From assembly GCA_017621515.1 (NCBI GenBank), contig JAGASY010000087.1:1-64000 (forward strand): DNA of 64,000 nt, read 5' to 3'. Both the position numbers and the translations under genes were made by a program. Shown here one piece after another: positions 1-64,000 of the stretch. Source of the stretch: Bacteroidaceae bacterium. GTDB lineage: Bacteria; Bacteroidota; Bacteroidia; Bacteroidales; Bacteroidaceae. How positions within the stretch are numbered: position 1 is the first letter of the stretch; every line of letters begins with the position of its first letter. A model generated the notes under the pieces. That model ran no database searches. It was not told where the DNA came from and saw only the letters and a program-made list of their open reading frames with translations.

Positions 1-2
1 GA

Positions 3-50
3 TTTATCCCCGAAATGTAAGCTTTGTCCAGCTTGCATTTCGGGGATAAA
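3..50 (-). terminator. Long hairpin downstream of the BNR-repeat gene
   Basis: Two 21-base arms (3-23 and 30-50) pair around a 6-base loop with a single T/G wobble; each arm contains TATCCCCGAAATG. It lies 41 bases beyond the stop codon of the minus-strand gene that ends at 91, so it is well placed as that gene's transcription terminator. The window edge hides what follows, so a U-tract cannot be confirmed. Confidence 0.6.
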
Positions 51-90
51 ACGTAACTTATCTCAGAAACAAAAATCAGATAGCCTCCGC

Positions 91-1950
91 CTATTCAAGT
101 CGCTTAATTTCAGTTTGCGACAAAAGGCGGTCATACACTCGATATTTTCCGGATATGCCTTCGGGACAGTTCGATTCCAATTTGCTGACTACAACCTTTT
201 CTACCGTAACAGACTGATCCATCAGCCCATTAATATATGTACGCAGTTTGCCACCCGAATATGTAATACACAGATGAAGCGTGTCGGGCATTTCGGGTTC
301 GAGCCATTTACCGTCTGTCGCACGTCCATACCGTTTCCACGCATCTGAATTTCCTAACACATTTGAACTGCCATAAAAGCTTTGGTCAACCATCAGAAAC
401 GGTTTTGCCGTGCGACCGTCTATTCCGAAACTAAAATTGCCGAAATTCCACTCTGTTCCCTTGAACGTAGCACCGTTGTTTTCCAGCATCAAAGAAATTG
501 TAAATTCATCAGGCAAATTTACAGAAAGCTTCTTTATGCCTGATTTCTTCAACAGACCTTGTTTAACAGGTTCGTATGACAAAGCCAAACCATCTTCAAA
601 CAGAGGTTCGATGCTATGAATCGCCGTACAATAGGCTTTAGGGCGCTTGGAACTTACAATCCAATCGTAATAGTCGCCATACATCCATGTCAGATAAAGC
701 GGTTCGTTTTCCACACCGGATATGAAATATGGACGCGAATTGTTCTTATGTGAGTTGCGGGTAATAGGCTCACTGCCCACACTTCCATCCTCATGTACAA
801 TATACTTCACAATTTCATATACCGAACCGTATAGTCCTTCCATCGGAACAGAAGCATATATCTGTCCGTCATTTTTCTTATCAATTGCCATCCCGCCACT
901 ATAGCATCGCTCCGTATCCGGTGTCTGATGGAAATGTCCTCCGCCATGAGCAAGGAAAGTCTTTTTCCACTCTTTTCCAGTCCACTGCACATAGTAGTAG
1001 TCATGGTTCTTCTTATCAGGAGAAATCCGGACCATCGCTATACAAGGTTTTCCGGAAGAATCCAAAGCCACTTCCCACAACCAATTCCGATAATCGGAAT
1101 GTTCCACCACTGCATCAGGATATGCAGCAATATATTCCGGCTTCTTGTTTACACGATGAGGACCATCTTGTATTACCGACAGCACTTTACCATTAATATC
1201 CCTCAAAGTCAAAGATTTAATGTCAATTTCATTGAAATAAATGTAGTTAGGCTGTTCGTTATCAGGATGTCCTGTAGTATAAGCCAAGTAAATTTCATCT
1301 TTTCCGTTTGAGGTGTATTTGGCATAAGGACGCGCTCCTGTCGATTGCACAATCTGATACGGTCCCCAATCGAAGCCCGTATTCCCCGCCGCATCAGGAA
1401 TCAGCAAGCGTCCTATTGTGGGATGCCAGCCGATGCCTCGCCAACAAAGATAGATGTGATTCGGATCGTCCGACAGAATAAATGGCGAAGGATATGTCGT
1501 ATTGTTTCTTGTCTTGATTATTTTCTCCTCTCCCAATGTCGTAATATCCCCTGGTTCACGTGTCACACGATAATAAAAGCAAGGGTCATCGGTATGCCTT
1601 GAATAGAAAATCATCACACGCTCATCCGGAAGCACCAAAAAAGTAGGATTGTTGTGGTCATCCGGCTGAAACCATGAACGGACAAGTACTTCGTCTGTCC
1701 TGTTGGTATTCCGGTCAATCTGCATAGCCTTAATATTCCCGTGCGTATCAATATAACCTATGTATGTCTTGTCGATACGTCCGTCCTTGCTCTCATGATG
1801 GAGCGCACGCGGATCTGCAAACCAGCACCATGCACCTTGCGGAGTTATTTCATAACCTTCAAAAGTGTCATTTTCTTTCTGAACTTGAGCAGCACAATGC
1901 GCACATGAAAGAACGGCAGACAGAAAAAGCAATAATAAATGTTTCTTCAT
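91..1950 (-). CDS. Secreted BNR_4-type beta-propeller protein with C-terminal LamG-like domain
   Basis: A 619-residue exported protein, probably a polysaccharide-active enzyme. The N-terminus (MKKHLLLLFLSAVLSCAHC) is a signal peptide; the VLSC stretch could be a lipobox. The start used is the ATG at 1950, because the 12 in-frame codons upstream lack signal-peptide character. Residues ~30-430 hold repeated beta-propeller strands (GAWCWFADPRA, TYIGYIDTHGNIKA, HNNPTFLVLPD) typical of the BNR_4 family. The last ~150 residues look like a concanavalin/LamG sandwich (TYINGLMDQS, YRVYDRLLSQTEI). Related propellers include polysaccharide lyases PL24, PL25 and PL27 and GH145 rhamnosidases, so a lyase or glycosidase role is plausible, but the activity is not determined here. 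It stands alone, with a hairpin after it. Confidence 0.75.
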   Translation of the reverse strand: MKKHLLLLFLSAVLSCAHCAAQVQKENDTFEGYEITPQGAWCWFADPRALHHESKDGRIDKTYIGYIDTHGNIKAMQIDRNTNRTDEVLVRSWFQPDDHNNPTFLVLPDERVMIFYSRHTDDPCFYYRVTREPGDITTLGEEKIIKTRNNTTYPSPFILSDDPNHIYLCWRGIGWHPTIGRLLIPDAAGNTGFDWGPYQIVQSTGARPYAKYTSNGKDEIYLAYTTGHPDNEQPNYIYFNEIDIKSLTLRDINGKVLSVIQDGPHRVNKKPEYIAAYPDAVVEHSDYRNWLWEVALDSSGKPCIAMVRISPDKKNHDYYYVQWTGKEWKKTFLAHGGGHFHQTPDTERCYSGGMAIDKKNDGQIYASVPMEGLYGSVYEIVKYIVHEDGSVGSEPITRNSHKNNSRPYFISGVENEPLYLTWMYGDYYDWIVSSKRPKAYCTAIHSIEPLFEDGLALSYEPVKQGLLKKSGIKKLSVNLPDEFTISLMLENNGATFKGTEWNFGNFSFGIDGRTAKPFLMVDQSFYGSSNVLGNSDAWKRYGRATDGKWLEPEMPDTLHLCITYSGGKLRTYINGLMDQSVTVEKVVVSKLESNCPEGISGKYRVYDRLLSQTEIKRLE

Positions 1951-2191
1951 AATTATAGTTTTGTATGTTTCGATTTCAGTCAACATTTTAAGAATTCAAA
2001 CATTTGTATATTGCAAAAATAAATAAAATCTATCAATTGGTGATTATCAAAGCCTTATTTTTTAAGAAAGAGTCTAACGGACACAATAATGTAAGTAACC
2101 GAATATGTCCATATAATTTTACAAAAAGAAACTCCAACAGTCTATGCGACTGATTAAAAATTTGTAATGAATTTAGAAGCAATTTCTGCCC

Positions 2192-3035
2192 TCCATAAGA
2201 AAATTTTTGAATATGCTTTTTTGAGGGGTCACTCGTTTTGACAAAATGACAACAAATTCAAGCAAACAAAACCATTTTGTTTTAATTATCGGAATAATAC
2301 TATCTTTCTGATTTTGTCAAATGTTAAAAATTCAAGTCCTCTGGAACGCTTCAAAATGAAGCGCAACGAACTTTTCTCGAAGAACGGGGATTCTGTGTGC
2401 ATTTTCTGAAGGCTTCGCAAAATGTGAAATAGTGTTTCATTTTGGAATGGTTCTTTTACATTTGTTTATTTCCTGCGAAGAGTCTTTTGGAAAAAAGCAC
2501 TAAGTTTTCAAATTTTCAGCGCACTGTTTTTTTCTTCGCAGCGCACTGCAATTTTATTTGCAGCGCAGTGGAAAATCTCTCACTGTGCGCTGAAAATAAA
2601 AAAACAGCGCGCTGCAGAGAAAAAACCAGTGGGGAGCGGAAAAAAAGACAGTTTACTTCGGTTGAAATATTAAAAAATGTATAATTATTTGCTTTGGAGG
2701 AGCGTCTGAACAGGAACAAAGAAATGAGTGAATTTGCAGTGGTGTTTGAGGGCAAAAATGGCGATCTTCATTGTAACATATTAATAGTCAACAAATTATC
2801 AGAATACTCAAAATCTTCGAAAAATTGCGTCCGACACGTTTTTTTGAGCATTTTGAAAATTTTTGTATTTAATTGGTTATCAGATATTTATTTTCAATCA
2901 AAAATTTTCGTCTTTTCGTCCTCAGCCAAAAATCGGTTCAAATGTTAAATTTTCATTTTGAGCGAAAATATCATTTTGTCACTTAAAAAAATGGTGTTCT
3001 TAGCAGGTTTTTGATTGTTTTAGCAGACATATTCA
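2192..3035 (+). repeat. Dispersed intergenic element, copy A
   Basis: First of four ~0.8-kb copies (others at 9672, 28960 and 54384). It fills most of the gap between the divergent genes starting at 1950 and 3146. Conserved parts in order: a left end beginning CCATAAGAAAATTTTTGA; a block with ACGGGGATTCT; a GC-rich array of five modules (starts 2517, 2539, 2561, 2581, 2605) separated by AT-rich linkers; a block with GGCAAAAATGGCGATCTTC; and a right end with GCGAAAATATCATTTTGTCA. TTTTGACAAAATGA near 2237 and TCATTTTGTCA near 2971 form near-terminal inverted repeats. No transposase or known RNA family was recognised. Outer limits are approximate. Bases 1951-2191 show nothing else recognisable. 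Confidence 0.85.
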
Positions 3036-3079
3036 AAAATCCGAGGCACAATATTTCTCCTATATTGCCAAAGTTAAAC

Positions 3080-3087
3080 TATCTTTG
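3080..3087 (+). promoter_or_regulatory. Candidate -7 element for trmN6
   Basis: TATCTTTG matches the Bacteroidetes -7 consensus TAnnTTTG, 58 bases before the chosen ATG. A TTG-type -33 element at the ideal distance is not clear (TTTC near 3054), so this is only a candidate. Confidence 0.35.
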
Positions 3088-3145
3088 CCGCAGAAATCTT
3101 ATCAGACATTAAGAATACTTGTGTATCAACCTTAATTATCACATC

Positions 3146-3871
3146 ATGTCCACTCCATTTTTCAAATTCAAGAAGTTCACGATTTGGCACGACAAATGCG
3201 GAATGAAAGTCGGTACCGACGGTGTTTTGCTTGGCGCATGGTGCAATGTGTCAGAAGCCAAAAGCGCACTTGATATCGGCACCGGAAGCGGGCTGATATC
3301 GCTGATGATAGCACAACGGAATCCGGCTCTGTCTATCGATGCCATAGACATTGACTCCAGTGCAGTGAATCAAGCCATCGAAAACGTAAAAAGTTCCATT
3401 TTTTCAAATCGCATAAAGGTCATCCAGTGCGATATAACTAAGGTTGGCAATGGCAACTGTCATGATTTGGCAGACAAATATGCGCTGATAGTCAGCAATC
3501 CTCCCTTCTATGGAGAGAATGTATATTCATCGGACAGACAACGTAACAATGCCCGCCACACTTCTTCGCTGCCTTTCAGTTTGCTGATAGAGAAAAGTTC
3601 CGCTCTGCTTGACGATGACGGAGAATTTGACGTGATAATACCATTCGGTTCTGCACCAGAGTTCATATCTATTGCAGCCATGCACGGACTCTATCTGTCA
3701 CGAAGAACTAATGTAAAAGATTCCGTTACCAAACCGTTCAAACGTTCATTGCTTGCCTTCACAAAGCATCCGGTCTGTACGGAACAGTCTGAATTATGTC
3801 TGCGCGAAGCGGACAACCAATACTCTGCTGCATACCGGGAATTAACAAAAGACTTTTATCTTTTCATCTGA
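3146..3871 (+). CDS. trmN6: tRNA1(Val) (adenine(37)-N6)-methyltransferase
   Basis: A 241-residue SAM-dependent methyltransferase of the YfiC/TrmN6 family, which makes N6-methyladenosine at position 37 of tRNA-Val in the cytoplasm. The SAM-binding motif ALDIGTGSG lies at residues 41-49. The catalytic NPPF motif of N6-adenine methyltransferases is at residues 118-121 (IVSNPPFYGEN). The N-terminal FKFKKFTIWHD and MKVGTDGVLLGAW are characteristic of the family, and the length is normal. The ATG at 3146 (MSTPFFKF) is chosen because the family usually begins here; the in-frame extension upstream is short and unlike the family. The gene is monocistronic, with a candidate promoter upstream and a hairpin after it, and is convergent with serA. 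Confidence 0.92.
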   Translation: MSTPFFKFKKFTIWHDKCGMKVGTDGVLLGAWCNVSEAKSALDIGTGSGLISLMIAQRNPALSIDAIDIDSSAVNQAIENVKSSIFSNRIKVIQCDITKVGNGNCHDLADKYALIVSNPPFYGENVYSSDRQRNNARHTSSLPFSLLIEKSSALLDDDGEFDVIIPFGSAPEFISIAAMHGLYLSRRTNVKDSVTKPFKRSLLAFTKHPVCTEQSELCLREADNQYSAAYRELTKDFYLFI

Positions 3872-3949
3872 CATGCACCGGCTTCGCCTCCAACCTACGG
3901 TGAATATTCCGGGCATGTCATCCACTATGACTTTTTCTCTACATAAAAT

Positions 3950-3991
3950 CATCCGCTGCAGAGCCAGTTTATTCTGACTCTACAGCGGATG
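3950..3991. terminator. Hairpin between trmN6 and serA
   Basis: CATCCGCTGCAGAG pairs with CTCTACAGCGGATG around a short A/T-rich loop with one or two mismatches. It lies 79 bases after the trmN6 stop and 148 bases from the convergent serA stop, so it could serve both. No strong U-tract follows. Confidence 0.5.
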
Positions 3992-4138
3992 AAATATCCA
4001 TTAATATGCCCTTCTTATTTCTTTCTCGGGCAATCAACTATCGATATAGAAAAGAGTATCAGCTGCCACGACAGGCATATAAAGCCTAAAGTTGCCACAC
4101 CTTGCCCATGTATAACAGCGTAACTCGTTCTAAAATGC

Positions 4139-5056
4139 TTATTTATTTACCTGATACTTTGTACATCCATCCTTGAAGAAACCGACAATCTGTTTTGCAG
4201 CGGCAATACCTGCATTTACATTTGCTTCGGCAGTCTGAGCACCCATCTTCTTAGGAGTTGAGAAATAACGTCCCTCCATCTTGGCAAACTCTGCATCTGC
4301 ATCCGGTTTTATGTCAGTCACATATCTGAGGTCTGTCCGCTCTGACATCAGTTCGAGAAGTCCCGGCTCGTCAATAACCTCCTTACGTGCCGTATTCACA
4401 AGCACAGCTCCCTTCTTCATCTTTCCGACAAGAGCCTTGTTTATGCTCTGCTTCGTTTCCGGAGTAGCAGGGATATGCAGACTCACAATATCACATGTCT
4501 CAAAAAGTTCATCCTGATTGTTTGCGGCATGTACACCGGCTGCCTCTATGGCATCTGCCGGACAAAAAGCATCGTAGGCATACACATCCATGCCGAATCC
4601 CTTTGCAATTCTCGCCACATTGCGACCTACATTACCGAAAGCAAGGATTCCTAACTTCTTGCCCATCAACTCTGTACCGGCTTTTCCGTTATAGAAACTA
4701 CGCACGGCGAACACAAGAAGTCCGAACACAAGCTCTGCAACAGCATTGGCATTCTGTCCCGGAGTGTTCATTACGACTACACCATGTGCCGTAGCCGCCT
4801 CAAGATCCACATTGTCATACCCTGCACCGGCACGGACAACAATCTTCAGCTGTTTTGCCGCATCCAACACTTCAGCGTCAATTTTGTCTGAGCGTATGAT
4901 AACAGCGTCAACATCAGCCACTGCCTCCAGCAACTGTGCTTTTTCCGTATATTTCTCAAGCATGGCAAGTTCATAGCCTGCTGCTTCAATTTCCTTTCTT
5001 ATACCTTCCACTGCCACAGCAGCAAAAGGTTTCTCTGTTGCTATAAGTACTTTCAT
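4139..5056 (-). CDS. serA: D-3-phosphoglycerate dehydrogenase, short form
   Basis: A 305-residue D-isomer-specific 2-hydroxyacid dehydrogenase for the first step of serine synthesis (3-phosphoglycerate to 3-phosphohydroxypyruvate with NAD). The Rossmann nucleotide site is LGILAFGNVGRNVA (residues 135-148), preceded by the family signature VVRAGAGYDNVDL (73-85). The catalytic Arg is Arg224 (NTARKE). It lacks a C-terminal ACT domain, so serine feedback through ACT is not expected. Oddly, the usual catalytic Glu region reads TDIKPDADAE and the usual TPH-IG histidine region reads STPKKMGAQTAEAN, with Lys instead of His. It follows serC by 18 bases and is co-transcribed with it, which supports the assignment despite these differences. 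Confidence 0.9.
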   Translation of the reverse strand: MKVLIATEKPFAAVAVEGIRKEIEAAGYELAMLEKYTEKAQLLEAVADVDAVIIRSDKIDAEVLDAAKQLKIVVRAGAGYDNVDLEAATAHGVVVMNTPGQNANAVAELVFGLLVFAVRSFYNGKAGTELMGKKLGILAFGNVGRNVARIAKGFGMDVYAYDAFCPADAIEAAGVHAANNQDELFETCDIVSLHIPATPETKQSINKALVGKMKKGAVLVNTARKEVIDEPGLLELMSERTDLRYVTDIKPDADAEFAKMEGRYFSTPKKMGAQTAEANVNAGIAAAKQIVGFFKDGCTKYQVNK

Positions 5057-5074
5057 ATTTTTCAGTCGGATTAA

Positions 5075-6142
5075 TTAATGAGCCTTTTCAAACTGCTGCA
5101 TACACTCTACAAGTGCTTTCACTCCTTCAACGCTCATTGCGTTATAGCAACTTGCACGGAATCCACCGACAGAACGATGACCCTTAACTCCCACCATGCC
5201 ACAATCTGTAGCGAACTTCAAGAAGTCAGCCTCAAGGTCTTTGTATTCGTCCTTCATGACGAAACAGAGATTCATCACTGACCTGTCTTCTTCATTAGCT
5301 GTTCCACGGAACAATCTGTTGCGGTCGATTTCCGAATACAGAATGTTCGCACGCTCATTCGCACGGCGATCCATTTCTTTCACACCACCTTGCGACTTAA
5401 TCCAACGCAGATTCTGCATGGCACAATATATAGGAACTACAGGCGGAGTGTTGAACATACTTCCTTTATCTACGTGTGTACGATAGTCCAGCATCGTAGG
5501 AATCTGACGGCTAACCTTTCCGAGAGCGTCATCTTTGACGATAACGAAAGTGACTCCAGCCATTGACAAATTCTTCTGTGCACCTCCATAGATGCAGTTG
5601 TACTTGCTTACATCTACCGGACGGCTGAATATATCCGACGACATGTCTGCAATCATCGGCACCGGAGAATCAAGTTCCTTGCGAATCTCTGTACCGTAGA
5701 TTGTATTGTTAGTCGTAATGTGGAAGTAGTCAGCATCAGCAGGAACAGTATAATCCTTCGGAATATAAGTATATGTTGACTCTGCTGAAGAAGCAACCTC
5801 TACTACGTCACCGAACAGTTTAGCCTCTTTCATTGCCTTCTTTGCCCACACACCTGTATTAAGATAGGCAGCTTTCTTTTCAAGGAAGTTATAAGGAATC
5901 ATGCAGAACTCAAGGCTCGCACCGCCACCAAGGAACAAGACTGAATATCCCTCCGGAATTTCAAGCAATTCCTTGAAAAGAGCTACGGCTTCATCTACTA
6001 CAGGTTGAAAATCCTTTGCACGATGGCTGATTTCCATCAGCGAAAGTCCTGAGCCGTTAAAATCAAGACAAGCATTTGCTGTGGCTTCAATCACCTCACG
6101 CGGAAGAATAGAAGGTCCCGCATTAAAATTGTACTTTTTCAT
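5075..6142 (-). CDS. serC: Phosphoserine aminotransferase
   Basis: A 355-residue PLP-dependent class V aminotransferase that converts 3-phosphohydroxypyruvate and glutamate to phosphoserine; it also acts in PLP synthesis in many bacteria. It begins with [14 protein letters not shown], the near-invariant SerC start, which fixes the ATG at 6142 over an upstream in-frame codon. The PLP-binding lysine is Lys190 in [19 protein letters not shown] (39-45) and the C-terminal [16 protein letters not shown] are also family hallmarks. It is the first gene of a serC-serA operon. No serB phosphatase gene is seen in the window. Confidence 0.97.
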
Positions 6143-6253
6143 ATCTATTTCCATTATTATTAATAAATATCTTAAAAGCAAACATCTGTCCTAACCAATC
6201 TTCACAACAGAATAAAGAACATTCGTTAGTAGAGGTCGCTTTCAAAAACAGGG

Positions 6254-6284
6254 CAAAAATAAGCAATTCATTTTGTTAAAGCAA
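6254..6284 (-). promoter_or_regulatory. Candidate promoter of serC-serA
   Basis: Read on the minus strand, TTG (6284-6282) is followed by 20 bases and then TATTTTTG (6261-6254), matching the Bacteroidetes TTG-N19-21-TAnnTTTG pattern. The predicted leader is about 105 bases long before the serC ATG. Confidence 0.5.
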
Positions 6285-6381
6285 TAATAAGGATATAAAA
6301 ATGACAAGTAATCGGCTTTTTTGCTTGACATTTTTCAACATTAAAGGCGAAACTCCGACTTTAAGTAAGCAACCGTCCTGC

Positions 6382-7227
6382 TTATTCTATCTTGGTTTCC
6401 GGTTTAAGAGGCCCATAGAAATAGGAAGCAGTAGCGCCACCATCAACAAGAAAATCGGCTCCCGTAATAAATGCTCCCTGCGGACTCATCAGCAATGCAG
6501 CCACATTTGCCACCTCGTCAGCAGTACCGGGACGTCCGGCAGGGCACTTGGCAAACATGTTCTTATAGAAATCGCCGCGCGGACCGTTGAACTCATCAAG
6601 AGCTAACGGTGTAACAATGATGCCCGGAGAAATAGAATTGATACGCGCACACCGCCGTCCCCATTTCACAGACTCTGCCATCACACGCTTCACATTGCAT
6701 CGTTTCGCCATTTGATAAGCATGTAGCGTATCGCGGATATTCTGCGGCTGTAGCATATCAAGCGAGAGAAGTTCTTCTGTAGGCACCATCGCCAACTGTT
6801 CATCCTTCTCGGGAGTAAGAGCCGGCATACGGTGTCCGGACTGACTGGAAATCGTCACACCCACACCGCCGGGCTTGATAACTTTACCAACTTCCTCAAG
6901 TAACACTGCCGTACCATACAAATCCACTCTGAGAATGGTTTCAATAGAAGCCTGACTGGGCGAGACACCGGCAGCATTTACCAGCATGGCTATCTCACCA
7001 TACTGCTGCGCTTTCGCTATGAACGCGAAAATTGATTCGCATGATGAGAGATCCATTTCCGACACCACAGTATCGAAACCAGCCTTGTTCATTGTATCAG
7101 AAATCCGCAAAGCATTCTCCAATTTCTTATCACCAATGACAATCTTCATTCCATAGCCCATGCGGCGAGCAATCGCCATACTAATCTGACCGGCACCGGT
7201 CAGCAACATTACATCTTTTTTATTCAT
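6382..7227 (-). CDS. SDR-family oxidoreductase
   Basis: A 281-residue classical short-chain dehydrogenase/reductase, NAD(P)-dependent. The cofactor loop is TGAGQISMAIA (residues 10-20), a variant of TGxxxGIG. NAAG is at 84-87. The catalytic Ser lies in ISSQSGHR (127-130), and the Tyr-Lys pair is Tyr171 and Lys175 (YQMAK). PGIIVTPL and the C-terminal ITGADFLVDGG complete the fold. A ~35-residue stretch between the Ser and Tyr is longer than usual. The substrate cannot be told from sequence. It ends 240 bases before serC on the same strand, and serC has its own candidate promoter, so it is probably separately transcribed. Upstream, TATTTTTG at 7254-7261 (minus strand) is a possible -7 element. 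Confidence 0.85.
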   Translation of the reverse strand: MNKKDVMLLTGAGQISMAIARRMGYGMKIVIGDKKLENALRISDTMNKAGFDTVVSEMDLSSCESIFAFIAKAQQYGEIAMLVNAAGVSPSQASIETILRVDLYGTAVLLEEVGKVIKPGGVGVTISSQSGHRMPALTPEKDEQLAMVPTEELLSLDMLQPQNIRDTLHAYQMAKRCNVKRVMAESVKWGRRCARINSISPGIIVTPLALDEFNGPRGDFYKNMFAKCPAGRPGTADEVANVAALLMSPQGAFITGADFLVDGGATASYFYGPLKPETKIE

Positions 7228-7359
7228 TATTCATTCGTTTTTATTATCTGCCGCAAAAATAGCCACAATTCATGAAGACAAGATTAAACGGATTACAGAT
7301 TCCGCTACCCCGATTACTTATTCTTATCAGTCACCGAATTTTTACATTTTGAAAATTCT

Positions 7360-7367
7360 TACCTTTG
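7360..7367 (+). promoter_or_regulatory. Candidate -7 element for the hexapeptide acetyltransferase
   Basis: TACCTTTG fits TAnnTTTG and lies 88 bases before the chosen ATG. It overlaps the longest possible upstream start at 7365, which argues that translation begins at the downstream ATG (7455). No good -33 element was found. Confidence 0.35.
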
Positions 7368-7454
7368 CAGCAGAAAAAGAGTTTCAATAAAAAGTTAGAA
7401 ACAGATAGTCAACAAAAAATAGTAACTATACATCAAAAAGACATACAAAAAACT

Positions 7455-7979
7455 ATGGAAGAGTTCAGAATAGACATGCGCAAGCCTGAAGAGGCAGACC
7501 CGGCAGAAAGCATCCGTTGTGCGCAATTATGCTTCAAAATCAATCACACGATGCCATACACCCCGGAATATAACGCTCTGATAAAAGAGTTGTTTTTAAA
7601 CAACATCGGTGAAAACAGCCGTATGATGCCACCAATGACGGTTGTACGCGGAAACAATGTGAGAATCGGCAAGAATGTAGTGGTCATGAACAACTCGCTC
7701 TTTATGGCGGCAGGTGGAATTACCATCGAAGACGATGTGCTTGTTGCCGCCAATGTTCAGCTCATATCCAACAACCACGACCTGTACGACCATCAAGTTC
7801 TTACTTGCAAGCCTGTGTTGCTGAAACGTAATTGTTGGATTGGTGCCGGCGCGACCATCCTACCCGGCATAACAGTGGGCGAAAATGCGGTGGTTGCCGC
7901 TGGAGCAGTGGTTACAAAAGATGTGGAAGACAACACCGTTGTTGGAGGTAATCCAGCAAAAATAATCAAACGGTTGTAA
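7455..7979 (+). CDS. Sugar O-acetyltransferase, hexapeptide (LbH) family
   Basis: A 174-residue acyl-CoA-dependent acetyltransferase resembling maltose/galactoside/nodulation acetyltransferases. After a helical N-terminus (EESIRCAQ-like region, residues 15-55) come left-handed beta-helix hexapeptide turns (VRIGKN, ITIEDDVLVAAN, CWIGAGATILPGITVGENAVVAAGAVVTK, given here in parts). The catalytic His is most likely His108 in ISNNHDLYD, where this family has its conserved histidine. The C-terminus GGNPAKIIKRL is typical. Start at 7455 because upstream in-frame sequence is low-complexity Lys/Gln and overlaps the probable promoter. It is a single gene with a hairpin behind it. The natural substrate is unknown. 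Confidence 0.85.
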   Translation: MEEFRIDMRKPEEADPAESIRCAQLCFKINHTMPYTPEYNALIKELFLNNIGENSRMMPPMTVVRGNNVRIGKNVVVMNNSLFMAAGGITIEDDVLVAANVQLISNNHDLYDHQVLTCKPVLLKRNCWIGAGATILPGITVGENAVVAAGAVVTKDVEDNTVVGGNPAKIIKRL

Positions 7980-8034
7980 GCCTCTCTATGTAACAAAATC
8001 ATTGCTGCTCAAGTAGGTGTATTCAATGTTTTTA

Positions 8035-8078
8035 AGGGATTGCATTTGCAGACTTCTATATCGCAAATGCAACCCCTT
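8035..8078. terminator. Bidirectional hairpin after the acetyltransferase
   Basis: AAGGGATTGCATTTGC and GCAAATGCAACCCCTT pair around a short loop, flanked by T- and A-rich ends that would give a U-run in either direction. It begins about 55 bases after the acetyltransferase stop. Confidence 0.65.
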
Positions 8079-8138
8079 AATTAATACATCCTTAAAAAGG
8101 CTATCAAGTAGTTTCTGATATGCTTTTCAAGCCTACAC

Positions 8139-8219
8139 TTTTTCGGACGAATAACTGTTGCCAACATACATTTTTTCGGACGAATAGTAAAATGTATTCC
8201 GCACTTTTTCGGACGAACA
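8139..8219. repeat. Three 15-bp repeats at exact 33-bp period
   Basis: TTTTTCGGACGAATA occurs at 8139-8153 and 8172-8186, and TTTTTCGGACGAACA at 8205-8219. The spacing is exactly 33 bp twice, with unrelated 18-bp spacers. Each unit contains the small inverted repeat TTCG-GA-CGAA after a T-tract. The array sits between two convergent genes (stops at 7979 and 8383). Read in frame on the minus strand it gives an 11-residue RPKKC-containing repeat, but no convincing gene surrounds it. It may be a protein-binding array or remains of a repeat family. The rest of 8079-8382 shows nothing recognisable. Confidence 0.8.
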
Positions 8220-8382
8220 CAGCATCCTTTTGTTAAACAAATGCGCACAACAATGTACCAAGACAAAAGATATCGTAATGCAACTACAATCACCCATAGT
8301 AGAGATACAGCCCATCTGCAGAAGACCTTTCCAACAGAATATGCCCATTTAAAACATAAAACACACCCACTTAAATCCGAAA

Positions 8383-8907
8383 TCAGTCTATATAACGGAC
8401 ATATCCTTCCTTACGTGGCTTAGGTGCGGGCAGTTCTTTCGCCGGATAGCCGATGATGCAATGAGCTATTCCCTCGTAATCACCTTCTATCCCCCACTCC
8501 TTCAACAGTTTTTTGCCTTCTTCACTCTCAAACTCCTCTTTCGCACGGTGAATCCAGCAAGAGCCGAGACCAAGGGAATGGGCTGCATTCATGAGATTTG
8601 CCATGACGAGCGAACCGTCATACCGATAAGTGGGAAAGGATTTGTCCGCAAGCACGACCATTACGACCGGCGCCCCATAGAAAGGATCAGAGTTAGTTCC
8701 AAGTATGGCAGCATTCATAGCTGAAAGCTTATCACGCAGCTCCTTGTTCGACACCACCACAATCAACGGGCTTTGCCTGTTCATGCCTGTCGGAGCGTAT
8801 GTACCAGCCTTGACAATCTCCTCAATCAAGTCACGAGACACTGCATCCGACTTATATGCCTTTACGCTACGTCTTGTAACGAGAGACTCTATTGTTTCGT
8901 TCATCAT
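8383..8907 (-). CDS. Nitroreductase-family FMN oxidoreductase
   Basis: A 174-residue nitroreductase-fold flavoprotein. TRRSVKAYKSD (residues 11-21) is the FMN-phosphate-binding RRSxR-like motif, and GTYAPTGMNRQSP (36-48) follows as in the family. LGLGSCWIHRAKE (about 113-125) and IIGYPAKELPAPKPRKE near the end match the C-terminal FMN pocket. Members reduce nitro compounds, quinones or enones with NAD(P)H. Its ATG overlaps the stop of the upstream flavodoxin-like gene (ATGA), indicating translational coupling, so the two flavoproteins probably work in one redox pathway. The physiological substrate is unknown. Confidence 0.88.
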   Translation of the reverse strand: MMNETIESLVTRRSVKAYKSDAVSRDLIEEIVKAGTYAPTGMNRQSPLIVVVSNKELRDKLSAMNAAILGTNSDPFYGAPVVMVVLADKSFPTYRYDGSLVMANLMNAAHSLGLGSCWIHRAKEEFESEEGKKLLKEWGIEGDYEGIAHCIIGYPAKELPAPKPRKEGYVRYID

Positions 8908-9524
8908 CTTATAAAATTAGTTTTTTGAGGTTGTTCTCTTTCCGGATAACCCACACCGGCTTTCTTCCCGGCTTCAAGATTATGCAGGAGCCATGCCATA
9001 TTGCGTCCGAGCGTGCGCATCGTCTGCAACCCTTCGGCATCACGACGAGCTTCCTCCGGAGTGTTGCCATGTATCTGATTCCAATACTGAGAGCCTACAA
9101 CGAGCATCTGGCTTATGGTGAAATACTTGTTGAGCTGATCAAAAGCCGCACTGGCACCTCCACGACGACAGCTGACGACTGCAGCAGCCGGTTTCAACAT
9201 GAACTTGGATGTACGTCCATAGAAAGCGCGATCCATGAACGAAGTTATCGCACCTGATGCCGCGGCATAATGAACAGGAGACCCGAACACAAAAGCGTCA
9301 GCCTCCTCTGCCTTTGCAATAAACTCATTCACCTTGTCATCGATGAAACATTTGCCTGTCTGTGAGCAGTTTCCACAAGCAATGCAGCCGGATATGGGTT
9401 TATTGCCCAACCAGAATATTTCGGTCTCTATACCTGCCTTGTTCAGCTCTGAAGCCACTTCGCAAAGTGCCACATACGTACATCCTTCCTTATGAGGACT
9501 ACCATTCACCAAAAGAGTTTTCAT
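8904..9524 (-). CDS. Flavodoxin-family NAD(P)H reductase
   Basis: A 206-residue flavodoxin-fold protein of the NADPH-dependent FMN reductase / iron-sulfur flavoprotein type. It begins with LLVNGSPHKEGCTYVAL (residues 4-20), the FMN-phosphate loop. A cysteine cluster SGCIACGNCSQTGKCF (Cys47, Cys50, Cys53, Cys59) could bind an iron-sulfur cluster, as in related iron-sulfur flavoproteins. FGSPVHYAAASGA (about 79-91) is the second flavin loop. It is the first gene of a two-gene unit with the nitroreductase, with a 4-base overlap. On the minus strand TACCTTTG at 9567-9560 could be the -7 element. Confidence 0.85.
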   Translation of the reverse strand: MKTLLVNGSPHKEGCTYVALCEVASELNKAGIETEIFWLGNKPISGCIACGNCSQTGKCFIDDKVNEFIAKAEEADAFVFGSPVHYAAASGAITSFMDRAFYGRTSKFMLKPAAAVVSCRRGGASAAFDQLNKYFTISQMLVVGSQYWNQIHGNTPEEARRDAEGLQTMRTLGRNMAWLLHNLEAGKKAGVGYPEREQPQKTNFIR

Positions 9525-9671
9525 ATTTATAAGTTTTTCTGATTTGACTTATCAAAGGGCAAAGGTACGAAAAAAAACAAATATGGCAGTATAATATGTC
9601 AGATGTGAATGTATTCGACAAAATACTCCGAGCATAACAAATTTATGCAGATGCTTTCGACAGACTCCTAA

Positions 9672-10487
9672 AAACAGCCAAAATGCCACTTTTTAAAATG
9701 ACAAAATGATATTTTCGCCCAAAATGAAAATTTAACACTTGACGCAATTTTTCGTTGGCAGCAAAAAGACAAAAATTTTTGTTTGAAGATAAATATCTGA
9801 TAATCAATTAAATATAAAATTCATCAAAACGCTCAAAAAAGTTCGCCGGACGCAATTTTCTGAAGATTTTGAATATTCTGGTAATCTATTGATTACTAAT
9901 ACATTACAACAAAATTCACTATTTTTACCCTCAAACACCACTTCAAACTCACTCACTTTTCAATTCTTGTTCAAAGAACCTTCCAAAGCCGCGGATTATA
10001 CATTTCTTAACATTTTAGCCGAAACAAACAGTCTTTTTCTCCGTTTCCCACTGTTTGTTTCTTTTCAGCGCACTGTTTTTTTCTTCGCAGCGCACAGTGA
10101 GAGAAAATCCACTGCGCTGCAAATAAAATTGCAGCGCGCTGGAAATGTGACGACAGTGCGCTGAAAATTTGAAAACTTAGTAGTTTTTTTCTAAGAACTC
10201 TTCACCGAAAATAAATAAATGTAAAAGAACCATTCCAAAATGAAACACTATTTCACATTTCACAGAGCCTTCAGAAAATACACACAGAATCCCCGTTCTT
10301 CGAGAAAAGTTCGTCTCGCTTCATTTTGAAGCGTTCCAGAGGGCTTGGAATTTTAACATTTGACAAAATCAAAAAGATAGTATTATGACATGGATTAAAG
10401 CAAAAAGATTTTATTCGTCCAAAATCAATGTCATTTTATCAGAATAAGAATCTCTCAAAAAAAGCATATTCAAAAATTTTGTTATGG
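9672..10487 (-). repeat. Dispersed intergenic element, copy B
   Basis: Reverse-oriented copy of the ~0.8-kb element, between the divergent genes starting at 9524 and 10630. It carries the same blocks as copy A: TGACAAAATGATATTTTCGC at one end, a modular array at 10066-10163 (module starts 10066, 10088, 10110, 10132, 10154), the ACGGGGATTCT block (reverse complement near 10292), and an end reading AAATTTTGTTATGG. In the array the linker TTTTTTTCTTCG is inverted and at the opposite end compared with copies A and D. A frame on the plus strand stays open from 9889 to 10164 but is not a convincing gene. Limits are approximate. Confidence 0.85.
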
Positions 10488-10551
10488 AAGCCATTTTTAC
10501 CGCTGAAAGAGTTAAAAAGAGAACAAGAATACAATAAAGAAATCATTGTAG

Positions 10552-10582
10552 TTGAGCATTCAGATTGTTTTTATTATTTTTG
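10552..10582 (+). promoter_or_regulatory. Candidate promoter of the DUF4468 operon
   Basis: TTG (10552-10554), 20 bases, then TATTTTTG (10575-10582) fits the Bacteroidetes promoter consensus exactly in spacing. The predicted leader is about 40 bases. It lies inside a 66-codon open frame (10428-10628) that is therefore unlikely to be a gene. Confidence 0.55.
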
Positions 10583-10629
10583 CAGGGAAATATACCGTAA
10601 AATAAAGAAACAATTAAAAACATCATAGT

Positions 10630-11271
10630 ATGAAAAAACTAATGTTTGCCGTAATGGTCGCAATCTTACCGGTTATGGCGAGTGCACAAAGCGAGGGTTT
10701 GTTTGCCAGAAAAAAGATAAAAACCCAACAAGACATGTCTGCCTATCTGTATGGCGCAGTGAAAGAAGAAAACGGCAAGGTCGTTTTCAAAAAAACAATT
10801 GCAGTTCCGGGAAAGTCGAAAAAAGCCATATTCCAGTCCGTCATGCAATGGGCAAACCTTCGTTATCAGCCGGAAGTATCGCATGGCGAATGGAGCGATG
10901 CTGATTTTTACAAGAACTATGAGTATGCCACAATAAAGAGCGCGGACGAAGCCACAGGAACAATTGTTTGCAGAGGCGATGAAGAAGTGGTATTCTCTAA
11001 CAAAACACTGTCGAAAGACTTTTGCAGAATGAACTACAACCTGATTGTTGAGATTAAGGACAACGAGGTGACCGCCACTGTCACCAACATATCCTATCAA
11101 TATTCGCTCTCGGAAACTCCGGAACGCATTGCGGCAGAAGACTGGATTACAGACAAAGAAGCCATTAACAAAAAAGGTCAGCTCATGCGCATAAGCGGGA
11201 AATTCCGCGTCAAGACAATAGACATCACCAATGAGCTGTTCAAAGAAATTACAGAATCTGTAACAGAATGA
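10630..11271 (+). CDS. Exported DUF4468 (TBP-like fold) protein
   Basis: A 213-residue protein with a clear Sec signal peptide (MKKLMFAVMVAILPVMASAQ), so periplasmic or surface-located. The mature part has the look of the Bacteroidetes DUF4468 family: an N-terminal half VFKKTIAVPGKSKKAIFQSV (residues 57-76 approx.) and a beta-rich half with TGTIVCRGDEEVVF and YNLIVEIKDNEVTATVTNISY. The family has a TBP-like fold and no established biochemical role. Its stop overlaps the start of a small membrane protein gene by ATGA, so the two are co-translated. A good promoter lies just upstream. Confidence 0.72.
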   Translation: MKKLMFAVMVAILPVMASAQSEGLFARKKIKTQQDMSAYLYGAVKEENGKVVFKKTIAVPGKSKKAIFQSVMQWANLRYQPEVSHGEWSDADFYKNYEYATIKSADEATGTIVCRGDEEVVFSNKTLSKDFCRMNYNLIVEIKDNEVTATVTNISYQYSLSETPERIAAEDWITDKEAINKKGQLMRISGKFRVKTIDITNELFKEITESVTE

Positions 11272-11528
11272 AAACAGAAGATATTGACAAAATCATAGCA
11301 GAAGCGTTAGAGGAAGAGAAAAAAGGCAGAAAGGGACACAAGAGACGAGGCAATTCTGCAAACATACGCAATGCCCGCAAAATATTGAACATCCTTTTTA
11401 TGACAGGCTTCATTGCAGCAGTCATCATATATTTTGCATGTCCGGAACAAAGAGTCTTGTTTTTCTGCACCGGCTTCGGAGCAATGCTGCTCAAGATTGT
11501 AGAATTTTGTCTAAGATTCATGTTCTGA
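11268..11528 (+). CDS. Small two-helix membrane protein
   Basis: An 86-residue protein not recognised as a named family. Residues 1-38 are highly charged (EALEEEKKGRKGHKRRG) and probably cytoplasmic. Two hydrophobic segments follow: ILNILFMTGFIAAVIIYFA (about 40-58) and VLFFCTGFGAMLLKIVEFC (about 64-82). It overlaps the upstream DUF4468 gene by 4 bases, which strongly suggests it is real and made together with it. A perfect 15-bp hairpin closes the pair. The function is unknown. Confidence 0.7.
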   Translation: MKTEDIDKIIAEALEEEKKGRKGHKRRGNSANIRNARKILNILFMTGFIAAVIIYFACPEQRVLFFCTGFGAMLLKIVEFCLRFMF

Positions 11529-11583
11529 GAATTATAACAACATTTTTTCACGAATCCATGCATGGCATGTATTGAGCCTCCCT

Positions 11584-11633
11584 TTTATGCGATTTTCTTC
11601 AGGCATCTTGACGACGGGAGAAAATCGCATAAA
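11584..11633 (+). terminator. Terminator after the DUF4468 pair
   Basis: TTTATGCGATTTTCT (11584-11598) and AGAAAATCGCATAAA (11619-11633) are perfect 15-bp arms with a 20-base loop. It begins 56 bases after the small membrane-protein gene. Confidence 0.65.
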
Positions 11634-11740
11634 TTGATGATGCAGTCGCAGCTGTCTTCATTGCATACGATTCGTAACTTTTAATGAGAGGAATACTATT
11701 TACCCCTGCAATGTGGTACTCACGTTTATCACATATTCAA

Positions 11741-13831
11741 ATGACATCACACAAAAAACAGTATAAAACACGAAGAGCGGCAGTGCTGCTGTTGGCTCTG
11801 CTCAGTCCGCTTGCCATTCATGCCCAGCGCATCATCGGTGAACTCGAAAGCAACAGTGACGGTGACATGATGTTCGGCAACGACACGACAGACCTTGACA
11901 GCAACGGAAAGAAGAAAAAAAAGACTGTTCCTGTCGATGTCCGTGCATGGACTATTGACGAGATATTCGGCGACAGGACACCGACGGACGTGGATACGCT
12001 TCACCACCAATACCAGAACAACGACCTGACAGAAGGGTTGAACGGACATTACAATCATTTGGGCAATCTCGGTTCTCCTCGTCTGTCACGCATTTTCATG
12101 GAGCGCGACGAGCAGCCACAGTTCATCTTCACATATCCTTTAGACCAGTTTTTGAAACCGACAAGCGACTTTCGCTTCTACAACACCAAGTCGCCCTTCA
12201 TGAACCTTGCGTACAACTTCTGCGGTTCAAAGGAGACAGGAGACGATCATTTCAAGGCCATATACACGAACAATGTAAACAAGCTATTCAATTTCGGAGG
12301 TATCTTCGACTATATGTACGGACAGGGCTACTATGCCAACCAATCGACCTCGTTGATGAATGCCACAGCTTTTGCCTCCTATACGGGCGACAAATATAAT
12401 CTGCATTTCTACTATATGCACAATTATATAAAGATGGCAGAAAACGGTGGAATAGAAGATGAAATGTATATCACTCGTCCGGAAGACTTGTCACAAAGCT
12501 ATGCCACCAATGACATACCAACCATGCTCAACCAGACATGGAACAGGCAAGAACACGACATAATATTCCTGAACCATAAATACAACATCGGTTTTACGCG
12601 CACGGAAGGCGACTCTACGGACATGCACGAAGTGTTTGTTCCCGTCACAAGCATTTTCCACAGTCTGAAGATTCAGAAATATGCTCGCAGATACACAGCA
12701 TACGAGACTCCGGAGCATTATCATTCTTATATGTATTTGCCCGGCGACTCAGCTGATGACCGTACAAGAAACTTCTCGGTGAAGACCATTGCCGGTCTGT
12801 CCTTATGCGAAGGCTTCAACAAATGGGCTGCTGCAGGGCTGGATGCATACGCAGGAGTAGAATACAACCGCTTCACTCTTCCCGACACCATTCCGGATGC
12901 AGGATTCGGTACATTGACAAAAGGTAGGCAGACAAAGCTGAAAGAGGCAGAAACGAACCTGCTCGTGGGAGGAAGACTGTCGAAAGCACAAGGTAAAAGC
13001 CTGCACTATAATGTGGATGCAGAATTTGTGGTGGCTGGAGCAGACGCAGGTGACTTCACATTGAACGGACACGGAGAATTGAACATGCCGCTGTTCAAAG
13101 ACACGGTGCAACTGGCGGTAAATGCTTATCTGAAGAATGTCACACCAGGATACTACTATGGCACATTCCACTCAAAACATGCATGGTGGGACATAGATGT
13201 GGCACAAGAGACAAGAACACGCATTGAAGGAGAACTGACAATTCCACAAACTCATACGCAAGTGAAAGTCGGGATAGAGAACATTAAAAATTACACCTAT
13301 TTTGCCAACAACGGAACTCCGTATGTGGAAGACGGAATTACAAAATACTCCAACAATGTGGCTCCGATGCAATGCGGCGAGAACATACAAGTGATAAGCG
13401 CAAACTTGTTGCAGAATTTCAAACTGGGAATTTTCCACCTCGACAACGATGTGACATTCCAGACCTGTAGCAACAAAGATGTCCTGCCGCTCCCCACTCT
13501 CTCACTTTATCACAATCTGTACATCACATTCAAGATTGCCAAAGTGTTGAGCTGTGAACTTGGAGGAGACGTAAAATACTTCACCGAATATTATGCACCG
13601 GACTATTCTCCTGTAATCGGACAGTTTTGTTTGCAAAACCCGAACAACAAGGTGAAAATCGGAAATTATCCGCTGGTGAGCGTTTATGCCAACTTCGACT
13701 TGAAGCGCACCCGGTTCTATATTCAATATTATCATGCCAATCAAGGAAGCGGAAGATATTTCTGGGCACCACGCTATCCTATGAATCCGGCAGGTGTGCA
13801 TTTCGGTCTCAGCTGGAACTTCTACGATTAG
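11741..13831 (+). CDS. Putative outer-membrane porin (Porin_10-like)
   Basis: A 696-residue outer-membrane beta-barrel protein. The ATG at 11741 is chosen because it gives a proper signal peptide (RRAAVLLLALLSPLAIHAQR); the 19 codons upstream do not. The mature N-terminus is acidic, with a Lys cluster (NGKKKKKTVPVDVRAW). From about residue 100 on, many alternating aromatic/polar strands appear (YNLHFYYMHNYI, TQVKVGIENIKNYTYF), and it ends with GVHFGLSWNFYD, a C-terminal aromatic strand as needed for barrel insertion. This matches the Bacteroidetes 'putative porin' family. Transported solutes are unknown. It is a single gene closed by a strong hairpin. Confidence 0.8.
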   Translation: MTSHKKQYKTRRAAVLLLALLSPLAIHAQRIIGELESNSDGDMMFGNDTTDLDSNGKKKKKTVPVDVRAWTIDEIFGDRTPTDVDTLHHQYQNNDLTEGLNGHYNHLGNLGSPRLSRIFMERDEQPQFIFTYPLDQFLKPTSDFRFYNTKSPFMNLAYNFCGSKETGDDHFKAIYTNNVNKLFNFGGIFDYMYGQGYYANQSTSLMNATAFASYTGDKYNLHFYYMHNYIKMAENGGIEDEMYITRPEDLSQSYATNDIPTMLNQTWNRQEHDIIFLNHKYNIGFTRTEGDSTDMHEVFVPVTSIFHSLKIQKYARRYTAYETPEHYHSYMYLPGDSADDRTRNFSVKTIAGLSLCEGFNKWAAAGLDAYAGVEYNRFTLPDTIPDAGFGTLTKGRQTKLKEAETNLLVGGRLSKAQGKSLHYNVDAEFVVAGADAGDFTLNGHGELNMPLFKDTVQLAVNAYLKNVTPGYYYGTFHSKHAWWDIDVAQETRTRIEGELTIPQTHTQVKVGIENIKNYTYFANNGTPYVEDGITKYSNNVAPMQCGENIQVISANLLQNFKLGIFHLDNDVTFQTCSNKDVLPLPTLSLYHNLYITFKIAKVLSCELGGDVKYFTEYYAPDYSPVIGQFCLQNPNNKVKIGNYPLVSVYANFDLKRTRFYIQYYHANQGSGRYFWAPRYPMNPAGVHFGLSWNFYD

Positions 13832-13847
13832 ACACACATCAAACAAG

Positions 13848-13892
13848 AAAAAGGGAGATACCATTTCATTCCATTGTGGTATCTCCCTTTTT
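13848..13892. terminator. Strong bidirectional terminator
   Basis: AAAAGGGAGATACCA and TGGTATCTCCCTTTT form a perfect stem flanked by A-run and T-run, the classic bidirectional intrinsic terminator. It lies between the porin stop (13831) and the convergent Crp-like gene stop (13966). Confidence 0.9.
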
Positions 13893-13965
13893 CTGACATA
13901 TCTGTCATATATACATTATATATATAAGAAGCCGGTAATCTTATCCGGCACGACGCCTGAAACGT

Positions 13966-14670
13966 CTATCCTATTTTGCTAATCTTCTTCAGTTTCTCAT
14001 TGTCTATAATCTTAATCTTTCTGCCGTCAATGGCTATCAGTTTTTCTGCGGCAAATGCAGACAATGTACGTATGGCATTCGAAGTCGTCATATTCGACAG
14101 GCTGGCAAGATCTTCTCTCGACAAATATATGGATAAGGTTGCTCCGTCTTCCTCCAAGCCGTAGCTGTCAACAAGAAACAGCAGAGCTTCAGCCAGTCGT
14201 CCACGTATGTGTTTCTGGGTAAGGCTCACCGTCCTTTGGTCGGATATTCCCAAATCGATGGACAACTGCCTTACAAAAAACATGGAGAGGTTTATGTTCG
14301 TCTCCATCCACTTATACAGAATGTCCATCGGAAGCTTACAAATCACAGTTGACTCAAATGTGGCGGCGGCAGTCACATAGTTCTGATTGGCGAAATAAGC
14401 TCTGTAGCCGAAAAACTCGACAGGTCTTATTACACGTATAATCTGAGTCCTTCCGCCCACACCGTCTTTATATACTTTTACTTTCCCACTTATCAGACAC
14501 AACAAATACTGAGGAACATCACCTTCTTTATATATATCCTCATTCTTTTTGAATCTTTGTATCAACAGATTCTTTTGCAGCTCATCTCTTTGCTCGTCTG
14601 TAAGCAAACGCGCAATGACATCAAGATGACACATTATTTCCGACAGTGCTAAAGAATCTCTTTTTACCAT
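13966..14670 (-). CDS. Crp/Fnr-family transcriptional regulator
   Basis: A 234-residue regulator. Residues ~15-130 form a cyclic-nucleotide-binding-type beta-roll (FKKNEDIYKEGDVPQYLLCL, ISGKVKVYKD, FFGYRAYFANQ). A long dimer helix follows, and residues ~160-234 form a Crp-type winged helix-turn-helix with recognition region LSREDLASLSNMTTSNAIRT. No cysteine cluster for an Fe-S center is evident, so it is not a classical FNR oxygen sensor; the ligand is unknown. It is transcribed away from the glycogen operon starting at 14917. The 246-base gap contains a promoter and an imperfect palindrome, so it may control those genes. The start is the ATG at 14670; Met13 is an alternative. Confidence 0.85.
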   Translation of the reverse strand: MVKRDSLALSEIMCHLDVIARLLTDEQRDELQKNLLIQRFKKNEDIYKEGDVPQYLLCLISGKVKVYKDGVGGRTQIIRVIRPVEFFGYRAYFANQNYVTAAATFESTVICKLPMDILYKWMETNINLSMFFVRQLSIDLGISDQRTVSLTQKHIRGRLAEALLFLVDSYGLEEDGATLSIYLSREDLASLSNMTTSNAIRTLSAFAAEKLIAIDGRKIKIIDNEKLKKISKIG

Positions 14671-14816
14671 TTCTGATTTTTTATAAAACTTCTACAAAGT
14701 TACGCTTATCTGCTAAAATCCGCAAAACAGAAAGACTATTTTTCTGCTTTTAAACATATTTTTTGCATCTGAGGCAAAAATAAATGACGTTTTTTTAACA
14801 AAAATCATTTTTTCCA

Positions 14817-14847
14817 TTGCTTACAAAACAGAAAATACCTATATTTG
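14817..14847 (+). promoter_or_regulatory. Candidate promoter of the glycogen operon
   Basis: TTG (14817-14819), 20 bases, and TATATTTG (14840-14847) match the Bacteroidetes promoter consensus. The predicted leader to the debranching-enzyme ATG is about 60 bases. Confidence 0.55.
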
Positions 14848-14857
14848 GAGTTAAATA

Positions 14858-14871
14858 ATGACATGTGTCAT
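14858..14871. promoter_or_regulatory. Candidate operator downstream of the -7 element
   Basis: ATGACATGTGTCAT has 6-bp inverted arms (ATGACA / TGTCAT) around TG. It lies 10 bases after the -7 element, about at the transcription start, where a bound protein would block transcription. The divergent Crp/Fnr-type gene is the obvious candidate for binding it. Confidence 0.35.
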
Positions 14872-14916
14872 ATTTGATAGTTAACGAGAATGTAATTAAT
14901 ACCTTAAAATACAACT

Positions 14917-16860
14917 ATGAGTTATTTACGTTTTGACAAAACCCTGATGACAAACTTGCAGGAGGCTCTTCCAAAAGAGATTCTTCGCACCAATAAATCA
15001 GGTGCGTATTCATGTTCTTCAATAGTAGATTGCAATACGCGTAAATATCACGGTTTATTAGTTGTTCCAGTTCCGGAGCTTGATGACAACAACCATGTAT
15101 TACTTTCTTCGCTTGACGAGACAGTGATACAACATGGAGCAGAATTTAATCTTGGTCTTCACAAGTATTCCGGAGGAACATTCAGTCCAAACGGACATAA
15201 ATATATCCGTGAGTGTGAATGGGACAAGCTTCCGACAACAATATACAGAGTCGGCGGTGTTGTCTTGAAGAAAGAGAAAGTATTCCAGCATTTCGAGAAT
15301 CGTATCTTGATACGCTATACTCTTCTGGATGCACATTCTGTAACCACACTGAGACTCCGTCCTTTCCTCGCATTCCGAAGCGTATGCCAATGTACGCACG
15401 AGAACGGAGCCGTCAACTACAGCTACCAAGTAGTTGACAACGGAATAAAGACGTGCATGTACGAAGGGTATCCGGAACTTTACATGCAGCTGAACAAGAA
15501 GTCAGAGTTCCACTATTGCCCGAACTGGTACCGCGGAATAGAATATCCTAAAGAACAAGAATTAGGATATGACTTCACAGAAGACCTCTATGTTCCGGGG
15601 TATTTTGAATTTGAAATAAAGAAAGGAGAAAGCATTGTGTTCTCTGCCGGTATCGAGGAACTCTCAACACGTTCCTTGAAAAAATTATTCGACACAGAAT
15701 ATAATGTACACGTTTCACGCGACAGTTTCCACTCATGCCTTGTAAATGCAGCACACCAGTTCCATTATGAGAAGAATAATGAGAACTATATCATTGCGGG
15801 CTATCCGTGGTTCAAATGCCGCGCACGAGACATGTTCATTTCACTTCCGGGACTTACTCTTGCCATTGACGAGGTAGAGTATTTCGAAAAAGCCATGATT
15901 ACAGCGGAAAAAGCCATCAATAACTTCATGTCAGGTGAAAAATCAAATATAAACATCTACGAGATGGAACATCCGGATGTATTGCTTTGGGCTGTATGGT
16001 GCATACAACAGTATGCACGACTTGTGTCTCGCGAAGAAGCTCATAAGAAATACGGACACATTGTAAATAAGATTGTAGCCTTCATCAAATCCGGAAAACA
16101 TCAGAATCTGTTCTTGCACGACAACGGACTGCTGTATGCCAACGGACGTGAGAAAGCTATCACATGGATGAACTCCACAATAAACGGCTATCCGGTAGTT
16201 CCGCGTTCCGGATACATTGTTGAGTTCAATGCTTTATGGTATAATGCTCTTGTTTTCAACTCACAGATACTTGAGAGTTTGGGACATAGTGAAGAAGCAA
16301 GCGAATATACAAGCCTTGCAGAGGTTACAGGAAATTCGTTCAAAGAAACATTCCTTAATGAACACGGCTATCTTCTCGATTATATTGACGGAAGTTACAT
16401 ATCGTGGAGTGTACGTCCTAACATGTTGATAGCTTCATCGCTCGAAAATACTCCTCTCAGCATTCAGGAACGCAAACGTATATTTGACATTTGTACCAAA
16501 GAACTGCTTACTCCAAAGGGAATACGCTCCTTGTCACCAAAAAGCGGTGGTTACAACCCGGTTTATGAAGGAGGACAGATGCAACGTGACGCAGCATATC
16601 ATCAAGGAACCGTTTGGCCGTGGCTCTCAGGTTTCTATCTTGAAACATGTATGAAAATATATAAGCGTAGCGGATTGTCATTTGTTGACCGACATTTTGT
16701 AGGTCTTGAAGAAGAAATGTTCTACCACTGCATAGGAACATTGCCGGAATTGTTCGATGGCAACCCTCCTTTCCACGGACGTGGAGCATTGTCATTCGCA
16801 ATGAATGTGGCTGAAATACTTCGTATAAACAAGATTCTCAGCAAATTCTATAATTACTAA
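14917..16860 (+). CDS. Glycogen debranching enzyme, GH133 type
   Basis: A 647-residue cytoplasmic amylo-alpha-1,6-glucosidase-type protein. The N-terminal ~270 residues (KSGAYSCSSIVDCNTRKYHGLLV, quoted partly; SSLDETVIQHG) are the GDE_N domain. The rest is the (alpha/alpha)6 GDE_C catalytic domain with IIAGYPWFKCRARDMFISLPGL (partial), WMNSTINGYPVVPR and YHQGTVWPWLSGFYLE. These are the archaeal-type GDE motifs. It removes alpha-1,6 branches of glycogen. It is the first of three genes (debranching enzyme, glycosyltransferase, GH57), separated by 16 and 79 bases, a known Bacteroides glycogen cluster. Confidence 0.92.
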   Translation: MSYLRFDKTLMTNLQEALPKEILRTNKSGAYSCSSIVDCNTRKYHGLLVVPVPELDDNNHVLLSSLDETVIQHGAEFNLGLHKYSGGTFSPNGHKYIRECEWDKLPTTIYRVGGVVLKKEKVFQHFENRILIRYTLLDAHSVTTLRLRPFLAFRSVCQCTHENGAVNYSYQVVDNGIKTCMYEGYPELYMQLNKKSEFHYCPNWYRGIEYPKEQELGYDFTEDLYVPGYFEFEIKKGESIVFSAGIEELSTRSLKKLFDTEYNVHVSRDSFHSCLVNAAHQFHYEKNNENYIIAGYPWFKCRARDMFISLPGLTLAIDEVEYFEKAMITAEKAINNFMSGEKSNINIYEMEHPDVLLWAVWCIQQYARLVSREEAHKKYGHIVNKIVAFIKSGKHQNLFLHDNGLLYANGREKAITWMNSTINGYPVVPRSGYIVEFNALWYNALVFNSQILESLGHSEEASEYTSLAEVTGNSFKETFLNEHGYLLDYIDGSYISWSVRPNMLIASSLENTPLSIQERKRIFDICTKELLTPKGIRSLSPKSGGYNPVYEGGQMQRDAAYHQGTVWPWLSGFYLETCMKIYKRSGLSFVDRHFVGLEEEMFYHCIGTLPELFDGNPPFHGRGALSFAMNVAEILRINKILSKFYNY

Positions 16861-16876
16861 AAAGAAGTAGAAGAAT

Positions 16877-18142
16877 ATGAAAGTTCTAATGTTCGGGTGG
16901 GAATTCCCGCCAAAAATATATGGAGGTCTTGCTGTCGCTTCTTACGGAATAACCAAAGGATTAAGTCTGCAAAATGATATGGAAACGATTTTCTGCATGC
17001 CTAAACCATGTGGAGAGGAAGAAAAATTCCTGAGAATCGTAGGCATGAACCAAGTCCCTATCGTATGGCGTGATGTAGATTACAACTATGTAAAGTCGCG
17101 TATTCCTCACATGACTCCGGAAGACTATTATCGTTATCGCGATCATATATATGCTGATTTCTCATACATGAATGTAAATGATATGGGATGCATGGAATTT
17201 GCTGGTGGATATCCTCAGAATCTGCATGACGAAATCAACAACTTTTCTATTATTGCTGGAGTTGTGGCACGTTCGGAACAATTTGACATAATTCATGCAC
17301 ACGACTGGCTGACTTATCCAGCTGGAGTACATGCAAAGATGGTAAGCGGTAAACCACTCTGCATACATGTACATGCTACAGACTTTGACCGTTCACGTGG
17401 AAAAGTGAATCCGACGGTATATTCAATAGAGAAAAACGGTATGGACCATGCAGACTGCATCATGTGTGTTTCTGAACTTACACGACGTACTGTCATCAAT
17501 GAATACCATCAGAATCCTGCCAAGGTATTTGCCATGCATAATGCAGTGTATCCTCTCTCTCAGGAATGTCAGGACATTCCACGTCCGGACCATTCAAAAG
17601 AGAAGATTGTTACATTCCTCGGGCGTATCACAATGCAAAAAGGACCGGAGTATTTTGTTGAAGCTGCCGATTTGGTTCTGAAGAGAACACGCAATATCCG
17701 CTTCTGCATGGCTGGTTCAGGAGATATGATGAATGCCATGATTCAGCTTGTGGCAGAACGCGGCATAGCGGACAGATTCCACTTCCCGGGTTTTATGCGT
17801 GGCAAGCAAGTGTATGAATGCTACAAGAACAGTGATGTGTTCATCATGCCGTCTGTAAGTGAGCCATTCGGTATTGCACCGCTTGAGGCTATGCAGTGCG
17901 GAACTCCGTCTATTATCTCAAAACAATCCGGATGTGCAGAGATTCTGGACAAATGTATAAAAACGGATTATTGGGATATACATGCTATGGCTGATGCGAT
18001 ATATTCGATATGTACCAATCCATCACTTTTCAAATACTTGCAGGAAGAAGGCAAGAAGGAAGTTGACGGAATTACATGGGAAAAAGTCGGACAACGCATA
18101 CGCAAGCTTTATGACCAGACAATAGAGAACTACAACAAATAA
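16877..18142 (+). CDS. GT4-family glycosyltransferase, glycogen-synthase-like
   Basis: A 421-residue GT-B glycosyltransferase, cytoplasmic. The N-terminal MFGWEFPPKIYGGLAVASYG (residues 4-23) is the nucleotide-sugar/acceptor loop seen in starch and glycogen synthases. FDIIHAHDWLTYPAG and CVSELTRR are typical GT4 elements. The C-terminal donor domain holds FLGRITMQKGPEYF and the EX7E motif with Glu329 and Glu337 (SEPFGIAPLEAMQCG). Between debranching enzyme and GH57, it probably builds or extends alpha-1,4-glucan from a sugar nucleotide. It differs from GT5 GlgA, and the donor (UDP- or ADP-glucose) cannot be told. Confidence 0.85.
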   Translation: MKVLMFGWEFPPKIYGGLAVASYGITKGLSLQNDMETIFCMPKPCGEEEKFLRIVGMNQVPIVWRDVDYNYVKSRIPHMTPEDYYRYRDHIYADFSYMNVNDMGCMEFAGGYPQNLHDEINNFSIIAGVVARSEQFDIIHAHDWLTYPAGVHAKMVSGKPLCIHVHATDFDRSRGKVNPTVYSIEKNGMDHADCIMCVSELTRRTVINEYHQNPAKVFAMHNAVYPLSQECQDIPRPDHSKEKIVTFLGRITMQKGPEYFVEAADLVLKRTRNIRFCMAGSGDMMNAMIQLVAERGIADRFHFPGFMRGKQVYECYKNSDVFIMPSVSEPFGIAPLEAMQCGTPSIISKQSGCAEILDKCIKTDYWDIHAMADAIYSICTNPSLFKYLQEEGKKEVDGITWEKVGQRIRKLYDQTIENYNK

Positions 18143-18221
18143 ACAATAACAAAAAATAGTTGGGGATAAATAGTTCGCATGAACGAATATCACCCAATGA
18201 AATAAATAGCAGAACAAGGTT

Positions 18222-19604
18222 ATGAAAACTATATGCCTTTATTTTGAGATTCATCAAATTATACACCTCAAGCGTTATCGTTTCTTCGACATAGGTCGTG
18301 ACCACTATTACTATGACGACTATGAAAATGAACGTTCTATTAATGATATAGCAGAACGGAGTTATGTACCGGCTCTTCATACACTCATTGACATGGCAAA
18401 AGAAAACCAAGGCTATTTCAAAGTAGCTCTTTCATTGTCAGGTGTAGGACTTGAGCAATTGGAATTTCATGCTCCACAAGTAGTCGATTTATTGCAAGAA
18501 CTTAACGACACAGGATGTGTTGAATTTCTCTGCGAACCATACTCACACGGTCTTGCCTCTCTGGCTAATGAGGAGAGTTTCCAAGACGAATGTATGCGTA
18601 TGAAGAACAAAATTAAGGAACTGTTCGGGCAGACACCTAAAGTATTCCGTAACTCATCACTTATCTATTCAGACGAAATCGGTGCACAGGTGGCAGCCAT
18701 GGGATTCAAAGGAATGCTCACAGAAGGAGCAAAACATGTACTCGGATGGAAATCACCACACTTCATTTATAACTGTGCTTTGAATCCTGATTTGAAGCTC
18801 CTTCTTCGAGACTATAAACTGTCAGATGATATAAGCTTGAGATTCAACAACTCAGACTGGAATGAATATCCATTGTTCGCAGACACTTACATGAACTGGA
18901 TTGCAGGTCTGCCAGAAGAAGAGCAGGTTATAAACATCTTCATGGAATTGTGCGCTCTTGGAATATTCCAGCCACTGAGTTCCAATATTCTTGAGTTTTT
19001 ACGTGCATTGCCAAAATGTGCAAAAGAACGCGGAATAACATTCTCTACTCCATCTGAACTTTGCACTAAGGGCAAGTCTGTAGGAAGTCTGGAAATTCCT
19101 TACAATGTATCTTGGGTTGATGAAGAACGCGACACAAGCTGCTGGCTCGGAAACATCATGCAGCGTGAAGCCTTTGACAAGTTGTACAGTGTGGCTGATC
19201 GTGTACGTATATGTACAGACCGCCGTATCAAACAAGATTGGGATTATCTTCAGGCATCCAACAATTTCCGTTTCATGACAACAAAACAGAGCAGTGTAAA
19301 CATAAATCGAGGAATATATGATAGTCCTTACGACGCTTTCACCAATTACATGAATATACTTGGTGATTTCATTTCTCGCGTTAATAGCCTGTATCCTGTT
19401 GATATGGATAATGAAGAACTCAATTCACTCCTTACTACAATCAAGAATCAAGGAGAAGAAATTGAAATTAAAGACAAGGAGATTGCAAAGCTTCAGAAGA
19501 AATTGGAAAAGCTAAATTCCACATCTGATGAAGGCGAAGCAAAGGTTAAATCTCCGGCAAAAAAGAGAACTACAAAGAAAGCTTCTGCTAAAAAAGAAGA
19601 ATAA
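18222..19604 (+). CDS. GH57-family alpha-glucan hydrolase/transferase
   Basis: A 460-residue protein of glycoside hydrolase family 57 (alpha-amylase or 4-alpha-glucanotransferase/branching type). It starts MKTICLYFEIHQ with the GH57 N-terminal strand, and FKVALSLSGVGLEQLE, CEPYSHGLASL and GMLTEGAKHVLGW are family signatures. The catalytic domain occupies about residues 1-390. Residues ~400-430 form a coiled coil (TIKNQGEEIEIKDKEIAKLQ), and the last ~25 residues are Lys/Ala/Ser/Thr-rich (KSPAKKRTTKKASAKKEE), like a histone-H1 tail. It is the last gene of the glycogen operon, followed by a terminator hairpin. Confidence 0.88.
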   Translation: MKTICLYFEIHQIIHLKRYRFFDIGRDHYYYDDYENERSINDIAERSYVPALHTLIDMAKENQGYFKVALSLSGVGLEQLEFHAPQVVDLLQELNDTGCVEFLCEPYSHGLASLANEESFQDECMRMKNKIKELFGQTPKVFRNSSLIYSDEIGAQVAAMGFKGMLTEGAKHVLGWKSPHFIYNCALNPDLKLLLRDYKLSDDISLRFNNSDWNEYPLFADTYMNWIAGLPEEEQVINIFMELCALGIFQPLSSNILEFLRALPKCAKERGITFSTPSELCTKGKSVGSLEIPYNVSWVDEERDTSCWLGNIMQREAFDKLYSVADRVRICTDRRIKQDWDYLQASNNFRFMTTKQSSVNINRGIYDSPYDAFTNYMNILGDFISRVNSLYPVDMDNEELNSLLTTIKNQGEEIEIKDKEIAKLQKKLEKLNSTSDEGEAKVKSPAKKRTTKKASAKKEE

Positions 19605-19684
19605 TTGACTACAGACTCTGTATTATTTTAGCAGAATCAACAAACAATTATTTGATAAAAAGGTCTATACTTAGAATCATTTGA

Positions 19685-19715
19685 ATCCGGCAAACTCCTT
19701 ATGAGTTTGCCGGAT
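19685..19715 (+). terminator. Terminator of the glycogen operon
   Basis: ATCCGGCAAACTC and GAGTTTGCCGGAT are perfect 13-bp arms around CTTAT, followed by TTAATT. An ATG inside it (19701) is in frame with the next gene, but starting there would put the hairpin in the coding region, so the later ATG at 19731 is preferred. Confidence 0.85.
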
Positions 19716-19730
19716 TTAATTAGAATCACA

Positions 19731-20339
19731 ATGAAACTCGTATTAATTACCCACCTTTCATTTTTCCCGGAAGAAGCAGCGATAATCAATTCCCTATTTG
19801 ATGCAGGTCTGGATATACTTCATCTTAGGAAGCCAAATTCAGACCAAAGCCAATGTGAACAACTGCTCACAAAAATTGACAAACAATGGTATGACAGAAT
19901 TGTTGTGCATGACCATTTCTGCCTCAAAGATACATATCATCTCAAAGGCATACATCTAAATCGACGTAATCCGGAAATTCCAAACAATTACACAGGACAT
20001 ATCAGCCATTCATGCCATAGTATTAAAGAGGTGGAAATATGGAAGAACAAATGCAACTATGTTTTTCTCAGTCCTATTTTTAACAGTATCTCCAAAAAAG
20101 GATATATGTCAAATTTTTCGGAACAGGATATTATAAACGCACGACAAGCAGGAGTCATAGATGACAGAATCATTGCACTGGGTGGCATAGACATAAATAA
20201 TATATATCAAATTAAATCTTATGGGTTTGGAGGAGCAGCAATCATGGGAGGACTATGGAATTTATTCAGCGAAGATATACCCAGAGATACTCACATAGCT
20301 ACCAAATACTTAAAAAAATTATATGCTGCTGTAGATTAA
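19731..20339 (+). CDS. Thiamine-phosphate synthase family protein (ThiE/TenI-like)
   Basis: A 202-residue TIM-barrel protein of the TMP synthase/TenI superfamily. DAGLDILHLRKPN (around residues 27-39) is the phosphate/pyrimidine strand, and YHLKGIHLNRRN, ISHSCHSIKEVE, YVFLSPIFNSISKKGY and IALGGID follow in family order. True ThiE joins HMP-PP and thiazole phosphate; TenI-like relatives isomerise the thiazole. ThiE usually has an invariant DGVHLGQxD region, which here reads KGIHLNRRN, and no other thi genes are near, so the exact activity is uncertain. It precedes prs by 71 bases, but a separate candidate -7 element (TAACTTTG, 20375-20382) suggests prs has its own promoter. Confidence 0.75.
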   Translation: MKLVLITHLSFFPEEAAIINSLFDAGLDILHLRKPNSDQSQCEQLLTKIDKQWYDRIVVHDHFCLKDTYHLKGIHLNRRNPEIPNNYTGHISHSCHSIKEVEIWKNKCNYVFLSPIFNSISKKGYMSNFSEQDIINARQAGVIDDRIIALGGIDINNIYQIKSYGFGGAAIMGGLWNLFSEDIPRDTHIATKYLKKLYAAVD

Positions 20340-20410
20340 AAGTATAAAAGTAATGTCATATCTTCAAGAATTGTTAACTTTGCACCTGTTTATTAAAGCA
20401 CAATAAAAAA

Positions 20411-21349
20411 ATGAGCGAAAGTAAACCGTTTAAGGTATTTTCAGGTACAAAATCAAGGTATTTGGCAGAAAGAATATGCCAAAGCTTAGGTTGTCCGCTG
20501 GGCAATATGATAATTACACATTTTGCCGACGGAGAGTTTGCAGTTTCTTTTGAAGAGTCCATCCGAGGTCAGGATGTATTTCTCGTTCAGTCAACATTTC
20601 CAAACAGCGACAACCTCATGGAATTGTTGCTAATGGTAGATGCAGCAAAACGAGCTTCTGCACGTAGTATTATAGCTGTGTGTCCGTATTTCGGTTGGGC
20701 GCGTCAAGATCGCAAGGACAAACCAAGAGTCAGCATCGGAGCAAAACTTGTGGCAGATCTATTGAGCGTTGCAGGAATTGACCGCTTGATAACAATGGAC
20801 TTACATGCAGACCAGATTCAAGGATTTTTCAACGTACCAGTTGACCACCTTTACGGTTCACTTGTATCTATACCATATATAGAATCTCTTCAACTCGACA
20901 ATCTTGTCATTGCCACTCCTGACGTGGGCGGTTCTAAACGTGCAAGTCTATATAGTAAAAAACTTGGAGTACCTCTTGTACTGTGCAATAAAACAAGAGA
21001 AAGAGCAAATGTTGTCAGCAGCATACAAATAATTGGTGATGTAAAAGACAAGAATGTGATTCTGGTCGATGACATGGTAGATACAGCGGGAACTATCACA
21101 AAAGCAGCTGATGAGATGATGAAAGCCGGAGCTAAAAGTGTACGCGCAGTAGCAACCCATTGTGTCATGAGTGAGCCAGCAAGTGACCGTGTACAGAACT
21201 CTTCACTTGTAGAGATAGTATTTTCTGACAGTATTCCATACACTCAGAAATGTGCTAAAGTAAAACAATTGTCTGTAGCAAACATGTTTGCAAAAGCCAT
21301 TCACTGTGTAGAATGTAATGAATCAGTAAGTTCACAGTTTGATTTCTAA
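20411..21349 (+). CDS. prs: Ribose-phosphate pyrophosphokinase
   Basis: A 312-residue PRPP synthetase: ribose 5-phosphate plus ATP gives PRPP and AMP, feeding purine, pyrimidine, histidine and NAD synthesis. VFSGTKSRYLAERICQSLG starts the fold. The ATP/flexible region has PYFGWARQDRKDKPR (about residues 95-109), the metal-binding loop is DLHADQIQGFF, and the PRPP-binding signature VDDMVDTAGTITKAA lies near residues 219-233. Length is standard. The ATG follows 71 bases of non-coding DNA after the ThiE-like gene. A strong hairpin closes the gene. Confidence 0.97.
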   Translation: MSESKPFKVFSGTKSRYLAERICQSLGCPLGNMIITHFADGEFAVSFEESIRGQDVFLVQSTFPNSDNLMELLLMVDAAKRASARSIIAVCPYFGWARQDRKDKPRVSIGAKLVADLLSVAGIDRLITMDLHADQIQGFFNVPVDHLYGSLVSIPYIESLQLDNLVIATPDVGGSKRASLYSKKLGVPLVLCNKTRERANVVSSIQIIGDVKDKNVILVDDMVDTAGTITKAADEMMKAGAKSVRAVATHCVMSEPASDRVQNSSLVEIVFSDSIPYTQKCAKVKQLSVANMFAKAIHCVECNESVSSQFDF

Positions 21350-21361
21350 AAAAAGAATAGA

Positions 21362-21410
21362 ATAAACGATGAAAAGTTTTTGGTTTATTGAAAACTTTTC
21401 ATCGTTTATT
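21362..21410 (+). terminator. Terminator of prs
   Basis: AAACGATGAAAAGTTTT and AAAACTTTTCATCGTTT are perfect arms around about 11 bases, followed by ATTTTGTTT. An in-frame ATG inside the hairpin (21369) is not the start of the next gene. Confidence 0.85.
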
Positions 21411-21449
21411 TTGTTTATATTTCATATTACAAACTTCAATTATAGAATC

Positions 21450-22031
21450 ATGAACAAATCTCCAATGCTAATTCTTGCCATTGCAGCGTTATCTGTTACA
21501 GCTTGTAACGGTAATACGAAAGACAAGAAAGACACAGCAGAAAACACCCCTACAGAAATTGCGGATATCATGGAAGAGTCGGATGATGAAATGTCAACGA
21601 ATGGCATAGTAGTAGGTTCTGCATACAAGGATTTCACATTAAAGACTCCTGAAGGAGAAGAAAAATCATTATCAGAACTGATGCAAGGACACAAACTGGT
21701 ACTTGTTGACTTTTGGGCAAGCTGGTGCGGTCCATGTCGCCAAGAAATGCCTAATGTCGTGGCAGTATATGAAGAGTTCAAACCTTTTGGTCTTGAAATT
21801 GTGGGTGTGTCTTTCGATACTAATAATGAAAGCTGGAAATCAGCAATAGAAAAACTTGGCATCACATGGCCACAAATATCAGACTTGAACGGATGGGATA
21901 GTTCTGCCGGACGTCTTTATGATGTGAACTCAATACCTTGCACAATGCTTATTAACGACAAGGGTATAATTGTCGCAAAAGACCTGCGTGGCGACAATTT
22001 ACGAGAGAAGATTGCAGAATTAATAAAATAA
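21450..22031 (+). CDS. TlpA-like thioredoxin-fold lipoprotein
   Basis: A 193-residue envelope thiol-disulfide protein. MNKSPMLILAIAALSVTACNG is a lipoprotein signal (given in parts: lipobox SVTAC, lipidated Cys19), so it is membrane-anchored and faces the periplasm. A ~30-residue polar linker follows. The thioredoxin fold starts near residue 55, and the CXXC motif is WCGPC (Cys93, Cys96) in FWASWCGPCRQEM. The cis-Pro loop is NSIPCTM. Such proteins reduce disulfides in the periplasm, for example in cytochrome c assembly. The start at 21450 is set by the signal peptide and by the prs terminator upstream. Confidence 0.88.
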   Translation: MNKSPMLILAIAALSVTACNGNTKDKKDTAENTPTEIADIMEESDDEMSTNGIVVGSAYKDFTLKTPEGEEKSLSELMQGHKLVLVDFWASWCGPCRQEMPNVVAVYEEFKPFGLEIVGVSFDTNNESWKSAIEKLGITWPQISDLNGWDSSAGRLYDVNSIPCTMLINDKGIIVAKDLRGDNLREKIAELIK

Positions 22032-22049
22032 GGTTTCCATAAATCCTTA

Positions 22050-22110
22050 TATAGAAACAGAATGAGGGGAATGGTGACATGTTCACCATTCCCCTCATTC
22101 TGTTTCTATA
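22050..22110. terminator. Perfect 28-bp bidirectional terminator
   Basis: Arms 22050-22077 and 22083-22110 are a perfect 28-bp inverted repeat (cores GAGGGGAATGGTGA and TCACCATTCCCCTC) with a 5-base loop. It lies between the convergent tlpA-like and valS genes, 16 bases from the valS stop. It is unusually long and perfect for a terminator. Confidence 0.85.
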
Positions 22111-22125
22111 AGGATCCAATCCACA

Positions 22126-24807
22126 CTACATTTTCAATCTTGCAATACTTTCTTTGAGAGCCGCAATCTTTGTTTCCGCATCGCTCTGCTTCTTGCGTTC
22201 AAGTTCAACAACCTGAGCTGGAGCATGAGCCACAAACTTCTCATTCTGCAACTTTTTCTTTACTCCAACCAAGAAGCCTTCAAGATGTGCAAGTTCTGCT
22301 TCCATCTTCTTCAACTCAGCATCTTTATCTATAAGCGAACCAAGCGGCACAGCAAATTCCGTTGTTCCAACCATGAATGCTGAAGAACCGTCACCCTTTT
22401 GCTTAACCACGTTTACTTCCGACAGATTCGCCATCTTTACAATCAAAGAAACCAAAGTAGCAACAGGATTCTTTCCAACAACCTCAAGTGAAAGCGGTTC
22501 TTTTGGTGCAATGTTCTTCTGGTTACGGACAGCACGTACATTTGCCACAATATCCTTCATAACTTCTACTTCCGCAATAAGAACCTTGTCCTCCTCGCTC
22601 ATAGCTGCAAGTTCCAGCTTCTCCGTCATAATACTTTCTCCATCTTTCCGGTCATAGATATTCTGCCAGATTTCTTCTGTAATGAATGGCATGAACGGAT
22701 GTATGACCTTCATCAACACATCAAAGAAGCGCAATGTCTCCGAGTAAGTCACCTTATCTATCGGTTTCATATACGCAGGTTTAACCATTTCAAGATACCA
22801 GCCGGAGAATTCATCTGTAAACAACTTGAAAACGGACATCAATGCCTCGCTCAAACGATACTTAGAGAAAAGATCTTCAATCTCAGCACAAATCTCCTTT
22901 ATTTTTGCATCAAACCACTTAACAGCAATCCTTGAGTTTTCTGGTTGCGGTTCATCTGCCACATTCCAACCTTTCACAAGACGGAACGCATTCCATATTT
23001 TATTACAGAATCCCAATCCCTGCTTACACAACGACTCGTCAAACAATATATCATTTCCAGCAGGAGCTGCAAGCAACATTCCCATACGCACTCCATCCGC
23101 TCCATACTGATCAATCAGCAACAACGGATCCGGCGAATTTCCAAGTTGCTTTGACATCTTGCGTCCAAGATTATCACGAACAATTCCTGTGAAATACACA
23201 TTACGGAATGGCATCTTTCCCTGATATTCATACCCTGCCATAATCATACGTGCCACCCAGAAGAAAATAATATCCGGCCCTGTCACAAGATCACAAGTTG
23301 GATAATAATAATTCAGTTCCTCATTACCCGGATTATTAATTCCATCAAACAAACTGATAGGCCACAACCATGAAGAGAACCATGTGTCAAGCGCATCTTC
23401 TTCCTGACGCAAGTCAGCTTCTGTCAGATTCTCATCTCCTGTTTTCTCTTTTGCAAGACGCAAAGCCTCCTCTTTTGTCTCAGCAACCACAAATCCTCCC
23501 TGAGGCAAATAATAAGCAGGAATACGATGTCCCCACCACAACTGGCGGCTGATACACCAATCCTTGATATTTTCAAGCCAGTTCTTATAAGTAACCTTAT
23601 ATTTTGCAGGATAGAACTTAATCTCATCATTCATGACCGGAGGCAGAGCCAAATCAGCAAAATGCTGCATGGAAATAAACCACTGCATAGAAAGCTTCGG
23701 CTCGATAGGCACACCTGTACGCTCCGAACATCCCACCTTGTTTGTATAGTCCTCAACCTTTTCCAGTAGTCCGGCAGCAGCAAGGTCTTTTTCAATCTGC
23801 TTTCTGACATCAAAACGATCCATGCCCACATACATACCGGCAGCTTCCGACAAAGTTCCATTGTCATTGAATATGTCAATGCTTTCCAAATTATGCTTAT
23901 CACCAAGCATATAGTCATTCACATCGTGTGCCGGAGTCACTTTCAAACATCCCGTACCAAACTCTACATCCACATAATCATCCTCAATCACAGGAATCAC
24001 ACGATTAACCAACGGAACAATGACTTTCTTTCCAGACAACCAACGGTTCTTCGGGTCTGCCGGATTAATACACATGGCTGTATCGCCCATGATTGTCTCC
24101 GGACGGGTAGTAGCTACAACCGCATAGCATCTTCCGCTGTCATCCTTGTGCACCACACATCCCTCAGACACATTATCCGCACAGCACTCTCCATCTACAT
24201 AATATCTGAGATAATAAAGCTTGGAATGCTCCTCCTTATATATAACCTCCTCATCGCTCAGAGCGGTCATCGCCTTCGGGTCCCAATTGACCATTCTCAC
24301 ACCACGATAAATAAGTCCCTTGCGATAAAGGTCAACAAAGACTTTTATCACACTCTTTGAGCGTACCTCATCCATAGTGAATGCGGTTCTGTCCCAGTCG
24401 CAGCTGGCACCCAGACGACGCAACTGCTTCAAAATGATACCGCCATGCTCGTCAGTCCATTCCCATGCATATTTAAGAAACTCCTCACGAGTAAGGTCGC
24501 TCTTCTTTATACCTCTCTCTGCAAGCCTGTTTACCACCTTAGCTTCGGTAGCAATAGAGGCATGGTCAGTTCCCGGCACCCAACAAGCATTCTTTCCGTT
24601 CATCCTTGCTTTTCTCACAAGAATATCCTGAATTGTCTCGTTAAGCATGTGCCCCATGTGCAAAACTCCAGTCACGTTTGGTGGCGGAATAACTATAGTA
24701 TAAGGTTCACGACCATCAGGCTTAGAACTGAAAAGCTTGTGGTCCATCCAATATTGATACCACTTCCCTTCCACATCCAGCGGAGTGTATTTACTTGCTA
24801 ATTCCAT
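22126..24807 (-). CDS. valS: Valine--tRNA ligase
   Basis: An 893-residue class Ia aminoacyl-tRNA synthetase charging tRNA-Val in the cytoplasm. The HIGH-type motif is HMGH (residues 50-53) in [14 protein letters not shown]. The editing (CP1) domain holds [13 protein letters not shown] and [16 protein letters not shown]. The KMSKS-type motif is KMSKQ near residue 530 ([14 protein letters not shown]). The C-terminus has the ValS-specific coiled coil ([19 protein letters not shown]). Length is typical. On the minus strand a TATCTTTG at 24872-24865 is a likely -7 element, and a 16-bp palindrome TTCTATATTTATAGAA (24841-24856) lies in the first bases of the predicted mRNA. Bases 24808-25054 hold nothing else recognisable. 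Confidence 0.98.
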
Positions 24808-25054
24808 GTTTTATTTATGTTTTCGTCTTGATAATTCTAATTCTATATTTATAGAAAATTACTGCAAAGATACGGATTATGAAAACTTATTTAAAATTTA
24901 TCCATTACATTTTGAGAAATTCATATTTTTCATACACACAATATCCTCAGCACACCTACAAATCACATTCGCTTGTAGAATGTCTTATTTCTACAAATTT
25001 ACTTCCTATTTAATAAATCCTTCGCAAAAAACCAACAAGAAAGAAACTTCATAC

Positions 25055-25816
25055 TCATATAAACAATTCGTTGTCTTTTCTTATAGAACAGAGCGGACGC
25101 AGTTTCTCTGTTATCACCGTCTCCAATTGTCCTATTCCTCTGGACTTCGTTGGACAGACAGCAATACAACGCATACAAGATATACAGACATCCTTGTTGA
25201 CAACTCTGAGATTATCCATAGGTATGGCATCTACAGGACATAATTCTCTACATACTCCACAACCATTACAAAGTTCATTCGCTTCAGGAAAAGGTCCAAT
25301 ATTGTAAGGTTTATAAGGATGTTTACCTGGCAACACCAAGGGTATATAGTCATTATCGGTTTCTATTCTTTTCATGATGAGGGCTGCATAATCCATCAAA
25401 TCCTGACGGTCTTTCGCATCAAGTCGTCCAGCACCATACACCCGGGAAATACTGTGTTCTGCCACAGCCCCTATGGCAGCCACCACACGAAACCCCATAT
25501 CTGTTGCCACATCTTGCATTTCAAGCAAAGCATCATCATAAGCTCTGTTACCATAGACAGCCACTATAACACATCGGGCATGACCACTCTTGATACAACG
25601 CAATCTTTTCACAGCCACAGCCGGTACACGTCCAGCAAATACAGGCATAGCTATGACAACCAAATCATTTGTTGATATATCCGGTGTCTCTATCCGACTA
25701 TCCTTCAGACACAGGTCAGTAAGAATTATCTCTCTACCGAATCCCTCACAAAGACAATCGACCACATTCTTTGTACCTCCAGTCGGACTGAATTGAATTT
25801 GATGTATCTTCATCAT
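25055..25816 (-). CDS. EFR1-type ferredoxin with flavodoxin-like domain
   Basis: A 253-residue electron carrier. Residues 1-~150 are flavodoxin-like: IQFSPTGGTKNVV (FMN-phosphate loop, about 7-19), AMPVFAGRVPAVAV (57-70) and VAVYGNRAYDDAL. The C-terminal third has two 4Fe-4S motifs, CNGCGVCRELCP and CISCMRCIAVCP, the standard two-cluster ferredoxin pattern. This is the organisation of the EFR1 family found in anaerobes. Partners are unknown. It is on the same strand as YigZ and DUF1015, 52 bases after YigZ, so it may be the last gene of that operon. Confidence 0.85.
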   Translation of the reverse strand: MMKIHQIQFSPTGGTKNVVDCLCEGFGREIILTDLCLKDSRIETPDISTNDLVVIAMPVFAGRVPAVAVKRLRCIKSGHARCVIVAVYGNRAYDDALLEMQDVATDMGFRVVAAIGAVAEHSISRVYGAGRLDAKDRQDLMDYAALIMKRIETDNDYIPLVLPGKHPYKPYNIGPFPEANELCNGCGVCRELCPVDAIPMDNLRVVNKDVCISCMRCIAVCPTKSRGIGQLETVITEKLRPLCSIRKDNELFI

Positions 25817-25868
25817 TTTATTATCTCTTTATGACATATTTCCAATGAAAAATCCGAATCAACCATCC

Positions 25869-26459
25869 TTACTGCACTCTCAGCGTCTCCACCTTCTCCA
25901 GTCTCTCGCGCAATCGGGGCATGTTTCCGCGACGTATGCGCAAAGTCATGGAACAATCCGTATCATATCCTTGCTCCACAATCTTCGGGTTTTCTTCTTT
26001 CACAATGCGCATGACATCGTTCATGAAAGGATATTCAAAGAAAAAAGTAATGTCCTCATCCACAGTCTTCTCTACGACAGTGGCAGCAGCTATAGCCTCG
26101 GAAGCCGCCATACGATAAGCCACTATCAAGCCACTCGTACCCAACTTGATTCCGCCAAAATAGCGCACTACCACAATCAAGATGTTTGTCAGACTGTTTG
26201 AATTTATCTGACCGAGAATAGGCTTCCCCGCCGTACCGGAAGGCTCACCATTGTCATTGGCACGGAAATCCAGACGGTCGGCACCAAGCATATAGGCATA
26301 GCATACATGGCGAGCATCATAGTATTTCTTTTGATACTCAGCCACATATTCCTTCACTTCGTCAACGGTCTCGACATGAAGAGCGAAAGCAAGAAACTTG
26401 CTCCGCTTCTCCGTGTAGATACCCTCCGAAAGTCCTTCTATCGTCAAATAACTATCCAT
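25869..26459 (-). CDS. YigZ/IMPACT family protein (UPF0029)
   Basis: A 196-residue protein of the widespread YigZ family. The N-terminal UPF0029/Impact domain contains KRSKFLAFA, YDARHVCYAY and the hallmark NDNGEPSGTAGKPIL, followed by VVVRYFGGIKLGTSGL. The C-terminal ~70 residues form the smaller DUF1949-type domain. The cellular role is not settled in bacteria; the eukaryotic relative IMPACT affects translation control. The ATG at 26459 shares one base with the TGA of DUF1015 (TGATG), so the two are translationally coupled. Confidence 0.9.
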   Translation of the reverse strand: MDSYLTIEGLSEGIYTEKRSKFLAFALHVETVDEVKEYVAEYQKKYYDARHVCYAYMLGADRLDFRANDNGEPSGTAGKPILGQINSNSLTNILIVVVRYFGGIKLGTSGLIVAYRMAASEAIAAATVVEKTVDEDITFFFEYPFMNDVMRIVKEENPKIVEQGYDTDCSMTLRIRRGNMPRLRERLEKVETLRVQ

Positions 26460-27706
26460 CAACTAAGTTTGTGAATCACAAGTCCAGAACGCAACTTTGG
26501 TTCAAACCATGTTGCCTTTGGAGGCATGATGTTTCCGCTATCGGCAATATCCATTATTTGCTTCATGCTGACAGGGTAAAGTGCGAGAGCCATCTTCATT
26601 TCACCGCTATCTACGCGCCTCTTCAGTTCCCCAAGTCCGCGCAAGCCGCCAACAAAGTCGATACGCTTGTCTCGTCTCAAATCTTTTATTCCAAGAAGCT
26701 CATCCAGAATAAGCCGAGAAGATATGGACACGTCAAGGACACCTATCGGGTCGTTGTCATCGTATGTCCCTTCTTTTGCCTTCAGCGAATACCACTGCCC
26801 TTCAAGATACAGCGAGAACTCATGAAGCTCTGCCGGACGATACTCATCCTTTCCCTTGAGTTCCACGCAGAAGTTCTTTCGGAGTGCTTCAATGAACTCT
26901 GTGGCAGACATGCCGTTCAAGTCTTTTACCACACGGTTATAATCAAGAACCGTCAACTGGCTTGCAGGGAAACATACAGCCATAAAATAATTGTATTCCT
27001 CATCGCCACGATGCTCCGGGTTCTGTGCAGCTTTCTCTGCTCCCACCAGTGCGGCAGCGGCAGAACGATGGTGTCCGTCAGCAATATACATGTGCGGCAT
27101 CTTCGCAAACTGTTCCGTGATAGTCTGTATGTCGGCATCCTCACTGACAATCCACAACCGATGACGGAATCCATCTATAGGAGCAATAAAATCATATTCC
27201 GGCTCTGACGCAGCATAACGTGCAACGAGTGCATCTATGACCGCATCGTCAGGATAAGCAAAAAACACAGGCTCGATATTGGCATCATTGACCCTCACAT
27301 GCTTCATGCGGTCTTCCTCCTTGTCACTGCGCGTCAGTTCGTGCTTCTTGATGATACCACTCATATAGTCCTCGACATACGCTCCGACCACAAGTCCATA
27401 TTGCGTTTTCCCATTCATGGTCTGGGCATACACATAATAAAGTTCCTTATCATCCTGAACCAGCCAGCCGTTTTTCATAAACTTCCTAAAATTCTCGGCG
27501 GCACGTTCATAGACCTGCGGATCGTATTCACTCGTGCCGGCAGGAAAATCAATCTCCGGCTTGATAATATGATAAAGACTCTTCTCATTGTCTCCCGCCT
27601 CTGCACGTGCCTCTTCAGAATCAAGCACATCATACGGACGACTTTCAACTTCTTCCACAAGTTCTTTCGGAGGTCTTATGCCCCTAAACGGTTTTACTAT
27701 TGCCAT
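26459..27706 (-). CDS. DUF1015 family protein
   Basis: A 415-residue cytoplasmic protein of the DUF1015 family. Hallmarks are IVKPFRGIRPPKELVEEV at the start (residues 3-20), SRPYDVLDSEEA, HELTRSDKEEDRMKH, the histidine-rich IADGHHRSAAA and the C-terminal PPKATWFEPKLRSGLV. The conserved Asp/His residues suggest an enzyme, but no reaction is established. In many Bacteroidetes it is found near serC and serA; here those are ~20 kb away on the same strand. It is the first gene of DUF1015-yigZ-(EFR1). Confidence 0.88.
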   Translation of the reverse strand: MAIVKPFRGIRPPKELVEEVESRPYDVLDSEEARAEAGDNEKSLYHIIKPEIDFPAGTSEYDPQVYERAAENFRKFMKNGWLVQDDKELYYVYAQTMNGKTQYGLVVGAYVEDYMSGIIKKHELTRSDKEEDRMKHVRVNDANIEPVFFAYPDDAVIDALVARYAASEPEYDFIAPIDGFRHRLWIVSEDADIQTITEQFAKMPHMYIADGHHRSAAAALVGAEKAAQNPEHRGDEEYNYFMAVCFPASQLTVLDYNRVVKDLNGMSATEFIEALRKNFCVELKGKDEYRPAELHEFSLYLEGQWYSLKAKEGTYDDNDPIGVLDVSISSRLILDELLGIKDLRRDKRIDFVGGLRGLGELKRRVDSGEMKMALALYPVSMKQIMDIADSGNIMPPKATWFEPKLRSGLVIHKLS

Positions 27707-28110
27707 AACTTTTGCTTGATATTAAAATGGTTATTCAACAATCTGCAATTCGACTTTTGATTTTGAGTGCACCCGATGAAGATTATAACACCCCAACCAT
27801 GTCTCTGCGACAATTTTTCCGGTCTGTCTATCCCAGAACTTTACAGACATGATTCAGAGCAACCGAAAGTCGAGCAATGCTTCTGTTTATTATGCAAACC
27901 TACACAAAAAATCTCTTATTTCAGATAAAAAGTACAAATATTTCTTCAAAAAGGAAATCTAAACAAAATCAATATCAAAGAAGAAACTGAATCAACGAAC
28001 AGGGAACTATCCTTCGGTATTTTACATACACAATCAATTATTTTATTGACTGCTTTTTAGAGTCTGCTTTACTAAAATCTATTTTACCATCCAGATATGT
28101 CTCTCCTATA
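27707..28110. other. Gene-poor gap with one doubtful small ORF
   Basis: The gap between DUF1015 and the toxin gene holds no clear gene. A 50-codon open frame on the plus strand (27776-27928, MKIITPQPCLCDNFSG...) is Cys-rich, with CLC, CFC and LLC, but has no recognisable promoter or family. It is probably chance. Confidence 0.3.
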
Positions 28111-28149
28111 AATAAATCCGGTCATCACATTATAGAGACTGGATTTATT
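28111..28149 (-). terminator. Hairpin after the toxin-antitoxin pair
   Basis: AATAAATCCGGTC and GACTGGATTTATT pair with one wobble around 13 bases. It is 50 bases beyond the toxin stop on the minus strand. No strong U-run follows, so it is moderate evidence only. Confidence 0.45.
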
Positions 28150-28198
28150 TTGGGGCATGAGAATTTTTTATGTTCAAAACTAAACGCTGTATCATATT

Positions 28199-28465
28199 TC
28201 AAAACAACTCGGAATGACTACCAATCCTAAGCAAATCTATTATGTCCCCATCAATCCAAATAAGAAGAAAATCATCCTCAATATGACACTCCATACAACC
28301 TTTGTACTGACCTTTCAACAGATGGGGACTGTATTCTTTTGGTATAGGCAGGTCATTTATAAGCAAATTGGCAATATATTCAAAAGCTTCCACCTTTTTA
28401 GGAAAGTTTCGGATGCGCTTGAAGTCTTTTTTGAATTGACTTGTCGGGTGTAACTTCTTTTTCAC
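28199..28465 (-). CDS. YafQ/RelE-type toxin (mRNA interferase)
   Basis: An 88-residue basic protein of the YafQ branch of RelE toxins, which cut mRNA in the ribosome. KLHPTSQFKKDFKRI at the N-terminus, HLLKGQYKGCMECHIEDDFLL in the middle (partial) and the C-terminal RIGSHSELF match the family; His84 corresponds to the catalytic histidine of YafQ. The start is GTG at 28465, overlapping the antitoxin TGA (GTGA). The overlap and order antitoxin-toxin are typical of type II modules, whose complex usually represses its own promoter. Confidence 0.88.
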   Translation of the reverse strand: MKKKLHPTSQFKKDFKRIRNFPKKVEAFEYIANLLINDLPIPKEYSPHLLKGQYKGCMECHIEDDFLLIWIDGDIIDLLRIGSHSELF

Positions 28466-28704
28466 TTCATCAGTTCCTCCATCAGACTTCCTACACTGTC
28501 AAATGTTTTTTTATGCTTCGCAGTACGTGCTTCCTTTATGGCGGCAATCGTTTCCTCATTTGGTCGGGAATATACTGCATCCATCAAGGTACTCTCTACA
28601 AAATTATTCAAACTTCTGTTAGCTTTTTTTGCCTGTTCTTGCAATGCCAGCAACAAATCTTCACGCAAACGAAACGAGGTCTGCTTTCTGATTACCGTTT
28701 CCAT
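28462..28704 (-). CDS. RHH-type antitoxin
   Basis: An 80-residue antitoxin partner. The N-terminal METVIRKQTSFRLREDLLLAL (partial) with ANRSLNNFVESTL is a ribbon-helix-helix DNA-binding domain, as in RelB/DinJ. The C-terminal ~35 residues (EETIAAIKEARTAKHKKTFD) would wrap the toxin. It precedes and overlaps the YafQ-type toxin by 4 bases. An imperfect palindrome lies 8 bases before the ATG. The RHH fold is clear by eye; the exact antitoxin subfamily is not. Confidence 0.85.
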   Translation of the reverse strand: METVIRKQTSFRLREDLLLALQEQAKKANRSLNNFVESTLMDAVYSRPNEETIAAIKEARTAKHKKTFDSVGSLMEELMK

Positions 28705-28711
28705 ATTACTA

Positions 28712-28738
28712 TTACATTATATTGTACTACAAATGTAA
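28712..28738 (-). promoter_or_regulatory. Candidate autorepression operator of the toxin-antitoxin pair
   Basis: TTACATT and AATGTAA form 7-bp inverted arms 13 bases apart, directly upstream of the antitoxin start. RHH antitoxins often bind such sites as dimers of dimers. No biochemical support is available. Confidence 0.4.
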
Positions 28739-28959
28739 CACATTGTGTGATACAAAACAATTTTTTCACATTTTTCTTTGTCATTTTAAATAAAAAGCCC
28801 CGGACCAAAGAAACGAGACTGTAGTGCCAATTAATTCAGCCCAATAAATTTATGTTCTTTCGCAGTTTCTAAGAGCCTATTAAACTTTATTTTATAACTA
28901 TATAGGGGTATTCACAGTCTCTCAGCTAAACAAAATTGAAAGCACTTGCTTAAAACAAC

Positions 28960-29780
28960 AAAAAGCACGCTAAAACGGCATTTTTCGATTTGACAAAATG
29001 ATATTTTCGTTCAAAATGTAAATTTAACACTTCGAGCGATTTTTTGCCGAAAACAAAGAGAGGAAAATTTCACACAAAAGATAAATAATTGATAATCAAT
29101 AATATACAGAAACTCCTCAAAATGCTCAAAAAAACGCACCGGACGCAATTTTTTGATTATTTTGAGTATTCTGATAATCATCTGATTAATAATCCATTAC
29201 ACCCAGATTCGTCATTTTCATTTCCAAACATCACTTTAGAATCACCCACTTTTAAGTTTCCGTTCAAACATTCTGCCAAGGCTGAAATTATACACTTCTT
29301 AACATTTCAATTGAAGCCTATTATCTTTTATTTTGAAGAACGGTGTTTTTTTATTTTCAGCGCACTGTCGTCAAATTTTCAGCGCACAGAAAATAAAATA
29401 GCAGCGCACTGTGGTTGAAAAAACAGTGCGCTGGAAATGTGACGACAGTGCGCTGGAATTTTGAAAACTTAGTAGTTTTTTCCAAAATACTCTTCGCCGG
29501 GAATAAATAAATGTAAAAGAATGGATTTAGAACGAAACACTATTTCACATTTGTCAGAGGCTTCATGAAATGCACGTAGAATCCCCATTCTTCGAGAAAA
29601 GTTCGTTGCGATTCATTTTGAAGCGTTCCAGAAGGCTTGAAATTTTAACATTTGACAAAATCAGAAAGATAGTATTTGAAACAGGAAATCGACATTCTGA
29701 AAACAAAATTATCAAGGTTATTATCATTTTATCAAAACAGAACATCCTTCGAAAAAACATATTCAAAAATTTTTTTATGG
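28960..29780 (-). repeat. Dispersed intergenic element, copy C
   Basis: Reverse-oriented copy between the antitoxin start (28704) and the end of the large PUL operon (29997). It has the same end and block sequences as A, B and D. Its array is the most regular: module starts at 29358, 29380, 29402, 29424 and 29446 are exactly 22 bp apart. The linker TCGTCACATTTC (or TCGTCAAATTTT) occurs at both ends of the array in opposite orientation. The frame that is open in A, B and D on the opposite strand of the element is shifted by a one-base deletion here. Limits are approximate; the flanking 28739-28959 shows nothing recognisable. Confidence 0.85.
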
Positions 29781-29853
29781 AATCTCAATTCCGCAACAAA
29801 CAGACCTCTCAATATCTATGTGTGTTCAGAAATCATCTCGACAGAAATAAGAC

Positions 29854-29894
29854 AAAAAAATATTGGCAGGTACAACTCAATATACCTGCCAATA
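29854..29894 (-). terminator. Terminator of the FAS1/SusCD operon
   Basis: On the minus strand TATTGGCAGGTA and TACCTGCCAATA pair around about 9 bases and are followed by seven T residues. This is a textbook intrinsic terminator about 100 bases after the last susD stop. Confidence 0.9.
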
Positions 29895-29996
29895 CAATAT
29901 AGAAATCACCAACTGCCTACCCTACCGAAACGCATTCCACTTATTCACAGAAAAGGTGAACATTTCATTTAAAATAAGGTAGATATTCATCGGGAA

Positions 29997-31790
29997 CTAT
30001 TTCAAATACCACTTGTCCGGGTTCATCAGAACCGCCTTCATCTCTTCTTTATTACTAAAACGTGCAGACACTTTGTCAGCCATATATGCAGGATAATTAT
30101 TGCGATGGCGAGCCACACGAAGAAGGTCAAAGAAGCGATTTCCTTCAAAAGACGTCTCTGCCGCCATTTCATCGACAATGCAGTCTTCCACGAAAAGAAT
30201 GGAATCGGAAAGAGCCATAGCCTTATCCGCTACATCATCAGATGGCAACAATACAGGTTCACCAGTTTCTTCATCCGTAGCTTCCACATAACGTGTGTAA
30301 TCGGGTATCACATAATATTCCTTATCGAGAGCAATTCCACGTCCGCAACCTCGGATGGCAGTACCTTTATTGGCATTACCGTCAGAATTGTGAGTCCAGC
30401 TGAAATCTGTGAACGATTCACCGGTCAGCTCTCCCTGACTCACTTTTGAAGCATCAGCCAGATTCTCTGCTGTAAGTCCGTATTTCAGCACAGCAAATGC
30501 CATAGAAGGTTTTCCCATACGGTTAAGTGCTTCTGCAAAGCGCAGATAAACCAGAGGAGTACGATAGAGAGGGATGACACGAGTGAACATCAATCCCTTG
30601 ACCGCAGTGTTAAGAGGGTCATGCCCATTCTCATTGACAGATGCAGCTGTATTATATTTTGTGATATATGCTCCGGTACGTTTTCCAAGTGTAATATCAC
30701 CAAATGAAGAAGAACTTACCTCACCGGAAGAAGCAACTGCTTCTCCACGAAGATCGCCCTCAAAGTAGGAACCAATAGTCAGTGCACCAGCCTCTGCATA
30801 AAAGTGCATCTTATGGTTCATCGCACTGATGAACGACTCTGCCGGCACTATCGAAGGATTGTCATTAAACGCGTGACGTATGAGCAGAGGATGATAATCT
30901 TTGGCATCCGAACTATAGACCAGACCTGCCAACATTTCTTGCAAGTATGAATTGACATGGTTAATATATACGGATGCACGAGTATCACGCGCCCAATTGT
31001 TGGAATAGCTGTCAGGCACAGTGAGTTTGTAGTGCTCAATCTGCTTGTAATACATCGCAGCCGCCTCTTCGTAACGGTTAAGATAAAGATACAAATCGCC
31101 AAGCACAAGAGGCACTGGTATAAACATCTTGGCAGAAGAATATCCATCGATAGTTCCATAGTCAAGCTGGCGCACGTCAATGTATGGCAACAAATCTTCT
31201 ATCAACAGCTGCGCCAGTTCCTCGCCGTTCTTTACCGGATAGTCCTTCATAGAAGCCTCAAGACTGAGAATCGGCTTATCAATCCAACGAACTTCCCCGT
31301 ATGCAAGCAACACCTGCCAGTATGTCCACGCACGTACAGCCTTGATAGCTGCATATTCAGGAATCATCACCTTGTCCTGATAGATAGTTACAGTCGTATC
31401 CATGCGTGCAATGGCATAGTTGCAGTTGTTGATTATATTGTAGTAATCTTGCTGCATACGATAAGAGTTATCAGGCGTCACATCAAAACGGGATATTTCC
31501 TGAAGTTCCATAGAAGCCAACGAAGTAGCCTCCATAAGGTCGCCGCGAAGTTCGCCGAAAACGACATAACGCTCCCCTACTTTCTGCAACTGGGAAAGTA
31601 TTCCCATAATGGAATAAAGCGAATCGTTAGGTGAATCGAGCTTATCGCCTTTATCAATCGTCACAGATGAAGAGTCTGTGTCAAACACATCATCACATGA
31701 AGTCAATGCTCCTCCCAGAAGCAAACCTGCCGCCAGACTCAAGGCAAGCTTTCCGGAATAAAGCTTTATATTCTTGAATTGCATTTTCAT
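29997..31790 (-). CDS. SusD/RagB-family glycan-binding lipoprotein (distal pair)
   Basis: A 597-residue outer-membrane lipoprotein. The signal LALSLAAGLLLGGALTSCDD ends in a lipobox (ALTSC). The N-terminal TPR-rich part includes YNIINNCNYAIARMD and AIKAVRAWTYWQVLLAYGEV, and the C-terminus has FEGNRFFDLLRVARHRN, all SusD/RagB hallmarks. SusD proteins bind the glycan and close the lid over the SusC barrel. It is the last gene of the seven-gene operon, 22 bases after its SusC, with a strong terminator after it. Confidence 0.93.
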   Translation of the reverse strand: MKMQFKNIKLYSGKLALSLAAGLLLGGALTSCDDVFDTDSSSVTIDKGDKLDSPNDSLYSIMGILSQLQKVGERYVVFGELRGDLMEATSLASMELQEISRFDVTPDNSYRMQQDYYNIINNCNYAIARMDTTVTIYQDKVMIPEYAAIKAVRAWTYWQVLLAYGEVRWIDKPILSLEASMKDYPVKNGEELAQLLIEDLLPYIDVRQLDYGTIDGYSSAKMFIPVPLVLGDLYLYLNRYEEAAAMYYKQIEHYKLTVPDSYSNNWARDTRASVYINHVNSYLQEMLAGLVYSSDAKDYHPLLIRHAFNDNPSIVPAESFISAMNHKMHFYAEAGALTIGSYFEGDLRGEAVASSGEVSSSSFGDITLGKRTGAYITKYNTAASVNENGHDPLNTAVKGLMFTRVIPLYRTPLVYLRFAEALNRMGKPSMAFAVLKYGLTAENLADASKVSQGELTGESFTDFSWTHNSDGNANKGTAIRGCGRGIALDKEYYVIPDYTRYVEATDEETGEPVLLPSDDVADKAMALSDSILFVEDCIVDEMAAETSFEGNRFFDLLRVARHRNNYPAYMADKVSARFSNKEEMKAVLMNPDKWYLK

Positions 31791-31812
31791 AATAGAAAAA
31801 GTTTTTTTATGA

Positions 31813-34800
31813 TTACAAACTTATTTTCACTCCAATCCGGAATGAGCGTGTCTGCGGAGTAAGTCCGGCATCAACACCCTGCCAGAGAACAGAAGGTCCG
31901 AAAGAGAACTCTGGGTCAGCACCAAGATACTTGGTAAGTGTAAAGAGGTTATCCACAGCTCCCCATACCGACAGGCTCTGTATGAAGTTCACCTTCAAAG
32001 GCACATTGTATGACAGAGACAGTCTCTTGAACTTGAGGTATGAAGCATCTTCAATCCAACGGTCGGAGAAACGTGCATTGCCCATAGGGTCGCCGTATGT
32101 GGCACGCGGAATATCCGTATGCTGTCCGTCGGCAGTCCATCGGTTCTCCATCGAAGTACTTTGGTTAATGATGTCACTTCCCGACTCCAAACCAGCTCTC
32201 AAAGCATTGTAAGCATCGTTTCCACAAGAATATGTAAAGAGAGCCGAAAGATCAAAACGCTTATAACGTATGTCAAAGGTGAAGTTACCGTAAACATCCG
32301 GATTAGGATCGCCAAGCACCACACGGTCTTCTTTGTCTATGAATCCGTTATGATCTTTATCTACAAAAATCATATCGCCTGCACCAAACGGAACAATCTG
32401 TCCGTTTTCTGTTCTGATTGCCAAGTTAGCATTTGCAGCTTCTGCCGCATCGGAAAAGACTCCGGCTGTACGGTAGCCGTAGAACACTCCGGCAGGACGT
32501 CCCTCTTCGGTCAGAATCTGTCCGTTGCAAACATCCGTAATAAAGCTGCCATTGTTGAGCTTTGTTATCTTGTTCACATAATGTCCGGCAGAAGCACCTA
32601 CATTAAACTTGAAATCCTTATGGTCTATAATCTTTGCATTCACAGCCACTTCAAAGCCGTTGTTGGTCATTTCTCCGTTGTTATCCCAGAAATATTCCAG
32701 TCCAGCCACGTCATTAAGCGGTTTATAAGTGAGCAGGTCTTTCGTCTTTGCAAAATAGACATCGGCAGCCAAAGTGAGACGGTTGTTAAGCAAACTTGCA
32801 TCCAAACCGACATTAAAGCGAGAAGTGGTTTCCCATTTCAACTTTTCATTACCAATATTGGCAAGTACAAGTCCGGCTGTATTCTGTGCGAAGGCATTGC
32901 TCGTCAGATAGGTACGGTTGGCAAATACCGGAAGCCTGTCATTACCAGTGACACTGAATGAAGCCCGCAACTTCAGATTATCTATGCCACGTACATGCTT
33001 CATGAACTTTTCGGAAGAGATGAGCCATGATGCCGACACAGACGGGAAGAAAGCCCAGTTCGTACCACAAAAGTCAAGTCCGCCAGCATCGGAACCAAAG
33101 CGTGAAGACGAAGCAAGCGACATACCTACATTAAGGAAATACTTGCTGAGGTAGGAATAATCTGCATCAAGATACCATGTACCCTCTCTGTCCGTATATT
33201 CATCTCCGTCAAGAAAACGCAGATTGCTGTTTGTGTTGGCAAGAGCTTTCATAAAGTCAGAACCGGTGTTGTATCCTCGCCCTGCGGTATATTTATAATA
33301 GTTGTTATAGAAATATCCTCCTATCTTTGTTTTCAGTTCGTTCTGATAATCGCTGAGAATAGTCCAATCAACATGCAAATCGGCAGATAAGGTTGATTGA
33401 CGAGACATAAAATTGCGAACCTCATTCAATGCTGTAGCATAGACTTCTCCATTGCTGTTGTAAAGAGGTTCATCAGCCACTCCAGCATCAGGAATGAAGA
33501 CATCTTCATTTGCCTTGTCCCATGAAAATCCCAAAATGGCAGACAAAGACAACTTGTCTGAGAACTTGTATGTCGGAGTAAGATTCAAATTAAACCGATA
33601 TTTGTCCAATGACGGAATCTCATCACCAACCAAAGCCAACGGATTGCCCACATTCAGTTCATCGGTATCGCTGAGACGGTTAGTGAGCATTCCTGAACCG
33701 TTGCGCTGCCAAGGACCATAGAGCGGTGACTTCACAAGTGACATATAATAAGGAGAACGCACTTCATCAAGTCCGTCGAATATGGCATTAGTAGAAGTCT
33801 GCGAATATGCAATATCGGCAACCACATCAAAATTTTTCATAAGATGGATGTCGGAATTAAATCTGACATTCAGACGGTCAAAACTTGTACCGTCAATATT
33901 CCCGTCATTCTTTGCATAGCCAAGCGAGAAACGGTAAAGAGCAATATCATCACCACCGCTAACCGAGATTCCATAGTTTTGAATCATGGAAGTCCGGTTC
34001 ACTTCGTCCAACCAATCGGTATTATTGTGAGTGTCCCAATAATATGACTTTGACGGGTCATCGTTAATGAAGTGAAACTTGGCAATATCGCTTGCTTCCA
34101 TTCCACGCATCACATCTGTGGCATAAAGTTTATAGGCTGAAGCGTCCATCACTGGTATAGACTTAAACGGAGTCTGGAAACCGACGGAAAGATTGGCTTC
34201 GATTTTAGTTGCCATATCTCGTCCACGCTTGGTTTCTATGATGACTACCCCATTGGCTGCTTTTGCACCCCAAACAGCAGAACCGTTTTTCAGTAGCGTA
34301 ACCTTGTCAATATCGTCAGGGTCAAGCAGGTTCAAAGGGTTGCTATGGTAATTATCCATCACGCTCACGGCTGTTTCCTGCATCTGCCATACAATGCCGT
34401 CAACGATAAAGAGAGGCTGGGCGGAAAGATTCAACGAATTGAGTCCACGAATAAAGAAGGAAGAGCCAGCACCCGGAACACCCGATGATTTCACAGTACG
34501 AACTTGTCCGTTAAGAAGCGAGTTCAAATCATCAGCAAAGTTTACGGTTCCATCAGCAAATCCCGATACAAAAGATTCGCTCTCAGGAGTTCCATATCCG
34601 AAGTCGTAATATCCGTATCCGGTACCCGCCATCACTGTAATGTCAACAGTTTCACGTCCTTTCAGCGGAACAACCTGACGAGAACAGCCGGGAGCCTCAA
34701 CGACCAAAGGAACATTCAAGTCCGGCAAGCTTATCTCATATCTTCCATCCTCGTCAGTCATTGCCGAAACTTTGAGATTCGGTGACGAAATACGTACACC

Positions 34801-34998
34801 GGCAAAAGCGGTTCCAGTATCAGACTTAACCACACGACCACTCACTTTATAAGGGAAATGCACAGCTGCCACTTTTTCTGTTTTTGCCGCTTCATCATTC
34901 TTCTCCACCGTTTGCGCATAGATCGGCAACGTAAGCAGACTGATTCCAGTGACCGTTCCGGCAGCTTTAAGTGCACGTAGATATTGTCGATTATTCAT
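31813..34998 (-). CDS. SusC/RagA-family TonB-dependent transporter (distal pair)
   Basis: A 1061-residue outer-membrane importer. After a signal peptide (TGISLLTLPIYAQ) a CarboxypepD-regulatory-like domain (YKVSGRVVKSDTGTAFAGV..., about residues 50-120) precedes the plug (LNGQVRTVKSSGVPGAG, FFIRGLNSLN, PLFIVDGI) and a large barrel. The C-terminus ends FRIGVKISL. It takes oligosaccharides across the outer membrane with TonB energy and pairs with the SusD that follows. Its plug lacks the most common SusC reading of some motifs, for instance GYGTPESES precedes it, but the overall layout is intact. 85 bases separate it from the FAS1 gene upstream. Confidence 0.93.
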   Translation of the reverse strand: MNNRQYLRALKAAGTVTGISLLTLPIYAQTVEKNDEAAKTEKVAAVHFPYKVSGRVVKSDTGTAFAGVRISSPNLKVSAMTDEDGRYEISLPDLNVPLVVEAPGCSRQVVPLKGRETVDITVMAGTGYGYYDFGYGTPESESFVSGFADGTVNFADDLNSLLNGQVRTVKSSGVPGAGSSFFIRGLNSLNLSAQPLFIVDGIVWQMQETAVSVMDNYHSNPLNLLDPDDIDKVTLLKNGSAVWGAKAANGVVIIETKRGRDMATKIEANLSVGFQTPFKSIPVMDASAYKLYATDVMRGMEASDIAKFHFINDDPSKSYYWDTHNNTDWLDEVNRTSMIQNYGISVSGGDDIALYRFSLGYAKNDGNIDGTSFDRLNVRFNSDIHLMKNFDVVADIAYSQTSTNAIFDGLDEVRSPYYMSLVKSPLYGPWQRNGSGMLTNRLSDTDELNVGNPLALVGDEIPSLDKYRFNLNLTPTYKFSDKLSLSAILGFSWDKANEDVFIPDAGVADEPLYNSNGEVYATALNEVRNFMSRQSTLSADLHVDWTILSDYQNELKTKIGGYFYNNYYKYTAGRGYNTGSDFMKALANTNSNLRFLDGDEYTDREGTWYLDADYSYLSKYFLNVGMSLASSSRFGSDAGGLDFCGTNWAFFPSVSASWLISSEKFMKHVRGIDNLKLRASFSVTGNDRLPVFANRTYLTSNAFAQNTAGLVLANIGNEKLKWETTSRFNVGLDASLLNNRLTLAADVYFAKTKDLLTYKPLNDVAGLEYFWDNNGEMTNNGFEVAVNAKIIDHKDFKFNVGASAGHYVNKITKLNNGSFITDVCNGQILTEEGRPAGVFYGYRTAGVFSDAAEAANANLAIRTENGQIVPFGAGDMIFVDKDHNGFIDKEDRVVLGDPNPDVYGNFTFDIRYKRFDLSALFTYSCGNDAYNALRAGLESGSDIINQSTSMENRWTADGQHTDIPRATYGDPMGNARFSDRWIEDASYLKFKRLSLSYNVPLKVNFIQSLSVWGAVDNLFTLTKYLGADPEFSFGPSVLWQGVDAGLTPQTRSFRIGVKISL

Positions 34999-35083
34999 AT
35001 CTTATTTTTTTATTTTACATTTTAGATTCAGACAATGCAACAGCATATCATTTATTGTTCAATCTTAATTTATAAAGAAAATT

Positions 35084-36664
35084 TCATTCCACAACAGGAA
35101 CAAAACGAACCCTATCTACACGAAACTTTCTTACATAGCCCTTTCTTGCATCTGAGCTGCTGACCTTGGTCTTCACCTGAAGAGTTGTGGTTTCAACAAT
35201 ATCTGAAGCAGAATTTTTTTCATTGAGAAACCACATACCATCATAGAAATCGGCCACAGGCAGAGACACATTCTCAAATGCCTTGACAGATATGATGCCC
35301 GTTTGAGACTCTCCTCCCACATCAACACCGGTATTATTGTTAAGTGTTGACGTGCGTCCGTTCTCATTACGGTATCTCAATTGGAAAGACACTTTGGTAA
35401 TTTCATTTGCCATGTTTTCTCCATCAACAAGAGGAGATACAAAATCCACATATACATCATATTTGCCTGCAAGCGTATTTGCCACATCAAAAATGACACC
35501 TCCATCGACATTTCCGCTCGACACTTCAAGATAGCTTGAATTGCTGATTCCGGAAACCAGACTGGTTATATCTGTATTTCTGATATAAGAGTTCGTACTT
35601 GACAAATTTATACGACTGTCCATATCTTCTGCCTCAACATTAATCTTGTGATTCCAGACACAAGTATCATTAAGGTTAAGACCAGCAGTAGTGAGATAAA
35701 TGATACCGTTAGACGCATCAACCACATCATACCCTTCAAAATATTCACCTACCGGACGAATGACATTCTGAGTCACAGTAAGTAACGAATCGTATGAAGC
35801 CGCATCATTCACCACTTTTCTGAATGTAAGTCCACCAAGGATAGCCAAACACGTCTGTGTGTGCTGAATGGAATCGGCAACATGCTGCTCCTTATCGTAT
35901 GTACGGAAATACGGCTTGATGTGCTCGTATGCTTCTCTCCATGCGTTATTGTCAGGAATAATCATCGTATAGAGAGAATCTTCGTTGTTTACAGCACCTA
36001 TTCCATATTTGACATCTTCAAGAAGCCTGTTGTAATTTACAAAGACCGAGTCGTATGTTGTACTAAAGTCAGGACTATACTTCAATTCATTGAAACTGCT
36101 TATAAATTCATGTATATCAGAAAAACGATTGTCTGCCGACATATATTCCATGATATTAAATTTATAAGGAATCTGACTTTCAAGCTTGTGAAGAATACCG
36201 TTCTGTGCTACAATATTCTTTTCCACAAGTCCTACCCCATTGAAGAAATCTACGGAATAAGCCATTGATTTACCGTTAAGCATGTATATTCTTTCGGTCT
36301 CTGGGGTAGAAGTTGGATTTGAATAACGTGCTATATGGTTTCTGACAAGACGCAATAAAGCCTCTTCATCATTCATATCAACGGAAGCAAGAGCTTCATC
36401 CATAGGTGCCCAAACCGTATAGGTCTGTCCGGAAGTCAATATCGAATCATAGCCCGTAACTTTCAGTATCTGACTGAACTTAGACAAATGACTGTCACTA
36501 TCGACAATCTCCATAAGATTCTTCACAGGAAGTGCCGAATCCCTGTCGTAATGCTCATCCCAATCTCCGGAGCATGAAAGCAAAGTAAAACCGGCAATAC
36601 ACATACAGTATCCGACTGCCGTGTAATTCTTTTCTATCTTATTTCTTTTTTTCATGACATTCAT
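35084..36664 (-). CDS. FAS1 (fasciclin) domain lipoprotein 1
   Basis: A 526-residue surface lipoprotein. The signal GYCMCIAGFTLLSCSGDWDE has a lipobox (TLLSC). One FAS1 domain lies at about residues 45-170 (LSKFSQILKVTGYDSILTSG, YTVWAPMDEALA, NGILHKLES), and a weaker FAS1-like segment at about 175-330 (FSDIHEFISSF, YTMIIPDNNAWREA). The C-terminal ~190 residues look like a beta-sandwich (EVSSGNVDGGVIFDVANTL, GKYDVYVDFVSP) that may bind carbohydrate. FAS1 domains are adhesion modules; beside SusC/D they probably contribute to surface glycan capture. Gene order in the operon places it directly before the distal SusC. The second ATG (36655) is an alternative start. Confidence 0.85.
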   Translation of the reverse strand: MNVMKKRNKIEKNYTAVGYCMCIAGFTLLSCSGDWDEHYDRDSALPVKNLMEIVDSDSHLSKFSQILKVTGYDSILTSGQTYTVWAPMDEALASVDMNDEEALLRLVRNHIARYSNPTSTPETERIYMLNGKSMAYSVDFFNGVGLVEKNIVAQNGILHKLESQIPYKFNIMEYMSADNRFSDIHEFISSFNELKYSPDFSTTYDSVFVNYNRLLEDVKYGIGAVNNEDSLYTMIIPDNNAWREAYEHIKPYFRTYDKEQHVADSIQHTQTCLAILGGLTFRKVVNDAASYDSLLTVTQNVIRPVGEYFEGYDVVDASNGIIYLTTAGLNLNDTCVWNHKINVEAEDMDSRINLSSTNSYIRNTDITSLVSGISNSSYLEVSSGNVDGGVIFDVANTLAGKYDVYVDFVSPLVDGENMANEITKVSFQLRYRNENGRTSTLNNNTGVDVGGESQTGIISVKAFENVSLPVADFYDGMWFLNEKNSASDIVETTTLQVKTKVSSSDARKGYVRKFRVDRVRFVPVVE

Positions 36665-36691
36665 GAATTTTCATTTTACAATAATATCTTA

Positions 36692-38566
36692 TTACTCACG
36701 ATCTTCGTATCTTATCATATCGACAGGGATATACTCCAGATAATCGGCATGAAACTCACGTCCTCCTCCCTTGTCATCCATATTTTTGGCGCGAAATTCG
36801 TGCGGACCATATTCGTCAAATCTGTACTGACCGATAATTATTCTCAGAGAACGTGACATATCACGTAATGTCTTACCTCCTTCCTGACCAGTATAAATTG
36901 AAGAAGGTGCTTTCATATAACCATGATTTCGCATCATCTTATCGTTCTCCACACCGTTGTCCTTAGTATCTTCATCATGCACATAACCAATTCGCGGATC
37001 ATTTTCCGAACCGTTATAACCAATTGTGAGGTCAACAGGAATACCAGCAATCTGACCGTCCACAAAAAGCTGTGCTATACCGCGCCATGACTCTGCACGA
37101 TATCCCAAACGAATCTCATAATTGCCTGGAGGTACAGGAAGCATACGAAGTTTGAAATCATACATAGGACCTGAAATAAGCATCTCATCAGCCTGATAGT
37201 TAGTCCAATTGTTAGAAGCCCACATGGTAAGTGTAGAACCACTGTTAAACCAGAAGTATTCTCCACAAAAATCAGAAGGAATCGTAGTACCGGAGCTTTC
37301 GAGCAACTGCCAACGTATATTGTTGTTAGTGAGCTGAGGAGGCACTGCATAGAAGTCAAAACGGATACGCTTATGAAGTACATCCTTTGTCATCACATCT
37401 TCATCATAAACAAGAATGTCATTAAGAGTATGTATGAAACCATTTGCCACCTCAATGTTGCTGTTCACTTCATCAAGAGTCACACTCTTACCTGTGCGTT
37501 GCGTATTGATAAGGTTGCCTGCTTTAATCTCCATAAGACGATATTTAAGCATTGTTTCATAATACTCATAACATTTTGTCTTATAACTGGCAGCAGTGGC
37601 AAATCCGGTATAAACAAACGAGCTTGTTGACATCTGACGATTCAGAATATGGTAGGCCACGAACTTGTTCAACGGATTATTTTCACTCTCATAATTACCT
37701 AAATCCTGACTTCCGTAATACTTTGTGGCAAATCTTTCGAGGCTCTCCAAAGTATCTCCATTTACAGCAATCCCTTCCTTTTTAAGTAATTCATCCGGTT
37801 CACAGAACACTGTATAACCCAATTTACACTTCTGATACTTACTGTCAGGAGCTGGTGTATAATTAGGATCATAAAGCTCAAGCATATCATCCCAATATCC
37901 ACTTGCTTCGTATGCCTTTGCCCATATATTGAAGTTGCCATTAGAAGCAAGTTTTTGAAGGAATGTTTCTTCAGACGGCTCTATCACCCTGTCAACAACA
38001 TGCACCACTCCATTATGCACTTCATTGTCAGCACTAAGAACGACTGCCGTCTTGTTAACCACAGTTTCCCTCTGTCCTAAATCATTGGTGCGGAATGAAA
38101 TGACAATGAATCTGTCGGAAAGACTTGGTGTAGCCAAAGAACCCTCTTCAAAATCTGTACTTTCATATTCTGTAGATTCATGGCGGATAGTACTGCTATA
38201 CACAATCTTCTGCATCATTTCCACAGTAAGATCATCCCAAGTTATGCCTTTTTCTTCAAGATAAATATTAATGGCATCATTGGTTGGCGGGAAACAAGTA
38301 TAATGTCCATATACAGAAAGTAATGATGTAGCATTACAAGCTTCCATCATATTATAGAACATTGACAGCTCCGGAGTGTTTTTACAGAATGAGGCAACAG
38401 TCTCTCCTGTAAATGTGTACATAGCTTCATCGTCAACATTTTCACTATTACAAGACACAGCTGTCATGCCCAATGCTGCTACAGCCACAAATGCCACAGC
38501 ACAGTTTGTCACCTTTCTTGTAATTGGAAAAGAGAAAAAATTCTTCTTATTATTAGTAAGTTCCAT
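36692..38566 (-). CDS. FAS1 (fasciclin) domain lipoprotein 2
   Basis: A 624-residue surface lipoprotein, start at the ATG 38566 (a TTG at 38575 is less likely). The signal CAVAFVAVAALGMTAVSCNS ends in a lipobox (AVSC). FAS1 sequence appears at about residues 45-200 (FPPTNDAINIYLEEKG, NGVVHVVDRVIEP) and again at about 200-390 (FLQKLASNGNFNIWAKAYEA, FVAYHILNRQM, NGFIHTLNDILVYDE). The C-terminal ~220 residues (LPVPPGNYEIRLGYRAES, LFVDGQIAGIPVDLT) form a further beta-rich, DUF5108-like domain. It follows susD by 5 bases and is followed by the other FAS1 gene after 27 bases. Confidence 0.85.
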   Translation of the reverse strand: MELTNNKKNFFSFPITRKVTNCAVAFVAVAALGMTAVSCNSENVDDEAMYTFTGETVASFCKNTPELSMFYNMMEACNATSLLSVYGHYTCFPPTNDAINIYLEEKGITWDDLTVEMMQKIVYSSTIRHESTEYESTDFEEGSLATPSLSDRFIVISFRTNDLGQRETVVNKTAVVLSADNEVHNGVVHVVDRVIEPSEETFLQKLASNGNFNIWAKAYEASGYWDDMLELYDPNYTPAPDSKYQKCKLGYTVFCEPDELLKKEGIAVNGDTLESLERFATKYYGSQDLGNYESENNPLNKFVAYHILNRQMSTSSFVYTGFATAASYKTKCYEYYETMLKYRLMEIKAGNLINTQRTGKSVTLDEVNSNIEVANGFIHTLNDILVYDEDVMTKDVLHKRIRFDFYAVPPQLTNNNIRWQLLESSGTTIPSDFCGEYFWFNSGSTLTMWASNNWTNYQADEMLISGPMYDFKLRMLPVPPGNYEIRLGYRAESWRGIAQLFVDGQIAGIPVDLTIGYNGSENDPRIGYVHDEDTKDNGVENDKMMRNHGYMKAPSSIYTGQEGGKTLRDMSRSLRIIIGQYRFDEYGPHEFRAKNMDDKGGGREFHADYLEYIPVDMIRYEDRE

Positions 38567-38571
38567 ATAGT

Positions 38572-40125
38572 TCAATTTTTAGATATGTCTGAAGATATTT
38601 CATAGAACCTGTTCTGTTTAAGCAAAGTATTCACACGAAGTTCTTCGCTGTTAATAGGCATGTAGATAGCATCTACATCATTGAGCTTGCTCATAACCGT
38701 ATTTCGATCCAGATTCATAGCCACATACTTATTTATCAAGTAGTTTGTTATTACCTGCGTCGGTGTACCTTCTCGACGCATACGTCTTACCAAATCGAAA
38801 TAGCGTTTACCCTCAAAAAGGAATTCTCTCTGCCTCTCGTTAAAGACAAGGCTGCGCACCTGTTCCTGAGAAGAATATTGTCCAATGAGAGTTCCGGGTT
38901 CAAGATCCGGATTCGCACGGTCGTATGTTTTAGAAACCATAGAGACAGCCTCTGCAAGGTTCGCCTCACCGCCAAGTTCAGCCAATGCTTCTGCTTTCAT
39001 AAGATAAATGTCCGGAAGACGGTAAACAATCCAGTTGTTCGTTGCATCACCGTAAGTAAAATCAGACTCGCGCACCGTTTCATTGTTGGTATTACTGCGA
39101 TATGCAATATATTTCTTTATCATAAAGAAACCATCTTTCTCAACAAAAGCATTCTTCTGACGCAAATCAGTTACAACAAACAGATCGGAAGTACCGGAAA
39201 CACTGTAATCATACGATGAAAGTTTAGCATCCGTTGAGCTTCCACCATAGAAATCTCTTACAGCTCCATTCTGGGTATTATTATCAAATGCAATTTCCCA
39301 AATACTTTCATCCGAATTACCGGTAAAAAACACTGTACGGAAATAAGAAGAAGCACGTTCAAGCGACAACGGATTTGAAGATGTATCTAAGATTTTATTG
39401 CAATAAGTTACGCAATCATCGTATTTTCCCATCCACAAATAGATATCAGCAAGCAGTGCCCAAACAGCTTTGCGAGTGATACGTCCACGGTTATATGCCA
39501 CACTCGCATATTCATCGACAGCATAATCTTCTATCTCACGCAAATCTTTCACAAGATACCCAAGCACATCGCTTTCAGAAGACTGGACAATCTGGAAAGG
39601 ACGAGAATCATCTGTATAAGGTTCTTCTGTAAAAGGAATATCCCGGAATGTTTTCAACAATGTAAAATAACAGAATGCACGTATAGTTTTTGCTTCCGCA
39701 AGATACTGCAACAATTCTGTTTCTGAGAAATCCGGGTCAGTGGAACGAACTCCCGGAGCATATTTTATGACAGTGTTGCAGTAGTTTATCACTGTATAAA
39801 AATCCGCCCACTTAGAATAACTGTTGTCGGCATTGATATTCGCCTCAAGCATATAAGAAAGTTCCGTATCCGTGCTTTTCCCATAAATCACATTATCAGA
39901 CCGAACTTCTCCCCATACAATGAGTCGTTTCAAAAAGCCCTCTTCATTCATGGCTCTGTAACACGAACCAATACCGCTTAATACATCGCCTTTCTTTTTC
40001 CAAAAGTCATCAAATACCATTTCTGATTCCGGTGCATTGTCAAACCAATCCTCACACGAAGTCAAAGAAGGCATCAATGAAGTCAGCGCAAGCGCAACCA
40101 TTATATTTTTATATTGCTTTCTCAT
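38572..40125 (-). CDS. SusD/RagB-family glycan-binding lipoprotein (proximal pair)
   Basis: A 517-residue outer-membrane lipoprotein. The signal IMVALALTSLMPSLTSCEDW has the lipobox SLTSC. SusD hallmarks include YTVINYCNTVIKYA, YLAEAKTIRAFCYFTLLKTF, ALLADIYLWMGKYDD and the C-terminal NERQREFLFEGKRYFDLVR. It binds glycan over the SusC barrel encoded 23 bases upstream. It differs clearly in sequence from the distal SusD, so the two pairs are not a recent duplication and may handle different oligosaccharides. Confidence 0.93.
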   Translation of the reverse strand: MRKQYKNIMVALALTSLMPSLTSCEDWFDNAPESEMVFDDFWKKKGDVLSGIGSCYRAMNEEGFLKRLIVWGEVRSDNVIYGKSTDTELSYMLEANINADNSYSKWADFYTVINYCNTVIKYAPGVRSTDPDFSETELLQYLAEAKTIRAFCYFTLLKTFRDIPFTEEPYTDDSRPFQIVQSSESDVLGYLVKDLREIEDYAVDEYASVAYNRGRITRKAVWALLADIYLWMGKYDDCVTYCNKILDTSSNPLSLERASSYFRTVFFTGNSDESIWEIAFDNNTQNGAVRDFYGGSSTDAKLSSYDYSVSGTSDLFVVTDLRQKNAFVEKDGFFMIKKYIAYRSNTNNETVRESDFTYGDATNNWIVYRLPDIYLMKAEALAELGGEANLAEAVSMVSKTYDRANPDLEPGTLIGQYSSQEQVRSLVFNERQREFLFEGKRYFDLVRRMRREGTPTQVITNYLINKYVAMNLDRNTVMSKLNDVDAIYMPINSEELRVNTLLKQNRFYEISSDISKN

Positions 40126-40148
40126 CTTTTCGACTTTTTATAATTTTA

Positions 40149-43100
40149 TTATATACCAAGATTAATACCCAAAGTAAAATAGCGAGAACGAGGTGTTCTG
40201 TTATTATCTTCACTCACACCAATATTATTCGGCGAAATCTCTGGGTCTGCTCCCGTGTATTTAGTGATTGTCAGCACATTATTCAATGTCAGAGACAAAG
40301 TCAAAGAATGAAGCCCCACAGATTTCATCAGTTTAGGGTCAAATGAATAGTTCAGTGTAAGCTGCTTCAAACGAAGGAAGGAACCATTCTCAACAAAACG
40401 GTCACTGCCAAGCCAGTTATATCCGTAATTATAAAGAGCACGTGGTATTTCCGTCATATCTCCGTCCTTACGCCAATGCCAGTTTGTGGCAACAGACTGG
40501 TTGTCTGTTGAGTACATATTCTCAGCATACATACGTCCATAGTTAATAATCTTACTTCCTATACGGAAATTAAAGAAAGCATTGAATGTGAAACGCTTAT
40601 ACTTTATTGTCGTACCAAAACCACCGTCAAGTTTCGGATTTGAATTACCAAGATAAACGATGTCAAGCTCATCAATTGTTCCACCATGATTGATGTCTTC
40701 ATAAATGGCATCACCGCCACGGAAACGATAGGCATTCGATGTACCATAAGCAAAGTACATTGGCACAGGATCACCACTATTGTCAAGCACTACATTACCA
40801 GAAGCATCACGAACAACCGGTGCTGTCGCATCAGGCTTGTCAAACTGATATTCATCATACTGATATACACCCTTATAACGGAAGCCATATATTGAACCGA
40901 ATGAATTGTCAATCTGCAAACGTGTCAAGTAAGCACCATTACTATAATTAAAATCCTTATTATAACTGTTGAGTACATTCTCATCCAGTTCAACAATATT
41001 GTTTCGGTAGTTGGAAAGATTGAGATTGAAGTCAACAGTCCAGTCTCCACGCTTAATCATACGGTTCGTGCTAAACTCCAACTCCCATCCGTCATTATCC
41101 ATCGTTCCGGCATTAATATAAGAAATAGAACCAAAACCTGTTGAAGACGGTATCGTCTGATCTTTGAAAAGCAGATTCTCTGTACGACGGTGGTAAACAT
41201 TCGCCACAATTCTATAACGATAATCATATAAACTTATCTCCGCACCGAGGTTATATGAAGAAGAACGCTCCCATTTCAAGTGAGACAACTGCAATGATGC
41301 CGGTTTTATGGCCGGAATATCTATGTAGTTTGTTCCAAAACTGTTATATCTGCTGTAGAACAAATACTCATAGTCCGGACGGTTACCTGTAACACCCCAG
41401 CCAAGACGAAGTGAAAGTTCAGAGAGCCAGTCTTCTGTCTTTGCCATGAACGGCTCACTTGAAATAATCCATTTACCGGCAAGTGAAGGGAAGAATCCCC
41501 AACGATTGTCAGCACCAAAACGAGAACTTCCATCCCAACGTGCGGAAGCATCGAAGATATAGCGGTCTTTCAGCATATAGTGTCCGCTAAACAAGAATGC
41601 CATATTACGTCCCTGAGTCTTGGCACTATTGAAAGAACGCAGTGTTCCAAGTGAAGCGACATCTGTACTCGAAGTTGAAGCAAGTCCGCTACGTTCAAAT
41701 TCCTGAAACTTAGAATGTGACACATCCATCTGCCATGAACCATAAAGCATCAAAGAATGTAAATCAGGGTCATTAAACTTCGGCACCCATGTGAGGTTAT
41801 GATCCATATATATAGTCATTGCCTCAGACTCTTTATTATAAGACTTGTTCACACTCTGGTCATTCCAGTTCTTTGAAGTTGTTTCGCGAGGAAGAAACTT
41901 GATGTCCTTTACATTCTCTGAGTCAAACTTCACATATCCCTGATAACGAAGTTTCTGTTCTTCCGGATCAAGGAAATCATATTGAAGACGAAGAGTCGGC
42001 ATAATTCTCATATTGCTTTGCTGATACTTGGCAAGATGAGCTATTGCCACAGGATTCCTAAGGTCTTTCTGGTCGGAATTAAGCTGCGAGTTTTGAGCTA
42101 TATTGAAATATACATCCGTATTATTCCCATACATATCCTGACGGAAAATAGACACATTAGGCATCTTCTTATAAGCAATATTCAGCAGATTGTCATTTCC
42201 ATACGGATCATCCGAATAGTTCTTGTCATTATCAGTATAGGTGATGGAGAACTCCGTAATGAACTTCAATCGTGACGAGACATTATATTCAAGGTTCATC
42301 AAACCTGTGAAACGATTCAATTCCTGCCCTATTACAGTACCAGTCTGATTATAATATCCCAACGAGGTACGGAACTTTGCTCTCTCGCCACCACCAGTGA
42401 TTGAAAGTACATGGTCGTGAGTGAAACCTGTTTTAGTTACCTTATCAACCCAATCCGTATTATTGTTAAAGTTCTCAAAATCTTCGGCAGTACCATAAGC
42501 ATTCACAAACTGTGAACGGTCATAACTATATTCAGGTATATTACAGTCAACCTGATTCCTATTGAAATAAGCCTGTTTCATGAGCATAGTATATTCATCA
42601 CCGTTAAGAAGCTTGGTGCCTGAAGGCTGCCATGAACCGGACAGACGGTAAGAATAATTCACACGAGTAGGTCCGGTTACACCTTTCTTCGTAGTTATAT
42701 TAATGATACCATTCGCACCTCTCGCACCCCAGATGGCACATGCGGCTCCATCCTTCAATACAGTGATTTCCTGAATATCGTCCGGACTGATACTAAGCAA
42801 AGTCGCGAACTTCTCCTGATCGGCAGAAGCAAAATCAAACGAAGCATCAATATTACTTTCGTATGGAATATTATTAAGCAAAATGAGAGGCTGAGAGTTG
42901 GAGTTGATAGATGTAATACCTCTTATGCGCATTACAGACCCACTACCCAAGTCACCAGAGTTAGCCACAATATCAAGACCGGCAATTCGTCCCTGAAGAG
43001 CATCATCTACAGACGGAACGGATACACCTTCAAGCTTATCCATAGAGAATCTCTGCATGGCTCCGGAATATTCACGCTCCGGAATCGGCAAAGTACCAGT

Positions 43101-43460
43101 TGTCACATTACGTACAGATTTGATTACAACTTCCTGAAGCAATGTTTCTGAAGCCATCTTAATATCAAACTTACGGCGACTTCCGATAGGAAGCACCTGT
43201 TTCTTGTAACTGACGTATGAAATATTAAGAGTGTTGTCAGGGTTCTTGATCTTCAAAGAGAAGTTTCCGTTAAAGTCTGTCACTGTAGAAGAAAAGATAC
43301 GTCCGTTCTTGTCTTGTTCAACCACAGTTGCCGCTATCAAACCGTCCGGTTCGTCATCAGCCCAGACCCGTCCCGTAAGGATAATATCATCTTGCGCCAT
43401 CGCAAAGCCGATACCTGTCAACATGAAAGTAATCAGCAATATATATCTTATCTTATCCAT
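40149..43460 (-). CDS. SusC/RagA-family TonB-dependent transporter (proximal pair)
   Basis: A 1103-residue outer-membrane importer. The signal peptide is ILLITFMLTGIGFAMAQ. A CarboxypepD-regulatory-like domain lies at about residues 25-100 (ILTGRVWADDEPDGLIAATV). The plug has SVDDALQGRIAGLDIVANSG, VMRIRGITSINSNSQPLILL (partial) and VLKDGAACAIWGARGANGII, all standard SusC motifs. The barrel ends RYFTLGINLGI. It forms the transport complex with the SusD that follows. It is preceded by the first FAS1 gene after 72 bases. Confidence 0.94.
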   Translation of the reverse strand: MDKIRYILLITFMLTGIGFAMAQDDIILTGRVWADDEPDGLIAATVVEQDKNGRIFSSTVTDFNGNFSLKIKNPDNTLNISYVSYKKQVLPIGSRRKFDIKMASETLLQEVVIKSVRNVTTGTLPIPEREYSGAMQRFSMDKLEGVSVPSVDDALQGRIAGLDIVANSGDLGSGSVMRIRGITSINSNSQPLILLNNIPYESNIDASFDFASADQEKFATLLSISPDDIQEITVLKDGAACAIWGARGANGIINITTKKGVTGPTRVNYSYRLSGSWQPSGTKLLNGDEYTMLMKQAYFNRNQVDCNIPEYSYDRSQFVNAYGTAEDFENFNNNTDWVDKVTKTGFTHDHVLSITGGGERAKFRTSLGYYNQTGTVIGQELNRFTGLMNLEYNVSSRLKFITEFSITYTDNDKNYSDDPYGNDNLLNIAYKKMPNVSIFRQDMYGNNTDVYFNIAQNSQLNSDQKDLRNPVAIAHLAKYQQSNMRIMPTLRLQYDFLDPEEQKLRYQGYVKFDSENVKDIKFLPRETTSKNWNDQSVNKSYNKESEAMTIYMDHNLTWVPKFNDPDLHSLMLYGSWQMDVSHSKFQEFERSGLASTSSTDVASLGTLRSFNSAKTQGRNMAFLFSGHYMLKDRYIFDASARWDGSSRFGADNRWGFFPSLAGKWIISSEPFMAKTEDWLSELSLRLGWGVTGNRPDYEYLFYSRYNSFGTNYIDIPAIKPASLQLSHLKWERSSSYNLGAEISLYDYRYRIVANVYHRRTENLLFKDQTIPSSTGFGSISYINAGTMDNDGWELEFSTNRMIKRGDWTVDFNLNLSNYRNNIVELDENVLNSYNKDFNYSNGAYLTRLQIDNSFGSIYGFRYKGVYQYDEYQFDKPDATAPVVRDASGNVVLDNSGDPVPMYFAYGTSNAYRFRGGDAIYEDINHGGTIDELDIVYLGNSNPKLDGGFGTTIKYKRFTFNAFFNFRIGSKIINYGRMYAENMYSTDNQSVATNWHWRKDGDMTEIPRALYNYGYNWLGSDRFVENGSFLRLKQLTLNYSFDPKLMKSVGLHSLTLSLTLNNVLTITKYTGADPEISPNNIGVSEDNNRTPRSRYFTLGINLGI

Positions 43461-43532
43461 TTGTTTTATTTTTTGAATTTGTAAGTTTCCAAAGTTTTCT
43501 TATTTCTACATACTTAAAAGCTTACATCAACC

Positions 43533-46121
43533 TTATTTCTTATTATAGTTTGCTACATGGTTGACAAGATGTATGACAGCTCTTGATGATGCCAATATAT
43601 TATTAGCCTTCTGAGTATCTTTATTATCTACAATATAATCGCGTGTCAATATGTTATAGTTACTATCGTCGGAAGTGACCACCTTTGAACATCCGTCAAA
43701 ACTTAATCCCGTTCCACTGCTTTCCACAAATATCTTCACGAACTGATTGTTTTCATCTCTTGCAGCCGTATCATATTCCTTCGCAAAAGCAACTCCGCTG
43801 ACAGGTACAGCACCGTCAATGAAATGATAACGAAGGAAATTGAGCAAATACAAACACTTTTCTTTCTTTATTACCGGATTATCTTCTATTGAGATTCTCT
43901 CCCATGTCCACAAATTAGAATCTTCCTTGAAAGCCTGCTTCACAGCTTCATTTGTAGGAACAAGCACTGTATAACGATAGTTATTGAAAGAAGTCACAAT
44001 CTGACCTATGCCGCTTGATTGTTCTGTCGTGCTCAAATCAAAGATAGGTGTCACATCATCGTCTTCTTGGAAATAAGAGAATACAATAGGGTCGCCCAAC
44101 AGCAATGAGAAGAACTCGCTATATTCGGAGTTATCCTTCAACGTAGCATATACCGACTTAAATGGATCCTGCAGCACACGGTCTATAAAGAACGTATGAC
44201 TGTTGTCCGTATGATAGATATTGCTCACAAAGGCATCCGGAAGACCAACTTCCACATCTCCTCCACCATAAATCTGGGTCTGCTCATCTTTTCCCTTCAC
44301 ACCAAGCAATGTACCACCTTTTGTAAGAGCATATTTCATTGTTCCGCTGTCCATAAAACCAGAGAAAGGTTCACTTTCATTGTCAGCCACCACAATGTGC
44401 ATATCCAGAATATCGTTCAAGCGATTCATTATCCGTGTCTGCTCATCATTTGTCGCACCGATTGTCTGACGGAGAGAGCCTTTGCTGCCATCGGCATTCA
44501 CATTATATATATCTGCATATATTTTCTCACCAACAGCCTTGAATGACCAAATCTCTCTCTTGTCAGCTCCACCTGTAGCCCAGATTGCCCAACTTATCGG
44601 CTCACGATATTCTTTCATCGCTTCATCAACAGGCACAAGAAGGTTATATTGGTTCTCAAGTGAACGCAGGTAAAGATGGAATTTCAATTCATCATTATCA
44701 TCTATGGCAAGCTTCATCACTTTTGTCATCGGAGAAGTAAGTGTCGGTCCATACGCACACTGATAATCAATCGGAGGAAATACACGGTTTGTCTGATAAA
44801 CAAGTCCGTTACATGCAAGCGTGCTTTTCACAATATCTTCTTCTTTCAGATTGAGAAGGAAGCCTTTCTGGTCGGACAAATTGTTCCACTCATGAGGCAT
44901 AGAACCGACAAAAGACTTCAACTGATGGTTCTTGATGAATTTTGAGAGCACGTCAAGAGGCACATTGTCCCACTCTCCATACACATCTTTAAGGAACTTT
45001 CCTCGTTCTGAGTTCCAATATTCATCCATCGCCTCGTCTGTAGGCACAAGCATTACCCCCATATCCGTAGGAAGTGACATCGTATTATATCCGGGGTCAA
45101 AATAGAGCATGTTAGCCACTCCCACTTCTTTCTCGTCGGGAGTCTTCAGACATCCGCCTGTCGAATTGTCATTAAAATATCTTTTAATAAATACAGAATC
45201 CTTTATCGTTTCGTCTGTATAAAAAGCTTTCACCGCATTATCAATATCCTTGTCATAATATGGAGCAGAGAATTTATCCATCAAATAGGAGAACATATTA
45301 GTATTCCCATTTTCAGCTATCACCTCAGCCATATTGTTAAGAGGGCGCACCACTCCATCCGCAATATGCAGATAGCCGTTCTTACAAGTTATGTTCTTGT
45401 CGGATGCAGACACTCTGACACCATTCACATAAAATCCTTCCGTCTCATACGGTTTGCCACCGGATATGACAGCCCAATCATTAGCCGTCATTTCAGTTTT
45501 CTGCATGAACATCGGAGTAAAGAACACATCCGGACGTGAAGCATTATCAACAAGATAAACACCTCCACGGTCTGCAAAACGATTCCAATACAGACTGGAC
45601 GGAAGATTCCGGGAAGCCACAAAACGTATTGAATCAAGATAAGAAGAAGAACTTTCTCGTACCATAGCACGACCTTCCCCACTTTCATCTCCATCATTTG
45701 TTGTCCATACATTCGACAGCATATTATCAAGATATGCCATATTCAGCATGGTGGAGTTGAACAAAACACGTTTCTGGGACATTGACATCGAATTAATGAT
45801 ATCAATACCATTCCCTGACAAGTTCTGCTCACGAAAATAAGCAGCAAAGGCATCATCGTTTGCAGGGAACAAAGTTTTACTTCCGGTTCTAAGCAATGTT
45901 TCCTTATACCCCAAATCATCTATCAGACGAAGATAATTAGTGTAGTGACCATCGTGCTGTAAATAATCATAAACATTGGAACCGAGCCATTGAGGTTCAC
46001 TATCATCATAAGGATAATCATCCTTACATGAGTTTAGCAAAGGAACACATACTACTGCAGCCATACACCAGTAAAATTTGTTCCTACGGAAAAAGACTCC
46101 GCGTTTACTTTTCTTATACAT
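43533..46121 (-). CDS. Multi-FAS1 lipoprotein, first gene of the PUL operon
   Basis: An 862-residue surface lipoprotein. The ATG at 46121 is chosen over an in-frame upstream codon because it puts the basic N-region (MYKKSKRGVFFRR) directly before the hydrophobic stretch and lipobox (CVPLLNSCKDD). The protein appears to contain several FAS1-like repeats: YTNYLRLIDDLGYKETLLRT with LFPANDDAFAAYF; MGVMLVPTDEAMDEYW; YNLLVPVDEAMKEY; and YRYTVLVPTNEAVKQAF with a final VIHLVNHVANY. Such a chain of FAS1 domains suggests a long adhesive surface protein. As the promoter-proximal gene it should be the most highly made. Confidence 0.85.
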   Translation of the reverse strand: MYKKSKRGVFFRRNKFYWCMAAVVCVPLLNSCKDDYPYDDSEPQWLGSNVYDYLQHDGHYTNYLRLIDDLGYKETLLRTGSKTLFPANDDAFAAYFREQNLSGNGIDIINSMSMSQKRVLFNSTMLNMAYLDNMLSNVWTTNDGDESGEGRAMVRESSSSYLDSIRFVASRNLPSSLYWNRFADRGGVYLVDNASRPDVFFTPMFMQKTEMTANDWAVISGGKPYETEGFYVNGVRVSASDKNITCKNGYLHIADGVVRPLNNMAEVIAENGNTNMFSYLMDKFSAPYYDKDIDNAVKAFYTDETIKDSVFIKRYFNDNSTGGCLKTPDEKEVGVANMLYFDPGYNTMSLPTDMGVMLVPTDEAMDEYWNSERGKFLKDVYGEWDNVPLDVLSKFIKNHQLKSFVGSMPHEWNNLSDQKGFLLNLKEEDIVKSTLACNGLVYQTNRVFPPIDYQCAYGPTLTSPMTKVMKLAIDDNDELKFHLYLRSLENQYNLLVPVDEAMKEYREPISWAIWATGGADKREIWSFKAVGEKIYADIYNVNADGSKGSLRQTIGATNDEQTRIMNRLNDILDMHIVVADNESEPFSGFMDSGTMKYALTKGGTLLGVKGKDEQTQIYGGGDVEVGLPDAFVSNIYHTDNSHTFFIDRVLQDPFKSVYATLKDNSEYSEFFSLLLGDPIVFSYFQEDDDVTPIFDLSTTEQSSGIGQIVTSFNNYRYTVLVPTNEAVKQAFKEDSNLWTWERISIEDNPVIKKEKCLYLLNFLRYHFIDGAVPVSGVAFAKEYDTAARDENNQFVKIFVESSGTGLSFDGCSKVVTSDDSNYNILTRDYIVDNKDTQKANNILASSRAVIHLVNHVANYNKK

Positions 46122-46191
46122 CTGAATATTCGTATTAGATATGTTTTTATTAATTTTTCTTTTTATTTGTAAAACCATCTGATTACGAGAA

Positions 46192-46219
46192 CAAAATTAT
46201 ATTAAAAAGGTATTACAAA
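46192..46219 (-). promoter_or_regulatory. Candidate promoter of the 16-kb FAS1/SusCD operon
   Basis: On the minus strand TTTG (46219-46216), 16 bases, and TAATTTTG (46199-46192) resemble the Bacteroidetes promoter; the -7 match is perfect but the spacing is 3 or more bases short. The predicted leader is about 65 bases. A 47-codon open frame on the plus strand (46219-46362) overlaps it and is not thought real. Confidence 0.45.
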
Positions 46220-46467
46220 TGGAAACAAATGCTCTAAAAAATAGAAAATTTGTTGCAACAAATACTGAATGCTACATATCTGTCAGAACAATAATCACCT
46301 CGGAGCATTTTCAACCTATTTATACAAAACTGCCACATTTCTTGTCATACATGGCATTTTGAAAAGCTTCTTCAAAAGGAACTATTCAGCGAATCAGTAA
46401 AAGAAACAATATTGATAATCAATATCAAGTTTCTTGTTTTGAACTTGCCTGCAAAATGAAAAAATCG

Positions 46468-46623
46468 GTACATAGGGAAATAGAAAATTGTGCGCTAAAA
46501 ACTCAAATCAACACTGTTGTTTTTATAATCAGCAGTGTGGTTTACAAAATCAGCAGTGTGGTTTTTATAATCCACAGTGTGGATTTGAGTTTTTAGCGCA
46601 CAATTTTCTATTCCTTTATGTAC
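46468..46623. repeat. Palindromic 21-bp-period element E
   Basis: Long inverted arms (about 46468-46509 and 46582-46623, core GTGCGCTAAAAACTCAAATC) enclose four 14-bp units starting at 46506, 46527, 46548 and 46569, exactly 21 bp apart: AATCAACACTGTTG, AATCAGCAGTGTGG twice, and AATCCACAGTGTGG. The arms differ at only a few positions. A related copy is at 62130. The outer arm contains GTGCGCT, also found in the modules of the 0.8-kb elements. Flanking bases 46220-46467 and 46624-46758 hold no gene. A 20-base motif, GATGCCTTCGACAGACTCCT (46759-46778), is shared with 9650-9669 at 19 of 20 positions. Confidence 0.9.
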
Positions 46624-46838
46624 AGATAATATGTTTTCAAGGCACTGTCGGTACATAGAGAGTATGGTATGCTTTCGTCGGTATAGGCAAGTATCTCTAT
46701 TAAGACCGCAGTAACGAAAGTTAGAAGCTGTTTTAAAATTATTTGTTATAGTTGCGTAGATGCCTTCGACAGACTCCTCCGTTTAAACTATAAAAAGGGA
46801 CTGTCGAAAACAAGCCATATATTACATATAAACACAAA

Positions 46839-46878
46839 TGACAGGTTTCTCCATTGCAAACAATGAAGAAACCTGTCA
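46839..46878 (-). terminator. Terminator of the GH2 gene
   Basis: TGACAGGTTTCT and AGAAACCTGTCA form a near-perfect stem that continues through CCATTG/CAATG; it begins about 50 bases beyond the GH2 stop. The downstream sequence is T-rich on the minus strand. Confidence 0.65.
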
Positions 46879-46930
46879 AACATATTTACAACACCGTAAT
46901 AAAATCTACAACGGCATCCGAAAGTCCGGA

Positions 46931-49876
46931 TTATCTATTGTAAGGCTCAACAATGAGCTTATAGCCTCCGCCGTCAAGCAGTTTTTCATCAAACTCGATG
47001 GTGATATTTTTAGTTTCTCCGGGCACTAACGTAAAATAGTTGTCGTTCATTATTGCCGGGAGAATACGCTCACCGTCAGATGTTCTTACCGCCTGCACCC
47101 TCACAGCAAAAGCCACATTCTTCGCTGACTTAGGCAAAGTGACAGAGGCAGAAATCACAGCCTGTCCGTTCTTTTTCTGCAATTTGGATGAAGTGGCAAG
47201 CTTCACAGCACCGAGTGTATTGAGAGCTGTAAAGTTCTTGCGGTCATTACCTCTCCAGTAGTTATTTTCCGATACCACCTTGCCATTCTTGTCTTTCAGT
47301 TTCAGACGTATGAAATGTACATCGCTCAGTCCTTCTGAAGGCTGCACACCGCTAAGCACATCCATGTTCCATAACGAATATCCGAACCACCATCCAAGCT
47401 CAATACCGAACATGCGCACATAACGTGCCTCCACTTCCGGGAAGATAATTTCGTCTATTCCTTCCCTACCTTCGTCTGTCTTATACACTTCTTTCCATTT
47501 CTCTGCATCGTTAGACACCTGAATCTTATATGCCTTTCCGTATGCAGCCTCCCAATTGAGACGCACTCCTCCTACCGGCTGAACACTGCCCAAATCTACA
47601 TATATCCATTCGTTATCGGCTTTCTCTGCCGCCCAACGTGTATCGCTGCGCCCGTCTGCCACAAAATCCGGGTTTCCCTGTGCTGTCGATGAAGCCACAG
47701 CGTGTTTGCCGAGAGACAAGTTGACACGTTCTTTGTTGAAATCAAGCACAAAACACTGTGCCGCAGTATTGGAAACAGAATTGACCACAGCAGACTTGTG
47801 ATAACGCTCTACAGCCTTACCGTCCATATTATATACAATAGCCTCAGCTGTCAATCCTTCATAATCCTTAGCCGTAGTATTGACCACCTTGATGCCATCT
47901 GTCACCGGATTCCAGTAAATATGAAGAGGTTCGCAAGCCGATTTACATCCCCAATAAGCACCGGTCAAGTCATAATAATAGTCGTATGTCTGCCAGACCA
48001 TAGACGGATAAGCAGACTGCCCCATCCATGTCATTACTCCTGAAGCGTCTTCCCATATATGGTCAAGCCATCCTTCATACAAAGCTTTGTTCGATTCCAA
48101 ATTGATGAGCTGCGCCTTACGACAGAAGTCCTCCGCATCTTTTGCTTCTCCAAAGCCCTTGTTGATTGATTCTGCATATCTGTCAGGAAGTGCATTGAAA
48201 GCATTCTGACCGAAATAGTGCTTGTTCCACATTTCATTGATAGGCCACCAGTCTTTCTCCGGCATAAACTTCTTGAAGCTTTCGAAGGTAGGAACTACAG
48301 CCGTACCGATTTCTGTTCTGAATCCCCAACCGCGCTGTCCGTCTCCTCCAGATGAAGGGTCAGGATAATTGGTGAAATAGTAACGCTGGTCGAAAGCACC
48401 CCAGAAACCGCTTCCGCTAAGTCCTCCGGCATTAGAACAAGGCTGGAAATATCTGTCTCCACCATCAAAAGTCTTTATATTCTCCGTCATCCACCCTACA
48501 AGAGGAGCTTCCGGAACAGCTTCGTTGTCTCCACACCATACAGCCACACACGGATGATTGCGCACACGTTTGATTTTTTCAATCATATTATTATTGAACG
48601 CATTCAAATCGTATGGCAGATTCGGATTGGAGTTAATCCAGAAGTCATCCCATACCATCAGTCCGTGCTTGTCACAATACTCATAGAACTCATCATCTGT
48701 TACAGAACCGAGCCAATTGCGTATCATGTTGAAGTGCATTTCTTTATGAAGCTTGATTTTCGTCTCATATTCTTCTCCGCGACAGCGAAGCATGTATTCA
48801 GACATACCCCAGTTTGCACCCTTCACAAACACAGGCACTCCGTTGATATGAAGATGGAAGACATTTCCCTCCTTGTCATAGCTGTATTTCTTTATACCGA
48901 ACTTCACTTCTTTGCTTTCAGAAACCGCTCCATTACATACGGCTTCAATTTTACATGTATAGAGATTAGGCTCACCGTATCCGTTAGGCCACCACAGCTT
49001 CGGATTATTCACTATGAGCTGTGGGAAATAGCGTTTGTCGAATCTGACAGTCTTCTGCTCTCCAGCATTGAGTTCTACTTCACTCTCAAACTCAATGTTC
49101 CCCGGAGTGATTACACCTTTTACAACTGTTTTCTGCTTTTCCGTACTGTTGTTCTGCACTTCCATCTCCACACTTACGTCTGCTTTGGCTCTTGTCGGAA
49201 GCTCTGTACGAATCCACGGATCTATCACAGTGGCACTGCCGGTATTGCTCAAATATACCTTATCCATAAGACCGCTGTTCAGTCCCGGCACATACGGCAT
49301 CCAGTCCCATCCTCCACTCGACAGATAGTTAGGGCTTCCCTGATTGGCAAGCGGTGTCTTTGGAATACGAATCAATACAGCCAACGTATTCTTGCCGCTC
49401 CGATTCACTATGCCGGTGACATTGAAACGTCCTCTGTGCATGAATCCATCAAGCGTACCAAGCAGACGACCGTTAAGATAAATGTCCGCACTGCGGTTGA
49501 CTCCGTTGAAGTTCAACCATATCAATTCTTTGTCAAAATCCTGCGGAACAGTAAACTCAGTACGATACCAGAAACTCCTGTCATATTTTGAGCGTTCCAC
49601 ATTATGGATGTTATCACCCCAGTTAGGGTCTTTCTCTTTTCCGGCTTCCACGTATGACGTGAAGACAGTTCCCGGAACAACAGCCGCCACAGCTTCAGGA
49701 TTTGCATACCCGACTTTAGACAACAACAGAATGTCGGACACCGCATCTTTCTCCGGCATCACTTCCCACTTTACACCCTCCGTGTCGCTATGCAGATATT
49801 TAATCTGTGCACCGGATATTCCGCTTTGCAAAAATCCGGCAAGCAGCAAAAACAACGGTTTATAGATTTTTCTCAT
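46931..49876 (-). CDS. GH2 family beta-mannosidase-like enzyme with F5/8 type C domain
   Basis: A 981-residue exported glycosidase; signal YKPLFLLLAGFLQSGISGAQ, start at ATG 49876. Sugar-binding and Ig-like domains occupy about residues 30-330 (WYRTEFTVPQDFDKE, SADIYLNGRLLG). The (beta/alpha)8 barrel follows, with acid/base Glu452 in CGDNE and probable nucleophile Glu522 in FRTEIG. After the barrel a discoidin/F5-8C-like carbohydrate-binding domain is inserted (GKHAVASSTAQGNPDFVADG, VRLNWEAAYGKAYKIQVSND), then a C-terminal Ig-like domain. Likely substrates are beta-mannosides, or the exo-beta-glucosaminidase branch. It has its own terminator and a striking inverted-repeat leader region. Confidence 0.85.
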   Translation of the reverse strand: MRKIYKPLFLLLAGFLQSGISGAQIKYLHSDTEGVKWEVMPEKDAVSDILLLSKVGYANPEAVAAVVPGTVFTSYVEAGKEKDPNWGDNIHNVERSKYDRSFWYRTEFTVPQDFDKELIWLNFNGVNRSADIYLNGRLLGTLDGFMHRGRFNVTGIVNRSGKNTLAVLIRIPKTPLANQGSPNYLSSGGWDWMPYVPGLNSGLMDKVYLSNTGSATVIDPWIRTELPTRAKADVSVEMEVQNNSTEKQKTVVKGVITPGNIEFESEVELNAGEQKTVRFDKRYFPQLIVNNPKLWWPNGYGEPNLYTCKIEAVCNGAVSESKEVKFGIKKYSYDKEGNVFHLHINGVPVFVKGANWGMSEYMLRCRGEEYETKIKLHKEMHFNMIRNWLGSVTDDEFYEYCDKHGLMVWDDFWINSNPNLPYDLNAFNNNMIEKIKRVRNHPCVAVWCGDNEAVPEAPLVGWMTENIKTFDGGDRYFQPCSNAGGLSGSGFWGAFDQRYYFTNYPDPSSGGDGQRGWGFRTEIGTAVVPTFESFKKFMPEKDWWPINEMWNKHYFGQNAFNALPDRYAESINKGFGEAKDAEDFCRKAQLINLESNKALYEGWLDHIWEDASGVMTWMGQSAYPSMVWQTYDYYYDLTGAYWGCKSACEPLHIYWNPVTDGIKVVNTTAKDYEGLTAEAIVYNMDGKAVERYHKSAVVNSVSNTAAQCFVLDFNKERVNLSLGKHAVASSTAQGNPDFVADGRSDTRWAAEKADNEWIYVDLGSVQPVGGVRLNWEAAYGKAYKIQVSNDAEKWKEVYKTDEGREGIDEIIFPEVEARYVRMFGIELGWWFGYSLWNMDVLSGVQPSEGLSDVHFIRLKLKDKNGKVVSENNYWRGNDRKNFTALNTLGAVKLATSSKLQKKNGQAVISASVTLPKSAKNVAFAVRVQAVRTSDGERILPAIMNDNYFTLVPGETKNITIEFDEKLLDGGGYKLIVEPYNR

Positions 49877-49893
49877 TATAATATAAAATTTAA

Positions 49894-49973
49894 TTGGATT
49901 ATATCTTTTGTTTTCACATGTCATCTGACAGACTCAATGACATGCAAATGTATCTACAAAAGATATAATCCAA
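49894..49973. promoter_or_regulatory. Nested inverted repeats upstream of the GH2 gene
   Basis: TTGGATTATATCTTTTGT (49894-49911) and ACAAAAGATATAATCCAA (49956-49973) are perfect 18-bp arms 44 bases apart. Inside, CATGTCAT (49917-49924) and ATGACATG (49937-49944) are perfect 8-bp arms. This sits 18-97 bases upstream of the GH2 start and 57 bases beyond the regulator stop, so it could be an operator, a promoter region with TATCTTTTG-like elements, or a transcript structure. Confidence 0.6.
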
Positions 49974-50029
49974 CCAAAAATGCAGACGCATAAAATGCTA
50001 CATTTGCTTCAAATCCGATGCAAATATGA

Positions 50030-52711
50030 CTATTTTGTATTTCCCGGAATCAAATCTTCTATTTTTATTCCGTTCACACCTCGTGACTTTTCGCGCTCCT
50101 GCTCTATTTTCTTTTCAAAATCCTTAGGAGTCATACCAAACTGTTTACTGAAAAGTTTGCTGAAATACGAATGGGAGTTGAATCCAACCATGTAGCATAT
50201 CTCGCCCACTCTGTATTTACCTTCCTGAATAAGTTCGGCAGCCTTCTTCAGGCGGATAAGCCGAATGAAGTCCAGCGGTGCCATATTGAACAATGTTTTG
50301 ATTTTACGGAGCAGACTTGAACGGCTCATACACAGTTCCTCCACCATTCGTTCCACATTGAACGCTTCATCGTCGAGATTGGCATTAATCACATCAAGCA
50401 CTTTCTTCATGAAGGCTTCGTCCTCCTTACTCATCTGCATATTCTTCACTGGGAAGAACGGACGCTTAGAGAATGCTTCACGTTCATTCTGTCTGTTGCC
50501 GAGCAACGACATCACCTGTTGACGCAAATACTCAAACGAGAACGGTTTCTCAATGTATGCTTCAGCTCCGACCTTCAAGCCCTGTATCTTGCTGTCCGTA
50601 TCGTTCTTAGCTGTCAGGAACACCACAGGGATATGGCTCAACTCTATATCACTCTTGATTGCCTGACACAATTCAAAACCATACATATCCGGCATCATCA
50701 CATCACTGATAACCAAATCGACAGCCGTCTTGTGGAGTTTCTCCAAAGCCTCTCTTCCGTTTTCCGCCGTTTCGATAAGGAAAGATTCAGACAAACGGTC
50801 TTCCATGAAACTAAGAATGCTCTTCTCGTCTTCCACAATAAGAAGCGTCTTTCCTTTCGCATTCTCCTCTACAAAGTTACCGGTATCATTTATTGCCAAG
50901 TCTGTATTTACCGCATCCACAGTCTCTGCTGTTTCCATCTCCATGTTGAGAGGAATGGAGAGAACGAAAGAGTTCCCGTCTGTCCGTTGTAGGTCAAGAT
51001 ACAACGTTCCTTCATGAATCTCCGCCAAAGAACGCGACAAGGACAAGCCTATACCTACACCTTGTGCCTTCTCCTTACGTTCATTGTACTGATAGAAAGG
51101 ATCAAATATCTGTTCCGCCTTTTCTTTCGGTATGCGATCGCCGTCGCTGAATACTGTCACCACAAAATTGTTGTTCACTTTTTTCAGACTTACAGAGATG
51201 CTATGGTCTCCGTATTTTCTCGCATTATTCAGCAGATTACTCAATATCTTCGTAATAGCTTCCTTGTCTATCTTTGCAGATATATTCTCTTCTATATCTA
51301 CATTCTCCAGCACCTTCCCCTGATGCGTGAATGTAGGCTCAAAACGATCCACCGTCTCTTTGAGCAATGAGGACACATCTGTAACTTCATAATTAGGTTT
51401 CAACTTGTTCGCCCCTATTTTCTGGAAGTCAAGCAACTGAGAAGCAAGATTAAGCAGGCGTTTCGTATTCTGAGAAATGACCCTCAGATTCTTTGTCAGC
51501 TTATCATTGCTTATGTGCATCTCCTCTATTATCTCCAGCGGCCCATTTATCAGCGTCAACGGAGTACGTATCTCATGTGCTATCTCAGTAAAGAAATTCA
51601 CCTTATTCTGATAAAGTTCCTTCTCTTTCTCTATCGCAAACAGCTTTTGCTCCTCTCTCAGCTGCTTGTTTTTATGGTTTCGATACCACAAGAACCATAC
51701 TATCACTGCACACACTATAATAATAAGGTATAAGAATATCGCCCACACAGACATCCACCACGGCGGCAGCACCTTTATTTTCAATGTCTTTGTGGCAGCA
51801 TATTCTTCCTGTCCTTCCGAAACGGCACGTATGTGCAATGTGTATGTCCCCGGATTTAAGTTTGCATATTGTATATTTCCTTCCGTACCAATACTCACCC
51901 ATTTATTGTCAATCGGTTCAAGCATATAATAATACTGATTGGCAAAAGCAGTGGAATAGGACAGCAAAGCAAAATCAAGACTGATATTCGTCCTGTTATA
52001 CGGAAGCACAATCTCATCAGTCTCAAGAATACTCTTTTTCAACGGACTATCGGATGAGCCTACACACATTTCCTCATTGAATATCGCCAATTTAGTCAAA
52101 AAAATCTCTCCGGTAGGCTTTTTCTCTCCCTTTATCTCCGGATCAAACGACAGCAATCCGTTTATCGTACCGAAGTAGAACTTCCCATCGCTTCCGGCTA
52201 CAGCCGACTTATAGTTAAACTGGTTCTCACACAAACCATCTTTCATCGTAAACACCCGAATGTTCCCTTCATCAGGATTCATCATGACAAGCCCCCGGTT
52301 TGTTCCGAACCACATATTACCATGCTTGTCTTCAAGCATTTTGTAAGCCACATCGTCCGGAAGCCCTTCCTTGATAGAATAGGTCTGAAAGTCATTCGTC
52401 TTTCTGTTATAACGACAAACACCACCTCTGTCGGTCGAAAACCATATATTCCCTTTGCTATCCTGCATAATCGAACTTACCGAGGTAGAACTCAAAGCCT
52501 TATCATTGCCCGGCTCATGCTTATACCGAACATACTTTCCTGCTTCGGCATCATATCTTATCACTCCATTTCCCATTGTAGCAAACCAGATATCGCCGTT
52601 TCCTTCCTGCATAATATCAAAAATCCACAAATCTTTCAACTCCTCCACTGCATGGAAGTCAAGTGAACCGTTTTCCGCTCTGTATGCTCCTCTGTCCGTA
52701 CCTATGTACAT
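50030..52711 (-). CDS. Hybrid two-component regulator, C-terminal part (kinase, receiver, AraC HTH)
   Basis: 893 residues, in the same frame as the gene fragment upstream but separated from it by an in-frame TAG and 7 codons. In order: beta-propeller repeats (about 1-200, IWFATMGNGVIRY); Y_Y_Y domain (about 240-315); one membrane helix (about 320-345, WAIFLYLIIIVCAVIVWFLW); HisKA with His379 (EIAHEIRTPLTL); HATPase (about 485-590, GVGIGLSLS); receiver with Asp670 (DLVISDVMMPD); AraC-type HTH at the C-terminus (VGFNSHSYFSKLF). HTCS proteins sense oligosaccharides in the periplasm and activate their PUL. This part alone lacks most of the sensor propeller and a signal peptide. Translation could restart at its ATG (52711), but function as a full sensor would need readthrough. 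Confidence 0.88.
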   Translation of the reverse strand: MYIGTDRGAYRAENGSLDFHAVEELKDLWIFDIMQEGNGDIWFATMGNGVIRYDAEAGKYVRYKHEPGNDKALSSTSVSSIMQDSKGNIWFSTDRGGVCRYNRKTNDFQTYSIKEGLPDDVAYKMLEDKHGNMWFGTNRGLVMMNPDEGNIRVFTMKDGLCENQFNYKSAVAGSDGKFYFGTINGLLSFDPEIKGEKKPTGEIFLTKLAIFNEEMCVGSSDSPLKKSILETDEIVLPYNRTNISLDFALLSYSTAFANQYYYMLEPIDNKWVSIGTEGNIQYANLNPGTYTLHIRAVSEGQEEYAATKTLKIKVLPPWWMSVWAIFLYLIIIVCAVIVWFLWYRNHKNKQLREEQKLFAIEKEKELYQNKVNFFTEIAHEIRTPLTLINGPLEIIEEMHISNDKLTKNLRVISQNTKRLLNLASQLLDFQKIGANKLKPNYEVTDVSSLLKETVDRFEPTFTHQGKVLENVDIEENISAKIDKEAITKILSNLLNNARKYGDHSISVSLKKVNNNFVVTVFSDGDRIPKEKAEQIFDPFYQYNERKEKAQGVGIGLSLSRSLAEIHEGTLYLDLQRTDGNSFVLSIPLNMEMETAETVDAVNTDLAINDTGNFVEENAKGKTLLIVEDEKSILSFMEDRLSESFLIETAENGREALEKLHKTAVDLVISDVMMPDMYGFELCQAIKSDIELSHIPVVFLTAKNDTDSKIQGLKVGAEAYIEKPFSFEYLRQQVMSLLGNRQNEREAFSKRPFFPVKNMQMSKEDEAFMKKVLDVINANLDDEAFNVERMVEELCMSRSSLLRKIKTLFNMAPLDFIRLIRLKKAAELIQEGKYRVGEICYMVGFNSHSYFSKLFSKQFGMTPKDFEKKIEQEREKSRGVNGIKIEDLIPGNTK

Positions 52712-52732
52712 ATCTCCGTTTCTTGTTGTAAG

Positions 52733-54082
52733 CTACGAATACACACTTCCGTCAAGATGCAGCTGATTATTCTTGTAATAAGAAGAATTTCCCTTCGCAT
52801 CAATGATTTCAAAACCGTCCTTATACAGTCCACAATACACATGTTCATTATCAGCAGAGACAGAAAGCGTGATATCCGACTCCTCGTCACCCCACTTGCT
52901 TTGAAGATTTTCTATCACACCGTCTTTCAGCTTCATGCACTTTATGCCGCTGTTTTCCGTACCAATCCACATCATACCGTTACGGTCTTCCACGAGTTCC
53001 CTTACTCTGATGTCCGTCTTCTGCCTACCGTAGCTTTCCGACATTTTATGATGTCTGAATGTAAGATTACGGTTTGCCATGTAGTTGGCACCTCCGAACA
53101 TCGTACCTACCCATACACCTTTCTCTCTGTCCCTGTATATAGTATAGATAATATTGTCCGACAGTCCTTCCTTATTACTTATATCCTGCACATAATGCCT
53201 TACAGTCCTGTTCTGTTCATTGAGTATATAAAGCCCATTATATGTCCCCACATATATGTCCGTATCCAGCACCAAAGCATTTCTCACGTATGTATGTTTG
53301 AAGTTTTGCAGCGTAATGTCTGTCAGAATATTGCGTTTGTAGTCATATTTCTTCAGTTCTCCGTTTTGTACAGCCATAATCAGATTGTCGCCTTGCTGCG
53401 ACAAGGTGTTGGTTTCAATATTCAACAGTGACTTTCCGCTTGCATCTTTTGTATGCACAACAAAGTCATCTTTTCTTCTGTTATATTCCAACAATCCGAT
53501 GTTCCATGCACAACTCCAGATACTTCCATCCGAACATATACATATATTTATAGGCATGTTACTCTTGTCGTCCGTCTCAGGAGAATACAATCGGAGCTTA
53601 CCCTTAGTGTCATACTTAAATATACCATTAGCAGGTACCACAATCCATATATTGCCTTCCTGATCCTCGGTGATGTCAGCCACCCATCCCTTCATCATTT
53701 TTCCGTCAGCTGTCTTTGCATCAACAAACGAAAATGTCTCTGTCGTCTGGTCATAACGATAGACTCCTTCGTCCGTACCTACCCACAAGGTATGCCCGCT
53801 GTCGGAGAACAGTGCCGAAATATTCTGATTGCCGCAATGCAGCTTTTTATCATAACAATAGAATTGCGTCACTTTCTGTCCGTCATACCGGTTCAGTCCG
53901 TTTTTCGTTCCCAACCATATAAATCCGTAACAATCTTGCACAATAGCTTTCACATTACTTTGCGACAAACCTGTCTCACTATTGACATGGACAAAAGAAT
54001 CATGACTGCTCGTTGACGCATACAACTCACCAGCCCGACACAACGTGATTATAGTCAGTACTAATAATAGGATATTTTTCAT
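52733..54082 (-). CDS. Hybrid two-component regulator, N-terminal sensor fragment
   Basis: 449 residues: signal peptide (MKNILLLVLTIITLCRAGEL) and periplasmic reg_prop beta-propeller repeats (QDCYGFIWLGTKNGLNRYDG, TLWVGTDEGVYRYD, GVWVGTMFGGANY, MMWIGTENSGIKC). It ends LDGSVYS at a TAG (52735-52733). The next codons, read through, give LTTRNGD and then the MYIGTDRGAYR of the downstream part, a natural propeller continuation. The fragment plus downstream part, about 1350 residues, equals a normal single HTCS, so this is one gene split by a nonsense codon. It lies between GH2 and GH95 in the PUL. Confidence 0.85.
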   Translation of the reverse strand: MKNILLLVLTIITLCRAGELYASTSSHDSFVHVNSETGLSQSNVKAIVQDCYGFIWLGTKNGLNRYDGQKVTQFYCYDKKLHCGNQNISALFSDSGHTLWVGTDEGVYRYDQTTETFSFVDAKTADGKMMKGWVADITEDQEGNIWIVVPANGIFKYDTKGKLRLYSPETDDKSNMPINICICSDGSIWSCAWNIGLLEYNRRKDDFVVHTKDASGKSLLNIETNTLSQQGDNLIMAVQNGELKKYDYKRNILTDITLQNFKHTYVRNALVLDTDIYVGTYNGLYILNEQNRTVRHYVQDISNKEGLSDNIIYTIYRDREKGVWVGTMFGGANYMANRNLTFRHHKMSESYGRQKTDIRVRELVEDRNGMMWIGTENSGIKCMKLKDGVIENLQSKWGDEESDITLSVSADNEHVYCGLYKDGFEIIDAKGNSSYYKNNQLHLDGSVYS

Positions 54083-54383
54083 ATTTTAAACAATAAGTAT
54101 ATTTATATCTCATTTTTATATTGTGATGTACATACCTTATTATTAGATTTTTACAAATATAAATTCCGATTTTTCTACCGGGAAAGATATGTCATTCCGA
54201 TTCGCCATGTGTATTTCATGAGCAAAAATAGTTCTTTTAATCATTGACTCCAAATTATTTTATAGTTATATTGTTTTGTTGCACAGATGAAAAACTTTCA
54301 CAAGAAAGCAGAAAAAGAAAGCTTCAGATTCCATTTGTCACCGATGTACAAATGTATCCGGCAAAAATGCCCTGCAAAAAGCC

Positions 54384-55190
54384 CCATAAAAAAATTTTTG
54401 ACATCGTTTTTTGGAGGAATATTCAATTTTGACAAAATGAAAGCTATTCAGGTTATTAATATTTCTATTTGTCTAATTTATTGCATTCATACTATCTTTT
54501 TGATTTTATCAAATGTTAAAAATTCAAGCCATCTGGAATGCTCCAAAATGAAGCTCGCTGAACTTTTATTGAAAAACGGGGATTCTACGCATATTTTCTG
54601 AAGGCTCTGCGAATTGTGAAATTGTGTTTCATTTTTAGATAGTTCTTTTACATTTATTTATCTCCGGCGAAGAGTCTTTTGAAAAAAACTACTAAGTTTT
54701 CAAATTTTCAGCGCACTGTTTTTTTCTTCGCAGCGCACTGTAATTTTATTTGCAGTGCGCTGAAAATTCTCTCACTGTGCGCTGAAAATTTCAAAACAGC
54801 GCGCTGAAAAGATAAAAACACTGGGAAATGAAAAAGAAGACAATTGGATTCGGTTGAATTGTTAAGAAGTGTATAACTCGCTGTTTTGAAATAACACCTG
54901 AACATAATCTGAAAAGTAAGTGGACTTGAAGCAGTATTTGAAGATGAAAACGAAGAATTTAACTATAACATATTAATACTCAGCAAATTACCAGAATATT
55001 CAAAATAATCGAAAATTTACGTCTGGCGCAAATTTTTAAGCATTTTAGAAAATTTCATATTTACCTGATTACCAACAACTTATATTCAAGTCAAAAATTT
55101 TGTCTTTTCACCATTAGCAAAAAATCGCTTCAAGTGTTAAATTTTCATTTTGGGCGAAAATATCATTTTGTCAAAATGAAAAGTAACAAT
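54384..55190 (+). repeat. Dispersed intergenic element, copy D
   Basis: Forward copy between the HTCS start (54082) and GH95 (55354), divergent genes. It begins CCATAAAAAAATTTTTGACA and ends near GCGAAAATATCATTTTGTCA. Modules start at 54709, 54731, 54753, 54773 and 54797. The first linker (TTTTTTTCTTCG) is identical to that of copy A. The block with ACGGGGATTCT precedes the array. A 65-codon minus-strand frame (54905-54708) is the counterpart of those in copies A and B. Bases 54083-54383 hold nothing clear. Limits are approximate. Confidence 0.85.
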
Positions 55191-55353
55191 TGTACAGCCA
55201 TTTATTTCCCTTCCGCTTGCGCCAAAAAATATCACAAATGCATCATTAGACTGAAAATGAACAAAACATATCATAACTTCACGCGAAAGTTATCGGCAGC
55301 AGATATAAAAAGAAATTAAATTTGCCATCACGATAAACCTCAAACAATAAATA

Positions 55354-57786
55354 ATGAAAACAAACAAATTGATTAACATTCTTGCAGGATGTGCGTTGCT
55401 TCTTTCTCCGGTGGCAACATGGGCACAGAAGTCACAATTATGGTATGATAAACCTGCTGACGAATGGATGAAATCAGTACCTATCGGCAACGGACGAATC
55501 GGTGCAATGGTTTACGGAGATACGGAACACGAAACTGTCAATCTGAACGAGTCGAGCGTATGGGCGGGAGAATACGACCCGAATCAAGAGATTCCATTCG
55601 GACGTGAACGGCTTAATGCCCTCCGCGAACTGTTCTTCGCCGGAAAAATTGAAGAAGGCAACGGAATTGCCAGTGACAGTCTGCACGGAACTCCACATTC
55701 ATTCGGTACACATCTGCCAATAGGCGACTTGAAGATTGACTTCAAGTACGACGACCCGTCCGCAGGGATTACAGACTATCGCCGTGTGCTTGACATGGAA
55801 AACGCTCTTGCCACTGTGAAATTCAAGAAAGGAAAAACCGAATATTACAGGGAATACCTGTCATCCAATCCACAGGATGCGGTGGTCATGAGATTTACAG
55901 CAAACAAGAAAAACGCTGTCAGCTTTGAAATGCACATCGATATGCTCCGCGAAAACACGGCTATCAGAACGGAAAACGGACAGATTGTGTTTGAAGGTCA
56001 AGCCTTGTATCCGAATCTGGGCACAGGAGGTGTACATTTCTCGGGAAGAGTGGCAGTCAAGACGGAAGGCGGCAAAGTGGATAATTTGGGAGACAAAATC
56101 AAGGTAAGCGATGCCAATGCCGTAACCATCATATCGGATGTACGCACTGATTTCAAGAATCCGAATTACAAGAAAACTTGCAGCGACAACATAAAAAAGG
56201 TGCTTAATCATGAATATTCTCGTATCCGCAAGGAACACATCGAAGACTACGCACCGCTTTTTGCCAGAGTAAAACTGCAAATCGGTGACCCGAAACGCGA
56301 CCTCATCCCTACGGATGAACGCTGGCGCGAACTGCGTGAAGGGAAAGACGATGCAGGTTTGCAGGCACAGTTCTTCCAGTTGGCGCGCTATCTGCTCATT
56401 GCGTCCTCACGCGAAAATTCTCCGCTCCCAGTGGCTCTGCAAGGGTTCTTCAACGACAACCTCGCTTGTCACATGTGCTGGACAAGCGACTACCATCTGG
56501 ACATCAACATACAGCAGAACTACTGGATTGCCAACATAGGAAATTTGGCAGAATGTAACGCTCCTCTTTATACTTACATTGCTGATTTGGCTCATCATGG
56601 CGCAAAAACTGCACAGACCGTATATGGATGTAAGGGATGGGCAGCACACACTACAGCCAATATATGGGGATTCACAGCCCCTTCAGGCGGTATCGGATGG
56701 GGACTCTTCCCGTGTGCAGGCTCATGGATTGCCACACATCTATGGACACAATATGAATATACTCAGGACAAGGATTATCTCCGCAAGGTGGCATATCCTC
56801 TGCTCAAGAGCAATGCGGAATTTTTGCTTGACTATATGTGCGAAGACCCTAACACAGGCTATTTAGTTACAGGACCGTCCATATCTCCGGAAAATGCTTT
56901 CGGACATAACGGCGGTGTGTGGTGTGCATCAATGATGCCTACATGCGACCGTGTACTTGTTTATGAAATACTCAATGCCTGTCTGCACTCGACAGACATA
57001 CTCGGCATCGATGCAAGTTTTGCAGACTCGCTCCGCCTTGCCATAGCCAAACTTCCTCCGTTGAGGAAAAACAAGTACGGCGGAGTACGGGAGTGGATGG
57101 AAGATTACGATGATGTAAACGTGAATCATCGCCACACATCACATCTGCTTGCACTTTATCCGTATTCCCAAATTTCACTGGAACACACACCGGAGTTTGC
57201 CGAAGCAGCAAGAAATTCCATCATGCGCCGAATGACAGCACACGACTGGGAAGACACGGAATGGAGCCGCGCCAATGCAATCTGCTATTACGCACGACTT
57301 CAAGACCCGAAAGAGGCTTACGAAAGCATCAATATCCTGATGAAGAACCTGGCTCGTGAGAACCTGCTCAGCATATCTCCGAAAGGCATTGCCGGTGCTC
57401 CGTATGACATCTTCATTTTCGACGGCAATGCAGCCGGAGCTGCCGGAATAGGAGAAATGTTGGTACAGCTGATTGAAGACGGCGACTACAAGGCTCCTAA
57501 ACCGGAAACAGGGTTTATCAAACTTCTGCCTTGCCTTCCGGAAGAATGGAAAGACGGTTCCTTTGAAGGTCTGTGCGTGAAAGGCGGTGCGGAAATCTCC
57601 GCAGAATGGAAGGACTCACAAATAAAAAAAGCTTCCTTGAAGGCTACTGCTGACGGACTTTTCCGTATGCAGATACCGGAAGGTCTCACATCCACAAAAA
57701 TCAACGGCAAGAAAGTGCAACTTAATCTTGACGAGAAGCATTGTGTCTGTGTGTATCTGAAAAAAGGAGATATTTTGGAAATATAA
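55354..57786 (+). CDS. GH95 family alpha-L-fucosidase/galactosidase
   Basis: An 810-residue exported enzyme; signal NILAGCALLLSPVATWAQ. The N-terminal beta-sandwich contains SVPIGNGRIGAMVYGD and NLNESSVWAGEYDP, standard for GH95. The (alpha/alpha)6 barrel has DYHLDINIQQNYW and GPSISPENAF, in which Glu513 matches the catalytic acid of GH95 fucosidases. HRHTSHLLALYP and DGNAAGAAGIGEMLVQ follow as in the family. GH95 removes alpha-1,2-L-fucose or alpha-L-galactose; which one is not decided by what can be seen. It is divergent from the HTCS gene, with copy D between them, and is followed by a hairpin. Confidence 0.9.
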   Translation: MKTNKLINILAGCALLLSPVATWAQKSQLWYDKPADEWMKSVPIGNGRIGAMVYGDTEHETVNLNESSVWAGEYDPNQEIPFGRERLNALRELFFAGKIEEGNGIASDSLHGTPHSFGTHLPIGDLKIDFKYDDPSAGITDYRRVLDMENALATVKFKKGKTEYYREYLSSNPQDAVVMRFTANKKNAVSFEMHIDMLRENTAIRTENGQIVFEGQALYPNLGTGGVHFSGRVAVKTEGGKVDNLGDKIKVSDANAVTIISDVRTDFKNPNYKKTCSDNIKKVLNHEYSRIRKEHIEDYAPLFARVKLQIGDPKRDLIPTDERWRELREGKDDAGLQAQFFQLARYLLIASSRENSPLPVALQGFFNDNLACHMCWTSDYHLDINIQQNYWIANIGNLAECNAPLYTYIADLAHHGAKTAQTVYGCKGWAAHTTANIWGFTAPSGGIGWGLFPCAGSWIATHLWTQYEYTQDKDYLRKVAYPLLKSNAEFLLDYMCEDPNTGYLVTGPSISPENAFGHNGGVWCASMMPTCDRVLVYEILNACLHSTDILGIDASFADSLRLAIAKLPPLRKNKYGGVREWMEDYDDVNVNHRHTSHLLALYPYSQISLEHTPEFAEAARNSIMRRMTAHDWEDTEWSRANAICYYARLQDPKEAYESINILMKNLARENLLSISPKGIAGAPYDIFIFDGNAAGAAGIGEMLVQLIEDGDYKAPKPETGFIKLLPCLPEEWKDGSFEGLCVKGGAEISAEWKDSQIKKASLKATADGLFRMQIPEGLTSTKINGKKVQLNLDEKHCVCVYLKKGDILEI

Positions 57787-57800
57787 TTAGTCCTGTTTGT

Positions 57801-57863
57801 GCAGAAGACAAAATGCCGGACAATTTACGGCTCAACCGTATAACTGGCATTTTGTTTTTCTGC
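57801..57863 (+). terminator. Terminator-like hairpin after GH95
   Basis: GCAGAAGACAAAATGCC and GGCATTTTGTTTTTCTGC pair with a small mismatch, and an inner ACGG/CCGT stem fills the loop. The right arm carries the T-run. It could end transcription or only reduce it before GH43. Confidence 0.6.
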
Positions 57864-57900
57864 AAATGACTCTGTAATCATAAAACTAACTCTAATATAA

Positions 57901-59568
57901 ATGAGAAATATTAAATTGCACCACATAATCCATGCTACATGCTGGCTGATGCTCGGTTTAGCACAGCAAACACCTGCATCGGCATGGCACGCTCCGCTCT
58001 GTCAGCCGCAAAACATGGGAAGCTCTGTCATACAAGAGGACGATACCCGATGGGGAGATTTAGGTGACGGAACATACGCAAACCCGGTATTAAACGGAGA
58101 TTATTCTGACCCGGATGTCATAAGGGTAAACGACAAGTATTATATGATTTGTTCGGAATTTCACTTTATGGGTATGCCCGTATTGGAATCGGTCGATATG
58201 GTGAACTGGAAGATTATCGGACAGATATTCAGCCGCATAGACATGAAAGGATATTCCACAATGGAAAAATACGGCGACGGAAGCTGGGCGCCCTCATTAC
58301 GCTATCACAAAGGCAAGTTCTGGATGTATGTATGCACACCGAATGAAGGACTTTTCATGTCCACGGCTGTCAAACCGGAAGGACCGTGGGAGCCGCTGGT
58401 ATGCGTGAAAAGTGTAAATGGATGGGAAGACCCATGCCCTTTCTGGGATGAAGATGGGCAAGGTTATATCGGTCGCAGCCAACTGGGAGGAGGCCCTATC
58501 TTCATTCACAAGATGAGTGCGGACGGAAAAACATTGCTTGATGACGGAGTAAAGGTCTATGAAGGTCCCACGGCAGAGGGAACGAAGATTTTCAAGAAGG
58601 ACGGTTTCTATTATCTGAGTATTCCGGAAGGCGGTGTCAGTACAGGATGGCAAACCGTGATGCGCTCTAAAAACATTTACGGACCATACGAAGCAAAACG
58701 TGTACTTGAAATGGGCTGCACAAATGTCAACGGACCGCATCAAGGTGCACTGGTTGACACTCCGGACGGTGAGTGGTGGTTCTTTCATTTCCAATCGACA
58801 GAACCTCAAGGACGCGTTGTACACCTGCAACCGGCAAGATGGGTGAATGGTTTTCCTGAGATTGGTGAAGATTATGACGGCAACGGCATTGGCGAACCAG
58901 TCAAAGTACATGCCAAGCCAACCGTCAAAAAACGAGACAAGATTCATGCTCCACAAGCAGACGACAGTTTCGACGGAAAAAAACTGGGAATACAATGGCA
59001 GTTCAATCATAACCCTGATGACAACAAATTCTCGCTTACAGACAAAAAAGGATGGCTGTGCATTATTCCTCAGAAGGCTGAAAAATTGCGTATGGCAAAG
59101 AACCAGCTGACCCAGAAGACGATGGGATATAGAGGAATAGCCACTGTCAAGATTGACTTTTCCCACCTATCAGAAGGCGGACGCATGGGGGTGGAATGTA
59201 TCGGCAACAAATTTGCAGGTGCCGGAATAATGATAAGTGCCGAGAATGGAACTTCCGTTCCTTATCTATACTGCGAAACAGACGGAACTGTCACCAAGAA
59301 AACAGCTCTTCCTTCCATAAAAAAACAGATGATGTACATACGTCTTGAAATTGACGCACTGCACAACAAACACCAGTTCTATTATAGTACAGACGGAAAA
59401 GAGTTCATATCTTTGGGTGAATCTTTTGAATCCGGCTCCGGGGACTGGAAAGGTAGCCGTATAGGTCTTTATGCATACACAACCGGCGAACCGGGAGGTC
59501 ATGCGTATTTCGATGCCTTCACTTATCATTTTGACGGTCCGGGAAAAACCGGACAACGTACAAGATAA
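57901..59568 (+). CDS. GH43 family glycosidase
   Basis: A 555-residue exported enzyme; the N-terminus (HHIIHATCWLMLGLAQQTPA) is a signal peptide of moderate quality. The five-bladed propeller has catalytic base Asp70 (GDYSDPDVI), pKa-modulating Asp177 (WEDPCPFWDEDG) and general acid Glu221 or Glu226 (YEGPTAEGTKIF). Residues ~325-555 form a C-terminal beta-sandwich (GH43_C2 type; DDSFDGKKLGIQWQFNHNP). GH43 enzymes act on arabinofuranosides, xylosides or galactosides. GH92 follows 58 bases downstream, so the two probably form one transcript. Confidence 0.9.
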   Translation: MRNIKLHHIIHATCWLMLGLAQQTPASAWHAPLCQPQNMGSSVIQEDDTRWGDLGDGTYANPVLNGDYSDPDVIRVNDKYYMICSEFHFMGMPVLESVDMVNWKIIGQIFSRIDMKGYSTMEKYGDGSWAPSLRYHKGKFWMYVCTPNEGLFMSTAVKPEGPWEPLVCVKSVNGWEDPCPFWDEDGQGYIGRSQLGGGPIFIHKMSADGKTLLDDGVKVYEGPTAEGTKIFKKDGFYYLSIPEGGVSTGWQTVMRSKNIYGPYEAKRVLEMGCTNVNGPHQGALVDTPDGEWWFFHFQSTEPQGRVVHLQPARWVNGFPEIGEDYDGNGIGEPVKVHAKPTVKKRDKIHAPQADDSFDGKKLGIQWQFNHNPDDNKFSLTDKKGWLCIIPQKAEKLRMAKNQLTQKTMGYRGIATVKIDFSHLSEGGRMGVECIGNKFAGAGIMISAENGTSVPYLYCETDGTVTKKTALPSIKKQMMYIRLEIDALHNKHQFYYSTDGKEFISLGESFESGSGDWKGSRIGLYAYTTGEPGGHAYFDAFTYHFDGPGKTGQRTR

Positions 59569-59626
59569 GGTATGCCTATCGCGAGAAACTGAAAGGATAA
59601 AATTATAATTTTATAATCAAAGCAAA

Positions 59627-61882
59627 ATGAAAACTATTAAAATTGCCATTTCAACATGGTTGATAGCCATGTCCTCCGGCTTGGCTGCACAGGAAGACTA
59701 TGCCAAATACGTAGATCCGTTCATAGGAACAGGTGCTGTGGCGCAAAGTCTTAGCGGCAACAACTATCCGGGAGCTACAGTACCTTTCGGCATGGTTCAA
59801 TTGTCACCAGACACACGGGAAGCTCCGGACTGGGCACAAGCCTCCGGATATGACTACAACGACAATACCATCTACGGCTTTTCCCACACCCGGCTTAGCG
59901 GTACAGGTGCAGCCGATTTCATAGATATTCTTCTGCTGCCGACAACAGAACTGCGTCGCCAAAGTTCATTCAGCCACAATGAAGAGGAGGCTACACCCGG
60001 ATACTACAAAGTCAGGCTCAAAGACAATGACATTCTTGCCGAACTGACCGCGACAACCCGCACCGGTGTACACCGTTACACTTATCCGCAAGGAAAAGAG
60101 GCGATGATCTACATCGACCTTGACCATTCGGCAAACAAGGGTTCTTGGGGACGAAGAATCGAAAACTCACAAATCCGGGTGGTTGACGAATATACAATAG
60201 AAGGCTATCGCATCATCACGGGATGGGCAAAGCTGAGAAAAATATACTTCAGCATGAAGTTCTCTGCTCCAATCAAGAACTGGGAAGTATGGAACAACGG
60301 GACATTATATAAGAATACCTGTGTCAGCAATGGAACAGACATAAAAGGTACATTCAATTTCGGCAACACCAAACAGATTACCTGTACAGTAGCACTTTCT
60401 CCGGTGTCGATAGCCAATGCAAGAGAGAACATGCAGACTGAAACCGGCGGCAAGGATTTCGAAGCACTGCGCAAGGCTGCATACGCTGCGTGGAATGAAG
60501 AACTTGGAAAAATCGGTGTGAAGACCAACGAAACGGACATGAAAATCTTCTACACAGCACTGTATCATTCCATGATTCAGCCTAATACATTCTCTGACGT
60601 AAACGGTGAATACATGACAGCAGACTATTCCGTAGCCAAAGTGGCGGACGGGCATACTCACTACTCCACGTTCTCTTTATGGGACACATTCAGAGGTGCA
60701 CATCCTTTATACACGATTATCGAACCGGAACGTACTTCCGATTTCGTGACAAGTATGCTGAAACAATATGAATATTACGGCTATCTTCCTATATGGCAGC
60801 TCTGGGGACAGGACAACTATTGCATGATAGGCAACCATGCAGTGCCAGTCATTGTGGATGCCGTACTGAAAGGACTCTGCCACGATCCCCGAAACTTGAA
60901 ATCTCCTACAACCGGCAAAATAAAGTCATGGGACAATGTGCTCTACGATGCAGTGAAAGGTAGTCTCACCACTTCACACTTAAATTCACCGTTTGAGGTG
61001 TGGGACAAATACGGCTATATGCCTGAAGACATCCAGACACAGTCCGTATCCATCACTTTGGAGCAAAGTTTTGACGACTGGTGTGCGGCACAACTGGCAA
61101 AACATGTCGGACAAACGGAAGACTATGAGTATTTCATGAAACGCTCTGCCTACTACCGCAATCTGTACAACCATGAAAGTCATTTCTTCCAGCCGAAGAA
61201 CGGTCAAGACGAATGGATTCTACCTTTCGACCCATACAAATATGGTTCAAACGGAGGTTCTGCTTTCACAGAGGGCAACGCATGGCAGTATTATTGGTAT
61301 GTTCCTCATAACATTGACGATCTTATCTCGCTGACCGGCGGAAAGACTGCCTTCTGTAAAAAACTGGATGAGTTCTTCACTTCAACGAAGACAAGCGGAG
61401 AAAAGAATGACAACGCTTCCGGATTTGTAGGACTCTATGCACACGGAAATGAGCCAAGCCACCATGTGGCATATCTATACACTCTTGCCGGACAGCCTCA
61501 GAAGACTCAGCAGATTGTCAGTCATATAAAGAAAGAGCTTTACAACACTTCCTCTTCCGGATATGCCGGCAATGACGACTGCGGAGAAATGTCCGCATGG
61601 TATGTGTTCTCTGCCATCGGCTTCTATCCTGTGAACCCTGCATCCGGTGAGTATGTCATTGGAGCACCTTCTGTAGATGAAGCAGTAGTGAAAGTGGGAA
61701 ACGGCAAAACATTTACAGTGAAAGTGCAGCGTAAAAACGAGGCCGACATCTATATAAAGGAAGTTAAGCTGAACAATAAGAAGTTCACATCACCGGTTAT
61801 TAAACATTCGGACATCGTTGACGGAGGCAAGCTGGAATTTATCATGAGCAGCAAACCTCATGGAAGCATTCTGAAGCTCTGA
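59627..61882 (+). CDS. GH92 family alpha-mannosidase
   Basis: A 751-residue exported enzyme; signal IKIAISTWLIAMSSGLAAQ. The N-terminal sandwich holds YVDPFIGTGAVAQSLSG, GNNYPGATVPFGMVQLSPDT (partial) and YGFSHTRLSGTGAADF, the clearest GH92 signatures. The barrel has TLEQSFDDWCAAQLAKH with Glu479 at the catalytic-acid position, and GNDDCGEMSAWYVFSAIGFY followed by NPASGEYVIGAP. GH92 enzymes are calcium-dependent exo-alpha-mannosidases (1,2, 1,3, 1,4 or 1,6). A terminator follows. Mannose specificity is established for the family; the linkage is not read from sequence. Confidence 0.95.
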   Translation: MKTIKIAISTWLIAMSSGLAAQEDYAKYVDPFIGTGAVAQSLSGNNYPGATVPFGMVQLSPDTREAPDWAQASGYDYNDNTIYGFSHTRLSGTGAADFIDILLLPTTELRRQSSFSHNEEEATPGYYKVRLKDNDILAELTATTRTGVHRYTYPQGKEAMIYIDLDHSANKGSWGRRIENSQIRVVDEYTIEGYRIITGWAKLRKIYFSMKFSAPIKNWEVWNNGTLYKNTCVSNGTDIKGTFNFGNTKQITCTVALSPVSIANARENMQTETGGKDFEALRKAAYAAWNEELGKIGVKTNETDMKIFYTALYHSMIQPNTFSDVNGEYMTADYSVAKVADGHTHYSTFSLWDTFRGAHPLYTIIEPERTSDFVTSMLKQYEYYGYLPIWQLWGQDNYCMIGNHAVPVIVDAVLKGLCHDPRNLKSPTTGKIKSWDNVLYDAVKGSLTTSHLNSPFEVWDKYGYMPEDIQTQSVSITLEQSFDDWCAAQLAKHVGQTEDYEYFMKRSAYYRNLYNHESHFFQPKNGQDEWILPFDPYKYGSNGGSAFTEGNAWQYYWYVPHNIDDLISLTGGKTAFCKKLDEFFTSTKTSGEKNDNASGFVGLYAHGNEPSHHVAYLYTLAGQPQKTQQIVSHIKKELYNTSSSGYAGNDDCGEMSAWYVFSAIGFYPVNPASGEYVIGAPSVDEAVVKVGNGKTFTVKVQRKNEADIYIKEVKLNNKKFTSPVIKHSDIVDGGKLEFIMSSKPHGSILKL

Positions 61883-61937
61883 TAAAAAAGATATACGCAT
61901 AAAAAATTCTCAAATTCAAATTCTTTTTATTGTAAGG

Positions 61938-61973
61938 AATGGAGGTACAACATTGAATGTACCTCCATTTTTT
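61938..61973 (+). terminator. Terminator after GH92
   Basis: AATGGAGGTACA and TGTACCTCCATT are perfect 12-bp arms around 8 bases, followed by TTTT. It lies 56 bases after the GH92 stop. Confidence 0.88.
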
Positions 61974-62129
61974 CATGAGGCAGCGCAAGAAACATTTTCC
62001 TTAACAATAATCTTATGGCAGCCAATTTGACCATTTCCTATGCTGAATCGAAAGTATGTCCATAGTTTCGGCATAGTCTTTTGTTATAATCAGTCCATGA
62101 GAAAGACATTTACACCATGCTGAAGAGTA

Positions 62130-62256
62130 GAAAACAGTGCACTGAAAACTCAAATCAACACTGTTGTTTTTATAATCAGCAGTGCTGTTTACAAAATCAG
62201 CAGTGTAGTTTTTACAATCAGCAGTGTTGATTTGAGTTTTCTGCACACTATTTTCA
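62130..62256. repeat. Palindromic 21-bp-period element F
   Basis: Second copy of the 46468 element. Inverted arms (cores AAAACTCAAATCAACACTG and CAGTGTTGATTTGAGTTTT) enclose units AATCAACACTGTTG, AATCAGCAGTGCTG, AATCAGCAGTGTAG and AATCAGCAGTGTTG at 62153, 62174, 62195 and 62216, exactly 21 bp apart. The outer arms are more diverged than in element E. Bases 61974-62129 and 62257-62400 hold no clear gene. Confidence 0.9.
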
Positions 62257-62410
62257 GTTTTTCCCTGCACACCATTTTAGTAAAGAAAGGGGTTAAGAAA
62301 CTATCCATCACAGTCGGGAAATACAGGAAAAAGGAGAATAAAATGGGGCAATGCAGCAAATATTGCATTTTATGGTGCACCAATTCTATTATGAGACTAT
62401 CCGTTATCAG

Positions 62411-62439
62411 TATATTTGCATATCATAAAAACTATGATA
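62411..62439 (+). promoter_or_regulatory. Candidate -7 element and palindrome before GH3
   Basis: TATATTTG (62411-62418) matches TAnnTTTG. Directly after it TATCATA and TATGATA (62421-62427, 62433-62439) are perfect 7-bp inverted arms. No TTG -33 element at ideal spacing was found. The leader to the GH3 ATG would be about 60 bases. Confidence 0.4.
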
Positions 62440-62483
62440 ACAAACATACCTGAATATTTTTCATCTAAATATAAATAATTAAT

Positions 62484-64000
62484 ATGTCAGACATAAGAAA
62501 ATACATGACAATCCTGTTGTTCGGTGCTACAACAGGAATTATGAATGCACAAGTGCTTCCGGAGAATCAAACGGAAGCGAAAGAAAAAATTCTGTACAAG
62601 GACAGTACACAACCTATTGACATTCGTGTGAACGACCTGCTCAGAAGGATGACACTTCACGAAAAGGTATTGCAACTACAGAACAACTCGACAAGCGACC
62701 CTGATGCAATGGAAAATACATATAAAGGGGAAAGTACGGGAACGACGCATGAAATGAGCAAATCTGCTGCCGAGGCTGCTGAAGTATTCGACCGTATGCA
62801 CCATTACATGGCGGAGCACACTCGACTGGGAATCCCTGCTCTCACATCTGTCGAAGGCATTCACGGTGTATTACAGAACGGATGCACAATATTTCCGCAA
62901 GCCATAGCCCAAGGAGCGACATTCAACCCGGAACTAATCGAGAGAATGACCGGTGCGATAGGAAAAGAGGCACGTGTGATTGGTGTACATCAGCTATTGT
63001 CGCCCGTGCTTGACATTGCACGCGAGCAACGATGGGGACGCGTGGAAGAGACATACGGAGAAGACCCTTATCTCATATCACAAATGGGAATCGCCTTTGT
63101 CAAGGGTTCCCAAGCACAAGGAGTAGGCTGTATGCCTAAGCATTTCGTTGCTCACGGTTCACCAACAGGAGGATTGAACTGTGCCTACGTGGCAGGTGGA
63201 GAGCGTGAGATGCGCAACCTGTATATGTATCCGTTTGCAAAAGTAATAAAAGAGGCAAACCCTACCGCTATTATGAGTTGTTACAGTGCATACGACGGTG
63301 TTCCGGTAAGCGGTTCGTCATATTACATGACAGACCTGCTGAGAGGAGAACTCGGATTCAAGGGATTCGTCTATTCCGACTGGGGTTCTGTTGACCGTTT
63401 GCGTGTATTTCATTTTTCTGCCCAAAGTTCGGAGGAGGCTGCCCGACGCTCGCTGATTGCCGGAGTCGATATGGATGTATGGGACTGGGCTTACAGCACA
63501 CTGGAAGAGCAAGTGAAACGTGGCATCATCGACGAATCGTATATAGACCGTGCTTGCCGCCGCATACTTACAGCCAAATTCAAACTCGGATTGTTTGAAG
63601 ACCCTTACGGACAGCCGGACAAAGTGGATAAAATCGTAAGATGTAAGGAGCATGTGGCACTGGCAAAGGAGATTGCCGACGAGAGTATCGTGCTGCTGGA
63701 AAACAAGAACAACATTCTTCCTCTCGACCCTAAGAAATATAAGTCCATCGCCGTTCTCGGCCCGAACAGCGACTATGGTGTCGTAGGAGATTACGGATGG
63801 GTGGAAAAAGACCATCACGAATGCGTCACACTGCTTGACGGTCTGAAAAACCTTGTAGGAAAAGACATTGAGTTGCGTCATCAGGACGGTTGTGACTGGT
63901 GGAGCCAAGACGACAAGGATATAGATAAAGCAGCAGAGCTTGCCTCTCAGAGCGATATAGCCATAGTGGCTGTAGGAACTCGGAGCTTGTGGCTGGGAAG
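62484..64000 (+). CDS. GH3 family beta-glycosidase, N-terminal part (cut by window end)
   Basis: At least 505 residues, running off the window. The start is MSDIRKYMTILLFGATTGIM, a signal peptide ending near NAQ. The (beta/alpha)8 domain has RLGIPALTSVEGIHGVLQNG, RGRVEETYGEDPYL (read WGRVEETYGEDPYL) and KHFVAHG. The catalytic nucleophile is Asp299 in FVYSDWGSV. The alpha/beta sandwich begins near residue 395 (ESIVLLENKNNILPLD). GH3 enzymes are mostly exo-beta-glucosidases, xylosidases or N-acetylglucosaminidases; this one is of the beta-glucosidase/xylosidase layout. It follows element F and completes the plus-strand enzyme set of the PUL. Confidence 0.9.
   Translation, partial: MSDIRKYMTILLFGATTGIMNAQVLPENQTEAKEKILYKDSTQPIDIRVNDLLRRMTLHEKVLQLQNNSTSDPDAMENTYKGESTGTTHEMSKSAAEAAEVFDRMHHYMAEHTRLGIPALTSVEGIHGVLQNGCTIFPQAIAQGATFNPELIERMTGAIGKEARVIGVHQLLSPVLDIAREQRWGRVEETYGEDPYLISQMGIAFVKGSQAQGVGCMPKHFVAHGSPTGGLNCAYVAGGEREMRNLYMYPFAKVIKEANPTAIMSCYSAYDGVPVSGSSYYMTDLLRGELGFKGFVYSDWGSVDRLRVFHFSAQSSEEAARRSLIAGVDMDVWDWAYSTLEEQVKRGIIDESYIDRACRRILTAKFKLGLFEDPYGQPDKVDKIVRCKEHVALAKEIADESIVLLENKNNILPLDPKKYKSIAVLGPNSDYGVVGDYGWVEKDHHECVTLLDGLKNLVGKDIELRHQDGCDWWSQDDKDIDKAAELASQSDIAIVAVGTRSLWLG

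Follow-up and report, generated by a model that had tools for sequence, protein, structure and literature searches.

The window, a stretch of 64,000 nucleotides at the start of contig JAGASY010000087.1 of a Bacteroidaceae bacterium, belongs to a 3.39-Mb draft genome (hereafter G000) in 133 contigs with a completeness of 90.75. Its genes include those for Porin_10, SusD-like and TonB-dependent receptor proteins, which are indicative of Bacteroidales. The window contains copies A to D of one repeat element (family F1), each carrying an array of short modules, and two copies of a second family (F2):

2190 to 3013, plus strand: element A (F1)
2517 to 2614, plus strand: five-module array of element A, exact 22-bp pitch (starts 2517, 2539, 2561, 2583 and 2605)
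9654 to 10495, minus strand: element B (F1)
10066 to 10163, minus strand: five-module array of element B, exact 22-bp pitch (starts 10066, 10088, 10110, 10132 and 10154)
28948 to 29790, minus strand: element C (F1), ~800 bp, intergenic and non-coding, with an orthologous element in the sister species G002
29358 to 29455, minus strand: five-module array of element C, 10-bp modules separated by four 12-bp spacers, exact 22-bp pitch (starts 29358, 29380, 29402, 29424 and 29446)
46441 to 46650, no strand assigned: F2 element, with an F2-like two-module form at the same site in G002
54376 to 55184, plus strand: element D (F1), with orthologues carrying other modules in the sister species G001 (L154) and in G002 (L149)
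54709 to 54806, plus strand: five-module array of element D, exact 22-bp pitch (starts 54709, 54731, 54753, 54775 and 54797)
62101 to 62290, no strand assigned: F2 element; the corresponding intergenic region of G002 holds an F1-type element

The module of G000 is CAGCGCACTG, five per array. The module starts in copy C bear out the exact 22-bp steps described in the initial annotation, which had given steps of 20–24 bp for copies A, B and D; scored by the full near-palindromic 10-mer with at most two mismatches, these three copies also have a pitch of exactly 22 bp, and the earlier values probably came from measuring strand-specific sub-motifs. The window contains 11 occurrences of GCGCACTG, compared with 1.05 expected, a count reached in 0 of 100 shuffles. 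Across the genome, the pattern CAGYGCRCTG-N12-CAGYGCRCTG gave 209 matches per strand and its reversed-pattern control gave none. When any gap from 6 to 36 bp was allowed, 258 module pairs were found compared with 0 for the control, and all pairs among the matches listed lay at 22 or 44 bp, so the expectation that spacing would be concentrated at 21–23 bp genome-wide passed this check.

The phase of the array is also retained as copies diverge. Among 85 aligned copies, the array interior showed only four length changes (one gain and three losses), each of exactly 22 nt, and the last column of the array had two 1-nt changes. The 648 flanking columns tested in these copies contained 123 indels, 116 of them of 1 nt, a rate that corresponds to ~18 expected indels when scaled to 98 columns. 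Apart from module three and a difference between subfamilies at module four, modules were nearly invariant, and the spacers fell into a few slot-specific families. In G000, spacer types were strongly linked to their neighbours, this linkage faded along the array and the type of the left end was unlinked to that of the array; such decay would fit recombination between copies. Free, shufflon-like reordering of spacers was rejected because each slot has its own spacer types and these are linked to those of neighbouring slots, as was a CRISPR array, which has repeats of 23–50 bp and unique spacers beside cas genes, because the modules are 10 bp and the spacers are 12 bp and recur. Whole 22-nt gains and losses are also what a neutral minisatellite would produce if polymerase slippage were biased to ~22-bp units, and other genera do have scattered tandem arrays with a 22-bp period and units that differ from locus to locus. 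We nevertheless consider this origin highly improbable: within one array the spacers differ while the modules are conserved, the module number is almost fixed at five, the modules of each species switch in concert and the even spacing of the arrays would be left unexplained.

Each array lies inside an element of ~800–830 bp with sharp ends, as delimited by self-similarity coverage. We counted ~104 elements in 1.15 Mb of G000, which scales to ~300 F1 copies, or an estimated 7% of the genome. Protein-coding function was ruled out, as neither codon periodicity (3-periodic substitution) nor a shared ORF was found in 31 aligned full-length copies. None of 34 elements checked had a predicted gene overlapping its core, and the gene pairs flanking these elements were divergent, tandem and convergent alike. 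An inner (subterminal) inverted repeat, TTTTGACAAAATGATA / TATCATTTTGTCAAA, is found close to both ends, the outermost sequences form no obvious inverted pair, and no target-site duplication was evident by eye in an edge alignment of the 31 copies. A phage or plasmid origin was dropped because phage and plasmid records contained no match to the element. The elements often adjoin another short repeat, likewise interspersed (GTGGATGTATTCGACAGACTCCTCCGTCGC and CCTAAGTTAGGGGAGG), which is present in the right flanks of several F1 elements, at L094-L096 in G001 and near position 14800 of L149 in G002. Many fetched contigs of the G001 assembly start or stop within an F1 element, so F1 repeats probably fragment the draft genomes of this genus.

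The F2 family is palindromic, ~150–200 bp long and present at 13 loci in 1.15 Mb. It consists of four inner palindromic modules at a 21-bp pitch and two outer CAGTGCGCTG-like modules, which resemble those of F1, at 22 bp. The arms of the F2 copy at 46464–46628 are near-perfect inverted repeats, and a long hairpin is predicted for the copy at 62128–62262.

Measured within contigs, so that some gaps are lost where a contig breaks off at an element, the distances between F1 elements (n = 60) had a mean of 11.7 kb, a minimum of 5.5 kb and a coefficient of variation (CV) of 0.39, compared with 0.89 (s.d. 0.10) under uniform placement. For F1 and F2 together (n = 73), the minimum was 4.9 kb and the CV 0.37, compared with 0.88 under uniform placement, and no intergenic region held two elements. 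Choosing real intergenic regions at random gave CVs of 0.73–0.80, with 0 of 1,000 trials as even as the observed F1 and F2 set (P < 0.001), and random placement among intergenic regions was thus rejected. In G002, 29 gaps among the matches listed had a minimum of 5.1 kb and a CV of 0.50 compared with 0.95.

The two sister species carry related elements at the same sites, on the same grid but with other modules. Syntenic DNA in G001 is mostly 87–93% identical to that of G000 and its elements ~70–76% identical; their arrays have five CACCGCGGTG modules at a 22-bp pitch. Four G001 sites were matched to G000 through paired genes (L154 with window D, L157 with L181, L159 with L167 and L160 with L174). 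G002, with ~80% identity in syntenic DNA, has related but shorter elements in the positions of window elements C and D, and its arrays contain four CAAGGTGNNN modules as direct repeats, again at a 22-bp pitch; in total, two F1 sites and one F2 site were orthologous. At the 46-kb site G002 has an F2-like form and at the 62-kb site an F1-type element, so the array type at a site can change while the site itself is kept. Some sites could not be paired between relatives, and the orientation of the element differed at one pair. The module switch extends over whole genomes: CACCGCGGTG pairs number 80 in G001 and 0 in G000 and G002, and CAAGGYG pairs on both strands number 302 in G002 compared with 6–7, the control level, in the others. 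Modules are palindromic or of mixed orientation in G000 and G001, and direct and asymmetric in G002. Full-length G001 copies were monophyletic relative to a sample of G000 copies, and the nearest relative of the G001 copy orthologous to D was not D, which indicates concerted evolution within species. A blastn search with the G002 element returned no match in G000, G001 or 28 genomes outside the genus; orthologous elements are therefore missed by sequence similarity alone.

Species-wide dialects bring to mind DNA uptake signals, which occur singly or as inverted pairs ~1 kb apart; we know of none that are repeated five-fold at a 22-bp pitch within an element of 800 bp. If the modules were self-recognition signals of this kind, a competence receptor would read them and transformation would spread the dialects, an explanation with which recombination between copies fits but which we regard as very unlikely. 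The Neisseriaceae uptake sequences (PMC3630211) do share with the modules a short motif, very many copies and species dialects, which the concerted switch recalls, but, unlike the modules, they are not known to form phase-locked arrays.

The initial annotation had also proposed that modules in both orientations allow many alternative hairpins. Such hairpins are indeed predicted in G000 and G001, where the arrays far outperform shuffles in folding (z = -6.1 to -10.6), as does an F2 element (z = -8.2). G002 arrays at orthologous sites, however, folded no better than shuffles (z = -0.83 to 0.12), and the predicted folds vary from copy to copy and from species to species. Folding is therefore not the conserved trait, and a conserved RNA structure was rejected on the same G002 values. 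That the arrays act as RNA or single-strand hairpins, whether as terminators, REP/BIME-like structures or mRNA stabilisers, is accordingly very unlikely; the occurrence of elements in divergent, tandem and convergent gene pairs alike also counts against it, as does the absence of any Rfam match at the gathering threshold in the window. REP/BIME sequences resemble the arrays in that they are intergenic, occur in many copies and combine short palindromic modules of either orientation into mosaics, but we know of no fixed 22-bp pitch or even spacing in them. They are mobilised by RAYT transposases, whereas PF01797 (Y1, RAYT/IS200-type transposase) had no match above the cut-off in G000, G001 or G002, leaving mobilisation by a RAYT unsupported. 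A sub-threshold PF01797 match is present in a 191-aa open frame at G000:C111:7044-7301. Intrinsic curvature, predicted by a wedge model with parameters that we supplied, was somewhat elevated in two of four G000 arrays, and as a common trait it was rejected because the G001 arrays are straight.

Several features would suit a MITE-like mobile element whose array is a multi-site region for transposase binding and which, through target immunity, would exclude further insertions within ~5 kb and so produce the even spacing. The copies are interspersed, ~800 bp long and sharp-ended with inner inverted repeats, the smallest gap is ~5 kb, and F1 and F2, which avoid each other, have the CAGTGCGCTG-like module in common. 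Mu and Tn7 combine arrays of ~22-bp transposase sites with target immunity. We think this origin unlikely, because the 31 aligned copies include no coding copy and show no clear target-site duplication, phage and plasmid records lack the element, and the GTGCAC arrays of an uncultured Prevotellaceae (G439, RUG483) have no common element. Species with ~92% and ~80% identical genes have elements at orthologous sites, each species with its own module, a pattern that old insertions do not account for.

The analysis showed a fixed pitch, length changes by whole units, intergenic and evenly spaced elements, and conserved sites at which the modules switch in concert between species. The explanation that we favour for these features, with a probability of roughly 45%, is that the array is a platform on which a sequence-specific protein docks, its units binding next to one another, and that this protein has a chromosome-scale role. 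One protein unit would occupy each 22 bp, or about two helical turns, which would place the modules on roughly one face of the helix. Because the platforms lie in intergenic elements about every 11 kb, with at most one per intergenic region, a role at the scale of the chromosome is probable, for instance in anchoring supercoil or loop domains or in marking them. Such a system would be comparable to matS or parS sites, to which a dedicated nucleoid or segregation protein binds. Recombination between copies, selection for copies that track the binding protein's specificity, or both may keep the copies alike. Protein binding, cooperativity and a role in organising the chromosome are what we infer, and what the species have in common would be a recognition sequence repeated at fixed two-turn intervals. 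Where a multimeric DNA-binding protein or recombination site had initially been suggested, a helically phased protein array is the part best supported, by a pitch that stays constant while modules switch in concert and by array lengths that change by 22 nt. The recombination-site role gained no direct support: the decay of linkage fits recombination between copies, but no recombinase was found. The conserved sites, the even spacing, the species-specific modules and the F2 family go beyond the initial annotation.

Some observations count against a docking platform. The module number per array differs (5, 5 and 4 in G000, G001 and G002), and one protein fold must accommodate palindromic or mixed modules in G000 and G001 and direct, asymmetric ones in G002. 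Constraint is not confined to the array, as the flanks of the ~800-bp element contain strongly conserved blocks. Even spacing by itself could also come from insertion exclusion. A wider proposal, which we offer tentatively and with the odds leaning against it, is that these platforms form an undescribed chromosome-wide architecture of Bacteroidales, in which ~300 of them, evenly spaced at ~11 kb, would be read by a fast-evolving array-binding protein and a shift in its specificity would rewrite all sites at fixed positions. Platforms that organise domains would provide a physical basis, defined by sequence, for the ~10-kb domains of bacterial chromosomes, about which little is known in this phylum, and a module switch at fixed sites would, if true, be a natural experiment in the co-evolution of a DNA-binding protein with more than 1,000 sites. 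Even with a mobile origin, so regular a family, at an estimated 7% of the genome and in concerted evolution, would be very unusual in bacteria.

Among known systems, iteron arrays in origins of the R6K and RK2 type have about five tandem sites at a ~22-bp pitch beside AT-rich DNA; they occur as one array per replicon next to a rep gene, in contrast to the ~300 chromosomal copies here of an element without one. The nearest known counterpart is the BrickBuilt element of Porphyromonas gingivalis, described as 19 copies of contiguous 23-nt repeats with IS5-like terminal inverted repeats (PMC4596501). Common to both are the order Bacteroidales, an intergenic position, tandem repeats of ~23 nt between a conserved leader and tail, and small inverted repeats towards the ends. 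BrickBuilt differs in copy number (19 compared with ~300) and in having neither spacers nor a grid of 10-bp modules and 12-bp spacers, and the passages compared report no even spacing or concerted, species-switching motif. Direct repeats of the TAACTGA heptamer form numerous intergenic sets of 2–6 in Beggiatoaceae and also occur in some Bacteroidetes, but their motif is different, they lie mostly just upstream of start codons and the abstract does not report even spacing (PMC4679880). An earlier description elsewhere is possible, the literature comparison having covered open PMC articles with a few queries.

Beyond the genus, we sampled relatives from 30 genera of the family. The GTGCAC arrays of G439 have steps of only 22 or 23 bp and multiples of these, and occur at 13 places whose flanks lack homology; their spacing is only weakly non-random, which counts against the docking platform. 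Other Bacteroidales metagenome-assembled genomes (MAGs) have CAGTGCACTG or CAGCGCGCTG arrays at 22 bp, which together with the G439 arrays indicates that an array can exist without the 800-bp element. G004 and G012 have a modest 22-bp excess with locus-specific units. Short arrays at a 22-bp pitch, with locus-specific and often palindromic units, and a 22-bp peak in k-mer spacing were seen in other Bacteroidaceae genera (G004 L228:6630, L229:17862 and L230:2163; G012 L233:269 and L233:16113; G007 L232:15620). In a distant phylum, a Myxococcales MAG has three CAGTGCACTG modules at an exact 22-bp pitch (L051, 4039–4092) with near-palindromic 12-bp spacers, and another CAGTGCACTG-type pair like this one is found at G441:C15:147559.
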